A DNA stretch of 64,000 bases from Cryobacterium luteum (lineage in GTDB: Bacteria; Actinomycetota; Actinomycetes; Actinomycetales; Microbacteriaceae), in the NCBI RefSeq assembly GCF_900110125.1, contig NZ_FOCN01000013.1, forward strand, positions 1 to 64,000, in the 5' to 3' direction. Position numbers and translations under genes: made by a program. How positions within the stretch are numbered: position 1 is the first letter of the stretch; each line of letters begins with the position of its first letter. Below, one piece after another: positions 1 to 64,000 of the stretch. Under the pieces are notes generated by a model. It was given only the letters and a program-made list of their open reading frames with translations, searched no databases and was not told where the DNA came from.

Positions 1-309
1 ATCCTCCCCGCACATCTACGCGGCTCTCTGACCTGGGACCAAGGTGTCGAGATGGCGCATCACACTGCCATCCGCCTTGGCACAAACATGGACGTCTACT
101 TCTGCGACGCAGCCAGCCCCTGGCAACGCGGATCCAACGAGAACACCAACGGCCTACTACGCCAGTACTTCCCCAAGGGCACCAACCTCTCCACCTACAC
201 CGCCGACGACTTACTCGCGGCAGCACACGAGCTCAACGAACGCCCACGGAAGACGCTCGACTGGGACACCCCCGCCGAGCGCTTCGCTAAACTGCTGACT
301 ACTGAATAG
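1..309 (+). CDS. IS30-family transposase, C-terminal fragment (cut by window start)
   Basis: The frame is open from base 1 and stops at 309, so about 102 C-terminal residues are visible and the rest lies upstream. The visible part begins with LTWDQGVEMAHH and continues through YFCDAASPWQRGSNENTNG and LLRQYFPKGTNL, the end of the DDE integrase core of IS30-type transposases, including the conserved glutamate of the GxNENTNGLLR motif. It ends with the family-typical ELNERPRKTLDWDTPAERF. An internal ATG at 52 is not the true start. The fragment could belong to a complete element or to a remnant; the left end is not visible. It lies directly upstream of a decayed mannosidase gene, which fits a region of genome erosion. 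Confidence 0.92.
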   Translation: MLPAHLRGSLTWDQGVEMAHHTAIRLGTNMDVYFCDAASPWQRGSNENTNGLLRQYFPKGTNLSTYTADDLLAAAHELNERPRKTLDWDTPAERFAKLLTTE

Positions 310-317
310 ACCACCCG

Positions 318-332
318 GTGTTGCAACGACCC
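318..332. repeat. Possible right terminal inverted repeat of the IS30-type element
   Basis: Nine bases after the transposase stop lies GGTGTTGCAACGACC. Ends of this kind are familiar from actinobacterial IS30 relatives and the position is right for the right-hand terminus. The left end is outside the window, so the match between the two ends cannot be tested. Confidence 0.4.
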
Positions 333-393
333 CCAGAAACCGCCCTATCGTGGGCCCGGTGTCGCGAGGTGGGCCCCGTCGTAAAATGCCAGC

Positions 394-1863
394 ATGCATG
401 ACGACAGCGCACTCGTTGAGGCTCGGCTGAACCGGTTCGTTCGTGAACGGCTGCAGCCGGCGATCTACCGGGCCACCGCCCCGCTCACGGTCACCGCCTG
501 GGTGGCGCCCGGGGAACCGGTTTCGCATCCGTTTGCGCCATTCGCTGCGGGTGACGCGTGGGGGCGCCCGTGGGGAACCGTCCGGTTCCACCTGACCGGG
601 CTGGTACCGCCCAAATGGGGCGGCCTGGCCCAGCCGCATCGAGGTCGTCGTGGACCTCGGCTTCACCACCGCCGTGCCCGGGTTGCAAGCCGAGGGAATC
701 GCGTACAGCCCCGATGGTCGCCTGCTCAAGGTCATTGAGTCGCTAAACCGCACGGTCACGGCGACCGATACTCGGATCGACCTCTACATCGAAGCCGCCG
801 CCAACCCTAATATCGCCGTCGATTTCAGCTTCACCCCCACCGCGCTCGGCGACCTCGCCACCGCCGGTACCGCGCCGCTTTACCGGCTGCGGCAAGCGGA
901 TGTCGCCCTGCGCGACACACAGGTCTGGGACCTCACCCAGGACATAGTCACCCTCGACGGCTTGCGCCGCGAGCTGCCGTCGGCCCAACCGCGCCGGGCC
1001 GACATTCTGCGGGCCCTGGAACACTGCCTTGACCTGCTCGACCCCGACGACGTGGCCGGCACGGCCCTGGCCGGTCGGGCCTCGAGCTTCACCGCGGCAC
1101 GCTGACCTCGCAGGCCCGCACCAAGCGCGGCAACCGGCGCAGCGAACACCTGCTGCGGGAGGCAGAATTGTGGGCCACCACGGCTGTTGTTCGGGCGGGG
1201 CGGAGGGTCCACGCGCGGCCCTCGAGAACGCGTGGCGGACGGTGTTGCTGCACCAGTTTCATGACATTCTGCCGGGGTCATCGATCACCTGGGTGCACCA
1301 GGAGGCGGAGCGCGAGTATGCGCGGGTCGCGCCCACCCTCGACGGCTGGGTGCTGACGAACCGGCACGTGCGGGTGACAATCGATCCCGACGGTGTGTTC
1401 AGCTCGATCTACGACCGCCACGCCAATCGCGAAGTGGTCCCGATCGGCGCGCGGGCCAACCTGCTCACCCTGCACCGGGATACTCCCACCCAAGGGGACG
1501 CCTGGGACCTCGACACCCCCGCACGCCCGAATGTTCGAGGCTCTCACTGACGCCGAATCGGTCGAGAAACTCGACGGGTTGCCTATCGGCCGAGCGGGCG
1601 TGCGCATCCATCCGGCGGTGGTGATCGAGGCCGTGAAGCCTGCCGAAGACGACAGTGGCGATGTCATCCTGCGGGTCTACGAGGCGCACGGAACCCGGGC
1701 TGGAGCGCGGGTCATCCGCTCGTTCGATGCGACCGGGGCCTTCGAGACCGACCTGCTCGAGCGCCGCGTCGCCCCGAACGCCATCCGAGCGAGCGATGAC
1801 GCTGCCCGGACGCTGGAGCTGCGCCCGTTCCAGCTGCTGACCCTGCGCTATCAGCGCACGTAA
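394..1863 (+). pseudogene. GH38 alpha-mannosidase, multiply frameshifted and deleted remnant
   Basis: Fragments in all three plus frames line up in order with one GH38 alpha-mannosidase. The N-terminal piece (394 to about 630) carries ARLNRFVRERLQPAIYRAT and PWGTVRFHLTGLVPP. The next piece, in another frame to about 1085, has VVVDLGFTTAVPGLQAEG. From about 1084 a third frame reads ELHRGTLTSQARTKRGNRRS and LLREAELWATTA, then the frame changes again at NAWRTVLLHQFHDILPGSSI (about 1220-1290). The C-terminal part shifts once more near 1530 and ends in LELRPFQLLTLRYQRT. Intact relatives are about 1000 residues, while only about 490 codons remain. The block between the N-terminal domain and the HRGT stretch, which holds the catalytic region, is missing. 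The gene cannot make an active enzyme. Confidence 0.9.
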
Positions 1864-1865
1864 CC

Positions 1866-1930
1866 CCGGTAAAAGTTACGACACGCCGTTAACACCCCTC
1901 AACCGACACGGCGTGTCGCATATTTACCGG
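1866..1930. terminator. Long two-part hairpin, probable bidirectional terminator
   Basis: An outer 8-bp arm CCGGTAAA (1866-1873) pairs with TTTACCGG (1923-1930), and an inner 11-bp arm CGACACGCCGT (1879-1889) pairs with ACGGCGTGTCG (1908-1918). It sits between the end of the mannosidase pseudogene and the stop of the convergent ABC transporter, so it could end transcription from both sides. There is no strong U tract. Confidence 0.65.
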
Positions 1931-1952
1931 CAGAACGTACCAGCTTGGCGGG

Positions 1953-3881
1953 TTAGACCAACAGCTGGTGCTTGGCCAGGTCGCGATAGAGGGGAGTGGA
2001 GACCACGAGTTCGGAGTGGGTGCCCACTCCCACGACCTGGCCGTGGTCGAGTACCACGATCTGGTCGCTGTCGACGACGGTCGACAGGCGGTGCGCGATC
2101 ACGATGAGGGTGCGGTCGGCCGCGACGGCGTCGATGGCTTCCCGCATCATCTGCTCGTTCTTACCGTCGAGGCTCGACGTCGATTCGTCGAGCAACAGAA
2201 TGGGCGGTGCCGCGAGCAGCGCCCGCGCGATCGCGAGCCGCTGGCGTTCGCCGCCGGAGAGTTTCACTCCCGACTCGCCGACCGCGGCGCCCAGTCCGGC
2301 CGGGTCTCGGTCGAGCACCTCGCCGAGGTTGACGGCGTGCAGCACCTTGATGCAGTCCTCGTCGGTGGCGTCGGGGGTGGCCAGGGTGAGGTTGTCGCGC
2401 AGTGATCCGGCGAGCACCGGGGCGTCCTGCTCGACGTAGCCGATCTGCGCGCGCAGGGCGGTGCGATCCAACGAGCGGATGTCCAGCCCACCCAGCCGCA
2501 CGGTGCCATCGGAGACGTCGTAGAACCGTTCGATCAGGGCGAGGATTGTGCTCTTGCCGGCGCCGCTGGGGCCGACCAACGCCGTGCGCAGGCCGCGCGG
2601 TGCGCTGAACGACACATCCGTGAGCACCGGGCGCGGGCCGGTGGCCGCCGCCGAGTCTGCCGTGTCGTCGACCGGGCTGGCGGCATCCGTTGCAGCGTCG
2701 ATCTCCACCGGCGCGACCGCGTAGCCGAAGTGCACGTTCTCAAAGCTGATCGCGGCGGCCTCCGGGCGCACCTTCTCGTTGGCGGCGCCGACGGTCATGG
2801 CGAGAGGGGCGATCTCGCGGTCGAACTGGTCCTCGGCGGGCAGGTCGATGATCTCCTGGATGCGACCGAGCGCACCGAGCGCCGAATTGACCGAGGTAAT
2901 CGCGCCGAAGAACTGGCCGAGCGGCATGATCATGAGGAACAGAAACAGGATGAACGCCACCAGATCGGCGATCGTGATGGCGTCGCTTGCGACCCGAAAT
3001 CCGCCGACGCCGAGCACCACGAGAAATGACACCTGCATGGCGATGCCGGCGATCGGAACGACGAGGGCACTGATCTTGGCGACCTTGATTCCCATGCGCC
3101 AGGCGCCGCGGGCGTCCTCCTCAATGACGGCAACCTCACGTTCGGTCGCGTTGGAGGCACGCACGGTGCGAATGGCGCTGATGGCACGCTCGACGCTCGC
3201 GGCGAGGTCGCCGACCTTCACCTGGGCGGCGGTGCTGGCGGTGCGAATGCGCTGCGACAACAGTGTGACGGTGACGACCGACACCGCGATGACGAGCACG
3301 GTGAGGCCGAGCAATACCGGGTCGATGATGAGCATCGCAATGAGCGCGCCGATGAAAGTGAGCGACCCGCCGATCGCTTCGACCAGCCCCTGGGTGAGTA
3401 CCGCACGCAGCAGGGTGGTGTCGCTGCCGACGCGGGAGACGAGGTCGCCGGTGCGGCGCGCGTCGAACTCGCTGATCGGCAGGCGCAGCAGGCGACTGAC
3501 CAGTTTGCGGCGGCTGGAGAGCACGACACCCTCGCCGGTGCGCTGCAGCAGATAGTGCTGGTATCCGCTGATCAGCCCCGAGATCACGACGAGCGCGATG
3601 AGTGCACCGACGAGGGACCCGAGCGGATCATTGGCCTGCACGATCGTGATGACCTGGCTCACGAGCAGCGGCTGAGCGAGACTGGCGGCGGCGCCGAGCA
3701 CGCTCAAAACGATGACGACGCTGAGCACCTTCTTGTGCTCGAACAGGTAGGGCAGCAGCTGGCTGAACTTGGCGCGCGGCCCGGTGGGAGCTGGGCGGCC
3801 GCGTCGGCCGCGGGGAGGCTTCACAGCGGTCGGGGAAACGGATGAAGCAGGAGTTCCAGGCACACGAGTAGCGGTAGTCAC
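1953..3881 (-). CDS. ABC transporter half-molecule: fused permease and ATPase (multidrug/lipid exporter type)
   Basis: This 642-residue protein has an exporter transmembrane domain (about residues 50-330) followed by a nucleotide-binding domain. The ATPase part shows Walker A GPSGAGKST near residue 436, signature LSGGERQRLAIARAL near 540, Walker B ILLLDESTSSLD near 560 and a switch histidine in IVIAHRLST. It probably works as a homo- or heterodimer exporting a hydrophobic substrate, which the sequence does not identify. The basic, proline-rich first 45 residues are likely cytoplasmic. An Asp/Ala-rich insert of about 30 residues (around EIDAATDAASPVDD) interrupts the start of the ATPase domain before Walker A. 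The start is a GTG at 3879-3881 with a weak ribosome binding site, so a later start is possible. It is divergent from the ABC-2 operon at 3951. Confidence 0.9.
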   Translation of the reverse strand: MTTATRVPGTPASSVSPTAVKPPRGRRGRPAPTGPRAKFSQLLPYLFEHKKVLSVVIVLSVLGAAASLAQPLLVSQVITIVQANDPLGSLVGALIALVVISGLISGYQHYLLQRTGEGVVLSSRRKLVSRLLRLPISEFDARRTGDLVSRVGSDTTLLRAVLTQGLVEAIGGSLTFIGALIAMLIIDPVLLGLTVLVIAVSVVTVTLLSQRIRTASTAAQVKVGDLAASVERAISAIRTVRASNATEREVAVIEEDARGAWRMGIKVAKISALVVPIAGIAMQVSFLVVLGVGGFRVASDAITIADLVAFILFLFLMIMPLGQFFGAITSVNSALGALGRIQEIIDLPAEDQFDREIAPLAMTVGAANEKVRPEAAAISFENVHFGYAVAPVEIDAATDAASPVDDTADSAAATGPRPVLTDVSFSAPRGLRTALVGPSGAGKSTILALIERFYDVSDGTVRLGGLDIRSLDRTALRAQIGYVEQDAPVLAGSLRDNLTLATPDATDEDCIKVLHAVNLGEVLDRDPAGLGAAVGESGVKLSGGERQRLAIARALLAAPPILLLDESTSSLDGKNEQMMREAIDAVAADRTLIVIAHRLSTVVDSDQIVVLDHGQVVGVGTHSELVVSTPLYRDLAKHQLLV

Positions 3882-3950
3882 TTATAAATCTTAACCGCCA
3901 TCGCTGCGAACAATCCCCAATGTCCGGCGTGCGGTCTACAGTGGGGAACT

Positions 3951-4877
3951 GTGCCAGACCCTGTCATCGTCAGTCAGAATCTCGTCAAGCGCTACCAGGA
4001 TTTCGTCGCCGTTGACGGCATCAGCTTTGAGGTTGCGCCGGGGGAGTCCTTCGGGCTGCTCGGCCCCAACGGTGCGGGAAAATCTACGACGATGCGCATG
4101 ATCGGTGCCGTCTCCACCCGAACCGGCGGTGAACTGCGCGTGCTCGGTCTCGACCCCAACGAGTACGGTCCCGAGATCCGTTCGCAGCTCGGCGTCGTGC
4201 CGCAGGAGAACAACCTCGACCTGGAATTGAAGGTGCGAGAGAATCTGCTGGTCTACGGTCGCTACTTTGGGCTGCCGCGCGCCCGGGTGGCTCGCCGCGC
4301 CGACGAACTGCTCGAGTTCGCCCAGCTCGCCGACAAGGCCACGCATAAGGTCGACGACCTCTCCGGCGGCATGAAACGGCGTCTCACCATCGCCAGGGCC
4401 CTCATCAACGACCCGCGCCTGCTGCTGCTCGACGAGCCCACCACGGGCCTCGACCCGCAAGCGCGCCATATTCTGTGGGACCGCCTGTTTCGCCTGAAGG
4501 AACAGGGCACGACCCTGCTGGTCACCACCCACTACATGGACGAAGCCGAACAACTCTGCGACCGCCTCGTCGTCGTCGACCAGGGCCGCATCATGGCCGA
4601 GGGTTCCCCGGCCGACCTCATTCGCCGCTACTCTTCCCGCGAAGTGCTCGAGGTGCGGTTCGGTTCCACCCAGAATGCCGAGGTCGCCGAACGCATTCAG
4701 GGGTCTGGCGAACGGGTCGAGGTGCTGCCCGACCGCATATTGGTCTACAGCGACAGCGGTGAGAAAGAATTAGAGCGGATGACCGCGGCCGGCCTCCGCC
4801 CGCTCACCAGCCTCGTGCGTCGCTCCAGCCTCGAAGACGTGTTTTTGCGGCTCACCGGCAGAAACCTGATCGAATGA
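3951..4877 (+). CDS. ABC-2 type exporter, ATP-binding subunit (NodI/DrrA-like)
   Basis: The protein is 308 residues, starts at GTG 3951 and is the first gene of a three-gene operon with two ABC-2 permeases. Walker A GPNGAGKST lies at about residues 38-46, the Q-loop in GVVPQENNLD, signature LSGGMKRRLTIARAL near 137, Walker B LLLLDEPTTGLD near 157 and the H-loop in VTTHYMDEAEQLCDRL. The C-terminal 80 residues (from about REVLEVRFGS) form the accessory domain common in DrrA/NodI-type subunits. It powers export by the two downstream membrane proteins. The substrate is unknown; NodIJ and drug or lipid exporters are the closest family models. Its stop overlaps the next start by four bases (ATGA), so translation is probably coupled. 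Confidence 0.93.
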   Translation: MPDPVIVSQNLVKRYQDFVAVDGISFEVAPGESFGLLGPNGAGKSTTMRMIGAVSTRTGGELRVLGLDPNEYGPEIRSQLGVVPQENNLDLELKVRENLLVYGRYFGLPRARVARRADELLEFAQLADKATHKVDDLSGGMKRRLTIARALINDPRLLLLDEPTTGLDPQARHILWDRLFRLKEQGTTLLVTTHYMDEAEQLCDRLVVVDQGRIMAEGSPADLIRRYSSREVLEVRFGSTQNAEVAERIQGSGERVEVLPDRILVYSDSGEKELERMTAAGLRPLTSLVRRSSLEDVFLRLTGRNLIE

Positions 4878-5725
4878 GGCAGGTGAGTGACGGCATCCGC
4901 TCTGCTGCGCTCGCTGCTGCGGTCGCGGGCGCGGCGCGTACCCGGCGCTACGGCTCCTGGTATGTGGCCGAGCACCGGTTTCGGGTGATGCGGTCGTACG
5001 CCCAGACCGTGCTGTTCACCGCTGTCGGCAGCCCGCTGGTCTACCTCTACGCGATGGGCGTCGGCCTGGCCAGCCTCGTCGACGGCAATCTGGGCGACAA
5101 CGCCGTCAACGGGGTGAGCTACCTCGCGTTCCTGGCGCCGGCGCTGCTCGCGAGCAGCGCTATCGCGGTGGCCTCCGAAGAGTTCACCTACCCGATCATG
5201 CTCGGCTTCAAATGGAATCCCACCTTCTTCGCCATGAACGCGAGCTCGATACAACCGGGCCAGATCATCAACGGCATCGTCATCTCGGTCGCCGCCCGCA
5301 TGGTGCTGACCTGCACCATCTTCTACGTTTTCATGCTGGTCTTCGGTGCGGCGCCCGGCCCGCTCGGGTTCGTCGCGGTGCCGGTGGCGTTGCTCACCGG
5401 CCTGGCTTTCGGCGCGCTCGTGATGGCCTACACGGCCACTCTCAAAGACGACACCGGCCAACTCGCCATGGTGCAGCGATTCGTGATTTTGCCGATGACC
5501 CTCTTCTCCGGCACGTTCTTTCCCCTCGACGTGCTGCCGCGGTACCTGCAGTGGATCGGCTGGATCTCTCCGCTCTGGCACGGCACCGAACTGTCTCGTG
5601 TCTTCGCCTACGGCATGCCCGAACCGATCTGGCTGAGCCTCGTGCACGTGCTGTATCTCGCCGTACTGTTGGCCGTCGGCTGGGTCTGGGCCCGCCGCCT
5701 CACGGTGCGGCGGCTCAACAAATGA
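4874..5725 (+). CDS. ABC-2 type transporter permease, first of a pair
   Basis: A 283-residue integral membrane protein of the ABC2_membrane/NodJ type. It has a cytoplasmic N-terminus with RTRRYGSWYVAEHRFRVMRSY and about six membrane segments, including TVLFTAVGSPLVYLYAMGV and FLAPALLASSAIAVA. The conserved C-terminal stretch FVILPMTLFSGTFFPLDVLP is typical of these permeases. It overlaps the ATPase gene by four bases upstream and the second permease by four bases downstream. The two permeases are clearly paralogous (LAFLAPALLA versus AAFIAPALLA; LFSGTFFPLDVLP versus LFSATFYPLSVYP), so they likely form a heterodimeric channel with the ATPase encoded at 3951. Confidence 0.92.
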   Translation: MRQVSDGIRSAALAAAVAGAARTRRYGSWYVAEHRFRVMRSYAQTVLFTAVGSPLVYLYAMGVGLASLVDGNLGDNAVNGVSYLAFLAPALLASSAIAVASEEFTYPIMLGFKWNPTFFAMNASSIQPGQIINGIVISVAARMVLTCTIFYVFMLVFGAAPGPLGFVAVPVALLTGLAFGALVMAYTATLKDDTGQLAMVQRFVILPMTLFSGTFFPLDVLPRYLQWIGWISPLWHGTELSRVFAYGMPEPIWLSLVHVLYLAVLLAVGWVWARRLTVRRLNK

Positions 5726-6576
5726 CCCGCCCCAACCTGTCGCCATCGACGCTCGCGGCCGCCACTGGCACCGCGCTCCTCTTCGGCAGATTCCCTGTCG
5801 GAAAGTACTACTCCGGCAACGCGCGCAGCGTGATGGCGCGCGGGTGGCGGGCGACCCGCAGCACCAACTCCCTCGTCGTGATGAGCGGTATCGTCGAGCC
5901 CATCTTCTACCTGCTGTCGATGGGCCTCGGCCTCGGGGCGCTGATCGGCCAGGTGCAGACCGAAGACGGCCAGCGTGTGCCTTACGCTGCCTTCATCGCG
6001 CCGGCCCTGCTCGCGGTGGCAGCGATGAACGGCGCCATCTACGACTCGACCTGGAATGTGTTCTTCAAAATGCAGTTCGCCAAGCTCTATGAGGGCATGC
6101 TGGCGACCTCGCTCGGCCCGCTCGACGTGGCGCTCGGCGAGATTTCGCTCGCGCTGGCGCGTGGGCTGCTTTACGCAACCGGATTCATGCTGGTGATGCA
6201 GGCGCTCGGGCTCAACCTGTCCTGGTGGGCGCTGCTCGCCCTGCCGGCGGTGCTGCTCATTGCGTTCGGCTTCGCCAGCGTGGGCATGGCGGTCACGAGT
6301 TATCTGAAGACGTTCCAGCAGATGGACTGGATCAACTTCGTGCTGCTGCCGATGTTCCTGTTCTCCGCCACGTTCTATCCGCTCAGCGTCTACCCGCAGG
6401 GCATCCAGTACGTGATCCAGGCGTTGCCCCTCTGGCACGGCGTTGAACTGGTGCGCGCCCTGACCACCGGCCAGGTGAATGCCGGGCTGCTCTGGCATGT
6501 GCTCTACTACGCCGTGATGATCGCGGTCGGCCTGTTCCTGACGACCCGCCGACTGCGCGCCCTCTTCCTCGATTAA
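5722..6576 (+). CDS. ABC-2 type transporter permease, second of a pair
   Basis: A 284-residue permease paralogous to the one before it. The frame stays open further upstream to 5212, but the true start is ATG 5722, which overlaps the previous stop (ATGA). The product then begins MTRPNLSPSTLAAATG. Membrane segments include LVVMSGIVEPIFYLLSMGLG, AAFIAPALLAVAAMNGAIYD and the late FVLLPMFLFSATFYPLSVYP signature of the family. This is the last gene of the operon, and a long palindrome follows five bases after its stop. Confidence 0.92.
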   Translation: MTRPNLSPSTLAAATGTALLFGRFPVGKYYSGNARSVMARGWRATRSTNSLVVMSGIVEPIFYLLSMGLGLGALIGQVQTEDGQRVPYAAFIAPALLAVAAMNGAIYDSTWNVFFKMQFAKLYEGMLATSLGPLDVALGEISLALARGLLYATGFMLVMQALGLNLSWWALLALPAVLLIAFGFASVGMAVTSYLKTFQQMDWINFVLLPMFLFSATFYPLSVYPQGIQYVIQALPLWHGVELVRALTTGQVNAGLLWHVLYYAVMIAVGLFLTTRRLRALFLD

Positions 6577-6580
6577 CGCG

Positions 6581-6637
6581 CGAGAGCGGGAAAATTGCTG
6601 CCTCGAGTCCTTCGAAGCAACAATTTTCCCGCTCTCG
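6581..6637. repeat. Long near-perfect palindrome between convergent genes (REPIN-like or bidirectional terminator)
   Basis: Arm CGAGAGCGGGAAAATTG (6581-6597) is matched perfectly by its reverse complement at 6621-6637. The 23-bp interior continues the pairing with a few mismatches (TTGCTGCCTCGAG against TTGTTGCTTCGAA). It lies between the ends of the ABC-2 operon and the MFS gene, where a terminator is expected, and the A/T-rich part of the arms could serve. Arms this long are more than a terminator needs, and the shape resembles the repeat units at 17699-19337. Confidence 0.8.
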
Positions 6638-6645
6638 GGTCGTGC

Positions 6646-7998
6646 TTAGCGGTGCAGGTCGAGATCCTTCGTTTCGCGGCTCAAAACCAGCGCGATCAGG
6701 GTGATGACGGCCATGATCGAGAGGTAGATGCCGACCCAGAAGGGGCTGCCCTCACCGAGGGTCCACAGCCAGACGGCGATGAACGGTGCCACGGCAGCGC
6801 CGAGGATCGAGCTGACGTTGTAGGCGAACGCCGAACCGGTGTAGCGCACGTTGGTCGGGAACAACTCGGGCAACAGGGCGCCCATCGGACCGAAGGTCAT
6901 GCCCATGAGCGAGAAACCCACGATGAGGAACAGCATCACGCCGGGGAACCCGGCCCCGAGCAGCGGCACGAAGAGAAAACCGAACACGACGATGAACAGG
7001 GTCACGATGATGAGCGTCTTACGACGTCCGTGCCGGTCGGCCCACGGGCCGGAGGCGAGGGTGAAGATTCCGAAGAACACCACGCCGGCGATCATCATGA
7101 GGATGAAACTGTTGTAGGTGAATCCGAGACCCGGAACCGCGGCATCCGTTGCGGCGCGACCGTAGCTGAGCGTGAACGTAGTCATCAGGTAGAACAGCAC
7201 GTAGGTGGCGAGCATGATGAACGTGCCGAGGATCAGTTCGCGCCAGTTGGACTTGAACACCGCCGCGAGCGGCAGCTTCTCGACCCGGTCGGCCTTGACG
7301 ACCTTGGTGAAGACGTCGCTTTCGACCAGGCGCAGACGCACCCACAGTCCGATGATCACCATGACCGCCGAGAACAGGAACGGGATACGCCAGGCCCATT
7401 CGAGGAACGCCTCGGACGGGCGGGTCGGGTCGGTCGACGGCAGGGCCAGGGCGAGGCCGAGGAACAGTCCGTTGGCGATGATGAAGCCGAGCGGGGCGCC
7501 GACCTGCGGGAAGGTGCCGTACCAGGCACGTTTGCCGACCGGGGCGTTCTCCGTCGCGACGAGGGCGGCGCCGCTCCATTCGCCGCCGAGGGCGAAGCCC
7601 TGGGTGAGGCGCAGGATGACGAGCATCAACGGTGCCCACCAGCCGATCATGGCGTAGGTCGGAAGCAGACCGATCAGGAAGGTCGCGATTCCCATCGTGA
7701 GCAGCGCGCCGACCAGGGTGGCCTTTCGGCCCTTGCGGTCGCCGAAGTGACCGAAGAACAGAGCGCCGATCGGGCGGGCGACCATGGCGGCACCGAAGAC
7801 CGCGAAGGAGGCGAGCAGCGCCGTGGTCTCATTGCCGGTGGGAAAGAACAGGTGCGGGAAGACAAGTACCGCGGCGGTCGCGTAGACGTAGAAGTCGTAG
7901 AACTCAATGGTCGTGCCGATGAGGCTGGCCATGATGACCCGACTCTTCGGATTAAGAGGTGTGGTCGGCGTCGAAACTGACGCGGTCGTTGCTGACAT
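6646..7998 (-). CDS. MFS transporter, metabolite:H+ symporter (MHS/ProP-KgtP) family
   Basis: The 450-residue protein has 12 predicted membrane helices. Its N-terminal half carries RVIMASLIGTTIEFYDFYVY, the MHS-family signature in helix 1, then the loop 2-3 motif FGHFGDRKGRKATL and the helix 4-5 motif RLTQGFALGGEWSGAALVATE. A related loop motif, ADRHGRRKTL, begins the second half. Family members import small organic acids or compatible solutes such as shikimate, 2-oxoglutarate, proline or betaine with protons; the substrate cannot be told from sequence. ATG start at 7996-7998 with a GGAG-containing leader. It stands alone, and its promoter must lie in 7999-8151. Confidence 0.9.
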   Translation of the reverse strand: MSATTASVSTPTTPLNPKSRVIMASLIGTTIEFYDFYVYATAAVLVFPHLFFPTGNETTALLASFAVFGAAMVARPIGALFFGHFGDRKGRKATLVGALLTMGIATFLIGLLPTYAMIGWWAPLMLVILRLTQGFALGGEWSGAALVATENAPVGKRAWYGTFPQVGAPLGFIIANGLFLGLALALPSTDPTRPSEAFLEWAWRIPFLFSAVMVIIGLWVRLRLVESDVFTKVVKADRVEKLPLAAVFKSNWRELILGTFIMLATYVLFYLMTTFTLSYGRAATDAAVPGLGFTYNSFILMMIAGVVFFGIFTLASGPWADRHGRRKTLIIVTLFIVVFGFLFVPLLGAGFPGVMLFLIVGFSLMGMTFGPMGALLPELFPTNVRYTGSAFAYNVSSILGAAVAPFIAVWLWTLGEGSPFWVGIYLSIMAVITLIALVLSRETKDLDLHR

Positions 7999-8151
7999 GA
8001 GGGTGGAACACTCCGGTGGGATGGCTGAGCGCCGACGAAACCCGCAAGTCGATCAGACTTCCCGCAGCAGCGTGTACGCACGAATAGTAGTGTGGCCGCC
8101 TGTAGAGGTCACAAAATACCTTACCGCCGGGACTGTTGCCCGCTGAACCAG

Positions 8152-8508
8152 TTACTTCCAGAGCACCGCGATGACAACGTTCGCGAGGGTCAGGGCGCCG
8201 ATGGCCCAGAGCACGAGCGACGACACGCTCGGCTTCTTGCGATTTACGATCACGAGCACGGTGATCACAATGAGCACGAGCAGCTTGACGCCGATCTTGG
8301 CATTGTCGATGTGGCCGAGCGAGCCCATTTGGATGATGCCCACGAGCAGCAGGCCGGTGACCAGCTGGGTCAGCGCACCGTGGAACATCGCGGCGACGAT
8401 CGTTCCCTTGCCGGCAATGATCGGCTTGATCTGCACGAGAAAGCCGCCGAGCAGCGAGGCAAGGCCGACGAAGTGCAGAATGAGCAGAATGTTGCGTAGA
8501 AGGTCCAT
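8152..8508 (-). CDS. Small four-helix membrane protein of unknown function
   Basis: A 118-residue protein made almost wholly of four hydrophobic segments: LILHFVGLASLLGGFLVQI, GALTQLVTGLLLVGIIQMG, GVKLLVLIVITVLVIV and LWAIGALTLANVVIAVLW. A short basic loop (NRKKPS) lies between helices 3 and 4. I recognise no family with a known role, although similar short proteins are common in actinobacteria. It lies between the riboflavin operon (its start is 33 bases from the ribH stop) and the MFS gene, all on the minus strand, so weak read-through from the rib operon is possible. Confidence 0.75.
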   Translation of the reverse strand: MDLLRNILLILHFVGLASLLGGFLVQIKPIIAGKGTIVAAMFHGALTQLVTGLLLVGIIQMGSLGHIDNAKIGVKLLVLIVITVLVIVNRKKPSVSSLVLWAIGALTLANVVIAVLWK

Positions 8509-8541
8509 GCGTTCAGCCTAGGCACTCAGACGCACCGCGAG

Positions 8542-9018
8542 TTACCCGATGTGGTCGCGCAGCTCCCGCAGCACGAGCGCGGTAGCCAGCGCAGCGGATG
8601 CCGCCTCCTCGCCCTTGTCCTCCCTGGATCCGGGTAGCCCGGCCCGGTCGAGGCCCTGCTGCTCGTCGTCGAGGGTCAACACGCCGAAACCCACGGGCTT
8701 GCCGGTGTCGAGGGCGACGCGGGTGAGGCCATCCGTTGCCGCATTTGAGACGAACTCGAAGTGGGGGGTGCCGCCGCGAATGATCACGCCGAGGGCGACG
8801 ACCGCGTCGGCCCCACTTTCGAGCGCGACCTTGCAGGCGACGGGCAGTTCGAAGCTGCCGGGAACGCGCACGAGGGAGAACTCCGCCTGGCTGGCTTCGA
8901 GTACCCGGGTGGCGCCGGCGATGAGGCCGTCGGTGATGACATCGTGCCACTGCCCGGCCACGATGACGACGCGCAGGCCCCGTGCGTCAACCGTGATTGT
9001 GGGTCCTGTTCCAGCCAT
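8542..9018 (-). CDS. ribH: 6,7-dimethyl-8-ribityllumazine synthase
   Basis: The product is 158 residues. It condenses 5-amino-6-ribitylamino-uracil with 3,4-dihydroxy-2-butanone 4-phosphate, the penultimate step of riboflavin synthesis, and normally forms a pentamer or 60-mer capsid. Visible family motifs are [31 protein letters not shown] with the catalytic histidine in TPHFE, and [12 protein letters not shown]. The frame is open far upstream, but the start is ATG 9016-9018, which shares one base with the ribBA stop (TAATG) and gives the family-typical N-terminus. Last gene of the riboswitch-controlled rib operon. Confidence 0.96.
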
Positions 9019-10277
9019 TAGGCGATTCCGTTCATGATTTCGGCGTTCGTGATGTGGTGACCCATGCGGTCTCGCTTGGTGGCGAGGTATTCCTCGTTGT
9101 ATTCGCCGATGCCGACGACGAGCGGCACCCGCTCGCTCACGGCGACACCGTGCAGCTCGAGCTGTCGCACCTTCTCGGGGTTGTTGGTGAGCAGTCGCAC
9201 CGAGTTCAAGCCCAGATCGTGCAGGATGCTGCTGGCCGCGCCGTAATCGCGGCTGTCGATGGGCAGACCGAGCGCCACGTTCGCATCGAGGGTGTCGAGG
9301 CCGTCTTCCTGCAGTTCGTAGGCGCGCAGCTTGTTGATGAGGCCGATGCCGCGGCCTTCCTGACCGCGCAGGTAGACGACCACCCCGCCCTCCTCCTGGA
9401 TGATGTCGAGGGAGGCGTCGAGCTGCGGCCCGCACTCGCACTTGAGCGAGCCGAAGGCTTCGCCGGTGAGGCATTCGGAATGCACCCGCACGATGGCGCC
9501 GTCGACCGGGGTGCCGGCGACGAACGCCACGTGGTCGGCGCCGGTGGAGCGATCACGGTATGCGCGCACCCGGAAGGCGCCGTGGCGGGTGGGGACGGTG
9601 GTTTCCACCTCGAAGTCGACCCGCGGCGCTTCGGTGAGCGGGGCGATGGTCGGCAGGGCTTCGTTGGGATGAACCTCGTTGAGGTAGCTGATCAGGTCTT
9701 TGATCGTGATGACGAGCAGTCCTTCGCGCTCACCGAGTTCGAGCAGGCCGGGCAGACGCATCATCTCGCCGTCCTCGGCGACGATCTCGGCGATCGCCGC
9801 GACCGGAAACAGGCCGGCGAGTTTCATCAGGTCGACGCCGGCTTCGGTGTGTCCGCCGCGCTCGCGTACGCCGCCGTCGCGGGCTCGCAGCGGCAGGATG
9901 TGGCCGGGGCGGTGCAGGCTCGCCGGGGCCGACTGGGGATCGGCCAGCACGCGAAGGGTGTGGGCTCGGTCGGCGGCGCTGATGCCGGTCGACAGCCGGT
10001 CGGCGGCGTCGACGCTCACTGTGTAGTTGGTGCCGAGCGGGTCTTCGTTGTTCAGCACCATCACCGGCAGGTCGAGCTGGTCGGCGATTTCGTTGGTCAT
10101 CGGGGCGCAGATGAACCCGGAGGAGTAGCGCACCGTCCAGGCGATCCATTCCTGGGTGGCGAGCTGGGCGGAGATGATCACGTCGCCCTCGTTTTCGCGG
10201 CCCTCGTCGTCGGCGACGATGACCGGTCGGCCGAGGCGCAGGGCGTCGAGTGCGGAGGGAATATCGGCGAGGCTCAT
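9018..10277 (-). CDS. ribBA: Bifunctional 3,4-dihydroxy-2-butanone-4-phosphate synthase / GTP cyclohydrolase II
   Basis: A 419-residue fusion. Residues 1 to about 205 are the RibB domain (acidic loop [11 protein letters not shown], then [15 protein letters not shown] and [11 protein letters not shown]), which makes the four-carbon unit from ribulose 5-phosphate. Residues from about 210 are the RibA domain. It has [21 protein letters not shown] with the three zinc cysteines, the catalytic segment [19 protein letters not shown], and [13 protein letters not shown] with LLTNNPEK. RibA opens GTP to start the pathway. Both domains look intact, so one protein supplies both precursors. It overlaps ribE upstream by four bases and ribH downstream by one base. 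Confidence 0.97.
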
Positions 10278-10918
10278 GATGCGCTCCTTGTTTCGGGGTG
10301 GGAATTGTGGGTCGCGCGAAGGTCCAGCATCCGCTCAACGTGTCGGGCCAGAATGTCGGTTTCGAGGTTGACGCTGTCGCCGACCTGGCGTTCGCCGAGG
10401 GTGGTGGCGGCGAGGGTCTCGGGAATGAGCGACACCTCGAACCATTGGCTGGCCTCGGCGGCCGGGCTGATATTGCTCACGGTGAGGGAGACGCCGTCGA
10501 TGGCGATCGAGCCCTTGCCGACGACGAGTGGCGCGAGTTCGGTGTTCAGGCTGAACCGCAGCACTCGCCAGGCGTCACCCGGCGTGACGGCGAGTACGGT
10601 GCTCGTGCCGTCGATGTGGCCCTGCACGATGTGACCGCCGAGACGGTCGCCGACGAGGGCTGCGCGTTCCAGGTTGACCGGCGCGCCGACGCGGGCGTCG
10701 GACAGCGTTGACATCGACAGGGTCTGCGCCATCACGTCGGCGGTGAACGTGTCGGCGGTGCGTTCGACCACGGTGAGGCAGACGCCCTGCACGGCGATGG
10801 AATCACCGTGGCCCACGCCCTCGACGACGAGCGGGCCGCGAATGGTGAGGCGGGCGGCATCCGCTGTGGTCTCGATGCGCTCGATCTGACCGAGCTCCTC
10901 GATGATTCCGGTGAACAT
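10274..10918 (-). CDS. ribE: Riboflavin synthase, alpha subunit
   Basis: A 214-residue protein with the two lumazine-binding repeats expected of riboflavin synthase. The first starts MFTGIIEELGQIERIE with GDSIAVQGVCLTVVE, and the second has LGGHIVQGHIDGTSTV and KGSIAIDGVSLTVSNI. It dismutates two lumazine molecules to riboflavin and the pyrimidine precursor, as a trimer. The gene is also called ribC in some organisms. It starts 8 bases after the ribD stop and overlaps ribBA by four bases. The C-terminal tail after about residue 195 is variable in the family. Confidence 0.96.
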   Translation of the reverse strand: MFTGIIEELGQIERIETTADAARLTIRGPLVVEGVGHGDSIAVQGVCLTVVERTADTFTADVMAQTLSMSTLSDARVGAPVNLERAALVGDRLGGHIVQGHIDGTSTVLAVTPGDAWRVLRFSLNTELAPLVVGKGSIAIDGVSLTVSNISPAAEASQWFEVSLIPETLAATTLGERQVGDSVNLETDILARHVERMLDLRATHNSHPETRSAS

Positions 10919-10926
10919 GGGGTTCC

Positions 10927-11970
10927 TTAGTTGGTGCGAGGCCGGGCGACGAGGCGAATATCGTCGCCGAGCCGGTCGAGGGAATAGATGGAGAGGCGGC
11001 GCTGCTCGCCGATGGTGGACACGCCCAGATCGGTGATGGCGAGCCGCGGCCCGCCGATCAGGGTCGGTGCGAGGTAGATGAGGTATTCGTCGACCAGCCC
11101 GGCGGCGACGAAGGCGCTCGCTACGGTCGGTCCGCCCTCGATGAACACGCTGCGCAGGCCCCGCTGGTGCAGGTTGGTCAGCAGTCCCGGTAAGTCGAGC
11201 CCGTCGAAAAACAGTGGCTGCTGTGGGTGGTGCAGCAGGGCAGCGGATGCCGGCACCTCACGGCGGCCGACCACAACGGGCACCGGCTGCCGGGGGAGCA
11301 GCCCGCCGTCAGCGCCCCGCGCGGTCAGGGCCGGGTCGTCGGCGAGCACGGTGCCGGTGCCGACCAGAATCGTGTCGCAGGCCGCGCGGCGCCGGTGCAC
11401 GTCGAGGCGGGCATCCGGCCCGGTGATCCAGCGGCTGGAACCGTCGGCGGCGGCGGCGCGCCCGTCGAGGCTCGACGCCCATTTAAGTGTGACGAACGGG
11501 CGGCCGAGGCGAGCGGCCACGAGCCAGTCGCCGAGGAACGCCTCACCGTTCTCGGCGAGCAGGCCGCCCTGCACCCCAATGCCGGCGGCACGCAGCCGTT
11601 CCGCGCCGCCGCAGGAGTGCTCGCCGGGGTCGGTCACCGAGTAGACGACGCGGGCAACACCGGCCTCGATCAGGGCCAGCGCGCACGGACCGGTGCGGCC
11701 GACGTGGTTACACGGTTCGAGCGTGACGACGACGGTGCTGCCGCGAGCGCCGCCAGGAGCGAGCTTCGACAGGGCGTCGACCTCGGCGTGGCGGCTGCCG
11801 GCGCCGCGGTGCCAGCCTTCGGCGAGCACGTCGCCGTGCGCGTTCAGAATGACGCAGCCGACCCGCGGGTTCACCCCGGTGGCGGGGCCGTGGGTGGCCA
11901 GTTCGAGGGCACGGAGCATGGCGCCGTGCAGCACCGACCGATCCAGGCCGACTGCCGCTTTGTTGGTCAT
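10927..11970 (-). CDS. ribD: Bifunctional pyrimidine deaminase / reductase
   Basis: A 347-residue protein. The N-terminal deaminase domain carries the zinc site SRHAEVDALSKL and TLEPCNHVGRTGPC, and the C-terminal reductase domain has FVTLKWASSLDGRAAAADG, ITGPDARLDVHRRRA and VFIEGGPTVASAF. Together they perform the second and third steps of the pathway. An upstream in-frame ATG (12057) would put the N-terminus inside the riboswitch leader. ATG 11968-11970 (MTNKAAVGLDRS) with GAGGGCGGG before it fits the family length better. First gene of ribD-ribE-ribBA-ribH, 100 bases after the FMN aptamer. Confidence 0.94.
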   Translation of the reverse strand: MTNKAAVGLDRSVLHGAMLRALELATHGPATGVNPRVGCVILNAHGDVLAEGWHRGAGSRHAEVDALSKLAPGGARGSTVVVTLEPCNHVGRTGPCALALIEAGVARVVYSVTDPGEHSCGGAERLRAAGIGVQGGLLAENGEAFLGDWLVAARLGRPFVTLKWASSLDGRAAAADGSSRWITGPDARLDVHRRRAACDTILVGTGTVLADDPALTARGADGGLLPRQPVPVVVGRREVPASAALLHHPQQPLFFDGLDLPGLLTNLHQRGLRSVFIEGGPTVASAFVAAGLVDEYLIYLAPTLIGGPRLAITDLGVSTIGEQRRLSIYSLDRLGDDIRLVARPRTN

Positions 11971-12070
11971 CCCGCCCTCATCCTGTGTCGGACGAGCTCC
12001 GGGGGGTATGGGGGTACGCAGACGCGCACAAACCCGTCGGTCGACCGTAGGAGCCAACCAACTCGTGCGC

Positions 12071-12200
12071 CTCCCGTCCGGACTTTAACCGTCGGTGCTG
12101 GAATTTCACCAGCTCAACCGTTTCGCCCCTCAAACCTTCTCAAGGAACTAACGGGTCGCGGACTCTAACCGCCGGTTCGGATTTACACCGACCCCGGAGC
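12071..12200 (-). promoter_or_regulatory. FMN riboswitch (RFN element) upstream of ribD
   Basis: Read on the minus strand, the hallmark RFN blocks appear in order: CCGGGGTCGGTGTAAATCCG, AACCGGCGGTTAGAGTCCGC, a variable helix, then GAGCTGGTGAAATTCCAGC and ACCGACGGTTAAAGTCCGG closing with ACGGGAG. These are the conserved junction segments of the six-helix FMN aptamer. Excess FMN should shut down the rib genes. The roughly 100 bases between the aptamer and the ribD start contain GCGCAC and GTGCGC segments that could form alternative pairing, but no classic terminator with a U tract, so translational or Rho-linked control is plausible. A TATAAA at 12217-12222 (minus strand) may be the -10 element. 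Confidence 0.96.
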
Positions 12201-12264
12201 ACGTGTTGTACTTCTATTTATAGTGCAACACCGTACGCTCCGGCGTATTCCGTTCAATATCCGA

Positions 12265-13239
12265 TCAGGGTGCCTCGACCAGGGCGCGGGCCGTGCTCTC
12301 ATCGACGAACAGGTCGGTGATGAGCCGCGCGGCCAGGGCTCCGCGCAGGCTCGCGAGTTTGGAGCGGCCGGCCACAACGCAGATGCGGCGTGGGGTGCGA
12401 CGCAGCACGGTGAAGTCGGGGCCGGTCGAGCGTTCGTTCAGGGTGATGCCGTCGGTCGAACCGTCGGCGCGGTAGAACACCGTCGCCACATCACCGACCA
12501 CGCCGGCCGTGCTGAGCGCATCGAATTCGGCCTGTTCGAGGTAGCCGCCGGCGTAGACGCGACTGATCACACCGGAGAAGGGGGAGCCGAGGCCGAACAG
12601 GGCGATGTCCATGGTGGCCTGCATGTCGATCAGGCGGCTGATGCTGCGTTCGCGCCACAATGCCTGTTTCGTTGCCGGGTCGTCGAAGAAGGCGGGTACC
12701 GGAAACTGCTGAACGTGAGCGCCGAAGGCCGTACCGAAGCGGCCGAGAATCTCACTCGCGTAGCCGAGACCGGTCGTGCGCATGTTTCCGGCGCCGTTGA
12801 GCTGCACGACCTGCGAGTTGTGGGTCTGTTTCGGGGTCACGTGCCGGCTGATCGCGTTCATGGTCGAACCCCACGCGATGCCCATGGTCATGTTGGAGTC
12901 AAAGTATTGGCCGAGAATCCGTGCAACCGAGAGCGCCACGCGCTCCAGCCGGTCGACGTCGCTCGCGCTGTCCGGAACCGGAACCACGTGTGCGGTGACC
13001 TGGAATCGGGCTTCGATCTGCTGCTCGAGGTGACTCGGGGCATCCAATGGCGACTTGATCTGAATGTTCACCAGACCGGTCTCCCGGGCGTGACTGAGCA
13101 GGCGGGAGACCGAGGAACGGGAGGTATGCAACTCCTGCGCTATGGCCTCCATCGTGAGGTCCTGCAGGTAATACAGGTGCGCCGCGGTGAGGGCATCGCG
13201 GCTGCGATCGGACTGCACTGGATCGGTAGCGTAGGTCAC
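12265..13239 (-). CDS. SorC-family (DeoR-like) transcriptional regulator, candidate glycerol regulator
   Basis: A 324-residue protein. The N-terminal helix-turn-helix (about residues 15-60) includes LQDLTMEAIAQELHTSRSSV and SRLLSHARETGLV. It is followed by the SorC/CggR-type sugar-phosphate-binding domain with MGIAWGSTMNAIS, QLNGAGNM, ALFGLGSPF and VVGDVATVFY. Family members are tetrameric repressors or activators responding to phosphorylated sugars. The start is taken as GTG 13237-13239 because AGGAG stands five bases upstream; the earlier GTG at 13252 has no such site. It is divergent from glpD-glpF-glpK, with a palindrome at 13261, which suggests control of glycerol catabolism. Effector and targets are inferred from position only. 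Confidence 0.88.
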   Translation of the reverse strand: MTYATDPVQSDRSRDALTAAHLYYLQDLTMEAIAQELHTSRSSVSRLLSHARETGLVNIQIKSPLDAPSHLEQQIEARFQVTAHVVPVPDSASDVDRLERVALSVARILGQYFDSNMTMGIAWGSTMNAISRHVTPKQTHNSQVVQLNGAGNMRTTGLGYASEILGRFGTAFGAHVQQFPVPAFFDDPATKQALWRERSISRLIDMQATMDIALFGLGSPFSGVISRVYAGGYLEQAEFDALSTAGVVGDVATVFYRADGSTDGITLNERSTGPDFTVLRRTPRRICVVAGRSKLASLRGALAARLITDLFVDESTARALVEAP

Positions 13240-13260
13240 GGCGGCTCCTTGCACGTATGT

Positions 13261-13273
13261 TCAATCCGATTGA
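13261..13273. promoter_or_regulatory. Candidate operator palindrome between the SorC regulator and glpD
   Basis: TCAATC and GATTGA flank a single C, a perfect 13-base inverted repeat 22 bases upstream of the chosen regulator start and about 90 bases before glpD. A nearby GACTGTCAGACTG (about 13285-13298) has repeated GACTG words. The position suits a shared divergent operator; no binding data are implied. Confidence 0.45.
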
Positions 13274-13361
13274 GAAATTGTGTCGGACTGTCAGACTGAA
13301 TCTATTCATACGGCCTGCCCCGCGCAAATCACGGGCCGGCCCCGAGACAGAGGTGACAACA

Positions 13362-15104
13362 ATGTCGTTCTTAAACTCACAGACGTCAACCGCGATCTCC
13401 GACCGCCCCCGCGCCCAGGTGCTCATCATCGGCGCCGGCATCAACGGCATCGCGACCTTCCGTGACCTGGCCCTGCAGGGCGTTGACGTGGTCATCGTCG
13501 AGAAGAATGACTTCGTCTCCGGAGCCTCCTCGGCCAGCTCGCACATGATCCACGGCGGCGTGCGGTACCTTGAAAACGGTGAGTTTCGCTTGGTGAAGGA
13601 ATCGGTCGAGGAACGCAACGGCCTGCTCAAGATCGCACCGCACTACGTCAAGCCGCTGCAGACGACCATTCCCATCTTCTCCACCTTCTCCGGAGTGATG
13701 GCCGCGCCGCTGCGCTTCGTCACCCACAAGCAGGGCGCCAAGCACGTCGAGCGCGGTGCCATGCTGATCAAAATCGGCATGATGATCTACGACGCCTTCT
13801 CGCGCGACGGCGGAACGGTGCCGCGCCACGAATTCAAGGGCCGCACCAAGGCGCTCGCTGCCCTGCCGCTGCTGAACCCGGGCCTCAAGTACACGGCCAC
13901 CTACTACGACGCCGCCATGCACGACCCGGAGCGCCTCGCCCTCGACGTGCTGCGCGACGGCCTCGACGCCGGCTTGCACGCCCGCGCCGCCAATTACGTT
14001 GAAGCTGCCGGCATGACCGAGAACGGTGTGCTCCTGCGCAACTCGATCACCGGTGAAGAGTTCACCTTCCAAGCGGATGTCGTCGTCAACACGAGCGGGC
14101 CGTGGACCGACCTGACCAACACGGCTCTCGGCCAGCCGAGCACCTTCATGGGCGGCACCAAAGGTTCGCACATTGTGCTGGACAACCCTGAGCTGCTCGC
14201 GGCGACGGGTGGTCGCGAGATCTTCTTCGAGCATGAAGACGGCCGTATCGTGCTGATCTACCCGCTCAAGGGACGTGTTCTGGTCGGCACCACCGACCTC
14301 GAGCACGACATGACCAAGCCGATTCGTTGCACCGAAGACGAGATCGACTACTTCTTCGACCTGGTCGCGCACGTTTTCCCAACCGTTCCGGTCGACCGGT
14401 CACACATCGTGTTCCGCTTCGCCGGTGTGCGCCCGCTGCCTCGCCACGACGAGGAAGCCCCCGGTTTCGTCTCCCGCGACTACCGCATCGAGTCGCGTCC
14501 GCTGCCCCGCACCGGAGCCGCCGACGGCACCCTGCTCAGCCTGGTCGGCGGCAAGTGGACCACCTTCCGCGCTCTGGCCGAAAACCTGAGCACCGACATC
14601 CTGACGTTGCTCGGACTGCCGCGCACCGTCTCGACCGAGGGGCTCGCCATTGGCGGCGGCCGCGATTTTCCGGCCACCGAAGCCGCCCACCTGGTTTGGG
14701 TCACCGCGCACGGCGATGAGGTCGGTGCCGACCGTGCGGCCGCCCTGCTCTCCCGCTACGGCACGCGCGCGAGCGAGGTCATCGACTTTCTGACCGACCC
14801 ATCGAGTGAACCGGATGCCCCGCTCCGCCACAACGCCGCCTACACCCGACGCGAGATCGAATTTCTCGCCGGGACCGAGAGCGTCGTGCGCCTGATCGAC
14901 CTGCTCCTGCGTCGCACCAGCATGGCCTTCGTCGGTGCCGTCACCACCCCGTTGATCGAAGAACTCGCACTCGTCGTCGCTCCCGTTCTCGGCTGGGACG
15001 CCGGGCGCCGAGCCGAGGAGATCGAGCTGACCCGCGGCATCCTGATCGACGTGCACGGGGTCGACCTCGCCCCGGTCAGTTCCGGCTCGGTCCTCACCTC
15101 GTAG
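13362..15104 (+). CDS. glpD: Glycerol-3-phosphate dehydrogenase, aerobic FAD-linked
   Basis: A 580-residue flavoprotein that oxidises glycerol 3-phosphate to dihydroxyacetone phosphate and passes electrons to the membrane quinone pool. The FAD Rossmann motif is LIIGAGINGIATFRDLALQG, followed by ASSASSHMIHGGVRYLE. The late LSLVGGKWTTFRALAE is the conserved FAD-contacting stretch, and the C-terminal DAO_C domain covers roughly the last 120 residues. The frame is open from 13257, but the earlier part would cover the promoter. ATG 13362, after GACAGAGGTG, gives MSFLNSQTSTAI and a normal length. First gene of glpD-glpF-glpK. Confidence 0.96.
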   Translation: MSFLNSQTSTAISDRPRAQVLIIGAGINGIATFRDLALQGVDVVIVEKNDFVSGASSASSHMIHGGVRYLENGEFRLVKESVEERNGLLKIAPHYVKPLQTTIPIFSTFSGVMAAPLRFVTHKQGAKHVERGAMLIKIGMMIYDAFSRDGGTVPRHEFKGRTKALAALPLLNPGLKYTATYYDAAMHDPERLALDVLRDGLDAGLHARAANYVEAAGMTENGVLLRNSITGEEFTFQADVVVNTSGPWTDLTNTALGQPSTFMGGTKGSHIVLDNPELLAATGGREIFFEHEDGRIVLIYPLKGRVLVGTTDLEHDMTKPIRCTEDEIDYFFDLVAHVFPTVPVDRSHIVFRFAGVRPLPRHDEEAPGFVSRDYRIESRPLPRTGAADGTLLSLVGGKWTTFRALAENLSTDILTLLGLPRTVSTEGLAIGGGRDFPATEAAHLVWVTAHGDEVGADRAAALLSRYGTRASEVIDFLTDPSSEPDAPLRHNAAYTRREIEFLAGTESVVRLIDLLLRRTSMAFVGAVTTPLIEELALVVAPVLGWDAGRRAEEIELTRGILIDVHGVDLAPVSSGSVLTS

Positions 15105-15110
15105 TACCCG

Positions 15111-15156
15111 CACCGGCCGGCAATCTGCACGAACGTGCAGCGAAAACCGGCCGGTG
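15111..15156 (+). other. Nested hairpin in the glpD-glpF gap
   Basis: The outer arms CACCGGCCGG (15111-15120) and CCGGCCGGTG (15147-15156) are perfect. Inside them CTGCAC and GTGCAG (15125-15130 and 15135-15140) form a second small stem around GAAC. It lies seven bases after the glpD stop. It could be a partial terminator or a processing or stabilising structure that sets glpD and glpF levels apart, or an operator. There is no U tract. Confidence 0.6.
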
Positions 15157-15255
15157 CCTGCCCGGGCGCCGATACGTTTTTAAGCACGCCAGAACGATCG
15201 CCGCACTCGACAACAAGGTCGGTCGGCGCACGCAACACCCATCTGAAAGGTCAAT

Positions 15256-16014
15256 GTGGACAATCTCGGTGTCGTCTTTATGTCAGAGGTCGTGGGAACG
15301 GCCATCCTCGTCTTGCTCGGCTGCGGCGTGGTCGCCAACGTCGCACTCGCCAGGAACAAAGGCTTCGGCGGCGGCTTTCTCATGGTCACCATCGGGTGGG
15401 GCCTCGCGGTCTACGCCGGAGTCATCGCCTCATACAACTCAGGCGCCCACCTGAACCCGGCCGTCACCCTCGGCCTCGTCGCGAGCGGAACCGACACCTT
15501 CGGGTCCGGGGTGCCGGTCAACGTCGCGTCAACGCTCGTCTACATCGGCGCGCAGCTGATCGGCGGTATTCTCGGTGCCGTGGTGGTCTGGCTGGCCTAC
15601 AAGCAGCACTTCGATCAGGAACCGGAACCGGCCAATAAGCTCGGTGTCTTCTCGACCGGGCCGGCCATCCGGTCCTACGGCTGGAACCTCGTCACCGAGA
15701 TCATCGGCACCTTTGTGCTCGTCTTCGTTGTCATCGGCTTCGGCCGCAACGGCGACGCCGGCGGCCTCGCCGCTCTCGGTGCGCTGCCGGTGGCTCTGCT
15801 CGTGATCGCGATCGGCGCATCGCTCGGTGGACCGACCGGTTACGCGATCAACCCGGCTCGTGACCTGGGCCCCCGCATCGCGCACTTCCTGCTGCCGATC
15901 AAGGGCAAGGGGTCCAGCGATTGGTCCTACTCCTGGGTTCCGGTCGTCGGTCCCATCATCGGCGGCGTCGTCGCCGGCGCGTCTTCCGGCGTGCTCATGC
16001 CCATCCTGGGCTGA
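15256..16014 (+). CDS. glpF: Glycerol uptake facilitator (aquaglyceroporin, MIP family)
   Basis: A 252-residue, six-helix MIP channel. The two half-helix signatures are present: SGAHLNPAVTLGL in the first half and GYAINPARDLGP in the second. The aspartate after the second NPAR box is the mark of glycerol-conducting rather than water-only channels. The start is GTG 15256 behind CTGAAAGG, giving MDNLGVVFMSEVVGTAIL; a shorter product from ATG 15280 is possible. It lets glycerol enter by diffusion for trapping by the kinase encoded next, 70 bases downstream. Confidence 0.95.
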   Translation: MDNLGVVFMSEVVGTAILVLLGCGVVANVALARNKGFGGGFLMVTIGWGLAVYAGVIASYNSGAHLNPAVTLGLVASGTDTFGSGVPVNVASTLVYIGAQLIGGILGAVVVWLAYKQHFDQEPEPANKLGVFSTGPAIRSYGWNLVTEIIGTFVLVFVVIGFGRNGDAGGLAALGALPVALLVIAIGASLGGPTGYAINPARDLGPRIAHFLLPIKGKGSSDWSYSWVPVVGPIIGGVVAGASSGVLMPILG

Positions 16015-16084
16015 GCCGGCCGACGCAGGCCGCAGCATCCGTTTCTATACTTAATTCCCACCTGGAACAACAAAGGAGTTACAC

Positions 16085-17599
16085 ATGGCCAAGTATGTTC
16101 TCGCCATCGACCAGGGAACCACGAGCTCCCGCGCCATCATCTTCGACAAGGCCGGGTCGATCATCTCGACCGGGCAGCTCGAGCACGAACAGATTCTGCC
16201 GCAGGCCGGCTGGGTCGAGCACGACCCCAAGGAGATCTGGGACAACACCCGTGAGGCCATCGGGCAGGCGTTGTCGAAGGCCAACATCACCCGCCACGAC
16301 ATTGAAGCCGTCGGCATCACCAACCAGCGCGAAACCGCTGTCGTCTGGGACAAGAACACCGGCGTGCCCGTTTACAACGCCATCGTCTGGCAGGATACCC
16401 GCACCCAGTCGATCGTCGACCGCCTCGCGGCTGACGGCGGCGTCGAACGGTTCAAGAACAAGGTCGGCCTGCCGCTGGCCACCTACTTCTCCGGCACCAA
16501 GATCGTCTGGATTCTCGAAAACGTCGAGGGGGCACGCGAGAAAGCGGATGCCGGCGACCTCCTGTTCGGCACCACCGATTCCTGGGTGTTGTGGAACCTG
16601 ACCGGCGGCACCGAGGGCGGCGTGCATGCGACCGACGTCACCAACGCGAGCCGCACCATGTTCATGGACCTGGAAACCCTGCAGTGGGACGACGAGATCC
16701 TCGCCGTCTTCGACGTGCCCAGGTCGATGCTGCCCGAGATCAAATCGTCATCCGAGGTCTACGGCATTGCGAGCGGGCACAGCCTGCTGCGCGAGGTGCC
16801 GATATCCGGCATCCTCGGCGACCAGCAGGCGGCGACCTTCGGCCAGGCCGCCTTCGACCAGGGCGAGGCGAAGAACACCTACGGCACCGGAAACTTTTTG
16901 ATCTTCAACACCGGCACCGAGATCATCCACTCCAAGAACGGCCTGCTCACCACCGTGGGTTACAAGCTCGGCGATGCTCCGGTGCACTACGCGCTCGAAG
17001 GCTCGATCGCGGTGACCGGCTCACTCGTGCAGTGGATGCGCGACCAGCTCGGCATCATCAGGAACGCCTCCGAGATCGAAGACCTCGCCAAGACGGTCAC
17101 CGACAACGGCGGCGCCTACTTCGTGCCGGCCTTCTCCGGCCTGTTCGCGCCGTACTGGCGCTCCGACGCCCGCGGCGCCCTGGTCGGCCTCACCCGGTAC
17201 GTCAACAAGGGCCACATTGCCCGTGCGGCCCTCGAGGCCATCGCTTACCAGACCCGCGAGGTGCTCGACGCGGTCAACGCCGACTCCGGTGTGCCGCTGA
17301 CCGAGCTCAAGGTCGACGGCGGAGCCACGGCCAACGACCTGCTCATGCAGTTCCAGGCCGACATCATCGGCGTGCCGGTCGTGCGCCCGGTCGTTGCCGA
17401 GACCACCGCCCTCGGCGCCGCCTACGCCGCCGGCCTGGCCGTCGGCTTCTGGAGCGGCCTCGACGACCTGCGCTCCAACTGGCAGGAAGATGCCCGCTGG
17501 GAGCCCGCCATGGACAAGGAGGAGGCCGCCCGCCTGCTGCGCAACTGGAAGAAAGCCGTCACGAAGACCCTCGACTGGGTAGACGAAGACGTGCGGTAA
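16085..17599 (+). CDS. glpK: Glycerol kinase
   Basis: A 504-residue FGGY kinase that phosphorylates glycerol to sn-glycerol 3-phosphate with ATP. N-terminal phosphate-loop [18 protein letters not shown], conserved [11 protein letters not shown], the substrate region [11 protein letters not shown], the ATPase block [10 protein letters not shown] with KNTYGTGNF, and the C-terminal [19 protein letters not shown] are all intact. The ATG is preceded by AAAGGAG with ideal spacing. It completes the glpD-glpF-glpK set, and a GC-rich hairpin follows. Confidence 0.97.
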
Positions 17600-17626
17600 C
17601 CCGCACCAGACCGATCCGGCGTTACG

Positions 17627-17658
17627 GCCCGGCCCGCGCCTCTGCGCGGCCGGGCTTT
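17627..17658 (+). terminator. Rho-independent terminator after glpK
   Basis: GCCCGGCCCGCGC pairs with GCGCGGCCGGGC across a CTCT-type loop, with one bulged C, and is followed by TTTC. It lies 27 bases after the glpK stop. Confidence 0.75.
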
Positions 17659-17698
17659 CGGCATCGTCCGTGTTCCTCTCCTCGTGCGCACTCTCTCC

Positions 17699-17795
17699 GT
17701 GGCTAATTCAGGAAATCCGTTGGTATGGCGGCCGGTGGGCCGCGGATCTGCGCGGCCAGTTCCCTTCGACCCCGAGAATTTCCTGAATTGGCCAC
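17699..17795. repeat. REPIN-like palindromic unit 1 (97 bp)
   Basis: Left arm GTGGCTAATTCAGGAAAT (17699-17716) and inverted right arm (17776-17795, reading GTGGCCAATTCAGGAAAT on the other strand) enclose about 60 bp of GC-rich sequence unlike that in the other units. The 520-bp stretch from 17600 to the next gene holds only the glpK terminator and units 1 and 2; I see no coding region in it. Confidence 0.9.
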
Positions 17796-17915
17796 GGCAC
17801 GGGCGGGGAACCTCGGGGGACGTGCCGAGCGCCGCATCCGTTCACCCTGGCAAGTGCCAGGATCGGGCCTCCCGCGTGGGCCGGACGGCCAAGACCGGTC
17901 TGCACGAACCTGACG

Positions 17916-18002
17916 GGGGCCAATTCAGGAAATCCTCCTGCACACCGCCGAGCCAGTGCAGCGGACGTACCTGTGAAATCGAGAATTTCCTGAATTCGCC
18001 AC
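17916..18002. repeat. REPIN-like palindromic unit 2 (87 bp)
   Basis: Left arm 17916-17934 (GGGGCCAATTCAGGAAATC) and inverted right arm 17983-18002 (GTGGCGAATTCAGGAAAT on the minus strand). Same arm family as unit 1, with a central segment about 10 bp shorter, close to one helical turn. It ends 117 bp before the orphan gene. Confidence 0.9.
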
Positions 18003-18119
18003 GCTTTTCGGGTGCAACAGTGGGTTCTTAAGTTCTCCACAGGCACTGATTCGCGCGTCTGTCCACTGAAACATCCAGTCGCGGTTTCAATAGGCCCGTT
18101 GATTACCATGCTGGGTCCT

Positions 18120-19010
18120 ATGACATGGGAAGTGCTCTTTCACGAATCCGACCGGTCCGTCATCGAGACCGGTGAACTGCGGGCCGCCGGCGCGACGTGG
18201 AGGTCACTGAAGGCGGCCGTCGACAACGGTTTCCTGGTGCGCTGTCGCCGTGGGCGCTACGCGCTCCCCTCCACCAACCGTCACATTCTTGAAGCCGTGC
18301 GCGTCGGTGGCCGGCTCGGCTGCATATCCGCAGCTGCCGATATGGGAGTCTTTGCCCTCGACAGCAGCTCCACGCATGTTCATCTTGACCCGAATGCTTC
18401 GAGACTGCGCGCACCACAGGATCGCTTTCAGCGGCTCACTGTGGCGAACCGCAACGGTATTGAGTTGCATTGGGATCAACTTCTGGCATCCGAGGACGGC
18501 ACCGAATACAGCATCGGCCTAACGGATTCCCTAATCCAGATCTTCCGATGCCAACAACCACGATTTGCATTAGCCTCCCTCGACAACGCCCTGCATTTGC
18601 GTCTGCTGCCGAGCGAGGCCGTCGTGTTGATTTTCGCGGCCCTTCCCGAGGATTTACAGTATCTCCGTGCGTGGGTCGATGCGCGGAGTGAATCGGGCCA
18701 GGAGACGGTGCTGCGGTTCATCGTGCACCTTGCGGGGTTTCAGTTCGAAATTCAGGTGTCGATCAGCGGCGTGGGGCGCGTGGACATGGTCATAGAAGGA
18801 TGCCTCGTCGTCGAAGCCGACAGCCGACAGTTCCATGACGGCTGGGACGCGCATCTGCGCGACCGCACCCGTGATTGTGACCTCGCCGGCATGACCTATA
18901 TGAGTTACCGCGCCATCCACCGGGACATTTTCTACCACCCGGAGCGCGTCGTGGCGGCGATAACTGGACTCTTGGCCGTGCGCAATCACTTCCGTACATA
19001 CGTGCTGTAG
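18120..19010 (+). CDS. Orphan AbiEi-like / PD-(D/E)XK-type protein flanked by palindromic repeats
   Basis: A protein of 296 residues if it starts at ATG 18120 (MTWEVLFHES); ATG 18108 is also possible and neither has a clear ribosome binding site. The N-terminal third looks like the winged-helix domain of AbiEi-type antitoxins (LRAAGATWRSLKAAVDNGFL then VRCRRGRYALP). The C-terminal part resembles DUF559/Vsr-like nucleases: VGRVDMVIEG, VVEADSRQFHDGWDAHLRDR with the Asp and Glu-x-Asp spacing of a PD-(D/E)XK site, then a CDLAGMTYMSYRAI strand. No partner toxin gene lies beside it. It is less GC-rich than its neighbours. Two palindromic units stand on each side, the nearest 33 bp after its stop. 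Function unknown; nuclease activity is inference. Confidence 0.8.
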   Translation: MTWEVLFHESDRSVIETGELRAAGATWRSLKAAVDNGFLVRCRRGRYALPSTNRHILEAVRVGGRLGCISAAADMGVFALDSSSTHVHLDPNASRLRAPQDRFQRLTVANRNGIELHWDQLLASEDGTEYSIGLTDSLIQIFRCQQPRFALASLDNALHLRLLPSEAVVLIFAALPEDLQYLRAWVDARSESGQETVLRFIVHLAGFQFEIQVSISGVGRVDMVIEGCLVVEADSRQFHDGWDAHLRDRTRDCDLAGMTYMSYRAIHRDIFYHPERVVAAITGLLAVRNHFRTYVL

Positions 19011-19043
19011 CGAGCGGCGAATCGCCCAGCAGACCCCCGCCGC

Positions 19044-19140
19044 GTGGCCAATTCAGGAAACCCGTCAGTTCCGCGCACGGCCAGCCCCGTGTTTGCAGTG
19101 GTGGTTGCATTCGCTCACGCTACTCTCCTGAATTAGCCAC
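19044..19140. repeat. REPIN-like palindromic unit 3 (97 bp)
   Basis: Left arm GTGGCCAATTCAGGAAAC (19044-19061) and inverted right arm 19123-19140 (GTGGCTAATTCAGGAGAG on the minus strand). The pairing extends outwards through CCGCCGC and GCGGCGG. The centre is unrelated to units 1, 2 and 4. It begins 33 bp after the orphan gene. Confidence 0.9.
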
Positions 19141-19240
19141 GCGGCGGCTCGATGGTCGGCCTGCTTCGTGCTCGGTGGTGTGTGCCCGCAGTGTTCGGCT
19201 GTCGCGTGTCACCGCAGACGACGAATCGCCCCGGTGCGCG

Positions 19241-19337
19241 GTGGCTAATTCAGGAAGTCAGGAGCAGGCGTGGTCCACATCTCCCCAAGTTCCGGGGGCT
19301 TCGAGCGGCCAGCGCGTCGATTTCCTGAATTAGCAAC
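19241..19337. repeat. REPIN-like palindromic unit 4 (97 bp)
   Basis: Left arm GTGGCTAATTCAGGAAGTC (19241-19259) and inverted right arm 19319-19337 (GTTGCTAATTCAGGAAATC on the minus strand). Same length as units 1 and 3. The 387-bp stretch between the orphan gene and the HAD gene contains only units 3 and 4; I see no coding region there. Confidence 0.9.
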
Positions 19338-19397
19338 GAAACGACGCTTCTGACCCGGAGACGTGCGAGGGGGGACACCCGAGGGGTGATGACCGGG

Positions 19398-20299
19398 CTA
19401 TTGGCTGGTCAGGGCGAACGGCAAGTCGGCGAGGGTCCCTATTCGCAGCACTCCCAGGTGGGCCGCCTCGATTGAGTCGGCGCCGGTGGTCGGAGGGAGA
19501 CCCGTGGCTGCGCGCGGCGAGGGGATGGCAGACCCAGTTGGGGCAGCGGATGCGCCGGCGCGGTCCAGCCAGACCCCCGTCAGCCCCGCAGCGGCAGCGC
19601 CCACAGCGTCCGTGCGCAGCCGGTCCCCGACATAGACCGCCTCCGAAACCGGCACGCCGAACACGGCGCAGGCGTGCTCGAAGATGCGGGGGTCGGGCTT
19701 GGCGAAGCCGAGAGCACCCGAGGTGACGACGTGCTCGAACCGGTCGGTCAGGCCGACCCGCCGAATCTTCTCGCCCTGAAAGACCGGGTCGCCGTTCGTG
19801 ATGAGGCCGAAGCGTACCTCGGGCAGAAGCTGCGCCAGCGCGTCCAGGCAGGGGAGAGCGTCGTCGTGCAGGCGCCAGCTGGCCCGGTAGCTTTCGAAGT
19901 ACTCGTCGAACCAGGTATCGGCCTCGGCGTCGGTCAGCATGATGTCGAACGACGCCGCGAAATCCTGTGCCCGGGCGCGGCGTTGGCCGGCGAAGTCCAA
20001 CGATCCGGCGAGGTAGGAGTGGTAATGCTCCTCTTCGAGCGCATCCCAAAGCCCGGTCGCCGCGACCCGGTCGCCGGTCGCGAACGCGCCACCAACCCGG
20101 TCGAGGTGCAGCAGAATACCCGCCGCAACCGCACCCCGATGGGCGAACAGGGTGTCGTCGAGGTCGAACAGCACCACCGCCGGTTGGTGATGCCGCACAG
20201 CGTGCCGGACTGACGGATCCAATCCGGCAGAACCTGCGGTCTCCTGACCGGCCGCCACCGAAACCGGTACAAGCACCGGACCAGGCACAGAAACCGGCA

Positions 20300-20300
<1 letters not shown>
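19398..20300 (-). CDS. HAD-superfamily hydrolase (subfamily IA phosphatase)
   Basis: A 300-residue protein with all four HAD motifs: I VVLFDLDDTLFAHRG near residue 42, II LITNGDPVFQ, III lysine in ALGFAKPDPRIF, and IV YVGDRLRTDAVGAAAAGLTG. Members are phosphatases for small phosphate esters or nucleotides (YjjG is one model). The substrate is not determinable here. The first 38 residues are a Val/Pro/Ala-rich extension (PVSVPGPVLVPVSV) unusual for the family, so translation might start later. As called, the ATG overlaps the trpS stop by one base (TGATG), which supports it. Last gene of trpS-linked minus-strand genes. Confidence 0.87.
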
Positions 20301-22158
<1,858 letters not shown>

Positions 22159-22171
22159 GGGTCAAGTCTAG

Positions 22172-23242
22172 TTAGGGGGCGTGGGCGTCATCCGCCGCAG
22201 CATACTCGGCCACCCGCGCCTCGGCCGCCCTGAGCCGCCGTCTGGCCGCCCACCGGGCATACCAGGGCGCCGCGTCGCGGTCGGCCCGAGCCGCCGTGAG
22301 CTCGGCCTGGGCGGTCAGCCGCAGGGCGTCCTGCATCCGCTTTTCCTGGTTCTCGGCTGCTTCGTCGGCGCTGAGCGATTGCGGCGGAATGCCCGCATCG
22401 TTCATGCCGACGGCGATCCAGGCGGCGGCGATCAGGGTCACGGTACTCACGAGGTTGAACCAGATGAGCAGCCCGATGATGACCGCGAAGGTCGCGAGCA
22501 ACGGATTGCGGCTGGCGCCGCCGAGCAGCGCCCCGCCGAGAATCTTCAGCACGCCGAGGGCGACACCGCCGAGCAGCGCCCCCGCGAACAGGCGCCGCAC
22601 CGGGATGCGCACCCGCGACAGCACCCGGAACAGGCCGGCGAGGGTGAGCGTATCAATGATGAGCACCACCGCGAGGCCGATGCCGCGGGCGGACGCCTCG
22701 TAGAAGAACGAGTCCTGAGGAATCTGAAAGAGACCGAACAGGGCGCCCAGCAGCGCGGTGCTGGCGAGGGAAACCAGCGCCGACACGACCAGGGCGAGCC
22801 CGAACACCAACCCGAGGCCGAGCTCGCGCAGCTTGACCCAGATGAAGAACGTGGTCTGTGGGGGCATGCCGAAAACGGTGCGCACCGCCTGGGCGGTGGT
22901 CGAAAGCCAGCCGAGCGCGGTCAGCAGCAGTCCGGCCAGGGCGATGGCACCGGTCCAGGTGAAGATCCCCGCCGTGGCGAGCAGATCGGGGTCGATGATG
23001 CCGTCGGAACCGATCAGGCCCGGAATGGACTGGTTGATGATGGCGTACAGGGCGTTCAGCAGTCCCTGATTCGCGGTGAGGAACAGGCCGGCAATGGAGA
23101 ACCCCACCCAGACGGCCGCGAAGATGGCAAAGATCGCCTGGTAAGACATTCCCCCGGCGAGGATGCTGCCGCCCACGTTGTTGAAGTGCGTCACCACCCG
23201 CACGGGTCGCCACCCAAGAATGCGCTCCACAAGCTCTTTCAC
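22172..23242 (-). CDS. YihY/BrkB-family inner-membrane protein
   Basis: A 356-residue protein with about six membrane helices and the family signature near the N-terminus (VVTHFNNVGGSILAGGMSYQ, then AIFAIFAAVWVGFSIAGLFL). Further blocks are VFGLALVVSALVSLAST, RVRIPVRRLFAGALLGGVAL and IIGLLIWFNLVSTVTLIAAAW. The charged C-terminal 70 residues (ARADRDAAPWYARWAARRRL) are probably a cytoplasmic coiled tail. Once annotated as ribonuclease BN, the family has no firmly established role; membrane transport is suspected. The start is GTG 23240-23242, immediately beside a 17-bp tandem repeat and without a clear ribosome binding site. Confidence 0.9.
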   Translation of the reverse strand: MKELVERILGWRPVRVVTHFNNVGGSILAGGMSYQAIFAIFAAVWVGFSIAGLFLTANQGLLNALYAIINQSIPGLIGSDGIIDPDLLATAGIFTWTGAIALAGLLLTALGWLSTTAQAVRTVFGMPPQTTFFIWVKLRELGLGLVFGLALVVSALVSLASTALLGALFGLFQIPQDSFFYEASARGIGLAVVLIIDTLTLAGLFRVLSRVRIPVRRLFAGALLGGVALGVLKILGGALLGGASRNPLLATFAVIIGLLIWFNLVSTVTLIAAAWIAVGMNDAGIPPQSLSADEAAENQEKRMQDALRLTAQAELTAARADRDAAPWYARWAARRRLRAAEARVAEYAAADDAHAP

Positions 23243-23310
23243 TGTGTGAGTGTAACTGCTGTGTGAGTTTAACTGCTGTGTCAGCTTATTTGCTGTGTCA
23301 GCCTAGGCGA
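23243..23310. repeat. 17-bp tandem repeat, four copies, abutting the BrkB-family start
   Basis: Successive units TGTGTGAGTGTAACTGC (23243-23259), TGTGTGAGTTTAACTGC (23260-23276), TGTGTCAGCTTATTTGC (23277-23293) and TGTGTCAGCCTAGGCGA (23294-23310) degrade with distance from the gene. They occupy the whole leader of the BrkB-family gene. Confidence 0.9.
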
Positions 23311-23317
23311 CCAGACA

Positions 23318-23349
23318 AAAACACCCCCGTCACAATGACGGGGGTGTTT
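23318..23349. terminator. Terminator after sdhB
   Basis: AAACACCCCCGTCA (23318-23331) and TGACGGGGGTGTTT (23336-23349) form a perfect 14-bp stem with a CAAT-sized loop. It lies 17 bases after the sdhB stop and ends in a run of T when read on the minus strand: a classic intrinsic terminator for sdhCDAB. Confidence 0.93.
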
Positions 23350-23366
23350 GTCGTTCAGTCAGTCAG

Positions 23367-24128
23367 TTACGCCTTGCCACGCATGATGGCCTGCTTGACC
23401 TCGGCGATGGCCTGGGTCACCTGGATGCCGCGGGGGCAGGCATCCGTGCAGTTGAAGGTCGTGCGGCAACGCCACACGCCCTCCTGGTCGTTGAGGATGT
23501 CGAGGCGCACGGCCGCATTCTCATCGCGGGAGTCGAAGATGAAACGGTGCGCGTTGACGATCGCGGCCGGACCGAAGTACTGGCCGTCGGTCCAGAACAC
23601 CGGGCAGCTCGACGTGCAGGCGGCGCAAAGGATACATTTCGTCGTGTCGTCGAAGCGGGCGCGCTGGGCAACGGTCTGCTGGCGTTCCTTGCCGTCGACC
23701 GGCTTGCTCTTGGCAACGAGAAAGGGCTGCACCGCCTTGAAGGAGTCGAAGAACGGCTCCATGTCGACGATGAGGTCCTTCTCGAGCGGCAGGCCCTTGA
23801 TGGCCTCCACGTAGATGGGCTTCGTGACGTCGAGGTCCTTCATGAGCGTCTTGCAGGCCAGGCGGTTGCGGCCGTTGATGCGCATGGCATCCGAGCCGCA
23901 GATGCCGTGCGCGCAGGAACGACGGAAGGTCAGCGAACCGTCCTGCTCCCATTTGATCTTGTGCAGGGCGTCGAGCACGCGGTCGGTCGGGTACAGCTGC
24001 ACATCGAAGTCCTGCCAGTGCGGCTCGTCATCGACCTCCGGGTTAAACCGACGAATGATGAGCGTGACCGTGAAGGACTGGATCTCTTCGGGTACAACGG
24101 GCTGGTTGGCAATCGTGGCGGTACTCAA
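23367..24128 (-). CDS. sdhB: Succinate dehydrogenase iron-sulfur subunit
   Basis: A 253-residue protein carrying electrons from the FAD in SdhA to quinone. The [2Fe-2S] domain has RRSCAHGICGSDAMRING and RLACKT, where the third ligand position is Asp as in E. coli SdhB. The C-terminal ferredoxin-like domain has CILCAACTSSCPVFW and CTDACPRGIQVTQAI, supplying ligands for the [4Fe-4S] and [3Fe-4S] clusters. It follows sdhA by a single base. All expected ligands are present. Confidence 0.97.
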   Translation of the reverse strand: MSTATIANQPVVPEEIQSFTVTLIIRRFNPEVDDEPHWQDFDVQLYPTDRVLDALHKIKWEQDGSLTFRRSCAHGICGSDAMRINGRNRLACKTLMKDLDVTKPIYVEAIKGLPLEKDLIVDMEPFFDSFKAVQPFLVAKSKPVDGKERQQTVAQRARFDDTTKCILCAACTSSCPVFWTDGQYFGPAAIVNAHRFIFDSRDENAAVRLDILNDQEGVWRCRTTFNCTDACPRGIQVTQAIAEVKQAIMRGKA

Positions 24129-24129
24129 C

Positions 24130-25938
24130 TCAGTACTTCCTCTCCATCGGCTGGTAGCGGGTGATGACCACCGGTTTCCAGTCGAGCTTGATGTGGTCGG
24201 CGGCGTCCGCGCTCATCGCGTCACCCGTGAGGTATGCCATCGTGTGCTTGAGGTAGTTCTCGTCGTCACGCACGAGGTAGTCCTCACGTTGGTGTCCGCC
24301 GCGGCTTTCCTTGCGGTTGCGGGCGGAGTAGACGACGACCTCGGCCAGGTCGAGCAGGAAGCCCAGTTCAACGGCTTCGAGCAGGTCGGTGTTGAAGCGA
24401 CGACCCTTGTCCTGCACGGCGATGTTCTTGTACCGCTGACGCAGCAGGTGGATGGTCTCGGTGACCGAGGCGAGGGACTCGTCGGTGCGGAACACCTGAG
24501 CCTTCTTGTCCATTTCTTCCTGCAGAATCTTGCGCAGCACCGAGATGCGTTCGGTTCCGGTCGACGAGCGGATGCCTTCGAGCAGTTCGCGCACCTCCTT
24601 GGCCGGGTCTTCCGGCAGCGGGGTGAACGAGGCCGTCTTGACGTACTCGACCGCGTTGTTGCCGGCGCGCTTGCCAAACACGTTGATGTCGAGCAGCGAG
24701 TTGGTGCCCAGGCGGTTGGAGCCGTGCACCGAGACGCAGGCGCATTCGCCGGCGGCGTACAGTCCGGGAACGACCTGCTCGTTGTTGCGCCAGACCTCGG
24801 CCTTCACGTTGGTCGGGATGCCGCCCATCGCGTAGTGCGCGGTCGGCATGACCGGCACCGGCTCGGTGACCGGGTCGACGCCGAGGTAGGTACGGGCGAA
24901 TTCGGTGATGTCGGGCAGCTTGGTCTCGAGCAGTTCCTTGCCGAGGTGGGTGCAGTCCAGGTACAGGTAGTCCTTCTCGGGGCCGGCGCCGCGACCTTCT
25001 GCGACCTCCTTGAGCATGCAGCGCGACACGATGTCACGCGGGGCGAGGTCCTTGATGGTCGGCGCGTAGCGTTCCATGAAGCGCTCACCACTCGCGTTAC
25101 GCAGGATGGCTCCCTCGCCGCGTGCGCCCTCGGTCAAGAGGATGCCCAGCCCGGCCAGGCCGGTCGGGTGGAACTGGAAGAATTCCATGTCCTCGAGCGG
25201 CAGCCCCTTGCGCCAGACGATGCCGACGCCGTCACCGGTGAGGGTGTGGGCGTTGGAGGTGGTCTTGAAGATCTTGCCGAAGCCACCGGTAGCGAAGATG
25301 AAGGCCTTGCCCTGGAACACGTGAAGTTCACCGCTCGACAGGTCGAGGGCGACCACGGCGGACGGCTGGTCGACGCCGTCGACGTTGGTCATGACGAGGT
25401 CGAGCACGTAGTACTCGTTGAAGAAATTGATGCCGCGCTTGACGCAGTTCTGATACAGCGTCTGCAGGATCATGTGGCCCGTGCGGTCGGCGGCGTAGCA
25501 GGCGCGACGCACCGGGCTCTTACCGTGATCGCGGGTGTGGCCGCCGAAGCGACGCTGGTCGATCTTGCCCTCGGGCGTGCGGTTGAACGGCAGGCCCATG
25601 TTCTCGAGGTCGATGACCGCGTCGATTGCTTCCTTGGCCAGGATCTCGGCGGCGTCCTGGTCGACCAGGTAGTCGCCACCCTTGATCGTGTCGAAGGTGT
25701 GCCATTCCCAGTTGTCTTCTTCGACGTTGGCGAGGGCCGCAGCCATCCCGCCCTGCGCCGCACCGGTGTGCGAACGCGTCGGGTAGAGCTTGGAGATGAC
25801 CGCCGTGCTGGCGTGGGGGCCGGCTTCGATGGCGGCACGCATGCCGGCTCCACCCGCTCCCACGATCACGATGTCGAACTGGTGGTAGTGAACGCCGTCC
25901 ACAAGGGTGGAGGTGGGTGCGGGTGCAGGTGTCGTCAT
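24130..25938 (-). CDS. sdhA: Succinate dehydrogenase flavoprotein subunit
   Basis: A 602-residue FAD subunit that oxidises succinate to fumarate. The FAD fold [17 protein letters not shown], the covalent-FAD histidine region [16 protein letters not shown], the active-site segment [24 protein letters not shown] (shown split here as [11 protein letters not shown] and [10 protein letters not shown]), [13 protein letters not shown] and [14 protein letters not shown] are all intact. The C-terminal part contains the [13 protein letters not shown] motif. It lies between sdhD (18 bases upstream) and sdhB in the sdhCDAB operon. The first 18 residues, rich in Ala, Pro and Thr, are a species-specific extension. 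Confidence 0.97.
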
Positions 25939-25956
25939 GATGAGTGTGTGCAGCTC

Positions 25957-26409
25957 CTATAGGTTCGAGCAGAGAGCGGGAAGAAGGTCGGCGGGCGAAC
26001 CGGCCGGGCAGGCGTCGAACGTGTAGACCACGAGGGTGCCGAGAACGATCAACGAGACAACGCTGAGCAGGATCGCAACCTTCAGGATGCCGCGGCTGAT
26101 GCGCGACGTGGCGTAGTCGTTGACCAGGGTGCGCATGCCGTTGCCGCCGTGGATGAGGGCGAGCCAGAGCATGAGTACGTCCCAGGTCTGCCAGAACGGG
26201 CTCGCCAGCTTGCCGGCGACGAACGCGAAGTTCAGGGCGCTGACGCCCTCGCCGACCATGAGGTTGACGAACAGGTGGCCGAAAATAAGCACGATCAGCA
26301 CGACGCCGGAGACGCGCATGTAGATCCAGCCCCATTTTTCCCAGTTGAGACCGCGTTTTTTCGCCGAGCGCGTGTACGGGCTGCGGGGAGCTTCGATTGT
26401 TGAAGTCAT
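25957..26409 (-). CDS. sdhD: Succinate dehydrogenase membrane anchor subunit
   Basis: A 150-residue protein with three membrane helices: YMRVSGVVLIVLIFGHLFVN, WDVLMLWLALIHGGNGM and GILKVAILLSVVSLIVLGTL. The histidine in FGHLFVN fits a haem b or quinone-site ligand of actinobacterial SdhD. With SdhC it anchors the catalytic subunits and forms the quinone site. It starts 12 bases after the sdhC stop. A C-terminal tail after about residue 130 (FDACPAGSPADLLPALC) is longer than in many relatives. Confidence 0.93.
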   Translation of the reverse strand: MTSTIEAPRSPYTRSAKKRGLNWEKWGWIYMRVSGVVLIVLIFGHLFVNLMVGEGVSALNFAFVAGKLASPFWQTWDVLMLWLALIHGGNGMRTLVNDYATSRISRGILKVAILLSVVSLIVLGTLVVYTFDACPAGSPADLLPALCSNL

Positions 26410-26421
26410 GTCTGTCGCCCC

Positions 26422-26841
26422 CTAGTGGCTGAACACGTTGATGAGGTGGCGCGGCGCGAAGCCGAGCATGGTGACGACCCACAGGCCGATGACCACGTAG
26501 AACAGCACCCGCTGGTACTTGGCGTTCCAGAAGTCGATCAGGATGATGCGCAGTCCGTTGAAGGCGTGGAACACGATGGCGCCGACGAGTGCGACCTCAC
26601 CGAGTCCCATGATCGGCGTCTGGTACTGCGAGATGACCGCGTTGTAGGCCTCGGGGCTGAGGCGTACGAGGGCCGTGTCGAGAATGTGAACGAGCAGAAA
26701 GAAGAAAATCGCGACGCCGGTGATGCGGTGCAACACCCACGACCACATGCCCGTGTTACCCCGATAGAGGGTGCCGGCGGGGCGACGTGATGTCGTCTTC
26801 TGCTGAGAATCTAGGGTTCCTGCCGTCTGTGGCATGAACAA
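26422..26841 (-). CDS. sdhC: Succinate dehydrogenase cytochrome b556 subunit
   Basis: A 139-residue protein with three membrane helices. The signature GMWSWVLHRITGVAIFFFLL with VHILDTALVRLSPEAY holds the conserved His-Arg-x-Thr-Gly near the quinone site and the following histidine expected to bind haem. The second half has EVALVGAIVFHAFNGLRIIL. First gene of sdhCDAB. Its upstream region (26842-26945) includes a TTAGG/CCTAA palindrome at 26935. Confidence 0.95.
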   Translation of the reverse strand: MFMPQTAGTLDSQQKTTSRRPAGTLYRGNTGMWSWVLHRITGVAIFFFLLVHILDTALVRLSPEAYNAVISQYQTPIMGLGEVALVGAIVFHAFNGLRIILIDFWNAKYQRVLFYVVIGLWVVTMLGFAPRHLINVFSH

Positions 26842-26934
26842 CCCTCCCTGGCTGAATTATGGCTCTTTAGTGAGACCGAGAATGCGCTGTAAGCACATTT
26901 CTGTATTCTACAAGTGCTCCCCCCACTCGTGCCG

Positions 26935-26950
26935 GTTAGGGTAACCTAAC
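26935..26950. promoter_or_regulatory. TTAGG/CCTAA palindrome upstream of sdhC
   Basis: GTTAGGGTAACCTAAC is an inverted repeat with only two mismatched positions, lying 94 bases upstream of the sdhC start and overlapping the stop of the glycosyltransferase gene. The half-sites match those of DtxR/IdeR boxes, but they are closer together than in the 19-bp consensus, so the assignment is tentative. Confidence 0.4.
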
Positions 26951-28118
26951 GTTGCATTGAGCGCGGGACGTGGGTGTTGGCGCGCACCGCGAGACACTCG
27001 TCGATGGCCTGCTCGTAGTAGTCGACCAGCTCGGTGCACACCGTCGGCCAGGAGCGACCGAGCACCGCACGACGCCCCGCTTCACCCATCCGCGCCCGCA
27101 GCATCGGGTCACGCACGAGCTGACCCACCCAGTGCTTGAGGTCACGGTCGTCGTCCGGCCGAAACAGGTAGCCGTTCTCACCGTGCGCCACGAGGTCGAT
27201 CGGCCCGCCCGCGTGGGGAGCCACCACGGGCAGTCCGGCGGCATGCGCCTCCTGAATGGTCTGCCCAAACGTTTCCTCGGTGCCGGCGTGCACGAACACG
27301 TCGAAACTCGCGTAGGCGACGGCGAGCTCGGCACCTGAGAGCCGGCCCAGCCAGGTGACCGGCATGCCGGCGAGCGCACGTCGTATAGAAGGAACGCTCG
27401 GCCCGTCACCGACCAGCGCCAAACGGATGCCCGGAACCCCGCGCAGCGCACGCAGCCGCTCCACCTGCTTCTCCGGAGCCATGCGGCCGACGTAGCCGAC
27501 GATGACGTCGCGGGCTGCACCGCCCTGGGGCGTAGGCGCGATGCGTTCCCGAAGATTCCAGACCGCCGGGTCGTTCTTCAGGTTCGGGTGAAAGCCGGTG
27601 AGGTCGACGCCGCGGGTCCACAGGGCGAGCCGGGGCACGCCGAGGCGCAACAGGGCAGCCATCGACGACGACGACGGAACCAGGGTGCGGGTGGCTCCTT
27701 CGTGCACCCACTTCACGAATCGCCAGGCCAGAGCCGTGGCGGGGCCGAGGTGGTTTCGGTGAGCGTAGCCGGCGACATCCGTTTGAAAGATCGCGACCGA
27801 GGGGATATCGAGCCGATTGGCCGCGCTGATGCCCTGGGCGCCGAGCAAAAACGGCGACGCCGCGTGCAATACGTCGGGCCGAAAGTCGGCGAGCAGCTTC
27901 TGCACCTGCGGGCTCGGTATGCCGACCGGAAACTCACGGTAGTTGACGGCGGAGACGGTGTGCACCGGAAATCCGGCATAGTGCGACGGGGCGCCGGATG
28001 GCGCGATGACCATGGCCTCGTGTCCGTTGGCAGCGAGGTGCTCGAGCACCTTGCAGACGCTCGTGGTCACCCCGCTGATGGTGGGGAGAAAACTTTCGCT
28101 GATGACTGCGATCCGCAT
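26946..28118 (-). CDS. GT4-family glycosyltransferase, probable alpha-mannosyltransferase (MgtA/PimB-like)
   Basis: A 390-residue retaining GT-B enzyme. The N-terminal domain begins MRIAVISESFLPTISGVTTS and VCKVLEHLAANGHEAMVIAP, and the C-terminal nucleotide-sugar domain has VGYVGRMAPEKQVERL, ALVGDGPS and the EX7E motif EETFGQTIQEA. The wording is that of actinobacterial mannosyltransferases acting on glycolipids or lipoglycans at the inner membrane face, using GDP-mannose or, in some, a glucuronate donor. It is divergent from manC, which makes GDP-mannose, supporting a mannose donor. The exact acceptor is not determined. Confidence 0.9.
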   Translation of the reverse strand: MRIAVISESFLPTISGVTTSVCKVLEHLAANGHEAMVIAPSGAPSHYAGFPVHTVSAVNYREFPVGIPSPQVQKLLADFRPDVLHAASPFLLGAQGISAANRLDIPSVAIFQTDVAGYAHRNHLGPATALAWRFVKWVHEGATRTLVPSSSSMAALLRLGVPRLALWTRGVDLTGFHPNLKNDPAVWNLRERIAPTPQGGAARDVIVGYVGRMAPEKQVERLRALRGVPGIRLALVGDGPSVPSIRRALAGMPVTWLGRLSGAELAVAYASFDVFVHAGTEETFGQTIQEAHAAGLPVVAPHAGGPIDLVAHGENGYLFRPDDDRDLKHWVGQLVRDPMLRARMGEAGRRAVLGRSWPTVCTELVDYYEQAIDECLAVRANTHVPRSMQR

Positions 28119-28201
28119 AATTCGAGGTTAGGCAGCGGCCATTGCCGTCGGGTGACGCGCGCATGAACAGTGGTGTTGGGGCTGCCCGATAGTCTGGGCG
28201 A

Positions 28202-29323
28202 ATGATTACGTCCAGTGAGCCCCTCGCCCGCCTGTACAGCGTGATTCCCGCCGGCGGTATCGGCTCCCGCTTGTGGCCGCTGTCGCGAGCGGATGCCCCC
28301 AAATTTCTGCACGACCTCACCGGTTCGGGTCAGACCCTGCTGCGCGACACGTGGGACCGCCTCGTTCCGCTGTCGGGCGAGCAGCGCATCATGGTCGTCA
28401 CCGGGCGCGCCCACCGCGCCGCGGTCGAGCAGCAGTTGCCCGAACTGGCCGATCCGAACGTGGTGCTTGAGAGCGAACCGCGCGATTCGACCGCCGCGAT
28501 CGGCCTAGCCGCCGCCATTTTGCAGCTGCGGGAACCGGGCGTGATCATCGGATCGTTCCCGGCCGATCAGGTCATCAAGGGTGACGGGCTGTTTCGGTCG
28601 GCGGTGACCGAAGCTGTTGCCGCAGCGGATGCCGGCTACATCGTCACGATCGGAATCCAGCCGACCGAGCCGGCGATCGGCTTCGGCTATATCAAGAGCG
28701 CGGCCGCGCTCGCGATCGACGGCGCCCCAACCGCGCTCGCCGTGGATTCCTTTGTGGAGAAGCCGAGCCCCGAGGTTGCTGAACAGTACGTCGCCGAGGG
28801 CAACTACCTGTGGAACGCGGGCATCTTCATCGCGCGCGCCGATCGTTTGCTGGCCGAGATCGAAGCGGCCGAACCCGAGCTGCACGCCGGGCTGATGAAA
28901 CTCGCCGAGGCCTGGGACACCCCGGCCCGCGGCGCCGTGGTCGATCAGGTCTGGCCGCGCCTGAAGAAGATCGCCATCGACTACTCGGTCGCCGAACCCG
29001 CCGCGGCGGCCGGCAAACTCGTCGTGATTCCCGGCCAGTTCGAATGGGACGACGTGGGGGACTTCGCCTCGATCGCCAAGCTGCACTCCGGGGGTCGCAA
29101 ATCCAACCTCGCCATCCTCGGCGACGGTGCCCGGGTGCTCGCCGACTCGTCGAGCGGCATCGTGGTCAGTCACACCGGTCGTATGATCGCGCTCATCGGC
29201 GTCGAAGACATCGTCGTGATCGACACCCCCGACGCACTCCTGGTCACCACGAGCGCGAACGCCCAGAAGGTCAAAGCCGTCGTCGACGCCTTGAAACTCT
29301 CGGGGTCGAGCGACGTGTTGTAG
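28202..29323 (+). CDS. manC: Mannose-1-phosphate guanylyltransferase
   Basis: A 373-residue nucleotidyltransferase making GDP-mannose from mannose 1-phosphate and GTP. The N-terminal signature is VIPAGGIGSRLWPLSRADAP with KFLHDL. It is followed by VLESEPRDSTAAIGLAAAIL, FPADQVIK, the FVEKP box and NYLWNAGIFIARADRLL, and PGQFEWDDVGDFASI. It lacks the C-terminal phosphomannose isomerase domain of the bifunctional enzymes. The start ATG 28202 gives 8 residues before the conserved LYSVIPAGG. It is divergently paired with a GT4 mannosyltransferase. Confidence 0.95.
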   Translation: MITSSEPLARLYSVIPAGGIGSRLWPLSRADAPKFLHDLTGSGQTLLRDTWDRLVPLSGEQRIMVVTGRAHRAAVEQQLPELADPNVVLESEPRDSTAAIGLAAAILQLREPGVIIGSFPADQVIKGDGLFRSAVTEAVAAADAGYIVTIGIQPTEPAIGFGYIKSAAALAIDGAPTALAVDSFVEKPSPEVAEQYVAEGNYLWNAGIFIARADRLLAEIEAAEPELHAGLMKLAEAWDTPARGAVVDQVWPRLKKIAIDYSVAEPAAAAGKLVVIPGQFEWDDVGDFASIAKLHSGGRKSNLAILGDGARVLADSSSGIVVSHTGRMIALIGVEDIVVIDTPDALLVTTSANAQKVKAVVDALKLSGSSDVL

Positions 29324-29367
29324 GCCCGACCTGACTAGAATTCCAATTCATGCTTAAGGGAGTGTCC

Positions 29368-30429
29368 ATGCGTCGTGTGATCGCTGTTTCTGCCCTCGCG
29401 GCATCCGCTCTACTGCTGGCCGCTTGCGCGCAACCGCCGACACCCACCGCCACAACGGATGCGACGAAGCCGGAATACTGCGCCCGGATGGTCACGAACT
29501 CGGGCGGTCTCGACGACCGCTCCTTCAACCAGTCCAGTTGGGAGGGGCTGCAGGAGGCGGCGACGAAGTACAGCATCGACACCGACGCGATCGTGTCGAC
29601 GTCGGAGACCGATCTGGCCCCCAACGTGAGTGAGGCCGTCGCTACCGGGTGCCAGTTCGTGCTCACCGTCGGGTTTGAACTCGCTGACGCCACCCTCGCC
29701 GAGGCGACTGCCAACCCCGATGTGCACTTCGCGATCGTCGATGAGGTCGTCGAGGCGCCGAACGTGAAACCGATCGTCTTCGACACCGCCCAGGCCTCGT
29801 TTCTGGCCGGCTACCTGGCCGCCGGCGTGAGCAAGACCGGCACGGTGGCCACCTTCGGTGGCGGCAACCAGCCGCCCGTCACGCTGTTCATGGACGGCTT
29901 CGTCGACGGTGTCGCAATGTACAACGACAAGCACGACACAGCGGTGAAGGTGCTCGGCTGGAACAAGGACGCCCAGGACGGCAGCTTCACCGGCGACTTC
30001 GAGGATGTCAACAAAGGCAAGGCCCTGGCGCAGTCGTTCATCGACCAGGGCGCCGACGTCATTCTGCCGGTAGCCGGTCAGGTCGGCCAGGGCGCTGCTG
30101 CTGCCGCGATCGAGACACCGGACGTGTCCATCATCTGGGTCGACAACGACGGCTATGTCACCCTGCCGGAGCAGTTTCGGTCTGTCGTGCTCACGAGCGT
30201 GCTCAAGAACACCTCTGCCGCGGTCGTCGAAACCATTGGGGCTGACCTCGACGGCACCTTCGACAACACGGCTTTCGTGGGCACGCTGAAGAACGGCGGC
30301 GTCGAGATCGCCGACTTCCACGACCAGGCAGCTCGGGTGACCGCGGAGCTCACTGATGAACTTGACCAGATTCGGGCCGCGATTATAGCCGGGATCATCT
30401 CCGTGGACGGTCCCAGTTCACCCCAGTAA
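29368..30429 (+). CDS. BMP-family ABC transporter substrate-binding lipoprotein, first copy
   Basis: A 353-residue lipoprotein. The start is ATG 29368 because AAGGGAG stands seven bases upstream; the ATG at 29350 lacks a site. The signal peptide RRVIAVSALAASALLLAACA carries lipobox LLAAC, giving a lipidated Cys near residue 20. BMP (PF02608) hallmarks are VTNSGGLDDRSFNQSSWEGL, VSTSETDLAPNVSEAV, FLAGYLAAGVSKTGTVATFG and VAGQVGQGAAAAAIE. The family binds nucleosides and related compounds. It is a paralogue of the protein encoded next, with its own 142-bp gap to it. The two may bind different nucleosides or be expressed under different conditions. Confidence 0.93.
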   Translation: MRRVIAVSALAASALLLAACAQPPTPTATTDATKPEYCARMVTNSGGLDDRSFNQSSWEGLQEAATKYSIDTDAIVSTSETDLAPNVSEAVATGCQFVLTVGFELADATLAEATANPDVHFAIVDEVVEAPNVKPIVFDTAQASFLAGYLAAGVSKTGTVATFGGGNQPPVTLFMDGFVDGVAMYNDKHDTAVKVLGWNKDAQDGSFTGDFEDVNKGKALAQSFIDQGADVILPVAGQVGQGAAAAAIETPDVSIIWVDNDGYVTLPEQFRSVVLTSVLKNTSAAVVETIGADLDGTFDNTAFVGTLKNGGVEIADFHDQAARVTAELTDELDQIRAAIIAGIISVDGPSSPQ

Positions 30430-30571
30430 GGGGAGAATTGTTTCGACAATGTCGCGGCTTGGTAACGACTCGGTCGCGCACGCACATTGCTCATCTGCGC
30501 GGCGTCACATTCGGTAACGTGGATCGCACCACGCCCGTGCGATCTCGCTGGGCAGCATCCTGGAGGTCATC

Positions 30572-31678
30572 TTGACAATTTCGACCCGTAAGACCGTACT
30601 TTCCGGTCTTGCAATGTTCGGCACCGTGGCGATGCTCGCCGCCTGTGCTCAGGCGCCCGCCACGACCGACGACACCAACTCCGCCGCCGCCAGCGACTTT
30701 CTGCCCTGCATGGTGTCTGATGCCGGCGGATTCGACGACAAGTCCTTCAACCAGCTCGGCTTCGAGGGCCTCAGTGAAGCTGCTGACGCTCTCAGCGTTA
30801 AGCCGATCACGGTGGAGTCAACCTCCGAAACCGACTACCAGTCCAACGTGCAGAACCTCGTCGTCCAGGGCTGCAGCCTCATCGTGACCGTCGGGTTCAA
30901 CCTCGCCGCAGCGACCGTCGAGTCCGCCCTGGCGAACCCCGAAGTCAACTTCGCCATCATCGACAACGATGCCGACCTCAACTTCGACGGCAAGGTCGAC
31001 GCCCCGAACATCAAGCCCATCATCTTCGACACCGCCCCGGCCGCATTCATGGCCGGCTACGCGGCAGCCGGCTACAGCAAGACCGGCGTCGTTGGAACCT
31101 ATGGCGGAATGCAGTTCCCGACCGTCACCATCTTCATGGATGGCTTCGCTGACGGCGTCGCGTATTACAACGAGCAGAACGGCACGGACGTCAAGTCGCT
31201 CGGCTGGGACGTCGCATCACAGACCGGGTCGTTCACCGGTGGCTTCGCCGCCGGCGTCGAATCGCTCGCCAACGCTCAGGGCCTCATCGACCAGAATGCC
31301 GACGTGCTGCTGCCCGTTGGTGGACCGATCTTCCTGAGCGCGATCGAAGCGATCAAGAGCTCGGGCAAGGACATTGCCATGGTGGGCGTTGACGCTGACC
31401 TGTATGAGACCGACGCGACCAACAAGAGCCTGTTCCTCACGAGCATTCTCAAGGGCATCAAGGTCAGCGTGTCCGACGTCGTCACCGGCGCTGGTGAAGA
31501 CTCTTTCGACGCCACCCCGTATGTCGGCACCCTGGACAACGACGGCGTGGGCATTGCGTCGTTCCACGATTTCGAATCCAAGGTCCCCTCGACCCTGAGC
31601 GACGAACTCGACGCCATCAAGGCCGGCATCATCGACGGTTCAATCACGGTCGAATCGCCTTCTTCGCCGAAGCAGTAA
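30572..31678 (+). CDS. BMP-family ABC transporter substrate-binding lipoprotein, second copy
   Basis: A 368-residue lipoprotein starting at TTG 30572 behind CTGGAGG. The lipobox is in TVAMLAACAQAP. BMP signatures: MVSDAGGFDDKSFNQLGFEG, VESTSETDYQSNVQNLV, FMAGYAAAGYSKTGVVGTYG, FMDGFADGVAYYN and LPVGGPIFLSAIEAIK. It is closely related to the preceding lipoprotein along its whole length. Immediately downstream come a hairpin and the ABC ATPase and permease genes, so this is the likeliest main receptor of that importer. Confidence 0.94.
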   Translation: MTISTRKTVLSGLAMFGTVAMLAACAQAPATTDDTNSAAASDFLPCMVSDAGGFDDKSFNQLGFEGLSEAADALSVKPITVESTSETDYQSNVQNLVVQGCSLIVTVGFNLAAATVESALANPEVNFAIIDNDADLNFDGKVDAPNIKPIIFDTAPAAFMAGYAAAGYSKTGVVGTYGGMQFPTVTIFMDGFADGVAYYNEQNGTDVKSLGWDVASQTGSFTGGFAAGVESLANAQGLIDQNADVLLPVGGPIFLSAIEAIKSSGKDIAMVGVDADLYETDATNKSLFLTSILKGIKVSVSDVVTGAGEDSFDATPYVGTLDNDGVGIASFHDFESKVPSTLSDELDAIKAGIIDGSITVESPSSPKQ

Positions 31679-31694
31679 TACGCTGTAGTGACCT

Positions 31695-31720
31695 GGGGAG
31701 GCCGGATTGTCGGCCTCCCC
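31695..31720 (+). terminator. Attenuating hairpin between the BMP gene and its ABC ATPase
   Basis: GGGGAGGCCG (31695-31704) and CGGCCTCCCC (31711-31720) make a perfect 10-bp stem, followed by ATTTCATTTC. It lies 16 bases after the binding-protein stop. A partial terminator here would keep the receptor in excess over the membrane components, a common arrangement in ABC importers. Confidence 0.8.
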
Positions 31721-31775
31721 ATTTCATTTCCCCACGCTTTTCCCCCGTCGTGCTCGACCCAGGAATCCAGGATCA

Positions 31776-33292
<1,517 letters not shown>

Positions 33293-33296
<4 letters not shown>

Positions 33297-34564
33297 GCGA
33301 CAAAACGAACACCCCGCCAGTGGGCCCCGCCAGCAAAGACGGGTCGGAGCGCTGGAACCAGACGCTGCGCGACATCACCGGCGGCAGCGCGATGATCTCC
33401 ATCCTCGCCGTCTTCGTCGCCCTCGTGGTCGGTGCCATTCTGATCGCGTTCACGAACGAAGGCGTGCAGGAAACGGCGGGGTATTTTTTCTCTCGGCCGA
33501 CTGACCTGCTGCAGGCCGTCTGGGACGCCGTCGCGGGCGCGTATTCCGCCCTGTTTCAGGGCGCTATCTATAACTTTCGCGCCGACAATTTTCTCACCGC
33601 CATTCGTCCGTTGACCGAGACCCTCACCTTCGCTACGCCGCTGATCGCGGCCGGCCTCGGGGTGGGACTCGCCTTTCGCGTGGGCATGTTCAACATCGGT
33701 GGCCGTGGGCAGATGCTCATCGCCGCGGGGGCCGCCGGCTGGGTCGCCTTCGCGGTCGAGCTGCCGGCCGGCATCCACTTGATCGTCGCCATTCTGGCCG
33801 GCCTGCTCGGCGGCGCCATCTGGGGCGGAATCGTGGGCCTGCTCAAGGCTCGCACCGGCGCCCACGAGGTGATCGTCACAATCATGCTGAACTTCGTGGC
33901 GCTGTATCTCATTCAGTTTCTGCTGCGCACCCCGGGCGCCCTGCAGGCTCCGGGCAGCAACAACCCGAAGACGCCGGCCATGTTGCCCACCGCGGTGTTC
34001 CCCGACCTGTTCGGCCCCCGGTACAACCTGCACGCCGGTTTTCTCACGGTCATCGCGGCCACCATCTTCGTCTGGTGGTTGCTCGACCGTTCCAATCTCG
34101 GGTTTCAGTTTCGTGCCGTCGGGCAGAACCCCAATGCGGCCCGCGTCGCCGGCATCAACGTGAAGAACGTCTACATGTATGCCATGGCCATCTCGGGCGC
34201 GCTCGTGGGCCTGGCCGGCGTCAACCAGGTGCTCGGCACCCTGACCAGCGGTTTCAGCTCGGGAATCGATGCCGGCATCGGTTTCGACGCCATCACGGTC
34301 GCCCTGCTCGGTCGTTCGCGGCCGTGGGGTATCTTCGCCGCCGGCATCCTGTTCGGAGCCTTCAAAGCCGGTGGCTTCGCCATGCAGGCGGCCGAAGGGG
34401 TTCCCATCGACATCGTCGTGGTCGTTCAGGCACTCATCGTTCTGTTCATCGCGGCACCGCCGCTGGTACGGGCCATGTTCCACCTGCCGACGCCGGGCAC
34501 CACCAGGAAACCCAGAATTCACAGCGTCAAGGTACGCACGTCCAACGAGGTGGTGGCGAAATGA
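33293..34564 (+). CDS. Nucleoside-type ABC importer permease, first subunit
   Basis: A 423-residue BPD_transp_2 permease starting at GTG 33293 in an overlap with the ATPase gene. The charged N-terminal 35 residues precede about nine membrane helices. Family blocks: LTFATPLIAAGLGVGLAFRV followed by GMFNIGGRGQMLIAAGA, HEVIVTIMLNFVALYL, FRAVGQNPNAARVAGINVK and IGFDAITVALLGRSRPWGIF. It forms the channel with the next protein. The last 25 residues are a basic tail (HSVKVRTSNEVVAK). It overlaps the next gene by four bases. Confidence 0.93.
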
Positions 34565-35859
34565 GCACACTGACCGAGAGCGCCGCTCCCGTTCCGGCTT
34601 CGGCCCCGATCGTGAAGCCGACGGCGCAAATTCGCAGCTGGAAGATTCCGATCACCTTCGGCGGAATTGCCGTGCTGTCCCTTTTGCTGTTCGTCGTGCT
34701 CGGCCGCGGCCAGCGCGGTGACCTCAGCACTTTTCGGCTGTCCGAAGCGCGCGACCTGATCCAGCTGCCCGAGGTGGCCCTGCCGACCTTCGCCACCGGC
34801 GTGTTCGTGGCCATCGTGCTCGTGCTCATGGCCGCGGCGTCGGCCACGCTCGTCTACCGCCATCGCAAGGTTCCGATCGTGTTGACCATTCTGTTCGCCC
34901 TGCTCTTCCTAATCGGTTTTTTGGCCTGGGCGGCCTCCGGTTCAACGATCCCGGTGCCCGGTCTGCTGATCGGAACGGTCACCCTGAGCGCCCCGCTGAT
35001 CTTCGGCGCCCTCGGCGGTGTGCTGTCGGAACGCGCTGGCGTCGTGAACGTAGCCATCGAAGCGCAGTTACTGGCCGGTGCCTTCAGCTCGGCGGTCGTG
35101 GCCTCCGCCACGGGCAACCCGTACCTCGGTCTGCTCGCCGCCATGGTGGCCGGCGCGCTCGTGTCGATGGTGCTGGCCGCGTTCGCGCTCAAGTACCTTG
35201 TCGACCAGGTCATCGTCGGTGTCGTGCTCAACGTGCTCGTGATCGGGCTCACCAGCTTTCTTTACTCGCAGGTGCTCGCTCCCAGCGCCACGCTCAACTC
35301 ACCGGATGTCTTTTCACGGCTGAACATCCCGTTGCTCAGCGAGATCCCCATCATCGGCCCCGTGCTGTTTCGCCAGACCATCATCGTCTACGCCATGTAC
35401 GTGGCCGTTGCCGTGGTGTATTTCGGCCTGTTTCGCACCAAGTGGGGCCTGCGCGTTCGGGCCGTGGGTGAGCATCCGCAGGCCGCCGACACGGTAGGCA
35501 TCAACGTTAACCGCACCCGCTTCGTTGCCGTCACCCTCGGTGGCGTCATCTCGGGCTTCGGCGGGGCCTACTTCACCCTCGGCGCGGTCGGTGCTTTCAA
35601 CAAGGAGATGACCAACGGTATGGGCTTCATCGCCCTCGCCGCAGTCATCTTCGGCCAGTGGCATCCGATCAAGGCCACCCTCGCGGCGCTATTGTTCGGC
35701 TTCGCAACCAACCTGCAGAACGTGCTGGGCATCATCGGCTCGCCGGTGCCGAGCGAGTTCATGCTCATGCTGCCCTACGTCGTGACGATCTTCGCCGTTG
35801 CCGGGTTCGTCGGCCGCTCGCGGGCGCCCGCCGCCGACGGAAAGCCGTACATCAAGTGA
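34561..35859 (+). CDS. Nucleoside-type ABC importer permease, second subunit
   Basis: A 432-residue permease. The frame is open further upstream, but ATG 34561 overlaps the previous stop (ATGA) and gives MSTLTESAAPVPASAP. The N-terminal 130 residues hold extra membrane segments not matched in the core. The core has TLSAPLIFGALGGVLSERAG, VVNVAIEAQLLAGAF, VDQVIVGVVLNVLVIGLTSF, RAVGEHPQAADTVGINV and NGMGFIALAAVIFGQWHPI. It is the partner of the permease before it. Its stop overlaps the cytidine deaminase start, so uptake and salvage genes are translated together. Confidence 0.93.
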   Translation: MSTLTESAAPVPASAPIVKPTAQIRSWKIPITFGGIAVLSLLLFVVLGRGQRGDLSTFRLSEARDLIQLPEVALPTFATGVFVAIVLVLMAAASATLVYRHRKVPIVLTILFALLFLIGFLAWAASGSTIPVPGLLIGTVTLSAPLIFGALGGVLSERAGVVNVAIEAQLLAGAFSSAVVASATGNPYLGLLAAMVAGALVSMVLAAFALKYLVDQVIVGVVLNVLVIGLTSFLYSQVLAPSATLNSPDVFSRLNIPLLSEIPIIGPVLFRQTIIVYAMYVAVAVVYFGLFRTKWGLRVRAVGEHPQAADTVGINVNRTRFVAVTLGGVISGFGGAYFTLGAVGAFNKEMTNGMGFIALAAVIFGQWHPIKATLAALLFGFATNLQNVLGIIGSPVPSEFMLMLPYVVTIFAVAGFVGRSRAPAADGKPYIK

Positions 35860-36281
35860 GCGCTCCCGCCATCGACTGGGCGGCGCTGCGTACGCAGGCC
35901 CTCGCCGCCATGGAGACGGCCTACGTGCCGTACTCGAAGTTTCCGGTGGGCGTCGCGGCCCTCGTCGACGACGGGCGCGTGATCAGCGGATGCAACGTGG
36001 AGAACGCCTCCTACGGCCTCACCCTCTGCGCGGAGTGCGGCCTCGTCTCGGCGCTGCACTTGAGTGGCGGCGGCCGCCTCGTCGCGTTCACCTGTGTCGA
36101 CGGCAACGGCGGCGTGCTCATGCCGTGCGGACGGTGCCGACAGCTGCTCTACGAACACTCCGCACCTGGCATGCTGCTGGAAACCGTGTCGGGTGTGAAA
36201 ACCATCGACGAGGTGCTGCCGGATGCGTTCGGGCCGCGCCAACTCGCCGAGTACCACGCCGCAAAGGAACCCACTTCATGA
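35856..36281 (+). CDS. cdd: Cytidine deaminase
   Basis: A 141-residue zinc deaminase converting cytidine and deoxycytidine to uridine forms. Start GTG 35856 overlaps the permease stop (GTGA). Motifs: YVPYSKFPVGVAALVDDGR, GCNVENASYGLTLCAECG with the zinc Cys and catalytic Glu, and MPCGRCRQLLYEHS with the other two zinc cysteines. Its place between a nucleoside importer and a nucleoside phosphorylase shows that imported pyrimidine nucleosides are processed at once. Confidence 0.96.
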   Translation: MSAPAIDWAALRTQALAAMETAYVPYSKFPVGVAALVDDGRVISGCNVENASYGLTLCAECGLVSALHLSGGGRLVAFTCVDGNGGVLMPCGRCRQLLYEHSAPGMLLETVSGVKTIDEVLPDAFGPRQLAEYHAAKEPTS

Positions 36282-37582
36282 CCGCCATCGAAGCCTTCGA
36301 CGCCGTCGATCTCATCCACACCAAGCGCGACCGGGGCGAGCTCAGCGAGCCGCAGATCAACTGGCTGATCGACGCCTACACGCGCGGGTATGTCGGGGAC
36401 GAGCAGATGGCCGCGATGACCATGGCCATCTTTCTGAACGGCATGACCCGAGCTGAGATTCGCTCGCTGACGATGGCGATGCTGGCCAGCGGCGAACGCA
36501 TGAGCTTTGCCGGCCTCGGCAAGCCGACCACCGACAAGCACTCCACCGGCGGCGTCGGCGACAAGATCACCCTGCCGCTCATGCCCCTCGTCGCCGTGTT
36601 CGGCGCGGCCGTTCCGCAGCTCTCCGGCCGTGGCCTCGGCCACACCGGCGGCACCCTCGACAAGCTCGAGTCGATTTCGGGCTGGCGCGCCAACCTCACC
36701 AACGCGGAGATGCTCCAGCAGCTGCAGGAGCTCGGCGGCGTGATCTGCGCGGCCGGCAGCGGCCTGGCACCGGCCGACGGCAAGCTCTACGCCCTGCGCG
36801 ACATCACCGGTACGGTCGAGGCGATCCCGCTGATCGCCTCGTCGATCATGTCGAAGAAGATCGCTGAGGGCACCAGCGCGCTCGTGCTCGACGTGAAGTT
36901 CGGCTCCGGCGCTTTTTTGAAAGACATCGAGCGGTCGCGGGAACTGGCGCGCACGATGGTGGAGCTCGGCGAGGACGCCGGGGTGGCGACATCCGCTCTG
37001 CTGACCAACATGAATGTGCCGCTCGGCTTTGCCATCGGCAACGCCAATGAGGTGCGCGAATCGGTCGAGGTGCTCGCCGGCGGCGGGCCGGCCGACGTGG
37101 TGGAGCTCACCGTAGCACTGGCCGAGGAGATGCTCTCGCTCGCCGGAATCACTGGCGTCGACGTGGGCGCGGCGCTCACCGACGGCCGGGCGATGGACAA
37201 GTGGCGGGCCGTGATACGGGCACAGGGCGGCGACCCGGATGCCGCGTTGCCGGTGGCGCGAGAAACCCACGTCGTGCTCGCCGAACGCAGCGGCGTGCTG
37301 GTCGAACAGCAGGCGCTTCCGTTCGGCATCGGCGCCTGGCGGCTCGGCGCTGGCCGGGCGCGCAAGCAGGATCCGGTGCAGCACGCCGCCGGCATCGACC
37401 TGCACGCCAAGCCCGGCGACACCGTGGTGCAGGGACAGCCACTGTTCACACTGAGCGCTGACGAGCCGGCGCGATTCGCGCGCGCACTCGAAGCTGTTGC
37501 GGGTGCCTGGCGCATCGGCGACCCGGGGGAGCCCGTGCTGGACGGTGGCCCCCTGATCGCCGAGCGCATCGGGAGTCGCTAG
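36278..37582 (+). CDS. deoA: Thymidine / pyrimidine-nucleoside phosphorylase
   Basis: A 434-residue enzyme cleaving pyrimidine nucleosides with phosphate to base and (deoxy)ribose 1-phosphate. Start ATG 36278 overlaps the cdd stop. The signature SGRGLGHTGGTLDKLESI is intact, as are DKHSTGGVGDKITLPLMPLV, LYALRDITGTVEAIPLIASS, IMSKKIAEGTSALVLDVKFG and the C-terminal PYNP domain with HAKPGDTVVQGQPLFTLS. The wording does not tell a strict thymidine enzyme from a broad pyrimidine one (pdp). It closes the nucleoside uptake operon. Confidence 0.95.
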   Translation: MTAIEAFDAVDLIHTKRDRGELSEPQINWLIDAYTRGYVGDEQMAAMTMAIFLNGMTRAEIRSLTMAMLASGERMSFAGLGKPTTDKHSTGGVGDKITLPLMPLVAVFGAAVPQLSGRGLGHTGGTLDKLESISGWRANLTNAEMLQQLQELGGVICAAGSGLAPADGKLYALRDITGTVEAIPLIASSIMSKKIAEGTSALVLDVKFGSGAFLKDIERSRELARTMVELGEDAGVATSALLTNMNVPLGFAIGNANEVRESVEVLAGGGPADVVELTVALAEEMLSLAGITGVDVGAALTDGRAMDKWRAVIRAQGGDPDAALPVARETHVVLAERSGVLVEQQALPFGIGAWRLGAGRARKQDPVQHAAGIDLHAKPGDTVVQGQPLFTLSADEPARFARALEAVAGAWRIGDPGEPVLDGGPLIAERIGSR

Positions 37583-37675
37583 CAGCGTCTGCATTCGCTG
37601 AGCGGGACGCCCTGGCTACGTGAGGCTCGCGCAAGGTGAGTTCGGCCGCCAGCGGCCCGTCGCGCATTGGCGCGG

Positions 37676-37768
37676 GCGCGAGGTGCCACCTTTTGCCCCA
37701 TCGTTTTCGCGAGGTGCCATCTTTGGCCTCATGGCGAGGTTTCATGGGGCCAAAGATGGCACCTCGCG
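37676..37768. repeat. Repeat cluster: two direct and one inverted copy of a GAGGTGCCATCTTTGGCC element
   Basis: Copy 1 (37676-37703) reads GCGAGGTGCCACCTTTTGCC with a CCAT end. Copy 2 (37708-37734) reads CGCGAGGTGCCATCTTTGG then CCTCATGG. Copy 3 (37735-37768) is inverted and pairs with copy 2 through more than 20 bp. Together they can form a large hairpin. The rest of the 283-bp gap between deoA and the next gene shows no coding sequence. The cluster ends 98 bp before a DUF559-like gene. Confidence 0.88.
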
Positions 37769-37865
37769 TGGGTGGGGCAGTGATTGCTCCATGAAATAGC
37801 GCGCGACTGCTTGCACCCCTGTGGATAACCGTCGGGTGGGTCGCTGATCGTGGCACTCTCGGAGC

Positions 37866-38768
37866 ATGCATCTCCAGACTCCACTCCCTCGCGGCTTCGA
37901 CGTCGGAGCGTTCACCTATGCCGAGGCCCGGGCCGCGGGCGCGTCGGCCAAGCGCCTGCGGTCGCGCGATATCGAGCATCCGTTTTGGGGTGTCTGCGTT
38001 GCGGCCGGCAGCATTGCAGAGCTGAATGACCGGTGCCGGGCAATTAGACAACGGATGCCCGTTGGCGCCTTCTTCAGCCACGTCACGGCTGCCCGCCTGT
38101 TCGGCATGCCCCTGCCGGCCAAGCTCGAGGCCGACCCGCTCCTTCATGTGACGGTGCTCGACCCGCATCGGGCCTTGCGAGCAGTGGGGGTTGTCGGACA
38201 CCGGGTGGCGATTCCTCCGGGGCTGGGTAGTGTGGCCGGGCTGCCGGTGCTGGAGCCGGTCTCGGCGTGGTGCCAACTGGCATCCGTTCTGGACCTGAAT
38301 GACCTCGTCGCGGCGGGTGACCATCTGCTCAGGCCGGAACTCGGGCTCGCGACCGCACCCGAGATCTCAGCGCAGGTCGTGCAGTATGCAGGGCAGCGCG
38401 GTGCCCGCAGCCTGCGCGCGGCAGAGGCGTTGATTCGGCCCCGGGTCGAGTCCAGGCGGGAGACGTTTCTGCGCCTCTTCCTGGTGCTGAGCGGATTTCC
38501 CGAGCCCGAGACGAACGTATACATTCCCCTGCCCGCCGGCAAACGTCGGGTGCGCGGCGACCTGGTCTACTTTCGCTACAAGGTTCTCGTTGAATATGAC
38601 GGTGAGCAGCACCGCACCGACGACGGGCAGTACAACCGCGATGCCGAACGGCTGCACGACCTGCGGGGCGCCGGGTGGCTGGTCGTCACCGTGCGCAAGG
38701 GGTCGTCGAAGGAATGGATCCGCGCTGCCGTTGACGGCGCGCTGCGCTCGCGGGGTTGGCGCCCGTAG
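37866..38768 (+). CDS. Orphan DUF559-like protein with predicted PD-(D/E)XK nuclease domain
   Basis: A 300-residue protein. The first 80 residues look like a winged-helix/AbiEi-type region (EARAAGASAKRLRSRDIEHP, FSHVTAARLFGMPLP). The C-terminal domain has RRVRGDLVYFRYKVLVEYDG with EQHRTDDGQYNRDAERLHDL and GWLVVTVRKG. This is the Asp-Glu-x-Asp-Gly-x-Gln-His core of DUF559/Vsr-like folds, with the putative metal ligands present. No toxin or restriction partner is adjacent. It shares architecture but little sequence with the protein encoded at 18120, and like it sits beside palindromic repeats. Biological role unknown. ATG start 37866 with weak Shine-Dalgarno. Confidence 0.85.
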   Translation: MHLQTPLPRGFDVGAFTYAEARAAGASAKRLRSRDIEHPFWGVCVAAGSIAELNDRCRAIRQRMPVGAFFSHVTAARLFGMPLPAKLEADPLLHVTVLDPHRALRAVGVVGHRVAIPPGLGSVAGLPVLEPVSAWCQLASVLDLNDLVAAGDHLLRPELGLATAPEISAQVVQYAGQRGARSLRAAEALIRPRVESRRETFLRLFLVLSGFPEPETNVYIPLPAGKRRVRGDLVYFRYKVLVEYDGEQHRTDDGQYNRDAERLHDLRGAGWLVVTVRKGSSKEWIRAAVDGALRSRGWRP

Positions 38769-38816
38769 CCGGAAAATGTTCCGCCACTGAAACCACACGC
38801 TGCCTAAGCTGGGACC

Positions 38817-39803
38817 ATGCACAAGCACACCCTCGGACGAACCGGCCGTACTGTCTCAGTGATCGGCCTGGGCACCTGGCAGTTGGGCGCCGATTGGGGC
38901 GCCGTGTCTGACGCCGACGGGGCCGCCGTGCTGGCGGCATCCGCTGACGCCGGCATCACCTTCTTCGACACAGCGGATGTCTACGGTGACGGCCGCAGCG
39001 AACGCCTGATCGGGCATTTCCTTGCGCACGACGACCCGGGCGCTGCCATCACCGTCGCCACCAAGATGGGACGACGGGCCGAGCAGTTGCCCGAGAATTT
39101 CGTGCTCGCCAACTTTCGGGAGTGGACCGACCGCTCACGCACGAATCTGGGAATGGACACCCTCGACCTCGTGCAGTTGCACTGCCCGCCGAGCGCGGTC
39201 TTCGACTCGGGTGAGGTTTACGACGCTCTGGACACCCTCGTCGACGAGGGAGCCATCAGCAACTACGGCGTAAGCGTGGAGACCTGCGACCAGGCCCTCG
39301 CCGCGATCAGCCACCCGGGTGTGGCCACGGTGCAGATCATTCTGAACGCGTTTCGGCTCAAGCCGCTCGACGAGGTACTGCCCGCCGCGCGTGCTGCCGG
39401 GGTTGGCATCATCGCGCGGGTGCCGCTGGCCAGTGGGCTGCTCACCGGCAAGTATTCTCGCGAGACCGTGTTCGCCGAGAGCGACCACCGCAACTTCAAC
39501 CGCGACGGCAGCCACTTCGACGTCGGCGAGACCTTCTCCGGTGTCGACTTCGAGGTGGGACTGCAAGCGGCGACCGAATTCGCCGCCCTGGCTCCGGCCG
39601 GCCTGACCCCGGCGCAGGCCGCACTGGCCTGGGTCGCCCAGATCGACGGGGTGAGCGCGGTCATTCCCGGTGCGCGCTCGGTCGGGCAGGCGCAGGGCAA
39701 CGCTGCCGCGGGCGTGGCCGAGCCCCTCTCCCTGGCCTTCAACGAGGGCGTGCAGGATATCTACGACCGGCTCCTGCGGGAGCAGATCCACCCGCGCTGG
39801 TAG
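38817..39803 (+). CDS. Aldo/keto reductase (YajO/Tas-like group)
   Basis: A 328-residue NADPH-dependent oxidoreductase with a TIM barrel. The N-terminus is MHKHTLGRTGRTVSVIGLGT, and the tetrad is visible as Asp and Tyr in FFDTADVYGDGRSERLIG, Lys in ATKMGRRAEQ and His in LVQLHCPPS. The cofactor region VSAVIPGARSVGQAQGNAAA is near the C-terminus. The physiological substrate is not evident. Single gene with ATG at 38817, convergent with the next aldo/keto reductase. Confidence 0.93.
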   Translation: MHKHTLGRTGRTVSVIGLGTWQLGADWGAVSDADGAAVLAASADAGITFFDTADVYGDGRSERLIGHFLAHDDPGAAITVATKMGRRAEQLPENFVLANFREWTDRSRTNLGMDTLDLVQLHCPPSAVFDSGEVYDALDTLVDEGAISNYGVSVETCDQALAAISHPGVATVQIILNAFRLKPLDEVLPAARAAGVGIIARVPLASGLLTGKYSRETVFAESDHRNFNRDGSHFDVGETFSGVDFEVGLQAATEFAALAPAGLTPAQAALAWVAQIDGVSAVIPGARSVGQAQGNAAAGVAEPLSLAFNEGVQDIYDRLLREQIHPRW

Positions 39804-39826
39804 CACCTGGCACGGAGTTCGGGAGC

Positions 39827-40642
39827 TCAGTCGAGGTCGTCGGGGTCTTTGCCGGTGCGCTGGCCGCTGTCGAGCCGGGCGATCGCGGCGAGGTCGTTCG
39901 CGTCGAGCACGATGTCGAACACATCGATATTGGCGCGAATACGTTCCGGTGTGACCGACTTGGGAATGACCACGTTGCCGAGCGACAAATGCCAGGCGAT
40001 CACGATCTGCGCGGCGGACTTGCCGTGCTTGGCGCCGATCGCGTCGAGGGTCTCGTTGCCGATCGCACGGCCCCGGGCCAGCGGCGACCACGCTTCGGTC
40101 AGGATGCCGTGGGCCGCGTCGTACGCACGCACTCCGGCCTGCGGCAACCACGGGTGCAACTCCACCTGGTTGAGCACCGGCACGATGTCGGTCTCTGCAA
40201 GCAGCCGGTCGAGGTGGTGCGGATGAAAGTTGGAGACGCCGATCGAGCGGGCACGGCCATCTGAGCGCAGCTTCTCGAGGGCCCGCCAGGTCTCCACGTA
40301 GCGGTTCTGCTGCGGTGCCGGCCAGTGAATGAGGTACAGATCGACGTAGTCGAGGCCGAGCTTGGCCAGGCTCTCGTCGAAGGCCGTCAACGTTTCGTCA
40401 TAGCCGTGGCGGTCATTCCACACCTTGGTCGTCACAAACACGTCCTCACGCGCCACACGGGAGCGGGCCAGTCCCTGCCCGACACCCACCTCGTTCTCGT
40501 AGAGGGCTGCGGTGTCGACATGACGATATCCGGCGTCAAGCGCGATCTCAACGGTATCGGCGGCGAGGGCATCCGCTATTTTGTAGACGCCGAGGCCGAG
40601 CTGGGGGATGGTGTGGCCGTCGTTCAGCGTGAGGGAAGTCAT
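39827..40642 (-). CDS. Aldo/keto reductase (AKR5, 2,5-diketo-D-gluconate reductase-like)
   Basis: A 271-residue enzyme. The start [20 protein letters not shown] is typical of AKR5. The tetrad appears as Asp and Tyr in GYRHVDTAALYENE, Lys in VFVTTKVWND and His in [11 protein letters not shown]. The C-terminus has VVIPKSVTPERIRANIDVFD. It is a paralogue of the enzyme encoded at 54148, with nearly identical motif wording but a different neighbourhood. Substrates are broad in this group (diketogluconate, keto-aldehydes). Confidence 0.93.
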   Translation of the reverse strand: MTSLTLNDGHTIPQLGLGVYKIADALAADTVEIALDAGYRHVDTAALYENEVGVGQGLARSRVAREDVFVTTKVWNDRHGYDETLTAFDESLAKLGLDYVDLYLIHWPAPQQNRYVETWRALEKLRSDGRARSIGVSNFHPHHLDRLLAETDIVPVLNQVELHPWLPQAGVRAYDAAHGILTEAWSPLARGRAIGNETLDAIGAKHGKSAAQIVIAWHLSLGNVVIPKSVTPERIRANIDVFDIVLDANDLAAIARLDSGQRTGKDPDDLD

Positions 40643-40670
40643 CCTTCCATGCTACGAGACCGGGATCTGG

Positions 40671-40710
40671 CCTAGGAGACCTGAACTTGGCCTAGGAGAC
40701 CTGAACTTGG
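40671..40710. repeat. Exact 20-bp tandem duplication spanning the MFS stop codon
   Basis: CCTAGGAGACCTGAACTTGG occurs twice without a mismatch (40671-40690, 40691-40710). The right copy encodes the last residues VQVS and the stop of the minus-strand MFS gene, and the left copy repeats them after the stop. Confidence 0.95.
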
Positions 40711-41900
40711 ATCGGCTCGGTGTCGGGTATGGGGCTGATGTCGCGGCCGCGCAGGTCCGGGTGCCAGCGCCGGCCGAGGGCGGGGATGATGCAGCCGAGG
40801 GCGGCGAAGCCCGCGGCGACGTAGATCGCCGAGACCGGCCCGGAGTGGTCGATCGAGAAGCCGGCTATGGCGGAGCCCATCGCGGCGCCGATCAGCTGGC
40901 CGGTGCCGACCCAGCCGTAGGCTTCGGCGGTATCGCTGAACTTCACGCTCGCCGAGACGATGCCGAACAACACCGCGAAAGCGGGTGCGATACCGACCCC
41001 GGCCAAGAGCAGCGCCAGCGACAACCACCAGAAGGTGAGCCACAGGCTGGCCAGGGCGAGTCCGATCGTGACGATCAGCATGCGGGCGGCCAGCGCCCAC
41101 GGGCCGATCGGGGCATGGCCGAGCGCGAGCCCGCCGATCAGCGAGCCGATCGCGAAGATGCCGAGCACCCAGCCGGCGTCGGCGCTGCCATGGCCGAAGA
41201 CAGCAACGACCCCGGCCTCGACGGCGGCGCAGGCGGCGACGAGGGTGAACCCGACGATGGTGCTAAGCAGCACCTCGGGCTTCTTGAGCACGACGCCGAG
41301 CTTGCGACGACTGCGCGGAATGCGCACCCGGCCGACCTCGGGCAGGGAGACAAACCAGATGCCCCCGCCGACCAGAAAGATCGCGGCGAGCAGGATACCC
41401 GCGGTCGTCGACACCTGCAGCGCCACAAAGGTTGCGATCACCGGGCCGAGCACCCAGATGATCTCCTGCGCCGACGCGTCGAGCGAGAACAGCGGGGTGA
41501 GCTGGCGTGAGTTGACGATCTTGGGGTAGATGGTACGCACGGCCGGCTGGATCGGCGGGGTGGACAGGCCGGCGACGAATCCGATGAGCATAAGGCTCAG
41601 CACCGACAGCGGTACCAGCGCCATGACGATGATCGACACGGCGCAGATGAACATGGTCGCGATGATCACCGGGCGCATGCCGAGCCGGCCCATCAACCGG
41701 CTGGTGAGCGGACCGGCGATGGCCTGGCCGATGCTCATGGCGCCCAGCACCAGTCCGGCCGCGCCGTAGGAATCAAAGATCTGCTCAATGTGAATGAGGA
41801 AGGCGAGCGAGAGCATCCCGAACGGAAACCTCGCCGTCAGCTGCGCGCCGATCAGACGGGATACGCCGGGCGTACGCAGGAGCGTCCAGTAACTTTTCAC
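40692..41900 (-). CDS. MFS transporter, drug-efflux-like
   Basis: A 402-residue, 12-helix MFS protein. Segments include LLRTPGVSRLIGAQLTARFP at the N-terminus, GAMSIGQAIAGPLTSRLMGR with the loop motif RLMGRLGMRP, and the second-half AYGWVGTGQLIGAAMGSAIA (motif C-like glycine-rich helix). The family is mostly proton-coupled efflux; no substrate can be assigned. The start at 41898-41900 (ATG) gives MKSYWTLLRTPGVSRL. Its 3' end lies in an exact 20-bp tandem duplication that leaves the reading frame and stop unchanged. Confidence 0.88.
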   Translation of the reverse strand: MKSYWTLLRTPGVSRLIGAQLTARFPFGMLSLAFLIHIEQIFDSYGAAGLVLGAMSIGQAIAGPLTSRLMGRLGMRPVIIATMFICAVSIIVMALVPLSVLSLMLIGFVAGLSTPPIQPAVRTIYPKIVNSRQLTPLFSLDASAQEIIWVLGPVIATFVALQVSTTAGILLAAIFLVGGGIWFVSLPEVGRVRIPRSRRKLGVVLKKPEVLLSTIVGFTLVAACAAVEAGVVAVFGHGSADAGWVLGIFAIGSLIGGLALGHAPIGPWALAARMLIVTIGLALASLWLTFWWLSLALLLAGVGIAPAFAVLFGIVSASVKFSDTAEAYGWVGTGQLIGAAMGSAIAGFSIDHSGPVSAIYVAAGFAALGCIIPALGRRWHPDLRGRDISPIPDTEPIQVQVS

Positions 41901-41994
41901 AATGCTTTCAGTCTAGGGTCGGGCGGGTCGAAAACTGGGGGAGACCGGTGACCCGTGCGGTCTGCGCGCTGCCCGCCCGGGTGGTCATTGTCAG

Positions 41995-42010
41995 GTAAGG
42001 CATGCCATAC
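41995..42010. promoter_or_regulatory. Palindrome GTA-GGCATGCC-TAC upstream of the siderophore reductase gene
   Basis: GTAAGGCATGCCATAC is a palindrome except for the two symmetrical A positions. Its right end CATACT (42005-42010) could be a -10 element, with TGGTCA (41982-41987) as -35 at 17-bp spacing. That would place the transcript start at or next to ATG 42018. Confidence 0.45.
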
Positions 42011-42029
42011 TAAGGTGATGCTTACCTTA
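42011..42029. promoter_or_regulatory. DtxR/IdeR-type iron box overlapping the start codon
   Basis: TAAGGTGATGCTTACCTTA is 19 bp long with TAAGGT and ACCTTA half-sites in the spacing of the DtxR/IdeR consensus (TTAGG-N9-CCTAA). It covers ATG 42018, so iron-loaded repressor would block initiation directly. Confidence 0.75.
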
Positions 42030-42995
42030 CCGATTGAGACCGGCTCCGCCGCCACGATGGTCGTCGACCGTCCGGCCTACCGCCCCTATCGGGCCATGGT
42101 GGTGGGCATCCGTTCGTTGAGTGAGCACTTCACCCGGGTGACCTTCTTCGGTACCCAGTTCGACACCTTCGGCACCGCCGGCCTCGACCAGCGCATCAAG
42201 ATCGTTCTGCCGCTGCCCGGCCGGGGCCTGGCCGAGATCGGCGCCACCGACGAACGCACCATCGCCGACGGCACCTGGTATGCCCGCTGGCGTGCGCTGC
42301 CCGACGCCGATCGCAACCCGTTTCGCACCTACACGATTCGCGCGGTGCGCCCCGAGCAGCGCGAGATCGATGTGGACTTCGTCACCCACGCCGGCCACGG
42401 CCCACTCGGTCCCGCCGCGCGCTGGTTGCAGACCGCAAGCGTCGGCAGCGACGTTCTCATCGTCGGCCCCGACGAGCGCAGCCCCGACCGCGCCGTCGGC
42501 CTCGACTGGCACCCGGCCCAGGCGACCGAACTGTTGTTGGTCGGTGATGAAACCGCCGCCCCCGCCGTCTGCAGCATCCTCGAGAGCCTGCCAGCGGGTC
42601 GCCGCGCGCGCGCCTTCATCGAGGTGCCCAGCCCAGCGGATGCCCTGCCCCTCGCCCTGCCTGCAGGGTGCGAAATCACCTGGCTGGCCCGCGACAGAGC
42701 GCCGCACGGAGAACGCCTCGACCAGGCGGTGCGTGAGTGGGTCGCCGCCAATCGCCCCCTGGTTGATACGGCGGTCGCCACCACCCCGCAGCCGCTCGCC
42801 GAGGTCGACGTGGACTGCGACCTGCTCTGGGAATCACCCAATGCCGCGGCGGGAACGGGTTTCTACGCCTGGCTCGCCGGCGAATCCTGCATGATCAAAC
42901 TGCTGCGACGTTTTCTGGTGAGCGAGACCGGCATCGACCGGTCGCGAGTGGCCTTCATGGGCTACTGGCGGCTGGGCCGGTCCGAAGCTCAATGA
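42018..42995 (+). CDS. Siderophore-interacting protein (FAD-dependent ferric-siderophore reductase, SIP type)
   Basis: A 325-residue protein. The N-terminal FAD domain has RPYRAMVVGIRSLSEHFTRV then TFFG and FRTYTIRAVRPEQREIDVDF. The middle holds HAGHGPLGPAARWLQ and LIVGPDERS. The C-terminal SIP domain has LLLVGDETAAPAVCSILESL, NAAAGTGFYAWLAGESCMIK and MGYWRLGRSE. It releases iron from imported siderophores by reduction in the cytoplasm. The frame is open from 41955, but ATG 42018 lies inside the iron box and may be leaderless; ATG 42057 is the alternative. It is followed with a four-base overlap by the FecCD-type permeases, so reduction and uptake are co-expressed. Confidence 0.92.
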   Translation: MLTLPIETGSAATMVVDRPAYRPYRAMVVGIRSLSEHFTRVTFFGTQFDTFGTAGLDQRIKIVLPLPGRGLAEIGATDERTIADGTWYARWRALPDADRNPFRTYTIRAVRPEQREIDVDFVTHAGHGPLGPAARWLQTASVGSDVLIVGPDERSPDRAVGLDWHPAQATELLLVGDETAAPAVCSILESLPAGRRARAFIEVPSPADALPLALPAGCEITWLARDRAPHGERLDQAVREWVAANRPLVDTAVATTPQPLAEVDVDCDLLWESPNAAAGTGFYAWLAGESCMIKLLRRFLVSETGIDRSRVAFMGYWRLGRSEAQ

Positions 42996-44038
42996 CCCTG
43001 ATTCTGGAACGACGCGCTCGCACCCGTCCACGTCGCGTCGTCATCGGCTTCACGTTCGCGTTCGTGCTTCTCGGCCTCAGCATTGCCGCCTCGCTCCTGG
43101 TCGGTACCCGGGAGATCGGTCTCGGCGCCGTCATCGATGCCCTGGTCAACCCCGATACCAGCCTGACCGATACTGCGCTGACTGACCGCACCGTCATCCT
43201 CGACCTGCGGGTGCCGCGCACCGTCGTCGGCCTGCTCGCCGGCCTCGCCCTCGGCCTGGCCGGCGCGCTCATGCAGGGCGTCACCCGCAACCCGCTCGCC
43301 GACCCCGGCCTGCTCGGGGTCAACGCCGGCGCCTCGCTGTTCGTCGTCGCCGGCGTCGCCTGGTTCGGTGTGACCAGTTCGCTCGGCTACGTCTGGTTCG
43401 CGTTCGCGGGCGCCGCCGCGGCCGCCACGATCGTCTACCTGATCGGTTCGCTCGGGCGCGAGGGCGCCACGCCGGTCAAGCTCGCCCTCGCCGGAACCGC
43501 GCTGACGGCGGCGTTCACCTCGCTCATCACGATCGTTCTGCTCGCCGACACCGCGGCCTTCGACCGCTACCGGTTCTGGGCAGCCGGCTCGCTCGTGGCC
43601 CGCGGCCTCGACGCCGCCCTGCCGTTGGCCCCGTTCATCCTGATCGGCGCGATCCTCGCCATCGTGGCTGCCCGCATGCTCAACGCCCTCGCCCTCGGCG
43701 ACGACCTCGCCCGCGGCCTCGGCCAGAACCTCATGCTCGCCCGCGTCGTCTGCGCCGTGGCGATCGTGCTGCTCTGCGGCTCGGCGACAGCTATGGCCGG
43801 CCCGATCGTGTTCGTCGGCCTCGCCGTGCCGCACGTGGCCCGCTGGATCACCGGCCCCGACTACCGCCTCATCATCGCCTTCTCCGCGTTGTTCGGTCCG
43901 ACCCTGCTCGTCGCGGCTGATGTGCTCGGTCGCGTCATCGGGCAGCCCGGCGAGATCGAGGCCGGCCTTGTCGTCTCGTTCCTCGGGGCGCCGGTACTCA
44001 TCGCACTCGTGCGCCGCGTGAAACTGGCGGGCCTGTGA
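42992..44038 (+). CDS. Iron-siderophore ABC permease (FecCD family), first subunit
   Basis: A 348-residue membrane protein with about ten helices. Family blocks: ILDLRVPRTVVGLLAGLALG, LAGALMQGVTRNPLADPGLL, GVNAGASLFVVAGV, the later ARGLGQNLMLARVV and MAGPIVFVGLAVPHVARWIT. The start ATG 42992 overlaps the preceding stop. It pairs with the next protein to form the channel for ferric-siderophore or haem. The spacing and wording favour siderophore. Confidence 0.95.
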   Translation: MTLILERRARTRPRRVVIGFTFAFVLLGLSIAASLLVGTREIGLGAVIDALVNPDTSLTDTALTDRTVILDLRVPRTVVGLLAGLALGLAGALMQGVTRNPLADPGLLGVNAGASLFVVAGVAWFGVTSSLGYVWFAFAGAAAAATIVYLIGSLGREGATPVKLALAGTALTAAFTSLITIVLLADTAAFDRYRFWAAGSLVARGLDAALPLAPFILIGAILAIVAARMLNALALGDDLARGLGQNLMLARVVCAVAIVLLCGSATAMAGPIVFVGLAVPHVARWITGPDYRLIIAFSALFGPTLLVAADVLGRVIGQPGEIEAGLVVSFLGAPVLIALVRRVKLAGL

Positions 44039-45093
44039 TGACCATGCTCAGAGAGCGCCAAGCGGATGCCGCCCCGCTGACCGCCGCGCGCGCCCAGCGG
44101 AGCAGACGCGAACGACGCGTCGTGCTCGTGCTCGTCGGCGCCCTCCTGATCGTCGCCGCGTTCAGTCTCGCCGTCGGCGCCTATTCGCTGAGCGTGCCCG
44201 ACCTGCTGCGCACCCTCGCCGGGCAGGGCACCCAGAGCGAGAACTTCATCGTGCTGTCGCTGCGGCTGCCGCGGCTGACCCTCGCCGTGCTCGTCGGTGT
44301 GGCCTTCGCGCTCTCGGGAGCACTGTTCCAGACCGTGCTGCGCAATCCGCTGGCCAGCCCCGACATCATCGGGGTCACCGGGGGAGCGAGCGCCGCCGCC
44401 GTCTTCGGCATGCTCATTTTGGGCTTCGGTAGCCTCGCCACTTCGCTCGCCGCGTTCGCCGGGGCCATCATCATCGCCGGCGTCATCTACCTGCTGGCGC
44501 GCCGCGGTGGGGTGGTCGGCTACCGCTTCGTGCTGATCGGCGTGGGAGTCGCGTTCATGGTGCAGGGCCTGCTTGGCTACCTGCTCTCTCGCGCCGACCT
44601 CAACGACGCGCAGGGCGCCCTGCTCTGGCTGGTCGGCAGTGTGAGCGGCGCCCGCTGGCAAAACATTTCGGTCGTGGCGGTGCTGTTGCTCCTGCTGCTG
44701 CCCGTCATTCGCTTGGCTGACGGTCGGCTGCGCGCCCTGCAGCTCGGTGACGACCTCGCGACGAGCCTCGGCGTCGGTGCCGAACGCACCCGGCTCGTGC
44801 TGCTCGTAATCGCCGTGGCGCTCGCCGCGACGGCGACAGCGGCGGTCGGCCCGCTCGCCTTCGTGGCCTTCGTCGCGGCGCCTATCGCCTGGCGCGTGGT
44901 CGGTACCGGAGGGCTCGCCCTCATTCCGGCAGCGCTGATCGGGGCGCTCATCACGACCGTGGCCGACTTCGTGGCCCAGCACCTGCTGCCCGGGCAGCTG
45001 GAACTGCCCGCCGGAATCATCACGGGCGCCATCGGCGCCCCCTACCTGCTCTGGCTGCTCGCCACCAGCAACAAAACCGGAAAAAGTGCCTGA
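44038..45093 (+). CDS. Iron-siderophore ABC permease (FecCD family), second subunit
   Basis: About 351 residues. GTG 44035 and ATG 44038 are both possible starts; ATG 44038 overlaps the previous TGA by one base. Blocks: IVLSLRLPRLTLAVLVGVAF, ALSGALFQTVLRNPLASPDI with IGVTGGASAAAVFG, LLWLVGSVSGARWQN, ATSLGVGAERTRLVLLVIAV and AVGPLAFVAFVAAPIAWRVV. It carries a 30-residue basic cytoplasmic start (RSRRERR). It is the heterodimer partner of the permease before it and shares one base with the ATPase gene behind it. Confidence 0.95.
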   Translation: MTMLRERQADAAPLTAARAQRSRRERRVVLVLVGALLIVAAFSLAVGAYSLSVPDLLRTLAGQGTQSENFIVLSLRLPRLTLAVLVGVAFALSGALFQTVLRNPLASPDIIGVTGGASAAAVFGMLILGFGSLATSLAAFAGAIIIAGVIYLLARRGGVVGYRFVLIGVGVAFMVQGLLGYLLSRADLNDAQGALLWLVGSVSGARWQNISVVAVLLLLLLPVIRLADGRLRALQLGDDLATSLGVGAERTRLVLLVIAVALAATATAAVGPLAFVAFVAAPIAWRVVGTGGLALIPAALIGALITTVADFVAQHLLPGQLELPAGIITGAIGAPYLLWLLATSNKTGKSA

Positions 45094-45938
45094 TGACCCC
45101 GATACTGCGCGCCGAGGGTGTGAGCCTCGGTTACGGCCAGACGCCCATCATCGAGAACCTCGACCTGACCATCGTGCCCGGCGCGATCACCGTCATCGTC
45201 GGGGCCAACGCCTCGGGCAAGTCCACCCTGCTCAAGGGGCTGTCCAGGCTGATCACACCGGATGCCGGCCAGGTCACCCTGCGCGGCCGCAATATCAGGG
45301 CGCTGCCCGCAAAGAAGGTGGCCACGGTCGTGGGGCTGCTGCCGCAGCAGCCCGTCGCTCCCGACGGCATCACCGTGGCCGACCTCGTCGGGCGTGGTCG
45401 CTACCCGCACCAGGGCTGGTTTCGGCAATGGTCGAGCAGCGATGACGAGATCGTCGCCGCCGCCATGGCCGCTACCAACACCCACGAACTCGCTGCGCGT
45501 CGCCTCGAGGACCTCTCCGGCGGCCAGCGCCAACGGGTCTGGATCGCCATGGCCCTCGCCCAGGACCCCGAGATTCTGCTGCTCGATGAACCGACCACCT
45601 TTCTCGACGTGACCCACCAGATCGAGGTGCTCGACCTGCTGCTCGAGCGCAACCGCGAGCGCGGCACAACCGTCGTGATGGTGTTGCACGACCTCAACCT
45701 CGCCGCTCGCTACGCCGACCACCTCGTCGTCATGTGCGCCGGGCGCATCGTCGCCAACGGCACGCCCGCTGAGACGCTCACCGCCGAGATCGTGCGGCAC
45801 GCCTTCGATCTCGAGGCGCGCATCGTTCCGGATCCCGTCTGCGGTTCCCCCATGGTCGTGCCGATCGGCCGGTTCCACGGGGTGGCGTCGACCACGACGA
45901 CGCCCGGCGTGCGACACAACGAACCGGTAGTAATTTAG
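45093..45938 (+). CDS. Iron-siderophore ABC importer ATPase (FecE/FepC type)
   Basis: A 281-residue ATPase. Walker A GANASGKSTLLKGLSRL near residue 36 (usual family form GPNGCGKST), FepC-type VGLLPQQPVAPDGITVADLV and GRGRYPHQGWFRQWS, signature LSGGQRQRVWIAMALAQ, Walker B ILLLDEPTTFLDVTHQIEVL and VLHDLNLAARYAD. It is last in the operon starting with the siderophore reductase. The final 25 residues are a variable tail. Its stop codon lies inside the iron box of the downstream binding-protein gene. Confidence 0.96.
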   Translation: MTPILRAEGVSLGYGQTPIIENLDLTIVPGAITVIVGANASGKSTLLKGLSRLITPDAGQVTLRGRNIRALPAKKVATVVGLLPQQPVAPDGITVADLVGRGRYPHQGWFRQWSSSDDEIVAAAMAATNTHELAARRLEDLSGGQRQRVWIAMALAQDPEILLLDEPTTFLDVTHQIEVLDLLLERNRERGTTVVMVLHDLNLAARYADHLVVMCAGRIVANGTPAETLTAEIVRHAFDLEARIVPDPVCGSPMVVPIGRFHGVASTTTTPGVRHNEPVVI

Positions 45939-45953
45939 GGTAGGCTACCCTTA
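45935..45953. promoter_or_regulatory. DtxR/IdeR-type iron box upstream of the siderophore-binding lipoprotein gene
   Basis: TTAGGGTAGGCTACCCTTA is a 19-bp near-palindrome very close to the DtxR/IdeR consensus. It covers the stop codon of the ATPase gene and lies 50 bp before the binding-protein start, as a promoter operator would. Confidence 0.88.
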
Positions 45954-46002
45954 TTGCCCGGGTGCTCGATGTCGCCCCGCGCCCGACGAACTGGAGAACG
46001 TT

Positions 46003-47010
46003 GTGTCCCGACGCCTTACCCGCACGCTCGCTGCCGCAGCGAGCATCCTTGCCCTGGGCCTGAGTGGTTGCACGGCCGCCGTCAGCGACGGGGCCGACCC
46101 CGCTGACGACGCGGCGGCATCCGGCAGCTTTCCCGTCACGATCGAGCACGCCTTCGGCGAAACGACGATCGAAACGCAGCCGACCCGCGTCGTGACCTGG
46201 GGCTGGGGCAGCGCCGATGATGCGATCGCGCTCGGCGTGACTCCGGTGGCGATGCCGTTCCAAAGCTACGCCGGCGACGAGAACGGCGTGCTGCCCTGGA
46301 TCGACGAGGCGCTCGTGGGCCAGGAGATGCCGGTCATCCTGCCCGACACCCAGGAGCCCCCGTACGAAGACATCGCCGCCGCCGCCCCCGACGTGATCCT
46401 CGCCGCCTATTCCGGCATCACCGAGCAGGAATACGAGCTGCTCAGCGAGATCGCGCCGGTCGTCGCCTACCCCGGCGACGCCTGGGCCACCCCGTGGCGC
46501 GACCTCATCGAGATCACCGGAACCGCGCTCGGCAAGACCGACGAAGCCGACGCCCTGCTCACGTCGATCGACACCGAAATCGCCGACCAGGCTGCCGCGC
46601 ACCCCGAATTCGCCGGCAAGTCCATCGCGCTCACGAGCGACAGCGCCGGAACCTTCTACGTCTATAAAAAGGAAGACCCGCGCGTGGCCTTCACCCTCGA
46701 CCTCGGTTTCGTCAGCGCGCCGGCCGTCGATGAGCTCGCCACCGACGAGGCGAGCTTCTACTACACGCTCAGCTACGAGCAGCTCGACCAGCTCGACAGC
46801 GACCTGCTGGTGAATTTCGGCTCCACCCAGGAAGAGTCCGACGCGTTCCTCACCGCGAGCTACGCCCAGGCCATGCCGCAGGTGCAGGCCGGTACGGTCG
46901 CGTCCCCGGTCGGCGCTGCCTTCATCTCCTCGGTCTCCCCGCCCACCGGCCTCTCGCTGAGCTGGGGCCTCGACGACTACGTCGCCCTGCTCGCCGCCGC
47001 CGTCAAGTAG
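46003..47010 (+). CDS. Iron-siderophore ABC substrate-binding lipoprotein (FecB/FepB type)
   Basis: A 335-residue lipoprotein starting at GTG 46003. The signal peptide has RRLTRTLAAAASILALGLSG and the lipobox LGLSGC near residue 24. The TroA-like periplasmic fold is seen in GETTIETQPTRVVTWGWGSA, AAAAPDVILAAYSGITEQEY and LLSEIAPVVAYPGDAWATPW. It captures ferric-siderophore outside the membrane for the FecCD/FecE transporter. It has its own iron box, which would allow receptor levels above those of the permease operon. Followed by a perfect palindrome acting as terminator. Confidence 0.93.
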   Translation: MSRRLTRTLAAAASILALGLSGCTAAVSDGADPADDAAASGSFPVTIEHAFGETTIETQPTRVVTWGWGSADDAIALGVTPVAMPFQSYAGDENGVLPWIDEALVGQEMPVILPDTQEPPYEDIAAAAPDVILAAYSGITEQEYELLSEIAPVVAYPGDAWATPWRDLIEITGTALGKTDEADALLTSIDTEIADQAAAHPEFAGKSIALTSDSAGTFYVYKKEDPRVAFTLDLGFVSAPAVDELATDEASFYYTLSYEQLDQLDSDLLVNFGSTQEESDAFLTASYAQAMPQVQAGTVASPVGAAFISSVSPPTGLSLSWGLDDYVALLAAAVK

Positions 47011-47021
47011 CGCTTTCGAGA

Positions 47022-47059
47022 ACGGATGCCGCGCTGCCGGCCGGCAGCGCGGCATCCGT
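47022..47059. terminator. Perfect 38-bp palindrome after the siderophore-binding gene
   Basis: ACGGATGCCGCGCTGCCGG (47022-47040) is directly followed by its exact reverse complement (47041-47059) with no spacer. The RNA would form a long GC-rich stem with a tiny loop. There is no U tract. Both ends carry the common word CGGATGCC. Confidence 0.8.
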
Positions 47060-47167
47060 CTGCTCGAATCTTCGCGGTCGAGGGTGCACTAGGCTCGTTA
47101 GGTCTTACCTGCGTGTGGGTTCACCGGCGAATCCGCGCATTTTCGCCCCACTAAAGAAGGAAGTGCC

Positions 47168-48061
47168 ATGCGCGCACGCTACATCGTTCCGGCATTCGCC
47201 GCAGCAGCCGCTCTGCTGCTCACCGGCTGTGTCGACAACTCCACCCCGGCCGCCACGACGCCCCCGGGCGAGGTCAGCACGATCGAAGCGGATGCCGCTG
47301 CGGTCGCGCTGCTGCCCGACGACATCAAAAGCGCCGGTGTGCTCGTGATCGGAACCGACGCGGCGTACCCGCCGAACGAGTTCAAGGACGAGTCGGGCGC
47401 ACCGATCGGCTGGGGCATCGAACTCGCCAGCGGCATCGCCGCCAAGCTCGGCCTCACGACCAAGTACCAGATCGCGTCCTTCGACAACATCATTCCGAGC
47501 ATCACCGGCGGCACCGTCGACATCGGCGAATCCTCGTTCACCGACAACCTCGAGCGCGAGCAGCAGGTTGACTTCGTCAACTACTACAACGCCGGAATTC
47601 TCTGGGCCGCGCCGGTTGGAAGCACCGTCGACCCCGACAACGCCTGCGGCCTCACCGTCGCTGTGCAGGACAACACGGTCGAAGACACCGATGAACTCCC
47701 CGCCAAGAGCGATGCCTGCGTCGCCGCCGGTAAGGAAAAGATCGAGATTCTGCCCTACGGCTCGCAGGACGAAGCGACCAACGCGGTCGTTCTCGGCAAA
47801 GCCGACGCCCTCAGCGCTGACTCGCCCGTCACCCTGTACGCCATCTCCAAGGCGGAGGGCGAGCTGCAGCCGGCCGGCGAAAGCTTCGACACGGCGCCGT
47901 ACGGCATCACCGTCGACAAGGGATCCGAGCTGACGGCGGCCGTACAGGCCGCGCTTCAGTCCATGGTCGATGACGGTTCCTACGCCAAGATCCTCGATGC
48001 CTGGGGCGTCACCGACGGCGGCATCGACACCATCACCATCAACGCCGCGTCCAACGGCTAG
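47168..48061 (+). CDS. Amino-acid ABC transporter substrate-binding lipoprotein
   Basis: A 297-residue lipoprotein from ATG 47168 behind GAAGGAAG. Signal peptide RARYIVPAFAAAAALLLTGC with lipobox LLTGC. The SBP_bac_3 fold shows LVIGTDAAYPPNEFKDESGA, WGIELASGIAAKLGL, DNIIPSITGGTVDIGESSFT and the closing PYGITVDKGSELTAAVQAAL with WGVTDGG. It binds a polar amino acid or ectoine-like solute; the identity is not clear. Operon with the permease and ATPase that follow. Confidence 0.93.
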   Translation: MRARYIVPAFAAAAALLLTGCVDNSTPAATTPPGEVSTIEADAAAVALLPDDIKSAGVLVIGTDAAYPPNEFKDESGAPIGWGIELASGIAAKLGLTTKYQIASFDNIIPSITGGTVDIGESSFTDNLEREQQVDFVNYYNAGILWAAPVGSTVDPDNACGLTVAVQDNTVEDTDELPAKSDACVAAGKEKIEILPYGSQDEATNAVVLGKADALSADSPVTLYAISKAEGELQPAGESFDTAPYGITVDKGSELTAAVQAALQSMVDDGSYAKILDAWGVTDGGIDTITINAASNG

Positions 48062-48080
48062 AGAATAAGCGACCCGCATC

Positions 48081-49088
48081 ATGACGAACACGGCCGTGAA
48101 CGGCGAAAAGACGGAGCCCGGAATCAAGGCGATTCGCCTGCGTCACCCGTGGCGCAACACCTTCGCGGTCGTGTTACTGCTCATCGTTGCGTTGTTCGTC
48201 GCCGATGCGGCGATGCGGCCGGCCTACGACTGGCCGGCGGTCGGCAAATACCTGTTCGACCAGCGCATCTCGCAAGCGGCGTTCGTCACCCTGCAACTCA
48301 CGGTCTATTCGATGATCATCGCAATCATCCTCGGCGTGACCCTGGCGATTATGCGGCTGTCGCCGAACCCGGTGGTCAACAGCATCGCCTGGGTCTATCT
48401 CTGGGTGTTTCGCGGTACCCCGGTCTACGTTCAGTTGGTGTTCTGGGGCCTGATCGGCACGATCTACCAGTCCATCGACATCGGGCTGCCGTTCACCGAG
48501 CCGTGGGTGTCCTTCCCGACCCGGGTGGCGCTGAGTGCGTTCGTTCTCGCCATCGTCGGGCTCGCCCTCAACGAGGCGGCTTACATGGCCGAAATCGTGC
48601 GCGCCGGCCTGCTTTCGGTCGACAGCGGCCAGGAGGAAGCCGCAACGGCCCTGGGCATGAGCTGGTTCCAGACCATGGTGCGCGTGATTGTGCCGCAGTC
48701 GATGCGGGTGATCATTCCGCCGGCTGGCAACGAGGTCATCTCGATGCTGAAGACCACCTCGCTGGTGACGGCCATTCCGTTCACCCTTGAGCTCTACACG
48801 CGCTCCCGAGATATCGCTGCTGTCACCTTCGACACCGTGCCGATGCTCATCGTGGCGTCGATCTGGTACCTGTTCTTCACCTCCATTCTCATGGTCGGCC
48901 AGTATTTTCTCGAGAAGCGTTTCGCGCGCGGCATCGGTGACCGCAGACCCGACAAGAAAGCGGATGACGCCACCGCGTCGGTCGCTGGCGCCATGACCGG
49001 CGTCATCCCGGTCGTCGGCAGCGGTCAACCTACCGTCGTGCTGCCGCCCACCGACCCGCGTGCTGACTCATCGAAGGGAGAACGCTGA
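48081..49088 (+). CDS. Amino-acid ABC transporter permease (HisM/GlnP type)
   Basis: A 335-residue membrane protein, longer than the usual 220-270 because of a 50-residue cytoplasmic N-terminus and a 45-residue C-terminal tail rich in Asp, Pro and Val. The core includes [40 protein letters not shown], the EAA loop [20 protein letters not shown] with [17 protein letters not shown], and [19 protein letters not shown]. It is a single permease gene, so it probably acts as a homodimer. It lies 19 bases after the binding-protein gene and shares a base with the ATPase gene. Confidence 0.94.
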
Positions 49089-49855
49089 TGCCCGACACCC
49101 CCATGGTGGTCGCCGACCGCGTCTCGAAGAGCTTCGGCTCCAATGAGGTGCTCAAGAGCATCTCGCTTGAGGTCAAACGCGGCGAGGTCATGTGCCTGGT
49201 CGGGCCCAGCGGCTCGGGCAAGTCCACCTTTCTGCGCTGCATCAACCACCTCGAGGTCGTCTCGTCCGGGCGGCTGAGCGTCGACGGGGAACTCATCGGC
49301 TACCGCGAAGCCAACCACAGACTCTATGAGATGCGTCCCAAAGAGGCCGCACGGCAGCGCCGTGACATCGGCATGGTGTTCCAGCGGTTCAACCTGTTTC
49401 CGCACATGACCGCGCTGCAGAACGTGATGGAAGCGCCGATTCGGGTCAAGGGCCTCTCCAAAGCCGGAGTTGAAGCGAACGCCCGCGTCCTGCTAGCCAG
49501 GGTCGGCCTCGCCGAACGCGCCGACTACTATCCCGCGCACCTGTCCGGCGGTCAGCAGCAGCGGGTGGCTATTGCCCGCGCCCTCGCCATGGAACCCAAG
49601 CTCATGCTGTTCGACGAGCCCACGAGCGCGCTCGACCCCGAGCTGGTCGGTGAGGTGCTCGACGTCATGCAGGGCCTCGCCCGCGATGGCATGACCATGA
49701 TCGTGGTCACCCACGAAATGGGATTCGCCCGCGAGGTCGCCGACTCGCTCGTCTTCATGGACGGCGGCGTCGTGGTGGAGAGCGGTGTGCCCACCGAGGT
49801 GCTCGCCAACCCGCAGCACCACCGCACCCAGGCCTTCCTCTCCAAGGTGCTCTAG
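49088..49855 (+). CDS. Amino-acid ABC transporter ATPase (GlnQ/HisP type)
   Basis: A 255-residue polar-amino-acid importer ATPase. Walker [18 protein letters not shown] near residue 40, [20 protein letters not shown], signature [17 protein letters not shown], Walker [21 protein letters not shown] and [20 protein letters not shown]. These are textbook GlnQ-group motifs. ATG 49088 overlaps the permease stop (TGATG). Last gene of its operon, convergent with hrpA. Confidence 0.96.
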
Positions 49856-49872
49856 CCCCCGCTCTCTCCTTT

Positions 49873-49919
49873 CCGGGCCCACGATAGATCATGGTCCCGG
49901 TTGCGTAAGGTGGGCCCGG
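49873..49919. terminator. Hairpin between the convergent amino-acid ABC operon and hrpA
   Basis: CCGGGCCCAC (49873-49882) and GTGGGCCCGG (49910-49919) form a perfect 10-bp stem with a 27-base loop. It lies 17 bases after the ATPase stop and before the hrpA stop on the other strand. It lacks a U tract. Confidence 0.6.
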
Positions 49920-49946
49920 GCGGGAAAACACCCCCACGGAGCACCT

Positions 49947-52900
49947 CTAACCGGCGAGCACCTTCTGAATCCGCTGCAGCGATACCGACTCGGCGGCCTT
50001 GAGCTCCTGCGCAAACAGGCTGATGCGCAGCTCCTCGATCATCCAGCGGGCGCGGAGAACCGGCGCCGCGGCATCCGCTGGCAGCGGCATGGTGCCGCCG
50101 GCGGTTTCGAACCGAGTGGTAGCGGCCTGGGTCTCGTTCATCCAGACTCGGTCGCGGCTGGGGTTGTCGACCAGTTTCGGCACGCGGGCGCTGATTCCGC
50201 CGAGGTAGCGCGGCAGATGCCGCAACCGGGCCAGGCCGGTCTCACTGACGAATCCGGGATAGACCAGGGCGGTCAGCTGCTGGCGGGCGTCGCTGATTCC
50301 GGGCAACAGCGCCATGCTCGTTGCGGCCTTGAGCGCCTTGTCGGCCAGGCGATGAGCGGTGAGAATGCGGGCGACCAGCCCCACGGTCTCGAACATGGAG
50401 TCCATCACCACCCCCGACACCCGGTCGCGAATGGTGTCGAACTCCGCCTTCATGAACACCTGCCCGTCGGGACGCACCCGAAACAATACGTCGTCGACGG
50501 CTGCGGCGAGGCAATCCTCGAACAGGGACTGCGTGTTCTTGTACGGGCTGGTCGCCAGCGACAGCTTCTCAGCCGCGGTCAAATGCTGCTGCACATACGC
50601 GGCCGGTGACGGCGTGGCGAGCAGCAGCAGCCGGCGCACCCCGCGGGGCAGTGCCCGAGCCTGCTCCAGCTCGGTGCTCATCATGCGAATAGAAACGGAT
50701 GCCCCGTCATCGACGAGCGTCGGATACCCGCGAATCGTGTTGTCGCCCTGCAACGCGTCGAGAAACCGGGGGAGCTCGCCGAGGTCCCAGGTCGTGAGGC
50801 CGCTGCGTTCGATCGCGTTGCTCGGCGCGGCAGCACTCGTGGCCTTCGCGACGCTCTCCCGCACCCGGGTGCCGAGCCGACGTTGCAGGTCGGCGAGGTC
50901 TTTGTCGGCGGCGACCGTGCGCCCCCGTTCGTCGGTCACGACGAAGGTCATGCGCAGGTGGGAGGGAACACGGCCGAGCTCGAAGTCGCGCGCGGTCACC
51001 GGCACGTAGGTGAGTTTTTGAATCAGCGCGGCGAGCGTCTCAGCAAACGAGGCGTCAGGCACCGGCGTCGGCAGGGTCTCCACGATTCCCGGTTCGCCGG
51101 GCAGCTCAGCCAGAAGCCGGGCCGCCCAGTCGGCGGCGGGAACGACAGTACGACGGATGCTTTTCGGCAGCGACTTGATCATGGCGGTCACCAGTTCGGC
51201 GCGGAGGCCCGGTACCTGCCAGTCAAAACCGTACGGCGACAGTCGCGCCAGCAGCGCGAGTGGAATGCGCACGGTCACGCCGTCGTCTTCCTTGCCGGGT
51301 TCGAAGCGGTAGCCGAGGGTCAGGCGCTGGTCGCCCTGCTGCCAGCTCGGCGGAAACAGCCGTTCGTCGATCTCGGGGGAGTCCTCGGCGACGAGGGCGT
51401 CGGCGGTCATGGTGAGCAGGTCGGGGGTGTCGAAGCGGGCCGTGCGCCACCAGCCCTCGAAGCTCTTGGTCGACGACACCTCGGCCGGGATGCGGCGCTG
51501 GTAGAAGTCGAACACGGCCTCGTCGTCAAAGAGGATGTCCCGGCGCCGGGTGCGCTCCTCCAGCTCGGCGAGTTCCTCCCGCAGCCGGGCATTGGCGCGT
51601 TCGAACGCCCACATTCCGGGGTCGCCGGTCTGGCCGGGGCGGCCGCCCCGGCTCGCGCTCGAGCCGACGGCCGGCGTGCGGCCGGAACCGCGGCCGACCG
51701 TACCTCGACCAGCGCTGGCGTCGCCGCCGTCGACCGAGATGCTCACGCGCTCATTGCGGGACGGTCCGCGGCCACCGCGATCGGCTTCTTTTTCCGCCGC
51801 AGCGGACTCCGGTCCCGACGCGCGGTCCCACTCGCCCTCGACCAGGGCGTGCCGAATGAACAACTCCCGGGCGTAGGCCGGATCGATCCTGGAGAACTGC
51901 ACTCGGCGGCGGGCCACGATCGGCACTCCGTACAGGGTGACCCGTTCGTAGACGACGGCGGCGCCCTGCTTCATCTCCCAGTGTGGTTCGGAGTAACTGC
52001 GTTTGCACAGGTTACCGGCGAGCGGTTCGGCCCAGGCCGGGTCGACGACCGCGTTCATGCGGGCGAACAGCCGGCTGGTCTCGACCAGTTCGGCGCTCAT
52101 CACCGCGCTCGGCTGTTTCTTGGCCAGGGCCGAGCCGGGAAACAGCACGAAGCGCTGCTGTCTTGCGCCGACATAGTCCTTCTTGGCAACATCCTTCAGC
52201 CCGATATGCGAGAGCAGCCCGGCCAGCAGCGACCGGTGCACGCCGTCGGGGTTCGCGCTCGGTTCGCCCAGGTGCAGGCCGAGCGGTTTGGCGAGCTGGC
52301 GCAACTGGCGCAGCACGTCCTGCCACTCCCGAACCCGCAAATAGTTGAGATATTCGTTCTTGCACAGCCGCCGAAAAGCGCTCGAACCCAGTTCGGACTG
52401 CTGCTTCTCGAGGTAGTTCCACAGGTTGAGCAGGCTGAGAAAATCGCTCGTGGGGTCGATAAAGCGGGCATGGAACTGGTCGGCCTGGGCGCGCCGCTCG
52501 AGCGGGCGCTCGCGGGGGTCCTGAATGGTCAGGCCGGCGACGATCGCCATGACCTCCCGGCTGGTGCCCTGCGTCTTCGACTCGATCACCATGCGGCCAA
52601 AACGCGGGTCGATCGGCAGCTGCGCGAGCTGTTGGCCGATGCGGGTGAGGCGCGGGGTGGCCGGGCCGGCGGCGGCAGGTGGGGTGGCGGCATCCGCTTC
52701 AGCACGGGCAGGGCGGCGACCGCTTTTGGTGTGGCCGGCGCCCTCAGCCTCGATGGCGCCGAGTTCGGCGAGCAGGTCGAGGCCGTCCTTGATATTGCGT
52801 GAGTCCGGCGGGGTCAAGAATGGGAACGAGGCGATGTCACCGAGGCCGAGCGAGATCATCTGCAGAATGACTGCGGCGAGGTTGGTGCGCAGGATCTCCG

Positions 52901-54047
52901 GCTCGGTGTAGTCCGGGCGGCGCAGATAATCTTCTTCGGAATAGAGCCGAATCGCGATGCCGTCGCTCGTTCGGCCGCTGCGGCCGCTGCGCTGGTTGCC
53001 GGAGGCCTGCGAGATGGCTTCGATCGGCAGGCGCTGCACCTTGGAGCGCACGCTGTACCGGCTGATGCGCGCGGTACCGGCGTCGATGACGTAGCGGATG
53101 CCCGGCACCGTCAGGCTGGTCTCGGCCACGTTCGTCGCGAGCACGATGCGCCGCTTCACCCCGGCCACCGTGGACGGTTGGAACACCCGGTGCTGGTCGG
53201 CCGACGACAGCCGGCCGTAGAGCGGCAGCACCTCGGTGGGATTGCGGCTGGCCGCGGAGGCGTACTTGCCCTGCAGGGCGTCGGCGGCGTCGCGAATCTC
53301 GGTCTCACCGGAGAGAAAGACCAGCACGTCACCGTTCGATTCGCGTTCGAGTTCGTCGAGGGCGGCGGTGATGCCCTCGATGTAGTCGCGGTCCACCGGG
53401 GGAGCGGCATCCGTCGTGTCGTCATCGTCATCGGCGGCCTCCACCACGAGCGGGCGGTAGCGAATCTCCACCGGGAAGGTGCGGCCGGAGACCTCGACGA
53501 CCGGTGCCGGGGTGCCGTCGGCGGCCGCGAAATGCTTCGCGAAACTGGCCGGGTCGATCGTGGCCGACGTGATGATGAGCTTCAGGTCGGGGCGCTTGGG
53601 CAGCAGCTGCCGCAGGTAGCCGAGCAGAAAGTCAATGTTGAGGCTGCGTTCGTGCGCCTCGTCGATGATGATCGTGTCGTACTTCTGCAACATTCGATCG
53701 CGGTGAATCTCATTCAGGAGGATGCCGTCGGTCATCAACTTGATGCGAGTGTCGGAGCCGACTTTGTCGGTGAACCGCACCTGATAGCCGACCAGCTGCC
53801 CGACCTCCTGGCCGAGCTCCTCGGCGATGCGTTCGGCGATGGTACGCGCGGCGAGCCGGCGCGGCTGAGTGTGGCCGATGTTCTTTCGGCCCAGTTCCAG
53901 GCAGATCTTGGGCAGCTGGGTGGTCTTACCCGACCCGGTCGACCCGGCGACGATCACGACCTGGTGGTCGCTAATTGCGCGGGCGATGTCGTCCCGACGC
54001 TGGCTGACCGGCAGTTCGGGCGGGAAGGTGATCTTCAGCGTTTCCAT
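49947..54047 (-). CDS. hrpA: ATP-dependent RNA helicase, HrpA type
   Basis: A 1366-residue DEAH-box helicase. Walker A GSTGSGKTT is at residues 35-43, followed by GHTQPRRLAARTIAERI, then DEAH at 129-132 (IIIDEAHERSLNIDFLLGYL), SATID near 160, VLVFLSGETEIRDAADAL, LATNVAETSLTVPGIRYVID and QRSGRSGRTSDGIAIRLYSE (motif VI). Next come the HA2/OB-fold region and the long C-terminal DUF3418 domain typical of HrpA proper. An Arg/Gly-rich low-complexity linker (GGRGPSRNERVSISVDGGDA and on) stands near residue 750-810. HrpA rescues stalled or collided ribosomes in E. coli. ATG at 54045-54047; the gene stands alone. Confidence 0.96.
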   Translation of the reverse strand: METLKITFPPELPVSQRRDDIARAISDHQVVIVAGSTGSGKTTQLPKICLELGRKNIGHTQPRRLAARTIAERIAEELGQEVGQLVGYQVRFTDKVGSDTRIKLMTDGILLNEIHRDRMLQKYDTIIIDEAHERSLNIDFLLGYLRQLLPKRPDLKLIITSATIDPASFAKHFAAADGTPAPVVEVSGRTFPVEIRYRPLVVEAADDDDDTTDAAPPVDRDYIEGITAALDELERESNGDVLVFLSGETEIRDAADALQGKYASAASRNPTEVLPLYGRLSSADQHRVFQPSTVAGVKRRIVLATNVAETSLTVPGIRYVIDAGTARISRYSVRSKVQRLPIEAISQASGNQRSGRSGRTSDGIAIRLYSEEDYLRRPDYTEPEILRTNLAAVILQMISLGLGDIASFPFLTPPDSRNIKDGLDLLAELGAIEAEGAGHTKSGRRPARAEADAATPPAAAGPATPRLTRIGQQLAQLPIDPRFGRMVIESKTQGTSREVMAIVAGLTIQDPRERPLERRAQADQFHARFIDPTSDFLSLLNLWNYLEKQQSELGSSAFRRLCKNEYLNYLRVREWQDVLRQLRQLAKPLGLHLGEPSANPDGVHRSLLAGLLSHIGLKDVAKKDYVGARQQRFVLFPGSALAKKQPSAVMSAELVETSRLFARMNAVVDPAWAEPLAGNLCKRSYSEPHWEMKQGAAVVYERVTLYGVPIVARRRVQFSRIDPAYARELFIRHALVEGEWDRASGPESAAAEKEADRGGRGPSRNERVSISVDGGDASAGRGTVGRGSGRTPAVGSSASRGGRPGQTGDPGMWAFERANARLREELAELEERTRRRDILFDDEAVFDFYQRRIPAEVSSTKSFEGWWRTARFDTPDLLTMTADALVAEDSPEIDERLFPPSWQQGDQRLTLGYRFEPGKEDDGVTVRIPLALLARLSPYGFDWQVPGLRAELVTAMIKSLPKSIRRTVVPAADWAARLLAELPGEPGIVETLPTPVPDASFAETLAALIQKLTYVPVTARDFELGRVPSHLRMTFVVTDERGRTVAADKDLADLQRRLGTRVRESVAKATSAAAPSNAIERSGLTTWDLGELPRFLDALQGDNTIRGYPTLVDDGASVSIRMMSTELEQARALPRGVRRLLLLATPSPAAYVQQHLTAAEKLSLATSPYKNTQSLFEDCLAAAVDDVLFRVRPDGQVFMKAEFDTIRDRVSGVVMDSMFETVGLVARILTAHRLADKALKAATSMALLPGISDARQQLTALVYPGFVSETGLARLRHLPRYLGGISARVPKLVDNPSRDRVWMNETQAATTRFETAGGTMPLPADAAAPVLRARWMIEELRISLFAQELKAAESVSLQRIQKVLAG

Positions 54048-54138
54048 GAAGTCTCAATATTACTTCGGTCATGTCATTGCTTTCGCGGTCAGTGAACATT
54101 GGGTGTTCGGGGGGTAGAAGAAGAACCGCGGCCCATAG

Positions 54139-54981
<843 letters not shown>

Positions 54982-55117
54982 CCCGCAGCATCCGTTCGTC
55001 ACGTGGCCCCGCAGACTCCTCGTCGGCGGGGCCACCGGTGTATCGGCGAGCTCCGCGAGCGGCGTACATTGGGATGCGCTGCGTCTCAGAGAGCGCGCCG
55101 CCCGGCAGAAAGATCCC

Positions 55118-55783
55118 ATGAACCCCATTGAATGGCTGTTCGACGCCCAGTTGCAGATCGGCACCCAGACCATCCTCTGGCGGGAGGTCGTCGGCAATGC
55201 CTTCGGCATCGCGAGCGCGGTCGGCGGTATGCGTCGCAAAATCTGGGCCTGGCCGGTCGGCATCATCGGCAACGCCCTGCTGTTCACCGTCTTTCTCGGT
55301 GCCGTGTTCGGCACGCCCAACCCGGTCAACCTGCTCGGCCAGGCCGGTCGTCAGATCATGTTCATCGTCGTGTCGATCTTCGGCTGGGTGCAGTGGCAGC
55401 GCAGCCGCAACTCGGCCGTGCATGTGGCGGTGGCGCCGCACTGGGCGGGCAATCGCACCCGGATTGTGCTGGGACTCGGCCTGGTCGCAGGCACCCTCGT
55501 GCTCACTCCCATCTTTCGGGCGCTCGGTTCGTTCGAACCGGTCTGGGCGGATGCCTGGATCTTCACCGGCTCGCTGCTCGCGACCTACGGCATGGCCAAG
55601 GGGTGGACCGAGTTCTGGCTGATCTGGGTGGCCGTCGACGTCGTCGGGGTGCCCCTGCTGATCAGCGCCGGCTACTACGCCTCAGCGGTGCTCTATCTGT
55701 TTTACGGCGCCTTCACCCTCGTGGGGTTCGTGGTGTGGGTGCGGGTGCAGCGCCGCCGGAACGCCCTGCTCGGCGTCGTCTAG
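55118..55783 (+). CDS. pnuC: Nicotinamide riboside / mononucleotide transporter PnuC
   Basis: A 221-residue membrane protein with seven predicted helices. PnuC family blocks: ILWREVVGNAFGIASAVGGM with RRKIWAWPVGIIGNALLFTV, GQAGRQIMFIVVSIFGWVQW, ATYGMAKGWTEFWLIWVAVD and LYLFYGAFTLVGFVVWVRVQ. The Trp-rich helices line the substrate path in known structures. It moves the vitamin B3 nucleoside by facilitated diffusion, driven by phosphorylation in the cytoplasm; no nadR is next to it. No NAD-pathway regulatory motif was recognised upstream. Confidence 0.94.
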   Translation: MNPIEWLFDAQLQIGTQTILWREVVGNAFGIASAVGGMRRKIWAWPVGIIGNALLFTVFLGAVFGTPNPVNLLGQAGRQIMFIVVSIFGWVQWQRSRNSAVHVAVAPHWAGNRTRIVLGLGLVAGTLVLTPIFRALGSFEPVWADAWIFTGSLLATYGMAKGWTEFWLIWVAVDVVGVPLLISAGYYASAVLYLFYGAFTLVGFVVWVRVQRRRNALLGVV

Positions 55784-55828
55784 CTGCCGTCCCCTCGCGC
55801 TCAGTTGCCGGCGAGCGCAGAATGGAGC

Positions 55829-57817
55829 ATGCCCAACCACCTCGCCGACGCCATCAGTCCCTACCTGCGCAGCCACGCCGACAACCCGGTGCACTGGTTC
55901 GGCTGGGGTGAGGAGGCGTTCGCCGAAGCCCGCAGGCGAGATGTGCCCGTTCTCGTGTCGATCGGCTATTCCACCTGCCACTGGTGTCACGTCATGGCCA
56001 GGGAGAGCTTCAGCGACCCGGCCGTCGCCGAGTACCTCAACGCCCACTTCGTGAGCATCAAGGTCGACCGGGAGGAGCATCCCGACGTCGACGCGAGCTA
56101 CCTCGCCGCCGCGAGCGCCTTCGTGGAGGGGCTCGGCTGGCCGCTGAACGTGTTCGTCACCCCCGACGGGCAGGCGTTCCACGCGGGAACGTACTTTCCG
56201 CCGGTGGCCGTTGCGGGGCATCCGGCATTTCGTGAGGTGCTGACCGCAGTGACGGATGCCTGGCTCACCCGCCGCGCCGAGGTCACGGCCGGTGCCTCCC
56301 GGGTGGCGGAACTGCTCGCTGACTCGGCGCGGCAGCTGGCCGCCGGGGGAGGTGCGGCGGGTACCGCGCAGCCCGGCAGCGCCGCACTCGACCAGGCCGT
56401 GGCCGAACTGGTCGGCTACGAAGACGCCCGGTTCGGCGGTTTTGGCGGCAGCCCGAAGTTTCCGGTGGCACCGGCGCTGTCCTTTCTGCTCGGGCACGGT
56501 GAGCTGGGGCACGGTGACGGGCCGGCCCTGGCCCTGCGCACCCTGAAGGTCATGGGGGCGTCACCGTTGCGCGATGCGATTGAGGGCGGCTTCTTTCGCT
56601 ACGCGGTCAACCGAAACTGGAGCGACCCGCACTATGAGCGCATGCTCTACGACAACGCCCAACTGCTCAGCCTCTACACCCGAGCCTGGATGCTCACCGG
56701 CCAGTCGTGGGCACGCACCGTCGCCGAGGAAATCGCCGGTTTTCTCTGCACGGTTTTGCAGCTGCCCGGCGGTGGGTTCGCGAGCGCCCAGGACTCCGAG
56801 AGCACCGTTGACGGCCAACGGGTCGAGGGCGGCTACTACGCCCTCGAACCAGGCGAGCGAGCGAGACAGACCCCGCCGGCCCTCGATGAGAAGGTGCTCA
56901 CCGGCTGGAACGGTCTCGCCATCCAGGCTCTGGCTCGGGCCGGCTTTGCCTTCGACCGGCCCGAGCTCATCGCCGCCGCCCGCCGGGCAGCCGACTCCCT
57001 GCGCGAGCAGCACGAGCGTGCCGACGGCACTCTGGTGCGAGCCTCGGTCAACGGGCGCACGTCCACGGCTAAAGCCACCCTGGAGGACTACGGCATGTAC
57101 TCACGGGGACTCCTCGAACTCGCACTCGTCACCGGTGACGCAACCTACGCCACCCGGGCCCGTCACCTGCTCGACAGCACACTATCGGGCACCGAAGACA
57201 CTCCCGTTTTCCGTCCGCCGTACGGTGCCGATCCGGTGCTGAGCGGGCAGGGACTGGTCAGCACCATCGATCCCTCCGAGGGGGCCTACCCCTCGGGGCT
57301 GTCCGCCACCGCCGACGCCGCCCTGCTCCTGCACCGCCTCACCGGCGACGACCGCTACCGTCGGGCCGCGCGGGCCGGCCTCAGCCTCGTCGCCACCCTC
57401 GCCCCCGCCCGCCCACTCGCCTACGGCGCCGCGCTGCGCTTGTTCGACGAATTGAATGCACCGATCGAGCAGCTCATCATCGTGTCGCCCGATCGAATAA
57501 GCGGGAACGCCAGCCAGCCCATCACCCTGAACGACCTCGCGCGCCGTCACCCGGCGGGAGTCGTCGCATCCGTGTCCGAAACCCAGGCGCGGGCCTTCGC
57601 TGTTGCCGGATTCGACCTATTCGCAGGGCGGGCGGCCCCGACCGGCCAACCCACCGCGTATCTCTGCCGCGACTTCGTCTGCCAACTGCCGGTCACCGAC
57701 CCAGCACGGCTGCCGCCGGTCGACGCTACCGCCGTGCTGCTCGCTGAAATCGCCGGCGACATCGCCGGCGACATCGCGGTCGAAGCGCAACACTCTGACC
57801 GCCCGCACACGCACTAA
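55829..57817 (+). CDS. YyaL-type thioredoxin-domain protein (DUF255 with glycosidase-like fold)
   Basis: A 662-residue protein. ATG 55829 gives [20 protein letters not shown], the standard family start; a TTG 24 bases earlier is also in frame. The thioredoxin-like domain (residues about 15-170) has [20 protein letters not shown] with a CxWC active site. The rest is an alpha/alpha-barrel resembling N-acylglucosamine epimerase-like folds, including [31 protein letters not shown] and [20 protein letters not shown]. The biochemical role of this widespread family is not settled. Near the C-terminus a short DIAG repeat occurs ([13 protein letters not shown]). Confidence 0.92.
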
Positions 57818-57830
57818 CATCGGGGTACCA

Positions 57831-57880
57831 CACCAGCCCCACACCCCAGCCCGACACCCCAGCCCGACACCCCAGCCTTA
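57831..57880. repeat. 13-bp minisatellite between the YyaL-type gene and a pseudogene
   Basis: Units CACCCCAGCCCGA (57842-57854 and 57855-57867) and CACCCCAGCCTTA (57868-57880) follow a shortened unit at 57831. All lie in the gap between coding regions. Confidence 0.92.
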
Positions 57881-57910
57881 CACTCCCGGGGCACGTCGAA
57901 AGGATCCCTG

Positions 57911-58378
57911 ATGGTTCCCGAGATCAACATTTGGGCCGGCTCCTGGCCACCGGGTCGAGTATGGTCGTCGGCTCCATCTGGTACACCCGCGCCGTCTTCG
58001 GTCGGTACTGGATGAAAGCGGTCGGGCACACCGAAGAAGCATGACGGGCAGCGGCACCGGGGCGATCATCATCACGGTCATCGTCAGCCTCACCCCGCCG
58101 CCGTGCTGGCCGGCGCCGCGGCAATCGCCCAGAACTTCGACGGCAGAAACTTTCTGTTCAACACCCTGCTCACCGGCGTCATCTTCCGGGCCGGATTCAC
58201 CGCCGCTCGCATGATCACCCACGACGCGTTCGATCGCCGCCCGGCCGGTCTCACCGTGCTGAACATCGCGCACGACCTGGTCACGATCCTGCTCCTGGCC
58301 CTGATCATCGGCCTGTTCGGCGTCTTCGCACTGTGGTTCGCACGCGCAGCTAACTTGCGACCTCGAGACGTACACTGA
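57911..58378 (+). pseudogene. DUF1761-family membrane protein, frameshifted remnant
   Basis: The ATG at 57911 follows AAAGGA and starts VPEINIWAG, as DUF1761 proteins do. A frame change within about 25 bases makes that reading garbage. Another frame then carries LATGSSMVVGSIWYTRAVFG and RYWMKAVGHTEEA. A further shift gives MTGSGTGAIIITVIVSL, and from 58103 the original frame resumes with VLAGAAAIAQNFDGRNFLFN and NTLLTGVIFRAGFTAARMIT. The pieces are collinear with a single four-helix DUF1761 protein of about 150 residues. At least three frame changes are needed, so no functional product is expected. Confidence 0.85.
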
Positions 58379-58394
58379 GCTATCGAGCATGCAC

Positions 58395-58419
58395 ATCGAG
58401 AACATCGTCACTTCTCGAT
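58395..58419. promoter_or_regulatory. Short inverted repeat in the leader of the Stealth-family gene
   Basis: ATCGAGAA (58395-58402) and TTCTCGAT (58412-58419) form an 8-bp stem with a 9-base loop, about 110 bases before the start codon. It could be an operator or a leader structure; nothing more is evident. Confidence 0.35.
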
Positions 58420-58531
58420 AAAATTGTCGCTGCGAACCACACTGAAGCATCCACGCCGGCATCTTCGGCCGCACTCCTCGCGTCAGCCTCGGCTGGTCAC
58501 GATCGAGTGCTCCATTTTTTCAAGGAGGACC

Positions 58532-60328
58532 ATGGCGACACTCGACATCCCGGACGCTCGACCGGAAACGTCCGAGCTGGGTTACCCCGATTCTTTGACC
58601 GGTGAGATCTTCGACACCGACGCACTGCGCACCGATTCGGTCGGCTACGACTCGAGTGCGCCGGAACCGTTGACCAACACCGGGCTGATCCCGACCCTGT
58701 CGCTCAGCAGCGAGCCCGAGTTGGTACTGATCACACCGGATGCCCGCACTCGCCGCTTCGACCGCGACGACCTCGTGGTGCGCAAGGGCGAGATTGCCCT
58801 CATCAACGGCCATTACACCCCGCATGAGTCCATGGTGAAGGACCTCGTGGCCGTTCACGACGCTCTCACGAAGGCCGGCATTGAATTTCTGCTCGTGCGC
58901 GGCGACCACAACCGTCCGGTCATCGCCGTCGACCGCAAGCAGCGCAAGGAAATCACCAAGGTTCTGAGTCGGGCCTTTTCCAACGAGCCTTTCTATGCGA
59001 AGCCGCAGGGCGGCACCGTGAGTCAACAGTTTCTGCTCGCTGACGGCGCGCTCACCACCCTGCGTAAGTCCAACGTTTTTCGGGTGTACCGCCCGCGCAT
59101 CGAACCGATCGGCCGTCTCCGCTATGGCGCCCAGACCGCGTTCCAGTTCGAGCTCTGGCGTTTCGGCGAAGACGAGATCATCGCGCCTGTAGAGAATGCG
59201 CTCATGCGCACCCGCCTGCCGCGCTCCGAAGCCCGCGAAACCACGATCGAGCTGTACGGGCGCACCTGGCTGACCCTGCAGAACATGTTCGACGACCTGG
59301 CCAGCGACGTCTCCTTCGACATCGACCTGGTGTTCAGCTGGGTCGACGGGTCGAGCGACGAATTCCAGCGGGAACGCGCCAAGCGCATGAAGGCCTATGT
59401 GGTCGGCGAGGGTGACGATTCCGACGCTCGTTTTCGCCAGATTGACGAATTGAAGTATGCGCTGCGCAGCGTTTACATGTTCGCCCCGTGGATTCGCCGC
59501 ATCTTCATCGCCACCGACTCGCCGGCGCCCGAGTGGCTCGCCGAGCATCCCCGTGTCACGATCATGCGCAGTGAAGACTTCTTCGTGGACACGAGCGTGT
59601 TGCCGATTCACAATTCGCACGCCGTCGAGAGCCAGCTGCATCACATCCCCGGGCTCGCCGAGCATTTTCTCTACTCCAACGACGACATGTTCTTCGGCCG
59701 TCCGGTGGGCCCCGAACTGTTCTTCTCGCCGGGCGGGGTCACCAAGTTCGTGGAGGCATCCACTCGTATCGGTCTGGGTGAAAATGACCCGACCCGCAGC
59801 GGGTTCGAGAATGCGGCCCGCGTGAACCGTGCGCTGCTGCGCGGTCGGTTCGGCAAGGTCACCACCCGGCACCTGGAGCACACGCCGGCGCCGATGCGCA
59901 AGAGCGTGCTGCTCGAGTTGGAGAAGGAGTTTCCCGAGGACTTCAGCCGCACGGCGGCGAGCCGGTTTCGTTCGGCGACCGACATCTCGGTCACCAACTC
60001 GTTGTACCACTACTATGCGTTGATGACCGGCCGTGCGGTAGCACAGACCCAGGTGCGATCGCTGTACATCGAGACGACCCTGCGCATCGCCCTGCGGCAG
60101 ATGAACCAGCTGCGCAAGCGACGCGACCAGGACATGTTCTGTCTCAACGACGGCAGCCACCCGGAGATCTCGACCGAGGTGCGTCGCGCTGCGGTCACCG
60201 AATTTCTCGAGCTGTACTTTCCGATCGTGGCACCGTGGGAACGGGCCAGCGCCGAGACTAGTGCAGAACCGGGACCGGCCTGGTCATCGGCGGCTCGCGC
60301 AATGCAGGCAGAGTTTCCGACGGCATGA
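58532..60328 (+). CDS. Stealth-family sugar-phosphate transferase (capsule/exopolysaccharide type)
   Basis: A 598-residue protein with ATG 58532 behind a perfect AAGGAGG; the open frame before it is non-coding. Stealth conserved regions are clear: CR1 [20 protein letters not shown] from about residue 263, CR2 [20 protein letters not shown] with [20 protein letters not shown] and [15 protein letters not shown]3 in the [15 protein letters not shown] region, and CR4 [20 protein letters not shown]. Relatives transfer hexose-1-phosphate or glycan-1-phosphate to make phosphodiester-linked surface polysaccharides. The first 260 residues are a lineage-specific domain. No other polysaccharide genes adjoin it. 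The 3' end overlaps the phosphodiesterase gene by 71 bp. Confidence 0.92.
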
Positions 60329-61196
60329 TTTCGATGCCGGAAGCGCGCAGGCGACGCGCGCTTTCGGCGGCATCAACGTATTCCAGCGTGGGGTAATGGC
60401 CGAGCGGAACCACGGAGTGCAGCACCGTGCCCGGGTAGACGTGCACGAGGTTGAACGCTCGGGCGCCGTCGCGGCCGAGGGTGCCGCCGACGGGAACGTT
60501 GAGATCCTGCGTGTAACAGGTCGCCGACGAGACCGACACCGGGATGCCGGCGAACATGGCCATCGATGAGTAGTGCAGGTGCCCGGCGATGATGCTGCGC
60601 ACATCGGAGCCGCGGAGCACCTCGGCCAGTTGGTTCTGGTCGCGCAGTTCCACGGCGGTGGCCGGATCGAGCACGCTCGGGATCGGCGGGTGGTGCATGG
60701 CGAGGATCGTGCCATCCGGTGCCGGCACCCGCAGCTCGTCGGCGAGCCAGAGCAGTTGCTGGTCGGTCACGGCTCCGTAGTGGTGGCCCGGTACCGAGGT
60801 ATCGAGGGTGATCAGGCGTAGCCCATTGAGGTCGTACGACTGGTCGATCGGAGCTTCGCTTGGCTGCTGGTCGAGGAGTTCCGTGCGGAAGGCGGAACGG
60901 TTGTCGTGATTGCCCATCACCCAGATGACGCGAGCGCCGAGCCGTGCCGCTGCGGGTTCGACGATCTCACGCAGTAACTCGTAGGCACCCGGTTCGCCCT
61001 TGTCGGCGAGATCACCGGTGAAGACGATGGCCTGGGGTCGGGCGCCCGAGGCCTCGACCTCGGCGAAAAGCCCGGCCAGATGGGCCTCGACATTGACGCT
61101 GCCGTAGAGCTTCGAGCCTCCCGCCAGCAGGTGGGTGTCGCTCAGGTGTAACAGGAAGTGGTCCGGCCGGGGGTACTCAGCCGTTCGAATGCTCAC
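60258..61196 (-). CDS. Metallophosphoesterase, class III cyclic-nucleotide phosphodiesterase (CpdA-like)
   Basis: A 312-residue dimetal phosphoesterase. The metal ligands are in order: [13 protein letters not shown] (Asp, His), [13 protein letters not shown] (Asp), [12 protein letters not shown] (Asn-His), [13 protein letters not shown] (His) and [13 protein letters not shown] (His-x-His). The wording is that of mycobacterial Rv0805-like and CpdA enzymes, which hydrolyse cAMP and other phosphodiesters. ATG at 61194-61196. The last 24 codons overlap, antisense, the end of the Stealth gene. No adenylate cyclase lies in the window. Confidence 0.93.
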
Positions 61197-61269
61197 GAAG
61201 CGTCCATCCGTTTGTCGTAGGCGCGCTCTGCGAGCACGCTGTTACGATGCTTGACACTATTCGATCAGA

Positions 61270-61281
61270 TGTTCTTGAACA
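61270..61281. promoter_or_regulatory. TGTTC/GAACA palindrome in a divergent promoter region
   Basis: TGTTCTTGAACA lies between the phosphodiesterase gene (minus) and the oxidoreductase gene (plus), about 75 and 100 bp from their starts. It is a plausible operator; the regulator is unknown. Confidence 0.35.
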
Positions 61282-61379
61282 ACCGGTGTACGCCACACAT
61301 CAATCCTGAATCGCTCGGGGTAAATGGGCAAGTGGTACTAGTGAATTGTTCTCGGTATCAGGGGCCCTAGGCTGGCCGC

Positions 61380-62297
61380 ATGGCGCGATACGTACGCATT
61401 GACGAATTCGGTGGTCCAGAAGTGCTGAGCATTGTGCACGATGAGCAGCCGCAGGCCGGGCGCGGGGAGGTGCGCGTGCGGGTGCTCTGTGCCGGCCTCA
61501 ATCCGGTGGACTACAAGATATTTCACGGCGGCCCGGCTGCCGTGCGCTACGAGGCGGTTCCGCCCTGCGGCAACGGCAACGATTTCTCGGGCGTGATCGA
61601 CGAGCTCGGTGACGGTGTGACGGATTTTCAGCTGGGGGACGCGGTGTTCGGCGGCAAGCGCATGAACGCGCAGGCCGACTTTGTCGTCGTCGACGCGTCT
61701 CGCATCCTCAGGAAACCGATCGGCCTGACGTTTGAGCAGGCCGGTGGCCTCGACATCGCGGGGCGCGCCGCGTGGGCCAGCGTGGCCTCGCTCGGGCTGG
61801 GCGTCGATGATACCGTGCTGATCGGTGCTGCCGCCGGCGGCGTTGGTGTGCTCGCCTGCCAGCTCGCGCGTCGCACCGGGGCGACGGTGATCGGTACCGC
61901 GAGTTCGGTCAACCACGATTTTCTGCGCGGCCTCGGCGTGCTGCCGGTGGCTTACGGGGACGGCCTGGTCGAACGGGTGCGCGCGATCACTCCGATCGTG
62001 ACGGCCGCCCTCGACTACAACGGCGCCGCGACGATCGATGCGGCCCTGGAGCTTGGCGTGCCCGGAACCCGCATCAATACGATCGCCGCACGCGGCCATC
62101 GGACCGGAGCCGGAATCACCGAGGTGGGTGGCCAGGCCGCGACCATCGGCGATCTTGAAGTGCTCGCTGACCTCATCGCGACGGGCCAGATCGTGCTGCC
62201 GATCGACTCGGTGTTTCCTCTTGAGCAGGTACAGGAGGCCTACCGTTATCTCATGGCCGGCCACCTGCGCGGCAAGGTCGTGCTCAGTACCCGGTAG
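61380..62297 (+). CDS. NADPH:quinone-oxidoreductase-like (MDR superfamily, zinc-free)
   Basis: A 305-residue medium-chain reductase. The start RYVRIDEFGGPEVLSIVHDE and GEVRVRVLCAGLNPVDYKIF are typical, as is the nucleotide fold DDTVLIGAAAGGVGVLACQL then ARRTGATVIGTAS. The Cys ligands of zinc alcohol dehydrogenases are absent. Members reduce quinones or conjugated enones. Single gene, ATG at 61380, divergent from the phosphodiesterase gene. Confidence 0.92.
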   Translation: MARYVRIDEFGGPEVLSIVHDEQPQAGRGEVRVRVLCAGLNPVDYKIFHGGPAAVRYEAVPPCGNGNDFSGVIDELGDGVTDFQLGDAVFGGKRMNAQADFVVVDASRILRKPIGLTFEQAGGLDIAGRAAWASVASLGLGVDDTVLIGAAAGGVGVLACQLARRTGATVIGTASSVNHDFLRGLGVLPVAYGDGLVERVRAITPIVTAALDYNGAATIDAALELGVPGTRINTIAARGHRTGAGITEVGGQAATIGDLEVLADLIATGQIVLPIDSVFPLEQVQEAYRYLMAGHLRGKVVLSTR

Positions 62298-62315
62298 TCG
62301 GCTCGCGAAGCGCAG

Positions 62316-63254
62316 GTGGCTCTCACACACACTGTGGCATGCTTGATCGTGCGCAACTGGTCCCCTCGAAGCTCCCTGACCAAGGGATCGCTGGGGTACC
62401 TTGCGGGGGCCGCGCTCATCACGGTGACCTTCACGGGTCTGTACCTGTTCTTCGTGCGCAGCCATGTCGGTCAGGAGGCCGATCAGCTCGCCTATGACGG
62501 CGCCGAATTCGGCCGCCGCAGCATCACCCCGTTCACCGGGCGGGTACTCGACTCGGTACCCGACGTCGCTGTGGCGTTCGGGGTACTGCTGACGGCGGTC
62601 ATCGCCTTCGTGCGGCGCAACTGGCGCACGCTCGCTGTCGCCCTCGTCGCTGCCGCAGCGGCCACGGCCTCGGCTCAGCTGCTGAAATACGGCATCCTGG
62701 CCCGGCCCGACCTCGCGGTCGAGGGCTACGCCGGAAACTCATTCCCGTCGGGGCATACGACGGTGGCGGCGGCATCCGCTCTCGTCGTTTTTCTCGTGGC
62801 GAGCCCGCGCCTGCGCCCGATGGTCGCCGGCTGGGGCACCGCCTTCGCCGTGCTCGCCGGCGTGGCGACCCTCGCCAACCAGTGGCACCGGCCCAGCGAC
62901 GTGATCGCCGCGCTGCTCTGGGTGGCTCTGTGGGGCTGCCTCGCCGGGGCGGTGCTGGCCTGGCCTCGCGTGGGCGTCGAGTTACGAACAGAGACGGCGG
63001 CCGCCAGTTCACGGTGGCCCGCTTTCACGGGACTGCGCCGCTCCACGGTGCGCGTCGTTCGCTGGTTGTCAATCGGCTGCGGTACTGTCTCGGCACTGGC
63101 GTTCATCACCACGCTCGTGCTCAGCAGCAGCCTGTTCGAGCGCGTCGGCGTGTTCGGCACCGTCGTGGCCTACCTCGGCGGTGTCACCGCCATCGTGACC
63201 GCCGGCCTGCTGCTCGCGCTCAGCGGAACCCGATTGTTCGCTCGTCTTCCCTAG
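62316..63254 (+). CDS. PAP2-family membrane phosphatase
   Basis: Up to 312 residues; GTG 62316, 62334 and 62349 are all possible starts and the sequence does not decide. Helices are predicted throughout. The three-part phosphatase site is present: KYGILARPDL, GNSFPSGHTTVAAASA with the Ser-Gly-His core, and NQWHRPSDVIAALLW with the final His and Asp. The third motif has Asn where many relatives have Ser-Arg. Members dephosphorylate lipid phosphates such as phosphatidate or undecaprenyl diphosphate outside the membrane. The last 90 residues add three more helices. Confidence 0.9.
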   Translation: MALTHTVACLIVRNWSPRSSLTKGSLGYLAGAALITVTFTGLYLFFVRSHVGQEADQLAYDGAEFGRRSITPFTGRVLDSVPDVAVAFGVLLTAVIAFVRRNWRTLAVALVAAAAATASAQLLKYGILARPDLAVEGYAGNSFPSGHTTVAAASALVVFLVASPRLRPMVAGWGTAFAVLAGVATLANQWHRPSDVIAALLWVALWGCLAGAVLAWPRVGVELRTETAAASSRWPAFTGLRRSTVRVVRWLSIGCGTVSALAFITTLVLSSSLFERVGVFGTVVAYLGGVTAIVTAGLLLALSGTRLFARLP

Positions 63255-63304
63255 CTTTGCGCTGCAGGGGTGTACTCGATCGAAGTCGCGTGCGACACTA
63301 ACTC

Positions 63305-64000
63305 ATGGCCGTCACGCTGAGAGCGCTCCAGACCGTAGTTCCCCCGACGATTCTGATCCAAGAGCAGGTGCGCGACATCTTCGCCGCCCAGCCCGGGCTG
63401 AGCAGGCTCGCGCAACGGCTGGTCAGCACCAGTTTCAACGTGTCGGGCATCGAGACCCGGCATACCGTCATCGACGAACTCACCCTCGACAACGAAGCGA
63501 CCGATCCGCAATTCTTTGATGCGAGGCAGCAGCTTTTGCTGGTGCCGAGTACCAAGGTGCGTAACGAGCTGTATATTTCCGAGGCCACCAAACTTTTCGT
63601 CGAAGCCGGGCGCCTCGCGCTCGCCGCCTGCCCCGACATTCGCCCCGAAGACGTGACCCATGTCGTCACCGTCTCCTGTACCGGTTTCTACGCGCCGGGA
63701 CCCGACTACATGCTGGTGCGGGAGCTCGGCCTCCGGGCGAGCACCCAGCGCTACCACCTCGGATTCATGGGCTGCTACGCGTCGATGCCGGCCCTGCGCA
63801 CCGCGAAGCAGTTCGTCGAGGCCGACCCGAACGCGGTCGTGCTCGTGGTCAGCGCGGAGCTGTGCTCGCTGCACCTGCGCACCTCGAGCGACCCGGACAC
63901 CATCGTCGCGTCATCGCTGTTCTCCGACGGCGCCGCCGCCGGCATCGTCAGCGCCCGGCCGCCTTTGCCCGGTGAGAAGGCCCTCGCCCTCGACCTCTTC
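63305..64000 (+). CDS. Type III polyketide synthase (chalcone/stilbene synthase family), cut by window end
   Basis: The frame opens at ATG 63305 and remains open to base 64000, giving 232 of the roughly 350-400 residues expected. MAVTLRALQTVVPPTILIQE and VSGIETRHTVIDEL match the N-terminus, and VTHVVTVSCTGFYAPGPDYM and YHLGFMGCYASMPALRTAKQ the middle. The nucleophilic Cys is residue 157 in GFMGCYA. The later part has SAELCSLHLR and SLFSDGAAAGIVS, and the catalytic His and Asn lie beyond the window. Bacterial relatives make alkylresorcinols, alkylpyrones or naphthalenes from malonyl-CoA and an acyl starter; the product cannot be told without the rest of the cluster. Confidence 0.95.
   Translation, partial: MAVTLRALQTVVPPTILIQEQVRDIFAAQPGLSRLAQRLVSTSFNVSGIETRHTVIDELTLDNEATDPQFFDARQQLLLVPSTKVRNELYISEATKLFVEAGRLALAACPDIRPEDVTHVVTVSCTGFYAPGPDYMLVRELGLRASTQRYHLGFMGCYASMPALRTAKQFVEADPNAVVLVVSAELCSLHLRTSSDPDTIVASSLFSDGAAAGIVSARPPLPGEKALALDLF

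Follow-up and report, generated by a model that had tools for sequence, protein, structure and literature searches.

The 64,000-nucleotide stretch of the Cryobacterium luteum genome (Microbacteriaceae; RefSeq assembly GCF_900110125.1, contig NZ_FOCN01000013.1, positions 1 to 64,000), here referred to as the window, contains a gene on the forward strand at 18120-19010 that is bracketed by four inverted repeat pairs, two on each side. The first unit (17699-17795, 97 bp) consists of the arms GTGGCTAATTCAGGAAAT (17699-17716, +) and GTGGCCAATTCAGGAAAT (17778-17795, -), the second (17916-18002) belongs to a shorter class of 87 bp, its spacing about one helical turn shorter than in the long class, with arms at 17916-17933 (+) and 17985-18002 (-), while the third (19044-19140; arms 19044-19061, +, and 19123-19140, -) and fourth (19241-19337; arms 19241-19258, +, and 19320-19337, -) each measure 97 bp. 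The sequence AATTCAGGA is identical in all eight arms. Allowing up to three mismatches, the chance expectation in the window is 0.04 arms, and 0 of 100 shuffled sequences reached eight. The observation made in the sequence-only reading, that eight arms in strict left-right alternation form four units around one gene, was therefore confirmed, although three of its right-arm starts were off by 1-2 bp and its statement that the centres of the units are unrelated requires correction, as the middle of many long units carries a conserved palindromic element. A scan of positions 17500-19500 against Rfam gave no match to a known RNA element at E<=1.

The gene encodes a protein of 296 amino acids, with the start codon assigned by homology (an in-frame ATG lies at 18108). 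Regarding the C-terminal part, Pfam profiles for the MTES_1575 nuclease (PF18741, E 9e-7) and DUF559 (PF04480, E 0.007) were matched, both below the curated cut-offs, whereas AbiEi models of PADLOC matched residues 10-61 weakly (best E 6e-5). In the AlphaFold model (mean pLDDT 92.8) the nearest solved folds were the AbiEi antitoxin 6y8q (E 9e-5, low overall TM), the putative endonuclease-like protein 3hrl (E 0.035, TM 0.75 by target length) and the catalytic domain of the Vsr-type homing endonuclease I-Bth0305I, 3r3p (E 0.05, TM 0.78 by target length), the latter two with weak E-values. The protein is thus predicted to combine an AbiEi-like DNA-binding part (residues 14-120, 18159-18479) with a PD-(D/E)XK nuclease part of the Vsr/DUF559/MTES_1575 type (residues 189-293, 18684-18998). 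In the latter, E195, D222, E232, D234, H239 and D248 are invariant in 23 of 23 aligned homologs, and a catalytic role of these residues is inferred. The MTES_1575 REase has been named as a Vsr-like nuclease domain in a study of conflict systems (PMC3710099), without mention of repeats in the relevant passages.

In the window, the gene is located between an FGGY kinase (glpK-like) gene and a HAD hydrolase gene followed by a class I tRNA synthetase gene, and among these three flanking genes, the only ones typed, no toxin partner of the AbiEii nucleotidyltransferase kind was recognised. Relatives of one or more of these genes lie near the gene in most of 40 named loci of homologs, including glpK- and trpS-like genes in many of them, while in three of these loci (L154, L157 and L165) it is elsewhere, so that the gene is mostly inherited in place. 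The possibility that gene and units constitute a defence or self-marking system, in which the nuclease cuts DNA at arms unless the host protects them, or in which the units titrate or license the nuclease against invading DNA, can draw on the Vsr-like nuclease part and its appearance among conflict systems, on the weak matches to AbiEi defence models, and on the change of arms between related species. However, no defence partner is fixed beside the gene, judging from the three genes typed in the window and their recurrence in many named loci, and this reading is considered very unlikely.

Repeat arms are not restricted to this locus. In the whole C. luteum genome (G000; 3.83 Mb, 73 contigs), 81 arms with up to two mismatches were detected, compared to none for a reversed control pattern. 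Of 39 listed pairs, 36 were judged to be units and three to be chance, and five further pairs carry a mismatch in the core, giving about 41 units at a few fixed spacings. On contig C30 of this genome (27755-27900; L017:3762-3890) four type-A left arms lie in direct tandem at 42-43 bp (about four helical turns), the last one being part of a normal 97-bp unit, with a type-B unit just beyond, representing a different higher-order form of the same arm. Across the unit-bearing regions examined, 88 of 91 units (a few being alternative pairings of the same arms) are intergenic, where a simple gene finder called 86% of the DNA coding, and 65 of 91 lie nearer a 3' end. Convergent gaps hold units in 24 of 29 cases, tandem gaps in 35 of 86 and divergent gaps in 5 of 39, noting that these regions were chosen because they contain units.

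The association of gene and repeats is general. In 93 loci of homologs from Microbacteriaceae (L009-L011 and L029-L118), the 500-bp flanks were examined for at least two inverted pairs of one 13-base word with a pair on each side of the gene. This criterion was fulfilled in 69 of 93 loci, with the remaining 24 failing it, in 0 of 465 shuffled flanks and in 0 of 161 other genes from the named loci. Leaving out the window's own locus, nine loci fetched because of units or already known to have units nearby, and one duplicate, the count is 61 of 82. A relaxed arm finder accepted 83 of 93 loci but included evident chance words, and the stricter criterion was therefore used. Of the 40 named loci, which overlap in species with the first set, 33 are two-sided with 600-bp flanks. 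Some genes are flanked by many pairs of one arm instead of one or two per side, as in locus L075 (10 pairs with the relaxed finder) and locus L093 (five with the stricter one). In a class-wide search, 49 of 246 genomes have a homolog at E<=1e-20; of 20 loci outside the family, 11 met the criterion, or 10 after discounting L140, in which one right arm was used twice, and in 9 of these 10 the spacing is equal on both sides, while 1 of 150 shuffles also qualified.

Arms differ between genes, examples being GTGGCTAATTCAGGAAAT in the window, GCATAACTCCTGCAAT, TTCGGAAATTCAGG, TTCATAACTCAGCCTG and TGCACAACGACGCCAATTCTG. Homologs 64-67% identical to that of the window (L149, L151-L154, L165) carry GTGGCTAAYTCAGGA, while two others in that range do not fit as neatly, as L157 (66%) has CGCTAACTCCGG and L150 (69%) has only one such pair; 22 of the 40 named loci, with 45-52% identity, carry AACTCCTGC arms. 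Over 69 loci, arm similarity follows protein similarity with a Mantel rho of 0.36 (0 of 999 permutations), the signal being strongest in residues about 31-115. The N-terminal half keeps a partial rho of 0.40 when controlling for the C-terminal half (0 of 999), whereas the reverse is 0.13 (4 of 999), which fits an AbiEi-like reader and a nuclease that does not choose the arm.

Regarding copy number, the exact type-A pair occurs in 48 and the type-B pair in 11 of 299 Microbacteriaceae genomes, the latter including the six genomes whose gene flanks showed AACTCCTGCA (G078, G141, G191, G239, G279 and G076). In G191, three nearly identical type-B units with similar spacers lie in local tandem (contig C96, 254957-255454), indicating recent local amplification. 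In a census of 57 Cryobacterium genomes, in which gene type was assigned by identity to the protein P0001 (61% or more, or 45-52%) and which was not corrected for phylogeny, type-A pairs had a median of 15 with an A-type gene (n=15) and 0 without (n=42; p 6e-5), and type-B pairs a median of 16.5 with a B-type gene (n=22) and 3 without (n=35; p 1e-6). Genome G583 has both gene types. Four gene-bearing genomes with a zero count have variant arms that the patterns miss, namely G576, G552, G582 and G583 (for the B-like gene of G583 this was inferred through locus L184, taken to be the same species). Exceptions remain, as G544 has 23 type-A pairs and G546 has 15 type-B pairs without a homolog at E<=1e-40. 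Three further genomes without a close homolog (G536, G537 and G574) still hold two to three perfect type-B pairs with diverged spacers, one of them in all three genomes at or beside an intergenic site considered below (site X); perhaps a weaker homolog reads the same arm, or that unit has a use of its own. The type-A pattern also catches a third family, as in genome G534 it finds units with AATTCAGGAGTTGAG arms and shorter spacing around a more distant homolog (36%; L265, contig C23, 409000-410800), so more than one gene-arm family coexists in one genome. The genome of C. luteum has an A-type gene, 27 exact type-A pairs and 11 type-B pairs, which is interpreted as a recent change of specificity.

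The two conditions under which the mobile-module idea had been said to fail, confinement of the arm to this locus or its equal abundance at random spacing in genomes lacking the gene, did not apply. The interpretation offered in the sequence-only reading, a REPIN-like mobile module whose functional link to the AbiEi/DUF559-like gene was stated as an inference, is partly supported: the link recurs in many genera with different arms and is stronger than could be seen from the locus, but the units are not REPINs in the strict sense and mobility is not proven. As in REPIN-RAYT (TnpA-REP) systems, extragenic inverted pairs are dispersed in the genome and found beside one linked gene, the repeat type is tied to that gene, and the gene is mostly inherited vertically (PMC3116915). 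However, the linked enzyme is of a PD-(D/E)XK type and not a HUH/Y1 transposase, the spacing appears to be phased to the double helix, and a central palindrome is shared between arm types. The RAYT/Y1 transposase profile PF01797 was not found in any of 10 unit-bearing genomes, while the control set gave hits in 5 of 14. The alternative that these are true REPINs moved by a hidden RAYT with the nuclease gene as a bystander, which the overall shape of the units would suggest, is contradicted by this result and by the observation that arms follow the nuclease, and was rejected. REP palindromes with a GTAG/CGTC-type tag (PMC3733652) form a small hairpin in each arm; in the present units the two arms of a unit pair with each other as single strands, unit 1 folding as ssDNA with z -5.3, so a hairpin form is not excluded.

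Core-to-core distances of 87 type-A units peak at 75-78 (59 units), 63-67 (19) and 53-56 (5), with four elsewhere. Within one locus and over all arm types, spacing differs by 0-3 bp (196 comparisons), 9-12 (33), 19-22 (8) or 40 (4), and never by 4-8 or 13-18; as some loci were included twice and the larger steps come partly from one array (L093), these comparisons are not all independent. This looks like helical phasing and points to double-stranded DNA held by protein at both arms. Nine dispersed type-B units of one length show TGCATAACTCCTGCAAATT arms and a CCCGGAATTCCGGG-like centre (CCCGnnATTnCGGG; positions 0.9 to 2.0 bits), while most spacer positions are at 0.1-0.5 bits. In gene-flanking long units the centre pattern, which was chosen after the motif had been seen, occurs in 15 of 37 units with AAYTCAGG arms, 5 of 18 with AACTCCTGC arms and 5 of 26 with other arms, against 1.4-3.1% in shuffles, whereas short units show no such common centre. 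Long units are thus tripartite, with a common centre between two gene-specific arms.

The AbiEi antitoxin binds paired inverted repeats in its promoter and bends DNA (PMC7319586), and together with the AbiEi-like fold, the weak AbiEi model matches and a unit ending 118 bp before the start codon this raises the possibility that the units are only operators through which the protein represses its own promoter, the dispersed pairs being further regulon sites or decoys. The AbiEi sites are, however, 23-bp repeats 3 bp apart at one promoter, whereas here arm cores lie about 55-77 bp apart and occur tens of times. The flank criterion itself shows units downstream as well as upstream of the gene, units genome-wide mostly lie nearer 3' ends and avoid divergent gaps, and operators alone would give no reason for an invariant nuclease site. 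This explanation is therefore regarded as improbable.

Turnover was examined at one intergenic site (site X) in 20 Cryobacterium genomes. An intact type-B unit is present in 11 of these, six with a B-type gene and five with no homolog at E<=1e-40. Intact type-A units occur only in G000 (two) and G566, the two of these genomes with an A-type gene, while decayed or half-decayed type-A units remain in G538, G550, G556, G575 and G543, none of which has an A-type gene. Four genomes (G567, G563, G564 and G193) have no intact unit, although G567, G563 and G564 have a B-type gene. In six aligned type-B units of one length the arms are 0.95, the centre 0.82 and the spacers 0.72 identical, whereas in three short ones the centre (0.67) is less conserved than the arms (0.94) and spacers (0.86). 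Turnover at this orthologous site shows loss and decay rather than clean insertion.

Similarly, no direct evidence of transposition was obtained. In 69 units no flush target duplication of 5 bp or more was found, direct repeats of four bases numbered 2 against 0.45 expected, and shared 5-mers within 12 bp showed only a weak excess (12 against 7.0, sd 2.3). A classical MITE with target duplication is therefore not supported; the units share with MITEs the short, gene-less form and inverted ends, but their internal sequence is mostly not shared and the linked gene is not a DDE transposase. In G534, the three most alike dispersed units (L256-L258, contig C21) sit at the end of a longer dispersed repeat with a shared left flank and were copied as part of it, and thus do not demonstrate unit-only movement; 33 of 294 dispersed pairs in this genome exceed the shuffled spacer score, but much of this can come from the shared centre. 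Units cluster around the gene in G168, G037 and G076 (medians 38, 18 and 188 kb against 910, 676 and 831 kb expected) but not in G021 (P 0.30). This test covered 13 of 18 positions in G168, where the five omitted lie beyond 1.8375 Mb so that its P is too good, 10 of 10 in G037, 13 of 14 in G076 and 7 of 8 in G021.

A further alternative is that the units are useful sites kept by selection on the host and do not spread, the protein being a domesticated AbiEi-like binder with a dormant or conditional nuclease that bends or loops DNA at 3' ends and convergent gene pairs, for example to insulate transcription or organise the chromosome. Conservation of site-X units across species, the preference for convergent over divergent gaps, the spacing steps and the retention of the gene beside glpK- and trpS-like genes are in line with this. 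Against it stand the invariant residues of the nuclease part, a copy number varying from 0 to 44 between species, the clustering of units near the gene in three of four genomes, the different arm specificities within one genus and the lack of a homolog at E<=1e-40 in 21 of 57 Cryobacterium genomes. This alternative appears unlikely, although it is the strongest of those considered.

The coupling of this nuclease family to its own dispersed two-armed units is well supported. The explanation favoured here, with moderate confidence, is that gene and repeats are one system, functionally analogous to RAYT and REPIN but run by an unrelated enzyme, a trans-acting nuclease that maintains and probably spreads its own two-armed sites. 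Comparison of genomes establishes that homologous genes mostly carry units on both sides, that arms follow the protein and chiefly its N-terminal half, that copy number follows the cognate gene, that units are mostly extragenic, that spacing changes in steps near one helical turn, and that the middle of many long units is a palindrome shared between arm types. Binding, cutting and movement, in contrast, are inferred. In this view, the AbiEi-like part would bind one arm per monomer, and two or more monomers would hold both arms in phase on double-stranded DNA, with the intervening DNA bent or looped, such that the nuclease parts meet at the central element and cut or nick it. Repair of the break would then copy or restore units through gene conversion, local duplication or occasional capture elsewhere, so that units with intact arms and correct phase persist and multiply, whereas old units would decay when the gene is lost or changes specificity. 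The units beside the gene probably also let the protein control its own expression. As with I-Bth0305I and DUF559 proteins, the enzyme gene sits among its own recognition-like sites, but it is not seen here as an intron or intein passenger and mostly sits at one locus, while small gene-less units are the dispersed part.

More tentatively, and with somewhat less than even likelihood, actinomycetes may carry a previously undescribed class of miniature replicators propagated by a homing-endonuclease-type PD-(D/E)XK enzyme, in which the unit would be a two-armed, helically phased double-stranded cleavage site with a common centre and a family-specific arm, spread by cut and repair, and in which gene and arm would escape together into new specificities, amounting to a second, independent origin of the REPIN way of life. 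No description of such a system was found in the literature searched, although preprints and most subscription papers were outside its coverage, so that absence from print is not proven. As far as is known, REPIN-RAYT is the only well-studied case of bacterial repeats that persist for very long times beside a single linked gene, for reasons that remain open. A second system with an unrelated enzyme, apparently double-stranded sites and changing specificity gives an independent replicate and would show which features are general. It also offers a function for a widespread protein group, with homologs at E<=1e-10 in 198 of 299 Microbacteriaceae genomes, and 69 natural reader-arm pairs from which a DNA-recognition code could be read.
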